Notes under the pieces: generated by a model
What the model was told of the DNA's origin: nothing
Databases searched by the model: none
Seen by the model: only the letters and a program-made list of their open reading frames with translations
Position numbers and translations under genes: made by a program
Shown: piece by piece, positions 1-13,463 of the stretch
Position numbering within the stretch: position 1 is the stretch's first letter
How the letters are laid out: every line of letters starts with the position of its first letter
Assembly: GCA_030052355.1 (NCBI GenBank)
Contig: JASIGS010000077.1
Location: 1 to 13,463, forward strand
Length of the DNA stretch: 13,463 nucleotides
Origin: Streptosporangiaceae bacterium
GTDB taxonomy: Bacteria > Actinomycetota > Actinomycetes > Streptosporangiales > Streptosporangiaceae
Direction of reading: 5' to 3'

Positions 1-552
1 CACGGACATGCCGGCGTGCGCGGGACGGGCAGACGGGTCGGTCTTGACGAGCACGGGCAGCGGGTCAGCGTGGCGCGCGTTGGTGATCCACGTCTTCCTG
101 CCATTGATCACGTACGAGTCGCCGTCGCGGCGGGCGGTGGTCTGTATCCCCTGAAGGTCGCTGCCGGCGCCGGGTTCGGTGAGCCCGATGCCCGTCCGCC
201 GCTTGCCCGTGGCGAGTTCTGGGAGGTAACGACTTTTCTGCAGGCCGGTGCCGTACCTCGCGATCATCCAGCACGACAGCGAATGACTGCCGATGATCCC
301 GGCGACTCCCATCCAGCCGCGCGAGATCTCCTCGAACACGATGGCCAGCGACACCATGTCGGCGCCCATGCCACCGAACTCCTCAGGAACGCAGAGCCCG
401 AACAGCCCCAGGTCCGCCATCGTCTCGACAATGCCGTCCGGGTAGACGCCCTCGGCTTCCAGTTCACGGGCCACGGGACGGATCTGCTCGTCGGTGAACT
501 TGCGGATGGTGTCCCGCAACAGCCGCTGCTCGGCTGTGAGCTCAAAATCCAT
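1..552 (-). CDS. Acyl-CoA dehydrogenase, N-terminal part (runs off the left edge)
   Basis: Flavoenzyme family that oxidises acyl-CoA to enoyl-CoA (beta-oxidation or branched-chain degradation). The visible 184 codons start MDFELTAEQRLLRDTIRKF. Residues 1-115 match the N-terminal helical domain of acyl-CoA dehydrogenases (LGLFGLCVPEEFGGMGAD near 48-65). Residues 120-184 are the start of the middle beta domain, with the flavin/substrate loop GIGLTEPGAGSD (121-132) and VINGRKTWITNA (148-159). The catalytic Glu lies in the missing C-terminal half, so acyl specificity cannot be judged. The start is fixed by GGAG six bases upstream of the ATG. The gene overlaps the end of the NRDE gene by 11 bases, so the two are probably translationally coupled. 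Family certain, substrate unknown. Confidence 0.93.
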   Translation of the reverse strand, partial: MDFELTAEQRLLRDTIRKFTDEQIRPVARELEAEGVYPDGIVETMADLGLFGLCVPEEFGGMGADMVSLAIVFEEISRGWMGVAGIIGSHSLSCWMIARYGTGLQKSRYLPELATGKRRTGIGLTEPGAGSDLQGIQTTARRDGDSYVINGRKTWITNARHADPLPVLVKTDPSARPAHAGMSV

Positions 553-1390
553 CGGCGGCTCCGTTCGTCGGCGGCTCGTTCCCGTCATCTTCGGCGGAGG
601 CGCCTGCAGTCCACAAGTCCGATACGTCCCGCATCGGTACCTCGCACGGGTGCCCGTCGGCGACCCGGACTCGCGGCGCGCCCGACGCGGGCACGCAGAC
701 GGTCGTCGCCGACCTGGTGCCGTGCAACGCGGTGTGCACGCAGGCTGCCGAGGCCTCCGGCGGCCTGATCAAGCCCGCCCGGATGACCTGTGGCTCAGCG
801 ATGGCGGGCTCGTGGTCGCGCAGCACGCTCTCCAGCGCGGCAACGGTGCTCCCCGGGCTGGCGTCAGGTTGCCGGGTCCGAGCCCGCTCGATGAGCTTGC
901 TGACCAGGTCCACCTTCGCGGACTTGGCCCGCAGTGGCTGGTTCTCCAGGATGTACAGCCCGGGTCGCAGCTGTTCCACCTCGAGCCGGCTGCCGCCGGG
1001 GATGCCGACCGAGAACAGGGCGTCCCGGTCCCCGATCAGCATCCAGCACGGGTTGTATTCGGCAGCATCTAGTTTCGCGGTCACCTCTGTTATCGCCTCA
1101 GCCGCCGTGGGATGACTGGCGAAGGCGACGGGCAGCTCGCCGCGCGAGCGCTTGGTCGGGTCCCGGCCCTCCATCGAGGGCTGATTGACAAGGGCTGCCA
1201 CCAGGCCGTACTCGTTGACCGCCAGCCACGTTCCGCCCGCGAGCTCGTCCCTGCCGCCGAGAATCCGCGGCCCGGCCGCACGCAGCGCGGTCATGGCCAC
1301 GGTAGGCCGTTCGTACAGTTCGTCCCTGTTGGCCGCCACGATCAGAGGTGCACCGGGCACGACCTGGAACATCACGATGAGAAGGCACAC
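542..1390 (-). CDS. NRDE (TANGO2-like) family protein
   Basis: 282-aa protein starting MCLLIVMFQVV and carrying VAANRDELYERP (NRDE at residues 21-24), the hallmark of the NRDE/TANGO2 family. The family has an Ntn-hydrolase-like fold in which Cys2 could be an N-terminal nucleophile after Met removal; its biochemical role is poorly defined (heme handling and lipid homeostasis are proposed for eukaryotic TANGO2). The C-terminal part has ACVHTALHGTRSATTVCV, typical of the family end. I chose the GTG at 1390 because only this start places Cys at position 2. There is no Shine-Dalgarno, but a TAGCGT -10 hexamer lies 7 bases upstream, which fits a leaderless mRNA. The open frame continues upstream to 1912 inside the phosphatase gene, but that part is low-complexity shadow sequence. 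The 3' end overlaps the acyl-CoA dehydrogenase start. Confidence 0.88.
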   Translation of the reverse strand: MCLLIVMFQVVPGAPLIVAANRDELYERPTVAMTALRAAGPRILGGRDELAGGTWLAVNEYGLVAALVNQPSMEGRDPTKRSRGELPVAFASHPTAAEAITEVTAKLDAAEYNPCWMLIGDRDALFSVGIPGGSRLEVEQLRPGLYILENQPLRAKSAKVDLVSKLIERARTRQPDASPGSTVAALESVLRDHEPAIAEPQVIRAGLIRPPEASAACVHTALHGTRSATTVCVPASGAPRVRVADGHPCEVPMRDVSDLWTAGASAEDDGNEPPTNGAADGF

Positions 1391-1397
1391 GCTTCGA

Positions 1398-1403
1398 ACG
1401 CTA
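1398..1403 (-). promoter_or_regulatory. Possible -10 box (TAGCGT) of a leaderless promoter
   Basis: TAGCGT fits the actinobacterial TAnnnT -10 pattern. It ends 7 bases before the GTG start at 1390, so transcription would begin at or within a base or two of the start codon. No clear -35 hexamer is seen 16-19 bases upstream. Inference from spacing only. Confidence 0.35.
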
Positions 1404-1479
1404 GCCGAACAGCGCGCTCCTGACCCGGTCGGCGACCGCCTGACGTCGGGGACACGACCCGGCGTACCGGCGAGCCCGG

Positions 1480-2199
1480 TCAGGCGAGATGGGCGGTGTC
1501 GTTGTAGCCGCGCACGATCCAGCGCTCCGCGGTGACCACGAGCCGGGAGATCGAGGCGTTGTCGGCCCCGGTGAACGCGAACGGCCGGGAACTGGTGGCC
1601 TGGGCGAGCGCCTCGCCGATCACGCCGCCGTGGGTGAATACCGCGACTCGCTGGCCTGGATGAGCGCCGGCGAGCCGTTCGAGCACGCCGCGGATCCTGG
1701 CGGTGAACTCGGCACTCGGCTCCGCCCCAGGTATCACGTCCCAGCGTTCCTCGGCGAGCATCCGCAGGCTGATCGGGTCGCCCGTCGCCACCATCTTGCG
1801 GAACAGGCCGCCCTCCCAGTCGCCGAGGTGAACCTCCCGCAGGTCGGGATCCGCCTTCGCCGCCAGGCCGAGTTGCTCGGCGAGTGGCGCCGCGGTCTGC
1901 GCGGTCCGGCACAGGTTTGACACGTAGATGGCGTCCACGCCGCCCTCGGCCGCCAGCCGGGCGCAGACCCGCCGGGCCTGCCCGGCGCCTTCGGGCGACA
2001 GCGGCGGATCGCCCTGCCCGCCGACGAGCTGGAACGGGCTGCCGTCCACGTAGGCCTCGGACTGGCCGTGCCGGACGAGCAGCAGTTCCGTCGCACCCGG
2101 CGGCGGCTGGAAGCTGCGCTGGCGGAACTGAGCGGGCTCGGCCTGACCATTGCCTGGGTGCGTCACAAGCCCTGAAGCGTACCGGCCGGAAAGGAACAT
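1480..2199 (-). CDS. Histidine phosphatase superfamily (phosphoglycerate-mutase-like) protein
   Basis: 239-aa protein of the histidine phosphatase superfamily, whose members form a phosphohistidine and hydrolyse or transfer phosphate on small molecules. Residues 38-48 read TELLLVRHGQS, the RHG motif with nucleophile His44. SPEGAGQARR (68-77) and LREVHLGDWEG (120-130, acid Glu122) follow, and FTHGG gives the second His at 190. Length and motifs fit the GpmB/CobC-like branch; the substrate is unknown. The start is a choice between ATG at 2199 (GGGG five bases upstream) and GTG at 2166; I prefer ATG 2199, though residues 1-36 are not part of the core fold. The stop lies 89 bases before the NRDE start. 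The gene is divergent from the WYL regulator. Confidence 0.88.
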   Translation of the reverse strand: MFLSGRYASGLVTHPGNGQAEPAQFRQRSFQPPPGATELLLVRHGQSEAYVDGSPFQLVGGQGDPPLSPEGAGQARRVCARLAAEGGVDAIYVSNLCRTAQTAAPLAEQLGLAAKADPDLREVHLGDWEGGLFRKMVATGDPISLRMLAEERWDVIPGAEPSAEFTARIRGVLERLAGAHPGQRVAVFTHGGVIGEALAQATSSRPFAFTGADNASISRLVVTAERWIVRGYNDTAHLA

Positions 2200-2222
2200 C
2201 AGGTCCCCGGCCGAGCCGACGC

Positions 2223-2267
2223 CAGCGCGGTCGATCTCAGCGCGGTCGATCTCAGCGCGGTCGATGT
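2223..2267. repeat. Three tandem 15-bp repeats in a divergent intergenic region
   Basis: CAGCGCGGTCGATCT occurs at 2223-2237 and 2238-2252, with a third copy at 2253-2267 differing at one base (GATGT). The repeats lie between the divergent phosphatase (start 2199) and WYL regulator (start 2331). They could be operator sites, or simple replication-slippage repeats. No function is shown. Confidence 0.8.
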
Positions 2268-2282
2268 CGAAGAGACAGCCCG

Positions 2283-2293
2283 CAGCTAAGCTG
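2283..2293 (+). promoter_or_regulatory. Palindrome CAGCT-A-AGCTG with possible -10 (TAAGCT)
   Basis: A perfect 5-1-5 inverted repeat about 38 bases before the WYL regulator ATG. The embedded TAAGCT (2287-2292) fits TAnnnT. No convincing -35 was found at the right distance. A candidate core promoter or autoregulatory site for the regulator gene; low certainty. Confidence 0.25.
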
Positions 2294-2330
2294 TATTCCG
2301 GACATTCTACTTCCTGAACAGTGGCGTGCG

Positions 2331-3296
2331 ATGAAAGAAGAAGCCAGCCCCACGGCACGAGCGCTGCTAGCTCTCGAGCTGATCCAGGCCAGCCCCGGTA
2401 TCACCGCGGAACGACTCGCCGACAAGCTCGGCGTCTCGGAACGGGCCTGCCGGCGCTACATCGGAATCCTCCGCGAAGCCGAGATCCCGATCGAGTCGGT
2501 TCGCGGGCCCTACGGCGGCTACCGGGTCGGACGCGGGCTTCGGCTGCCGCCGCTGATATTCGGCGCCACCGAGGCACTGGGCCTGGTCATGGCCGTGCTC
2601 GACGGCCACCACAACGCCAGCGACCCCAGCGACCTGGTCGGCGGCGCGCTAGGCAAGATCATGCGCGCGCTGCCGGAGCCGGTGGCCGCCCAGGCCGAGG
2701 CTGTCCGGCGCGCAACTGCGCCGGCGCCCGACCGAGCTGCCGCGCGGCCCGACCCGGAGACCACGACGATCCTCGTGCAGGCGTGCTCGAACCGCCGACG
2801 GGTCCGGCTCGACTACCGGTCCGCCGCGGGCTCGGAGTGGGTCATCGAGGCCGACCCGTGGGCGGTCGTGGTACGCCACGGCCGCTGGTACCTCCTGTGC
2901 TGGTCCCACACCACACGCGCCACCCGGGCATACCGCATCGACCGGACCGCCAACGTGCAGGTTCTCGATGCTCCGTTCAGCCCGCCCGACGATCTTGACC
3001 CCGTCAGGATGCTGGAGGAGCACCTCGCCGTGGGGTGGGAATACCAGACCGAGGTCGTCTTCGACGCGCCCTTCGAAAGGGTGGCGCGGTGCATCCCCAG
3101 GACCCTCGGCCGACTGCAACCGGTCGATGCGGATAGCTGCCGCCTGAACGGCAGTACCAGTGAGCCGGAGTGGTATGCCGTACAGCTCGCGGCTGCGCCA
3201 GCGCCGTACCGGATCCTGAAGTCCACAGAGATCCAGGATGCGGCGCGCGCTCTCGGGCACCGGCTGCTCGCCGCCGGCAGCCCGCCTCCTTCATAG
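2331..3296 (+). CDS. WYL-domain transcriptional regulator (HTH_11 + WYL)
   Basis: 321-aa DNA-binding regulator of the YafY/DeoR-like WYL class. Residues 8-65 form a winged helix-turn-helix: ITAERLADKLGVSERACRRY (24-43), then the wing GPYGGYRVGRG (59-69). A helical linker leads to the WYL domain from about 150, with GRWYLLCW (184-191, the Trp-Tyr-Leu signature) and RAYRIDR (199-205, the conserved Arg cluster that binds ligand or nucleic acid in studied members). A WCX-like C-terminal region follows (240-315). ATG 2331 begins just before the HTH; no strong ribosome site is seen, and the open frame extends to 1884 only through repeat and shadow sequence. WYL proteins include PafB/PafC, DNA-damage activators. 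This gene is alone rather than a PafBC pair and far from a pup/proteasome locus, so it is more likely a local regulator of neighbours. Confidence 0.9.
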   Translation: MKEEASPTARALLALELIQASPGITAERLADKLGVSERACRRYIGILREAEIPIESVRGPYGGYRVGRGLRLPPLIFGATEALGLVMAVLDGHHNASDPSDLVGGALGKIMRALPEPVAAQAEAVRRATAPAPDRAAARPDPETTTILVQACSNRRRVRLDYRSAAGSEWVIEADPWAVVVRHGRWYLLCWSHTTRATRAYRIDRTANVQVLDAPFSPPDDLDPVRMLEEHLAVGWEYQTEVVFDAPFERVARCIPRTLGRLQPVDADSCRLNGSTSEPEWYAVQLAAAPAPYRILKSTEIQDAARALGHRLLAAGSPPPS

Positions 3297-3313
3297 CGGG
3301 ATCCGCCCGCCTC

Positions 3314-3334
3314 ACCGGCCCGGGCCGCGCCGGT
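3314..3334. terminator. Possible bidirectional GC-rich hairpin between convergent genes
   Basis: ACCGGC (3314-3319) pairs with GCCGGT (3329-3334) across a 9-base loop; GGCCCGGGCC inside is also palindromic. It sits in the 41-base gap between the convergent WYL regulator and AhpD-like gene. There is no U-tract. Low-certainty terminator. Confidence 0.35.
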
Positions 3335-3337
3335 TGA

Positions 3338-3811
3338 TCACCCCCACTGACCGGGCTCGTAGTCGCCGGCGGGCTGCCGGGTGATCACGTTGAGGCGGTT
3401 GTAGGTGTTGATGAGGGCGATGATGCACACAAGCGCCGCGAGCTGGTCTTCGTCGTAGTACTTCGCGGCGTTGGCCCACACATCGTCGCTGACTCCGCCA
3501 GCCGCGTCGGCGAGGCGGGTGCCCTGTTCGGCGAGTTCCAGGGCGGCACGCTCCGCGTCACTGAACACAATCGCGTCGCGCCACGCCGCCACCAGGTTGA
3601 GCCGCACCCGGGTCTCTCCAGCGTGCTCGGCGTCCTTGGTGTGCATGTCGGTGCAGCCCGAGCAGCCGTTGATCTGGCTCGCCCTTATCTTCACCAACTC
3701 CTGCGTCGCTTTGGGCAGCGACGACTCGGTCACTGCGGCACCCGCCGCGTTGATGTGCTTGCCGAACTTCATCGCGAGCTGGCTGCCATGCCAGTCAAGC
3801 CGGGACTCCAT
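3338..3811 (-). CDS. Carboxymuconolactone decarboxylase / AhpD family protein
   Basis: 157-aa member of the AhpD-like CMD family, typically thiol peroxidases or related CxxC proteins. The core is LVKIRASQINGCSGCTDMHT (43-62), with CSGC as the redox-active CxxC pair and the following His as the proton-relay position. The C-terminal DEDQLAALVCIIALINTYNR is the usual family helix. Length and motif match the all-alpha AhpD-like subgroup rather than true carboxymuconolactone decarboxylase. ATG 3811 has AAGGAG six bases upstream; the open frame continues to 3910 through the promoter region. It is divergent from the pentapeptide-DinB gene. A TGTCACA-N16-TGTC element upstream suggests control by an ECF41-type sigma factor encoded elsewhere. 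Confidence 0.92.
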   Translation of the reverse strand: MESRLDWHGSQLAMKFGKHINAAGAAVTESSLPKATQELVKIRASQINGCSGCTDMHTKDAEHAGETRVRLNLVAAWRDAIVFSDAERAALELAEQGTRLADAAGGVSDDVWANAAKYYDEDQLAALVCIIALINTYNRLNVITRQPAGDYEPGQWG

Positions 3812-3836
3812 GGTGATCTCCTTCTGCCTTCTGCCA

Positions 3837-3847
3837 GGTGTCACACC
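3837..3847. promoter_or_regulatory. Palindrome GGTGT-C-ACACC near the AhpD-like gene start site
   Basis: A perfect 5-1-5 inverted repeat placed 8-18 bases downstream of the putative -10 of the AhpD-like gene, so around its transcription start. GGTGTCAC here is also the reverse complement of GTGACACC at 3876-3883 in the -35 region. It could be an operator or a second sigma contact sequence. Visible in sequence; role inferred. Confidence 0.3.
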
Positions 3848-3854
3848 CTTCTGA

Positions 3855-3881
3855 GACACCGTGGCCGGGCAGTTTGTGACA
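3855..3881 (-). promoter_or_regulatory. ECF41-type promoter for the AhpD-like gene
   Basis: On the minus strand: TGTCACA (3881-3875), a spacer of exactly 16 bases, then TGTC (3858-3855). The published ECF41 consensus is TGTCACA-N16-CGTC, so the -35 and spacing match fully and one -10 base differs. ECF41 sigma factors typically control carboxymuconolactone decarboxylases, oxidoreductases or epimerases, which is the class of gene found downstream. The sigma gene is usually adjacent; here it is absent. Confidence 0.6.
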
Positions 3882-3900
3882 CCGGGCCGCGGCCGGTCCG

Positions 3901-3923
3901 CTGTCGGCACCGGCTCTTAGCAT
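3901..3923 (+). promoter_or_regulatory. PafBC/RecA-NDp-like promoter upstream of the pentapeptide-DinB gene
   Basis: CTGTCGGCA, 8 bases, then TAGCAT. The LexA-independent DNA-damage promoter of actinobacteria is TTGTCRGTG-N8-TAnnnT; the TGTCRG core, spacing and -10 all fit, with mismatches at positions 1, 8 and 9. The expected start is near 3930, giving a leader of about 60 bases. A 27-base stretch here (3901-3927) is identical at 23 positions to 5285-5311 upstream of another gene. Confidence 0.55.
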
Positions 3924-3989
3924 GGTCTCTCGCAGACGGCCGACGGCCGCATTGGCCAGCGGCTAGAGGGCGCTCGACAAGGAGAAGCC

Positions 3990-4751
3990 ATGGCAACTTT
4001 CACCGGGTCTGACGACCTGCGCGGAGCGGAGTTCGTCGACGCGGACCTGCGCGGCGCGCGCTTCGTCGGCGCTGACCTGTCCGGTGTCGTGATGCGCGGA
4101 GTCCAGGTGGATGGAACGGACATCGACGCGCCGTGGCTCCTCGAAGGCGAGAGCTTCTTGCGCGTCAACGGCGTCGACGTGACCCCATTCGTCGACGCCG
4201 AACTCAACCGGCGGTTCCCCGGGCGAGCCGGGCGGCGCGCAGCAGATCCGGACGGTCTGCGCGCGGCCTGGGCTGCGCTCGAGCGCGCCTGGTCGGCAAC
4301 GCTCGAGCGGGTCGCGTCGATGCCGGCGGGCACGGTCGATATCTCGGTGGACGGCGAGTGGTCGTTCGCGCAGACGCTGCGGCACCTGGTCGTGGCCACG
4401 GACATGTGGCTGGGCCGCGCGATCCTTGAGATCGAGCAGCCATTCCACCCCCTGGGTCTGGTGGACACCGCCACCGCCGGGGAAGACGGCTTGGACATGT
4501 CGGTCTTCACGACGGCTACGCCTTCGTACTCTGAGGTCCTCGAGGCACGGGCAGACCGCGTCGCGATGGTGCGCGACTTCCTCGCCAGCGTCACATCAGA
4601 CGAGCTGGCCTCGGCGCGCAAGAACCCGCACGCCCCCAAGTACCCGGAGACCACCCTCTCGTGCTTGCACACGATCCTCGAGGAGGAGTGGGAGCACCAC
4701 CGCTACGCAACACGCGACCTCGACGCGATCGAGGCGAAGTACGACACATGA
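3990..4751 (+). CDS. Pentapeptide-repeat / DinB-fold fusion protein
   Basis: 253-aa two-part protein. Residues 9-42 are short pentapeptide-type repeats (LRGAEFVDADLRGARFVGAD, then LSGVVMRG), expected to form a small beta-helix turn. Residues from about 85 to 250 form a four-helix DinB_2-like domain; candidate metal-binding histidines are in RHLVVATDMW and near the end in LHTILEEEWEHHRYA. DinB-fold proteins are often metal-dependent thiol transferases (mycothiol S-transferases in actinomycetes) or of unknown activity. The start is supported by AAGGAG five bases upstream of the ATG. It is transcribed from a PafBC-like promoter and convergent with the VOC gene. The two-domain architecture occurs in actinomycetes as far as I recall; the substrate is not known. 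Confidence 0.85.
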   Translation: MATFTGSDDLRGAEFVDADLRGARFVGADLSGVVMRGVQVDGTDIDAPWLLEGESFLRVNGVDVTPFVDAELNRRFPGRAGRRAADPDGLRAAWAALERAWSATLERVASMPAGTVDISVDGEWSFAQTLRHLVVATDMWLGRAILEIEQPFHPLGLVDTATAGEDGLDMSVFTTATPSYSEVLEARADRVAMVRDFLASVTSDELASARKNPHAPKYPETTLSCLHTILEEEWEHHRYATRDLDAIEAKYDT

Positions 4752-4759
4752 GCCCGGCG

Positions 4760-4776
4760 CGCGCGGCCACCGCGCG
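4760..4776. terminator. Hairpin between convergent genes
   Basis: CGCGCGG-CCA-CCGCGCG: a perfect 7-bp GC stem with a 3-base loop in the 39-base gap between the convergent pentapeptide-DinB and VOC genes. No U-tract follows on either strand, which is common in actinomycetes. Plausible bidirectional terminator. Confidence 0.5.
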
Positions 4777-4790
4777 GACACGGCGCTGGT

Positions 4791-5195
4791 TTAACCCTCC
4801 GGGTAGACGGCCTCGCCTTGCCAGAAGTACCAGCTGTATCCCCACGGGTCCGTGATGTGACAGGATCGCGGCCCGTAGGGCTCGTCCCTGGGCGCCTCGA
4901 TCTCCCCGCCCGCCTCCCGGATCCGCTCGTACTGGGCGTCGACGTCGGTCACTGCGACTATGTGCAAAGCGCTGGCGCCAAACTCAGGATCGTTACCCGA
5001 CGTGGCGCTGATGTCGATCCTGGTCGGCCCGACTGCGAGCTCGCCTTCCTGCCAGCGGCCGTCGCTGTCCCGCTTGACCCGCCGCGGATCGACCGGACCG
5101 AAGCCGAGCACGTGGCTCAGCCAGTCGGCCGCCGCGTCACCGTCCGGGTACCGCAGGTAGGCGGTCACCCCGAGGAATTCCGTCTCGTCGCTCAT
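4791..5195 (-). CDS. VOC (glyoxalase/bleomycin-resistance-like) family protein
   Basis: 134-aa vicinal-oxygen-chelate fold protein. The N-terminal half has VTAYLRYPDGDAAADWLSHV and LGFGPVD (10-36), the usual first beta-alpha-beta module. The second module has ALHIVAVTDVDAQYERIREA (76-95) and ends in HITDPWGYSWYFWQ (113-126). The DPWGY signature is typical of the subgroup, but the final metal-ligand Glu seen in glyoxalase I is not evident, so enzymatic activity is uncertain; such proteins may bind drugs or small metabolites. ATG 5195 starts directly before the fold; an upstream ATG at 5246 would add 17 residues spanning a hairpin. It is divergent from the MmcQ/YjbR gene. Confidence 0.85.
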   Translation of the reverse strand: MSDETEFLGVTAYLRYPDGDAAADWLSHVLGFGPVDPRRVKRDSDGRWQEGELAVGPTRIDISATSGNDPEFGASALHIVAVTDVDAQYERIREAGGEIEAPRDEPYGPRSCHITDPWGYSWYFWQGEAVYPEG

Positions 5196-5234
5196 GTGCC
5201 CATCGTGCCCCCCGGCTATCCCGCGAATCCTTGG

Positions 5235-5252
5235 AAAAACCGGCACTGCCGG
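5235..5252 (-). terminator. Terminator-like hairpin with T-tract upstream of the VOC gene
   Basis: On the minus strand CCGGCAGTGCCGG (5252-5240) is followed directly by TTTTT (5239-5235). The stem is short (5 bp with a 3-base loop, or a 6-1-6 palindrome). It lies about 40 bases before the VOC start, so it could be a leader attenuator, a stop for antisense transcription from the right, or a palindromic operator. No leader peptide or riboswitch is recognisable. Confidence 0.3.
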
Positions 5253-5284
5253 ACGCGCGGAGCGAGCGCCGTCAGGCGAGCCGG

Positions 5285-5307
5285 CTGTCGGCGCCGGTCC
5301 CTAGCAT
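5285..5307 (+). promoter_or_regulatory. PafBC/RecA-NDp-like promoter upstream of the MmcQ/YjbR gene
   Basis: CTGTCGGCG, 8 bases (CCGGTCCC), then TAGCAT: the same layout as the element at 3901-3923, with better agreement to TTGTCRGTG at the last base. The predicted start is near 5314, giving a leader of about 30 bases before ATG 5346. Confidence 0.55.
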
Positions 5308-5345
5308 GGTCGTCATGCGAGCACGACGATCGCGGGTCTCCAACG

Positions 5346-5747
5346 ATGGCTGATGCGGACGACGTCCGCCGGCTCGCTCTTGCGCTGCCGCACGTCGAGG
5401 AGATCGACAGCGACGGCTTCGACTTCCGGGTCGGCGGCAAGGGGTTCGTCTGGTCTTACCCGGAGCGCCGGCCAGGCAGGCCGCGCGTGATCCGCACCGA
5501 CGTCGCAGTGCTTTACGTGGGCGACGAGGCGGAGAAGCAAGCTCTCCTGCTGGGCGAGCCAGATTTGTTCTTCACCGCGCCCGGCTACGACGACTGGCCG
5601 CTGGTCCTCTTGCGGCTGCCAAAGGTCGACGTCGGCCGCCTCACGGAGCTTGTTACCGATGCCTGGCGGATGCGCGCGCCGGACTCGTTAGCCGACTCAC
5701 CCGGCCAGCCTGGCGCCGGCGCGCCCGGGCATCGCGACGCTGGTTAG
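5346..5747 (+). CDS. MmcQ/YjbR family protein
   Basis: 133-aa protein of the MmcQ/YjbR fold (small alpha/beta proteins with a proposed, mostly untested DNA-binding role). Family features: N-terminal DVRRLALALPHVEE, GKGFVWSYPERR, then the conserved PDLFFTAPGYDDWPLVLLRL and a C-terminal LVTDAWRMRAP. The last 20 or so residues (SLADSPGQPGAG onward) are a disordered tail. The ATG is chosen at the beginning of the domain; the ribosome site is weak. The gene sits behind a damage-type promoter and is convergent with the acetyltransferase. A function in DNA damage is inferred from the promoter and family name only. Confidence 0.85.
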   Translation: MADADDVRRLALALPHVEEIDSDGFDFRVGGKGFVWSYPERRPGRPRVIRTDVAVLYVGDEAEKQALLLGEPDLFFTAPGYDDWPLVLLRLPKVDVGRLTELVTDAWRMRAPDSLADSPGQPGAGAPGHRDAG

Positions 5748-5778
5748 CGCGACGCCCGCGCGGCGACGAGCTAGCACC

Positions 5779-6693
5779 TCACGCGTGGCCGGTCGTCCCG
5801 GACGCTGTGTAGATGGCTGCCGTCGCGGCAGGCAATGGGCGGAAGCCTGCGCGCTGGTACAGGTCCCTGTCGTTGCCGACCTTGAGCCGCCGGCAGCCGA
5901 AGGCCGCGAGACCGTCGAGGCCCACGGCGATCAGGTGGCTGGCGATACCGATGCCCTGGTGTGCCTGCTCGGTACGCATCGGCTCGATCAGCCCCACTCC
6001 GGTGACCGGGTCAGGCCAGAACAGGCCGTACCCGGCAACCTGCCCGTCGGGCGCCTCCACCATGAGGTCCAGGTCAGGCGTGTACAGCGAGCACGCGCGC
6101 AACCGGGATTCCACATCGCTGCCGTTGCGCGCGGTCAGCGCGTGAGCCCGGTCGGGAGCCTCGGCGCGGGACAAGACGCGGTACCCAGGAGCAAGGCGCG
6201 GGACCGGCTGGCGGCTCGCAGCTTCCAGCCAGCAGGACAACACGCCGTGCTCGTCCGCCAGCACGTACCCCGCACCGGTGAGCTCGGCGATGGCGATGGG
6301 GTTGTCCTGCCGGACCACGAACTCGGCGCGCACGCCCAGGTCGCTGGCGCGGCTGATCGCGGCTCGCCACACCTCGCGCTCGAAAGCCTGATCGTCGGGC
6401 AGCACCAGCACATCGCACTGCACGCTGTGCCCGAAGTCCGTGGCTATGAAGGCAGCCACCGGCTTGCCGTCCTCGTCGAGCCAGAACAGCTGGCCAGCCC
6501 GGTCGGTTGGCCGTTCCTCGCGATGCCACCACTGAACGTCGGCGGCCTCCCAGACCCCGCCTTCGGCGGACGCCAGCCGCATCCGCTGCAGCAGCGTTGT
6601 CGCCAGTTCCAGGTACCGCGGGTCATCGCCGGCCACGATCATTTTCTGGGCTCTCACGATCCCATCGTCTCTGGGTGCCGGGACCCCGGCCAT
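5779..6693 (-). CDS. GNAT family N-acetyltransferase (two GNAT-like halves)
   Basis: 304-aa protein with two GNAT-type modules. The N-terminal half (about 25-158) keeps the secondary-structure pattern (QLFWLDEDGKPVAAFIATD, then FVVRQDNPIAIAELTGAGY) but lacks a clear acetyl-CoA loop. The C-terminal half (170-298) has EAPDGQVAGYGLFWPDP and the acetyl-CoA pyrophosphate loop EQAHQGIGIASHL (242-254), then LYQRAGFRPL. So one active and one degenerate domain is likely. The substrate is unknown. It begins 25 bases after the dehydrogenase stop, so they are probably co-transcribed. The start is uncertain: ATG 6693 gives the longest frame; ATG 6642 (MIVAGDDPRYLEL) begins right at the fold and is equally possible, and neither has a good ribosome site. 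Confidence 0.85.
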   Translation of the reverse strand: MAGVPAPRDDGIVRAQKMIVAGDDPRYLELATTLLQRMRLASAEGGVWEAADVQWWHREERPTDRAGQLFWLDEDGKPVAAFIATDFGHSVQCDVLVLPDDQAFEREVWRAAISRASDLGVRAEFVVRQDNPIAIAELTGAGYVLADEHGVLSCWLEAASRQPVPRLAPGYRVLSRAEAPDRAHALTARNGSDVESRLRACSLYTPDLDLMVEAPDGQVAGYGLFWPDPVTGVGLIEPMRTEQAHQGIGIASHLIAVGLDGLAAFGCRRLKVGNDRDLYQRAGFRPLPAATAAIYTASGTTGHA

Positions 6694-6718
6694 CCGTTTT
6701 TGAGCGCGGCGTCCTGGG

Positions 6719-7831
6719 CTAGCTCCCCGCGAACGGCGGCGATGGCGGTTCTCCCCACCAGCTCCGCAGGAACGTGGCGGCGCGCTCGCAAGCTCCCGCG
6801 AGTGGCCCGCTCGGGTGGTTCAGTGCTGCCGAGATGATGACACTGATTCTGCCTGCCACGTCGGCGAGGATCTGGGCCGGCGTGGCCTCCGGAGCTGACC
6901 GGTAGCCGAGCACGGCGCCGGCGTTGCAGACGAAGTCAGGGAGCGCGGCGATCTCGCGGTCGCGCAGGACTTCTGCTCCTGCTCTTGTGTAGGGGACGTT
7001 GGCAGCCGGTGCAATCACGCGAACAGATGGCGCGAGTGACTGCGCTACCTGGCGGCTGATAGCGCCGGGGCGAGCGCCCGGGACGACGACGTCGGCCTCG
7101 GCGGCAAACAACTCGGCTGGCGGAGCGACAGGCCGGCCGTAATGCGCGACGCAGTCGTCGCGGTAGTCGCGGCGCAACTCCAGCAGTCGCTCAACGTCGA
7201 GACCGGCCGGGTCAGCGACGCTCCCGGCGACCGTCGAGATTGCAACGACGCGGCCGCCGCGCCTGGCAACCTCACGCGCCACGCCGCCACCGACCTTTCC
7301 GAAACCCTCGATGGCGGCCGAGCGCCCGCCCCAGTCACCGCCGCCCGCTGCGCGGAGAGCCGTCTCCGCCGCCACCGCTACGCCGTAGCCGGTGAGCAGG
7401 TCCTCGAAGGGCACGCCGTCCACGACGGCGCTGATCGCTCCCGGCGCCGCCCGCCGCTCGCGCAGCGGCGCGAAGTCCTCTTCAGACGTTCCCATGTCCG
7501 GGCCGGTCATGAACCTGCCCGCATCGACCAGCGGGCGAACCTCAGCGCAATAGCGGGCCATCCGTGCGGCTCTCTCGGTGCGATCGCCCGGGTCACCGAC
7601 GACGCCCGCCTTCGCGCCACCGACCCGCGCGCCGAGTGCCGCGAACTTGTAGGTCATGGCGCGCGCGAGCAGTGCGACCTCGGCCACCGTGACGTCCGGC
7701 GCCAGCCGCGTTCCCCCGGCCGAAGTCTCCGCGCCGGGAAGATCGAACACGATGAAGCCGGGCACGGATAGCAACTCGACCGTCTCGGGCTCGTGTTGCT
7801 GGCGTCCGCCTCTCCGAGCCTGACCTGTCAC
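6719..7831 (-). CDS. Glu/Leu/Phe/Val dehydrogenase family protein
   Basis: 370-aa amino-acid dehydrogenase (oxidative deamination of an L-amino acid with NAD(P)). Residues 38-77 carry SAGGTRLAPDVTVAEV, MTYK (Lys62, substrate carboxylate) and GGAKAG (catalytic Lys74); GPDMGTSEEDF (110-120) has the active-site Asp112. The Rossmann domain follows with AIEGFGKVGGGVA (173-185) and the family motif LPDFVCNAGAVLGY near the C-terminus. It is shorter at the N-terminus than typical hexameric glutamate dehydrogenases, so closer in length to Leu/Phe/Val enzymes; specificity cannot be assigned. I chose GTG 7831 because GGAG lies six bases upstream and a promoter/operator lies just beyond. The frame stays open to 7963, but that would place the operator inside the coding region. 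Confidence 0.87.
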   Translation of the reverse strand: MTGQARRGGRQQHEPETVELLSVPGFIVFDLPGAETSAGGTRLAPDVTVAEVALLARAMTYKFAALGARVGGAKAGVVGDPGDRTERAARMARYCAEVRPLVDAGRFMTGPDMGTSEEDFAPLRERRAAPGAISAVVDGVPFEDLLTGYGVAVAAETALRAAGGGDWGGRSAAIEGFGKVGGGVAREVARRGGRVVAISTVAGSVADPAGLDVERLLELRRDYRDDCVAHYGRPVAPPAELFAAEADVVVPGARPGAISRQVAQSLAPSVRVIAPAANVPYTRAGAEVLRDREIAALPDFVCNAGAVLGYRSAPEATPAQILADVAGRISVIISAALNHPSGPLAGACERAATFLRSWWGEPPSPPFAGS

Positions 7832-7860
7832 TGTGAGCTCCGCATCTCTGCTGGTGGATA

Positions 7861-7897
7861 TTGCACCATAATCGGTGCTCTGTACCATTCGGTGCAA
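7861..7897 (-). promoter_or_regulatory. Promoter with palindromic operator for the amino-acid dehydrogenase
   Basis: Minus strand: TTGCAC (-35, 7897-7892), 18 bases, GATTAT (-10, 7873-7868). TTGCACC and GGTGCAA form the outer 7-bp inverted repeat (7891-7897 and 7861-7867), and GCACC-N6-GGTGC (7863-7878) is an inner palindrome over the -10. A further imperfect pair GTACC-N4-GGTGC lies at 7882-7895. Such nested half-sites suggest a dimeric repressor or an Lrp-type regulator; the protein is unknown. Confidence 0.55.
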
Positions 7898-7898
7898 G

Positions 7899-8693
7899 TC
7901 ACCTACGGCGTCCGAGCAGCACCCGCACGGGCACCGGCTCCATGAACGGTGCGTGCGGGGCAACGGCGCTGCGGATCTGGTCCGCGAAGGCCGGCCGCTG
8001 GTCCGGCGGTGGCAGCCTGTGCACAGGCAGCGCGGAATAGACGCCTCCGACGACGTGGTCGAGGTCGAGTTCGTCTGTGTAGTCGTGACGGGTTTCGGTC
8101 ACGTCCAGTCCGGCTTCAGCCATGGTCTCTCGGTAGCGCTGCTGGCTGGCGTCGTCGGTACCGCAGGTCCTGGTGAGAGTCTGGCCCAGCCACTTCTCGA
8201 GAAAGCCGCGCAGAGCCCGCGACCAGGGACTTTCCTGCAGCCACATCGGCGTGCCATTGGTGATCACCGCGATCCCCCCACCAGGACGGAACAGCGGCAC
8301 GAGCCTGCGGATCAGCTCGTCGTACCGCATCCAGTGCAGGGCCTGGCCGACAGTGACCGCACCGACGGGGCGCTTGCCGAGCAGCGCTGCCAGGGCGGGG
8401 ATGTCGGTATCGGCGCCAAGAACCCAGCTCGCGTTCGTGACATCTTGCTCGGCGGCGGCACGCCGGGCGCGGGCCAGCATGTCCGGTTCGGGATCCATTC
8501 CGACGACAGCATGCACCCGGCGGGCGATCGGCAAAGCGAGCTGGCCGGTACCACAGCCAAGGTCGATGACGACGTCCTCGCCGGTCAGGCCGAACGCGCC
8601 GGTGATCCCGTCGATCACGACGGACGGATAGCCCCGCCGGTACTGGTGATAGAAATCGGCGATCTCACCGCCGAAGCCAAGGTCTTCGCTCAC
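7899..8693 (-). CDS. Class I SAM-dependent methyltransferase
   Basis: 264-aa methyltransferase of the Methyltransf_11/25 type. Residues 11-22 (IADFYHQYRRGY) are the usual lead-in helix; motif I is VVIDLGCGTGQLALPIA (41-57), followed by the acidic end of beta-2 in VVGMDPEPDML (63-73). Motif IV-like GAVTVGQALHWM and post-motif LVPLFRPGGGIAVIT come next. The substrate is not predictable; relatives act on small molecules. The start is GTG 8693 (AAGG only one base away, so possibly leaderless or weakly translated). It is separated from the SDR stop by 109 bases and ends next to the dehydrogenase promoter, so the two are not obviously one unit. Confidence 0.9.
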   Translation of the reverse strand: MSEDLGFGGEIADFYHQYRRGYPSVVIDGITGAFGLTGEDVVIDLGCGTGQLALPIARRVHAVVGMDPEPDMLARARRAAAEQDVTNASWVLGADTDIPALAALLGKRPVGAVTVGQALHWMRYDELIRRLVPLFRPGGGIAVITNGTPMWLQESPWSRALRGFLEKWLGQTLTRTCGTDDASQQRYRETMAEAGLDVTETRHDYTDELDLDHVVGGVYSALPVHRLPPPDQRPAFADQIRSAVAPHAPFMEPVPVRVLLGRRR

Positions 8694-8802
8694 ACCTTGA
8701 GAGTCGGGCTTGCTGGCCCGCCGCGACAGCGGTTAAGCGCACCGCGTAAGACCCGGGCTCGACGCGGATGCAGTCGAGGACGTGACCCGGCGACCCGGGT
8801 AC

Positions 8803-9585
8803 TCAGACGTTCGACCTGATGCTGCCGCCATCGACCTGATAGACAGCGCCCGTGATGTAGGACGCCAGCTCCGAAGACAGGAACGCGACGAGGTTGCCCA
8901 GCTCGATGGGTTCACCGAGCCGTCCCATCGGGATCGCCGCCGCCGCCATCCTCAGCCGCTCCGCCCGGGCCGCTTCATCCTCTGCGCCGTGCCCCGCGAG
9001 GATCCGGTCGGTCCGGAACGAGCCAGGCAGCACGAGGTTGATGGTGATCCCGTCGCTGGCCAGTTCCGGCGTGATCGCCTTCATCAGGCCTGCAACGCCT
9101 GGGCGAGTTCCGTTCGAGAGATCGATGTTTCCGACCGGTTGCTTCACCGAGGACGACTGGATGCCGACGATCCGGCCCCACTGCTTGCGTTGCATGTAGG
9201 GCACGACCTCGCGTACGAAACGGACGAAGTTGAGGTTGACGATCTCGAAGGCCCGGCGCCAGTCGTCATCTGTCATGTCCGCGAACTTGCCGATCGCCGG
9301 ACCGCCGGAGTTGTTGACCAGCACGTCGATGCCGCCAAAGCGGTCCGCGGTAGCGGCCACGACGCTGCTGATGCCGTCCGCCGTGGAAAGGTCGGCAGGT
9401 ACTGTGAGCACCTCGGCGCCGGTCTGCGTTCGGATTTCCTCCGCCGCCTTCTCAAGGTCGGCAGCGGTTCTGGCGCAGATCGCGACCTGCGCTCCCTCGC
9501 GCGCGAGCGCGAGGGCAGAGGCTTTCCCCAGCCCCTTGCTCGACGCGGCGACCAGCGCCACCTTGCCAGCCAGGCCTAGATCCAC
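8803..9585 (-). CDS. SDR family oxidoreductase with atypical active site
   Basis: 260-aa short-chain dehydrogenase/reductase-like protein. The cofactor region is VALVAASSKGLGKASALALA (9-28), a variant of TGxxxGxG; D65-L66 and NNSGG (91-95) are in their usual places. The catalytic Ser region is GIQSSSVKQP (141-150). Where classical SDRs have YxxxK, this protein has SNGTR (157-161), so the Tyr and Lys are replaced by Ser and Arg. This pattern is known from a 3-oxoacyl-reductase-like SDR subgroup (BKR_like) with a degenerate tetrad. The C-terminal GAVYQVDGGSIRSNV is canonical. I chose GTG 9585 because GGAGG is five bases upstream; the TTG at 9597 overlaps that site. Confidence 0.9.
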   Translation of the reverse strand: MDLGLAGKVALVAASSKGLGKASALALAREGAQVAICARTAADLEKAAEEIRTQTGAEVLTVPADLSTADGISSVVAATADRFGGIDVLVNNSGGPAIGKFADMTDDDWRRAFEIVNLNFVRFVREVVPYMQRKQWGRIVGIQSSSVKQPVGNIDLSNGTRPGVAGLMKAITPELASDGITINLVLPGSFRTDRILAGHGAEDEAARAERLRMAAAAIPMGRLGEPIELGNLVAFLSSELASYITGAVYQVDGGSIRSNV

Positions 9586-9674
9586 GAAACCCTCCAAGCT
9601 GTCCGGCGAGCAGCACCGCTTGATCGCTGCTGACTCCGCCCGTGACGCGTCGAAGCACCTTACGCCGCGGCGCT

Positions 9675-10100
9675 TCAGGGCTCGGGGATCGCCCCTGCCC
9701 CGGCGCCGTGCGCTTCGCGAGCAGCGACAGCGTCGAACACCCGCCCCCGCAGCAGCTCGTATTCGGCGCGCATGCGTTTGATAGCAGTGTCTGGCGGTCG
9801 GGTAATCGCGACGGCGCCGGTCAGTATTTCCTCGGGGCGGAACTGCTCGCGGGTGAGATCAATCTCCAGGCCGCTCGGCATGCGGTTCCACCAGTGGAAG
9901 TCGACCCGTTCGCCGTTGATGTGTACCTCGGCGCGGACCAGTTCCCCGCCCAGCAAGTCGTTGACCACCAGGGCGACAACGCCGCACTGGCCTCGTGCCG
10001 GGTTCTCTGGATCCCACGGATGGGCGGCGTCCGGCGGGTACGTGTCTGCGCCCCACGAAGACCGAACGATGTGCTCGATGTCTGCCAGCGTCAACGACAT
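9675..10100 (-). CDS. YunG-like family protein (putative Cys/His/Asp fold)
   Basis: 141-aa protein resembling the uncharacterised YunG family of Bacillus. Conserved-looking elements: PWDPENPARGQCGVVALVVN (28-47, Cys39), GGELVRAEVHINGERVDFHWWNR (His69) and SGLEIDLTREQF (Asp81). The Cys-His-Asp order recalls papain/transglutaminase-like folds, but no activity is established; that reading is mine. ATG 10100 precedes LTLADIEHIV, the likely domain start, with AAGG close by; the frame is open further to 10169. It lies 89 bases upstream of the SDR start and 72 bases after the exported protein's stop. Confidence 0.75.
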   Translation of the reverse strand: MSLTLADIEHIVRSSWGADTYPPDAAHPWDPENPARGQCGVVALVVNDLLGGELVRAEVHINGERVDFHWWNRMPSGLEIDLTREQFRPEEILTGAVAITRPPDTAIKRMRAEYELLRGRVFDAVAAREAHGAGAGAIPEP

Positions 10101-10172
10101 ACCTTGCAGTGTTCCACCTGCCGCTGACACCGGCCGGAAACGGGCATCCGGCCTGCGCCTGCGTGACAACGT

Positions 10173-11093
10173 TCAGGGCTGTTGGCAGGCGATGTCGGCC
10201 ACGGCCCAGCCTTGTGCGGCGAGCACGATGACGGCCAGGATCGGCCGGCCACTCCCGGAGTCCATCGTGACGAGGCCGGCCGAGCCGCCCGCGACAACGT
10301 CCGCGGACCGCACCGACACGTCTCGGACGCCGGTGCGGGAGCACAGCAGCGGGTCGTAGCCGAGGGGCCGCCGACCCGACGCGGTCAGCGCTTGCTGCAG
10401 ATAGGCGCTACCCGTCTCAGGTCCCCCCGACAGCCGGGCTTTCAGCTCGTCCGGCATCGAGATCCCCTGCCGGCGTCCCGCCACGTACGCCTCATACAGC
10501 GAAGCTGCCGCGTCCCTGGCGCCTGCGCGCGTCACGTCGCTGCCGCCGATCGCGCAGGTGAGTCCGGTGATCTTGCCGGTGCGCGGCTGGCTGGCAGCGA
10601 TGATGTACAGCGCCTGCTGGGCGGTTCGCCACCGGGCCACCACGACGGCCTGGCCGGCGATCACGCCAGCCTGCTGGTACTGCGGAGCCGCGGTCCAGGG
10701 CACGCCGCATCCCGGCGGGCCGGCAGAATCCGGGGATGCCTCCAGGATCGGTACGTACCAGGTCGCGACGCGCGCGCGGATCAGCGCGTCGACCGCCGCC
10801 TTACCGTGCGCGGCCGCCTGCGGGTAGGCGCGGAAGAAGGCCTCGACGTTGGCGATCGCGGCCGCTTCCGAACCGGTGGCGGCAGTAGCCGAAGAGCGGC
10901 TGGGGCTCGGCGAGGCCACCAGAGCCAGACGGCGGCCGCGGCCTGATGAGGATGCCTCGGGCCGGCCGCGACTGGCCGGGTGCCCGGCAGCACCGAGCAG
11001 CAGCCCGGCGGTCACCCCGGCCGCCGCGACCACGACTCCCGCCATGACCGTGGCGGTTATGATCACGCGTCTCGTGCGACTTCGCCCGGGCAC
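10173..11093 (-). CDS. Membrane-anchored or exported protein of unknown function
   Basis: 306-aa protein that I do not recognise. The N-terminus is RSRTRR followed by one hydrophobic segment (about residues 10-36, VIITATVMAGVVVAAAGV). A Ser/Pro/Gly/Arg-rich linker follows (about 38-75), then an extracytoplasmic domain with four Cys residues (GPPGCGVPW, GLTCAIGG, LLCSRTG, IACQQP), enough for two disulfides. There is no lipobox. I chose GTG 11093 (GGAGG four bases upstream); GTG 11108 is in frame and would add five residues. The weak pattern VEAFFRAYP...ATWYVP could indicate an NTF2-like fold, but I would not assign it. More than 200 bases separate it from the sigma locus. Confidence 0.75.
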   Translation of the reverse strand: MPGRSRTRRVIITATVMAGVVVAAAGVTAGLLLGAAGHPASRGRPEASSSGRGRRLALVASPSPSRSSATAATGSEAAAIANVEAFFRAYPQAAAHGKAAVDALIRARVATWYVPILEASPDSAGPPGCGVPWTAAPQYQQAGVIAGQAVVVARWRTAQQALYIIAASQPRTGKITGLTCAIGGSDVTRAGARDAAASLYEAYVAGRRQGISMPDELKARLSGGPETGSAYLQQALTASGRRPLGYDPLLCSRTGVRDVSVRSADVVAGGSAGLVTMDSGSGRPILAVIVLAAQGWAVADIACQQP

Positions 11094-11108
11094 CGCGCCT
11101 CCACTCAC

Positions 11109-11316
11109 TAGTCATCCAGTACGACGGAACAACTGGCCAAAGGTTGCGCGCTAACTCAGCCCATCGCAGGGAGCGTCACTTCCCGCCGAGAACGGCCGCC
11201 AGCCCGGCCGCAGCGGCCGGTCTAACCGCGCCCATGCCGTTCGCGTGGACCGTCGGGCGGCACGTTCCCTTCCATATACAGCCCTGGCTGACGCTGATCA
11301 GGATCTGAGGCACCGG
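11109..11316. other. 208-base intergenic region without a recognisable gene
   Basis: It lies between the exported-protein gene and the stop of the sigma/BFN gene, both minus strand. Apart from one GC-rich hairpin at 11204-11220 I see no RNA gene, no small ORF with a ribosome site, and no clear promoter for the exported-protein gene. Confidence 0.5.
11204..11220 (-). terminator. GC-rich perfect hairpin downstream of the sigma/BFN gene
   Basis: CCGGCCGC-A-GCGGCCGG is an 8-1-8 perfect inverted repeat (a 7-bp stem with a 3-base loop) 97 bases past the sigma/BFN stop. No U-tract. Possible terminator of the sigma/BFN unit. Confidence 0.35.
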
Positions 11317-12843
11317 CTATGCGAGCCGAAGCTCAGGGTTACGCAGCTCGATCCTGCCGGGGCCGGCGAGGAACACGCCGAATACGACGGCGTCGGTGTC
11401 CGCTGGCACGTGGGCGGACACCCGGCGCGGTACCCAGGCCGGGTCAGCGGGCACCTCGGTGACGTTGTTGTCGGGATCGGCGAAGGCGGCCTGCTCGGTC
11501 AGCGGACCGCGGATGGGCCGTCCCTCCTTGACCCGCAGGAACAGTCCCGCCCGGCCGTCGGGAACCCGGAACTCGCCGCAGAACACCACCGTGGAGCCTC
11601 GGTAGTCGTCGGCGTAGACCTCCTGACCGAGCATGGCGAATCCGGCGGGCTCTGGCACTGCCGACGCGACCGTCGCGGTTCCCTCCCCGGCGACGCACTC
11701 ATAGTCGTGCCAGCGCGAGTCGCTGACGTTCGCGCTGAAGCTGCCTCCGAATAGCCAGCCGTCGAGGCCGTCGGCGAAGTTCGCGTTGCGCGGCGAGTAC
11801 CGAGGTCGCCGGAGTCGCGCCGAAACGGGCCCGCCGGGTCCGGGCGCAGCTCTGACCAAACCGCCGCCCGGCCCCGCCTCAAGGACCGGAGTCGTCCCCG
11901 CGGGAACGGCAAGCCGGTCCATCACCGTGTCCGCCACGCGGATGGGAGCGCGGGCCGCGATCGCAATGGCGAGTCCCTCGACGAGCCGCACGGTGACCTG
12001 CCGGGAACCCGCTGAGCCGGTCACCCCTATCCGGGCAGCGGCCACCTCGGGGCCTAGCTCGCCGATCTCCACCCCGGTCACGCTGGCGCCGAGTGCTCGC
12101 AGCACGCGGGCCGTGAGCCCATCTGCGGTCTGATCGGGTTCGGGCCGCAGAAGCCGCTGCAGGCGGAACCCATCATGGTTGAGGAACCACAGCGGCAGCT
12201 CCCGGCCGCCCGCGTCGTCGGTGAGGAGGACGAGGTGCGTGGGGCGAAATGGGCTATTCCGGTACTGTCGGCCGGCGTGGGTGATCCGGACGGTAGCCAT
12301 CGACGGCCTCCTGGCGGCGGGCACGAGATCGGGGCGATGCTTGGTGAGGTAGGCCCGCATTCTGCGGCGGGCCTTGTGCAACCTCGCTCTCGTCGCGCCC
12401 TCGCCTGCCTCGCCGTCGGCGTAATAGCGCAGAACTACGGTGCGACGCTCTTCGGCCGGAAGCTCCGCCATCGCTGACCGGAGCGCGTCAGCCCGGTCGA
12501 TGTCGTCCGCCGATGGCACCCCGTCATTGGCGACCGGGTGCAGCGGCTCTGGCCAGTCGGGCAGCAGCGTGGGCTGGCCGCGGCGCCGCAGTCCGTGGCA
12601 GACGTTGGCCGTGATGCCCGCCAGCCAGGCGGCGAACCGGTCGGGGTCGCGGAGCTGGTCAAGCGCGATAAACGCGCGCAGGAACGCCTCCTGCATGACG
12701 TCGTCAGTGTCGCTCAGGTTGGCGCACAGCTGTTTCGCCCGCGCGCGGACCATGGGCTGGTGCCTCTCGACGAGCAGGCGGAACGCCACCTCGTCACCGT
12801 CGCGCGCAAGGAGCACCAGCTCGCCGTCACTGATGTCAGGCAT
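11317..12843 (-). CDS. ECF-like sigma factor fused to BFN/DUF151-like and C-terminal beta-sandwich-like domains
   Basis: 508-aa three-part protein. Residues 5-90 are sigma region 2 (DEVAFRLLVERHQP; DTDDVMQEAFLRAFIALDQL; RFAAWLAGITANVCHGLRRR). Region 4 (about 117-175) has LPAEERRTVVLRYYADG and GATRARLHKARRRMR but lacks about 10 residues between them, the first part of the DNA-binding HTH. Residues 182-312 resemble the bifunctional-nuclease domain: HLVLLTDDAGGRELPLWF, VLRALGASVTGVEIGELG, and AIAIAARAPIRVADTVMDRL. The usual PIWIG and SDAIALA signatures are altered (PLWFL; VEGLAIA), so nuclease activity is doubtful. Residues 347-508 form a C-terminal domain (PRNANFADGLDGW ... GPGRIELRNPELRLA) that I take as a carbohydrate-binding-like beta-sandwich. 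It overlaps the upstream paralogue by 8 bases (ATGCCTGA). A possible second start lies at 12300. No anti-sigma gene is seen. Confidence 0.85.
   Translation of the reverse strand: MPDISDGELVLLARDGDEVAFRLLVERHQPMVRARAKQLCANLSDTDDVMQEAFLRAFIALDQLRDPDRFAAWLAGITANVCHGLRRRGQPTLLPDWPEPLHPVANDGVPSADDIDRADALRSAMAELPAEERRTVVLRYYADGEAGEGATRARLHKARRRMRAYLTKHRPDLVPAARRPSMATVRITHAGRQYRNSPFRPTHLVLLTDDAGGRELPLWFLNHDGFRLQRLLRPEPDQTADGLTARVLRALGASVTGVEIGELGPEVAAARIGVTGSAGSRQVTVRLVEGLAIAIAARAPIRVADTVMDRLAVPAGTTPVLEAGPGGGLVRAAPGPGGPVSARLRRPRYSPRNANFADGLDGWLFGGSFSANVSDSRWHDYECVAGEGTATVASAVPEPAGFAMLGQEVYADDYRGSTVVFCGEFRVPDGRAGLFLRVKEGRPIRGPLTEQAAFADPDNNVTEVPADPAWVPRRVSAHVPADTDAVVFGVFLAGPGRIELRNPELRLA
12298..12312 (-). 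promoter_or_regulatory. Internal ribosome binding site and ATG at the sigma/BFN junction
   Basis: AGGAGG (12312-12307), six bases, ATG (12300-12298), in frame with the 508-aa ORF at Met182. This is the best Shine-Dalgarno in the window. It would yield a 327-aa BFN plus C-terminal-domain protein without the sigma part, whose 181 residues are a normal ECF sigma length. Either two genes fused by loss of a stop, or a gene with dual translation starts. Confidence 0.65.
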
Positions 12844-13463
12844 CGCCGCGCCGCAGTTCCGGACTCCGCAGCCAGACCCGGCCGCTGCCGGTCAGGATGA
12901 TGCCGAAGCGGATCATGTCGGCGTCTTCGGGAACGAGGGCGGAGACCTCGTCGCTGGACCAGTTCCTGCTGCCGGCCGCCGTGGCGACCCGCTCCTGTTC
13001 GCGGTCCTGTTCCTTTCCGCGCCACAGAATCCGCAGGCACAGCCCGGCGCTCCCCGCGTCGTTCTCGGTGCGGAACTCCCCGCGGAACTTCCCGCGGAAC
13101 ACGACCCGGGCGCCGCGGAAGTCGTCCGCGAAGATCGTCTGCATCAAGGCTGCGGAGCCAGAAGGTTCGGGAGCCGCTGACGAAAGCCTCGCCCACCCGT
13201 CCCCGGCCACGACGTAATAGTCATCGGGAACGGAGGCATACAGGTGCCAGCGGTCAAGGCCGTCCGCGAACTCCATGTTCCGCGGTTCGAAGCGAGGCCG
13301 CTGGCCGACAAGCTCGACCGGGACGTCCGGGGTGCGCCCCTCGTGACGAGAGATCATGGGGTGCCCTGGTCCGGCCGGTGGGCCTTGGAAGAGCGCGGCC
13401 GGGTCGTCACCCGGCACCGGCACGGCGAGCCGGTCCATCAGCGCGCTGTCGACCCGAACCGGC
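12836..13463 (-). CDS. Paralogue: end of BFN-like domain plus C-terminal beta-sandwich-like domain (5' end missing)
   Basis: The C-terminal 208 codons of a gene entering from the right edge. The first visible residues, PVRVDSALMDRLAVPVP, match PIRVADTVMDRLAVPAG in the neighbouring sigma/BFN protein. After a linker, PRFEPRNMEFADGLDRW, VVAGDGWARLSSAAPEPSG, IFADDFRGARVVFRG, VPEDADMIRFGIILTGSGRV and WLRSPELRRGDA follow the same order as in the paralogue. So the pair arose by duplication. Whether this copy also carries a sigma domain is outside the window. It has an expansion (FRGK-FRGE-FRTE) encoded by 12-bp repeats that the paralogue lacks. Its stop overlaps the sigma/BFN start, implying coupled translation. 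The ATG at 13438 is internal to the BFN domain and is not the true start. Confidence 0.8.
   Translation of the reverse strand, partial: PVRVDSALMDRLAVPVPGDDPAALFQGPPAGPGHPMISRHEGRTPDVPVELVGQRPRFEPRNMEFADGLDRWHLYASVPDDYYVVAGDGWARLSSAAPEPSGSAALMQTIFADDFRGARVVFRGKFRGEFRTENDAGSAGLCLRILWRGKEQDREQERVATAAGSRNWSSDEVSALVPEDADMIRFGIILTGSGRVWLRSPELRRGDA
13070..13105. repeat. Three 12-bp tandem repeats inside the paralogue gene
   Basis: Units GCGGAACTCCCC (13070-13081), GCGGAACTTCCC (13082-13093) and GCGGAACACGAC (13094-13105, diverged end). They are read in frame on the minus strand as FRGK, FRGE and FRTE-type tetrapeptides. The paralogous protein has a single GEFR at this point, so this is a recent in-frame expansion within the C-terminal domain. 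Confidence 0.8.

Follow-up and report, generated by a model that had tools for sequence, protein, structure and literature searches.

Conserved internal start signals at an old sigma–BFN junction in Streptosporangiaceae: a candidate sigma factor gene that also encodes its regulatory module in free form

Can one gene encode a sigma factor and, separately, the regulatory module attached to it? The question is raised by a contig of a Streptosporangiaceae soil bacterium (JASIGS010000077.1), of which positions 1 to 13 463 were analysed and are referred to below as the window. In a frame of 508 codons, an ECF-like sigma part is followed by a BFN (DUF151) domain and a beta-sandwich, and the motif AGGAGG-N6-ATG lies exactly at the junction of the sigma and BFN parts. 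A sequence-only reading had described this arrangement, which we confirm, and had offered two explanations as alternatives: a recent gene fusion by stop-codon loss, or a dual-start gene making a sigma-linked and a free form of the same module. Regulatory tails fused to ECF sigma factors have been described before, the mechanism of the tail often being unclear. Of 26 ECF groups bearing extensions, 15 are still to be studied, according to the sections cited of PMC8999054. Among the open-licence PMC articles listed as matches, none dealt with a sigma–BFN protein. The features of the locus are as follows.

11317..12843, minus strand: fused sigma–BFN–CBM-like gene, 508 aa, ATG start, TAG stop
12577..12774, minus strand: sigma region 2, residues 24–89
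12334..12498, minus strand: shortened sigma region 4, about residues 116–170 (Pfam fragment, E 0.17)
12307..12312, minus strand: internal Shine-Dalgarno sequence AGGAGG, conserved in relatives
12298..12300, minus strand: proposed internal start codon ATG (Met182), 6 bases past AGGAGG, for a 327-aa product
11899..12300, minus strand: BFN (DUF151) domain, residues 182–315
11320..11802, minus strand: C-terminal CBM-like beta-sandwich, residues 348–508
12836..13463, minus strand: 3' part of the upstream stand-alone BFN–CBM paralogue, cut by the window end
12836..12843, minus strand: ATGCCTGA, overlap of the sigma start with the stop codon of the preceding paralogue

The three-part layout was borne out by Pfam profiles, a predicted structure model and fold matches. 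Region 2 of the sigma part matches Sigma70_r2 (E 3.9e-14) and was also recognized by its fold. The BFN domain scores above the gathering threshold of PF02577, and its predicted structure matches the BFN fold of TM0160, which was the structural check that the sequence-only reading had proposed for this assignment. The C-terminal domain, described there as beta-sandwich-like, matches a CBM jelly-roll fold; no Pfam CBM family was matched by the window protein at E up to 10. The gene downstream (10173–11108, minus strand) encodes a 311-residue protein with a hydrophobic N-terminal stretch, for which no Pfam match was found at E up to 10.

On comparison with its relatives, the fusion is old. Of 7994 candidates scored in the protein search, 1320 had E values up to 1e-10, and the best 120 were examined. 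All 120 span the junction, and 118 carry the labels for sigma region 2 and BFN together. P0033 lacks the BFN label, though it is aligned over 99% of the query; P0034, a 404-residue record from a short contig, lacks the sigma label. Scanning of GTDB genomes gave 121 loci, of which 80 were kept. Eleven hold the fused family, each in a metagenome-assembled genome assigned to Streptosporangiaceae, Actinomycetota or Actinobacteria, while 69 (L012–L080) match the sigma part only and were excluded. Occurrence is patchy: among 60 genomes around one carrier, with up to 25 candidates scored per genome, the family was found in two, the carrier itself (G001) and the already known G004. No relative was found in the viral collection. 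One of the eleven loci, L011, holds a broken copy (6001–6662) in which the sigma frame enters the C-terminal domain out of frame and the BFN part is missing; this may reflect decay or misassembly. The assembly G003 contains three copies of the fused gene (L004, L005 and L010), of which two are preceded by the paralogue and one is not, and may represent a mixture of strains.

A recent fusion by loss of a stop codon does not agree with these data. The frame is open through the junction in all 11 intact loci (the window and L001–L010), with no stop codon between the two parts, and the fused form also occurs in relatives as low as 46–47% identity. In an unrooted tree of 40 rows, the 25 fused modules lie on one side of a single branch (96/89) and the 15 stand-alone modules on the other, the window's upstream gene grouping among the latter. 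The two proposed explanations turned out to be a false choice: an old fusion has retained the start signals of its module.

How well are these signals conserved? The motif of the window, taken alone, is weak evidence, because one of the AGGAGG-N6-ATG type is also contained in 34 of 200 shuffles of the window; a chance origin was rejected by comparison of loci and not from the window itself. Junction DNA was compared for 11 loci, namely the window and L001–L010, L011 being left out as its sigma part is out of frame. The Arg codon three positions before the start is AGG in nine loci and AGA in two, although these two codons together account for 7.8% of the 588 Arg codons in these genes. GGAGG-N6-ATG/GTG was found in 8 of the 11 loci versus 0.23 expected by synonymous codon resampling; with GGAGA allowed the count rises to 10, and L004 retains AGG-AAG only. 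The resampling P value of ~2e-12 ignores relatedness and is overstated, because the loci compared represent no more than about five lineages. Ranked by anti-Shine-Dalgarno pairing among the in-frame ATG/GTG codons, the internal site comes first in 8 of 11 loci, second in L001 and L003 and sixth (of 18) in L004. Only 4 of the 185 other in-frame ATG/GTG codons reach −8 kcal/mol. By the same measure the internal site is stronger than the start of the sigma part in eight of the 10 genes compared, the reverse being true of L001 and L008.

The protein records agree. In the best 120 of the 1320 relatives, the start residue is Met in 111, Val in eight and Arg in one (P0071), and Val is encoded by GTG in both cases for which DNA was available. 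The spacing Arg-x-x-[Met/Val], preceded by a linker of 0–4 residues, is constant in 118 of these 120; the exceptions are P0071, with Arg at the start, and P0016, which by our own reading fits if the preceding Val is the start. Against a dual start count 24 of the 120 in which the junction has, at the protein level, the form P-R-[RS]-x-M. A dual start, the second idea of the earlier reading, is thus strongly supported by conservation of the start signals (8 of 11 loci; a Met or Val residue in all but one of 120 proteins). Homologues that were always fused and without the internal site had been named as telling against it; the relatives examined are indeed always fused, but not without the internal site. 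We consider it very probable that the site is a conserved internal start in actual use, and infer initiation at position 12300.

Two rival explanations of the site were weighed. The internal Shine-Dalgarno sequence could be a fossil from before the fusion, or a pause site at the domain boundary that aids stepwise folding, with little or no free product in either case. Its position exactly at the boundary fits both, and its resemblance to the start region of a stand-alone gene fits the fossil. A fossil, however, is expected to decay at synonymous sites, and GGAGG stays even where, as in the pairs L007/L009 and L005/L009, 39–50% of the synonymous sites of the junction outside it differ. A pause site would not require a start codon, yet residue 182 is Met or Val in all but one of the best 120 of 1320 relatives, with fixed spacing and with GTG in both Val cases with DNA. 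Taken together, we regard this explanation as quite unlikely. The other possibility is that Arg-Arg and Met were kept for the sake of the protein, the DNA motif being a by-product. Arg at position −3 in 120 of 120 and Met182 in 111 of 120 of the same set are compatible with such a constraint, but it leaves unexplained why AGG or AGA is used in 11 of 11 loci against a background of 7.8%, and why GG is kept where Arg and Gly are swapped at position −4 (GGG-AGG in L002 and L003). This makes it extremely improbable.

A stand-alone BFN–CBM gene is located directly upstream on the same strand in 9 of the 11 loci (window, L001, L002, L003, L005 and L007–L010), being cut in the window and in L002. Among the 11 loci compared it is absent at L004 and L006, so that the paralogue is not essential. 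In L003 (5998–6510), it is down to an open frame of 168 residues comprising the BFN part only. Of the 120 relatives listed for the L007 copy, 111 have their annotated start at the homologous residue according to a script pattern (114 by eye); in five others the annotated start is a later residue and in one an earlier residue. The start region of the stand-alone gene in L005 and L007–L010 reads GGAGG-N6-GTG, a layout equal to that seen inside the fused gene at its proposed second start; this layout is missing in L001, where the stand-alone gene has no clear Shine-Dalgarno sequence. The sigma ATG of the window shows weak anti-Shine-Dalgarno pairing (−3.5). Together with its overlap with the stop of the upstream gene, this suggests that the long form of the window gene probably depends on translational coupling. 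Past the two-gene module, a conserved neighbourhood was not evident in 11 sources with a crude GC3-based gene finder and names assigned by eye.

As the window ends before the promoter of its own operon, a promoter-like element is known from the relatives only. GGTNAC-N18-CACTAA is common to the upstream regions of seven operons, with N19 in L001. The element has the AAC core that is typical of the −35 region of ECF promoters (PMC3426412, in the part cited); the usual −10 CGT of such promoters is absent. In its strict form it is nearly confined to these operons. Exact copies of GGTAACC-N16-ACACTAA number four in the seven genomes scanned (about 44 Mb), every one of them at an operon of this family, and with at most one mismatch 6 of 7 matches are found there. 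Two mismatches add operon matches at G002:C74 and at G007:C339, the latter near the end of a contig and next to a stand-alone gene, and the remainder is near the control level (50 matches, eight at these operons, the other 42 compared with 34 for controls). A separate scan of the seven genomes gave 14 matches, seven at these operons and seven elsewhere versus eight for controls, and an element with a spacer one base longer, used as a control, gave 22 matches versus 35 control matches. No wider regulon was found when matches were compared with controls in these seven genomes.

Is the sigma part able to read such an element? Sigma region 2 was found in all 73 family members of our alignment, and 56 of them also have a Sigma70_r4_2 match (E up to 0.01). 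In the window, region 4 has E 0.17, below the Pfam cut-off, and the predicted model has pLDDT values below 50 at residues 135–157. The distance between two landmarks of region 4 is 22 residues in SigE, 18 in 53 of the 73 members and 13 in 17 members including the window; the pattern was unmatched in three. The loss sits ahead of the recognition helix, the segment of which is itself strongly conserved. For P0119, a longer relative, the predicted model of the same stretch has two helices, a three-residue helix and a last long helix. In five locus pairs, none from the clade of the window, dN/dS is 0.21–0.30 for region 2, 0.33–0.40 for region 4, 0.27–0.98 for BFN and 0.19–0.70 for the C-terminal domain. 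By these ratios the sigma part is conserved, and the attached module is evolving faster in some pairs. In the fused genes of L005, L007 and L009, both domains of the module evolve at a much higher rate than the sigma part, the BFN ratio peaking at 0.98 in the pair L005/L009, as though the sensor were undergoing diversification.

The shortening of region 4, which is more pronounced in the clade of the window and leaves the window's own copy under the cut-off, could mean that the sigma part merely tethers the module to RNA polymerase and that another sigma factor reads the promoter-like element. Against this stand the Sigma70_r4_2 matches in most members, the conserved recognition-helix segment, the dN/dS of region 4 in the five pairs outside that clade, and the specific element with an ECF-type AAC core ahead of the operons; we consider a mere tether unlikely. 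The sigma part might instead target a nuclease, the BFN domain cutting nucleic acid either at the promoter or within early transcripts. The BFN profile and TM0160 fold match would allow this, and plant DUF151 proteins have DNase and RNase activity (PMC7249048, sections cited). The putative active site of TM0160 consists of Thr57, His58 and Asp115 (same source). In an alignment at ~20% identity these correspond to Ala240, Asp241 and Glu289 of the window protein, so that the histidine is absent and the acidic residue alone is kept. Position 240 is Ala in 56 and position 241 Asp in 63 of 73 family members; position 289 is Glu in 47 and Asp in 24, an acidic residue thus being kept in 71 of 73. As the putative catalytic histidine is absent, nuclease activity of the BFN part is doubtful and a role in pairing or ligand binding more likely; a sigma-targeted nuclease, the site itself being putative, appears very unlikely.

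We favour a self-contained operon of an ECF-like sigma factor, which is probably autoregulated. One transcript would encode a stand-alone BFN–CBM protein and the sigma–BFN–CBM fusion, and the message of the fusion would yield, by way of the internal ribosome site and start codon, the long protein and a free copy of its BFN–CBM part. Both modules may derive from one duplicated BFN–CBM gene, one copy of which was joined by a sigma frame and retained its start signals. The CBM-like domain may bind a sugar-like or other small ligand. Free modules could pair with sigma-linked ones and so set the amount of active sigma, the free module acting as an in-built anti- or co-sigma factor in a ratio fixed by the strength of the ribosome site. 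TM0160 and Rv1829 are reported to be homodimers; a pair of plant DUF151 paralogues sharing 80% identity formed no heterodimers (PMC7249048, sections cited), which weakens the case for pairing of paralogous modules here. As a whole, this model, in which a sigma factor controls its own operon and is tuned by free forms of the module that it carries, is one to which we would give slightly less than an even chance. More tentative is the extension that one autoregulated operon would produce three versions of a sensor (paralogous free, own free and sigma-linked), the ratio of free to linked forms, fixed by the strengths of the ribosome sites, setting the threshold of a sigma factor that mainly serves its own promoter. 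If so, an anti- or co-sigma factor would be encoded inside a sigma gene.

Known systems resemble parts of this arrangement, as far as the sections cited describe them. Like the sigma–BFN gene, ECF41 combines an ECF sigma factor and a fused soluble regulatory domain with no neighbouring anti-sigma gene seen (PMC3426412, PMC8999054), and a conserved promoter motif with a neighbouring transcript as the only detectable target (PMC3426412). The features of the ECF41 group, a SnoaL-like C-terminal domain and a TGTCACA promoter, were not found: BFN and CBM-like domains are present instead, and TGTCACA/CGTC contrasts with the GGTAACC-type element (GGTAAC/CACTAA) of the relatives. A free upstream paralogue and a proposed internal start set the sigma–BFN operon apart from ECF41. 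ECF52 (SCO4117) and ECF42 are likewise actinobacterial ECF sigma factors with large C-terminal extensions (PMC8999054, PMC5826349), and ECF52 shares a carbohydrate-binding domain (PMC8999054). However, ECF52 has a zinc finger and transmembrane helices (PMC8999054) and ECF42 has TPR repeats (PMC8999054, PMC5826349), a BFN domain not being among the parts described for either in these sections. The BFN fold is shared with TM0160, Rv1829 and plant BBD, stand-alone DUF151 proteins being homodimeric (PMC7249048); here it is joined to sigma and CBM-like parts, with Asp replacing the putative catalytic His. Bacteria are known to produce pairs of in-frame proteoforms (PMC11005335). In two-polypeptide phage endolysins, an in-frame internal start gives a free C-terminal part that assembles with the full-length enzyme, in some cases as 1:3 or 1:5 complexes (PMC9430671). 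These are unrelated cell-wall enzymes, for which the second product was shown (PMC9430671); for the sigma–BFN gene it is inferred.

Retention of the start site of a fused module over such deep divergence points to a function of the free module, one that synonymous changes alone could test. For DUF151/BFN domains the fusion is a new context, in which the module lacks the putative catalytic histidine and is likely to be regulatory. Annotation by the rule of one frame, one protein would overlook such a probable, conserved second product in many metagenomic records.

Exactly five bases after the −10-like hexamer CACTAA/CACTTA comes the operon's first GTG in L003, L004, L006 and G007:C339 (L003 from 5969, L141 from 1501, L004 before 2378, L006 before 2410), which suggests leaderless messages at these operons. 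At an equal distance from the hexamer, a GTG in L001 (4837–4869) and L009 (4920–4964) opens a frame of 10 or 14 codons, not kept in L010, whose stop by eye overlaps the GTG of the stand-alone gene; these short frames possibly encode a coupled leader peptide.
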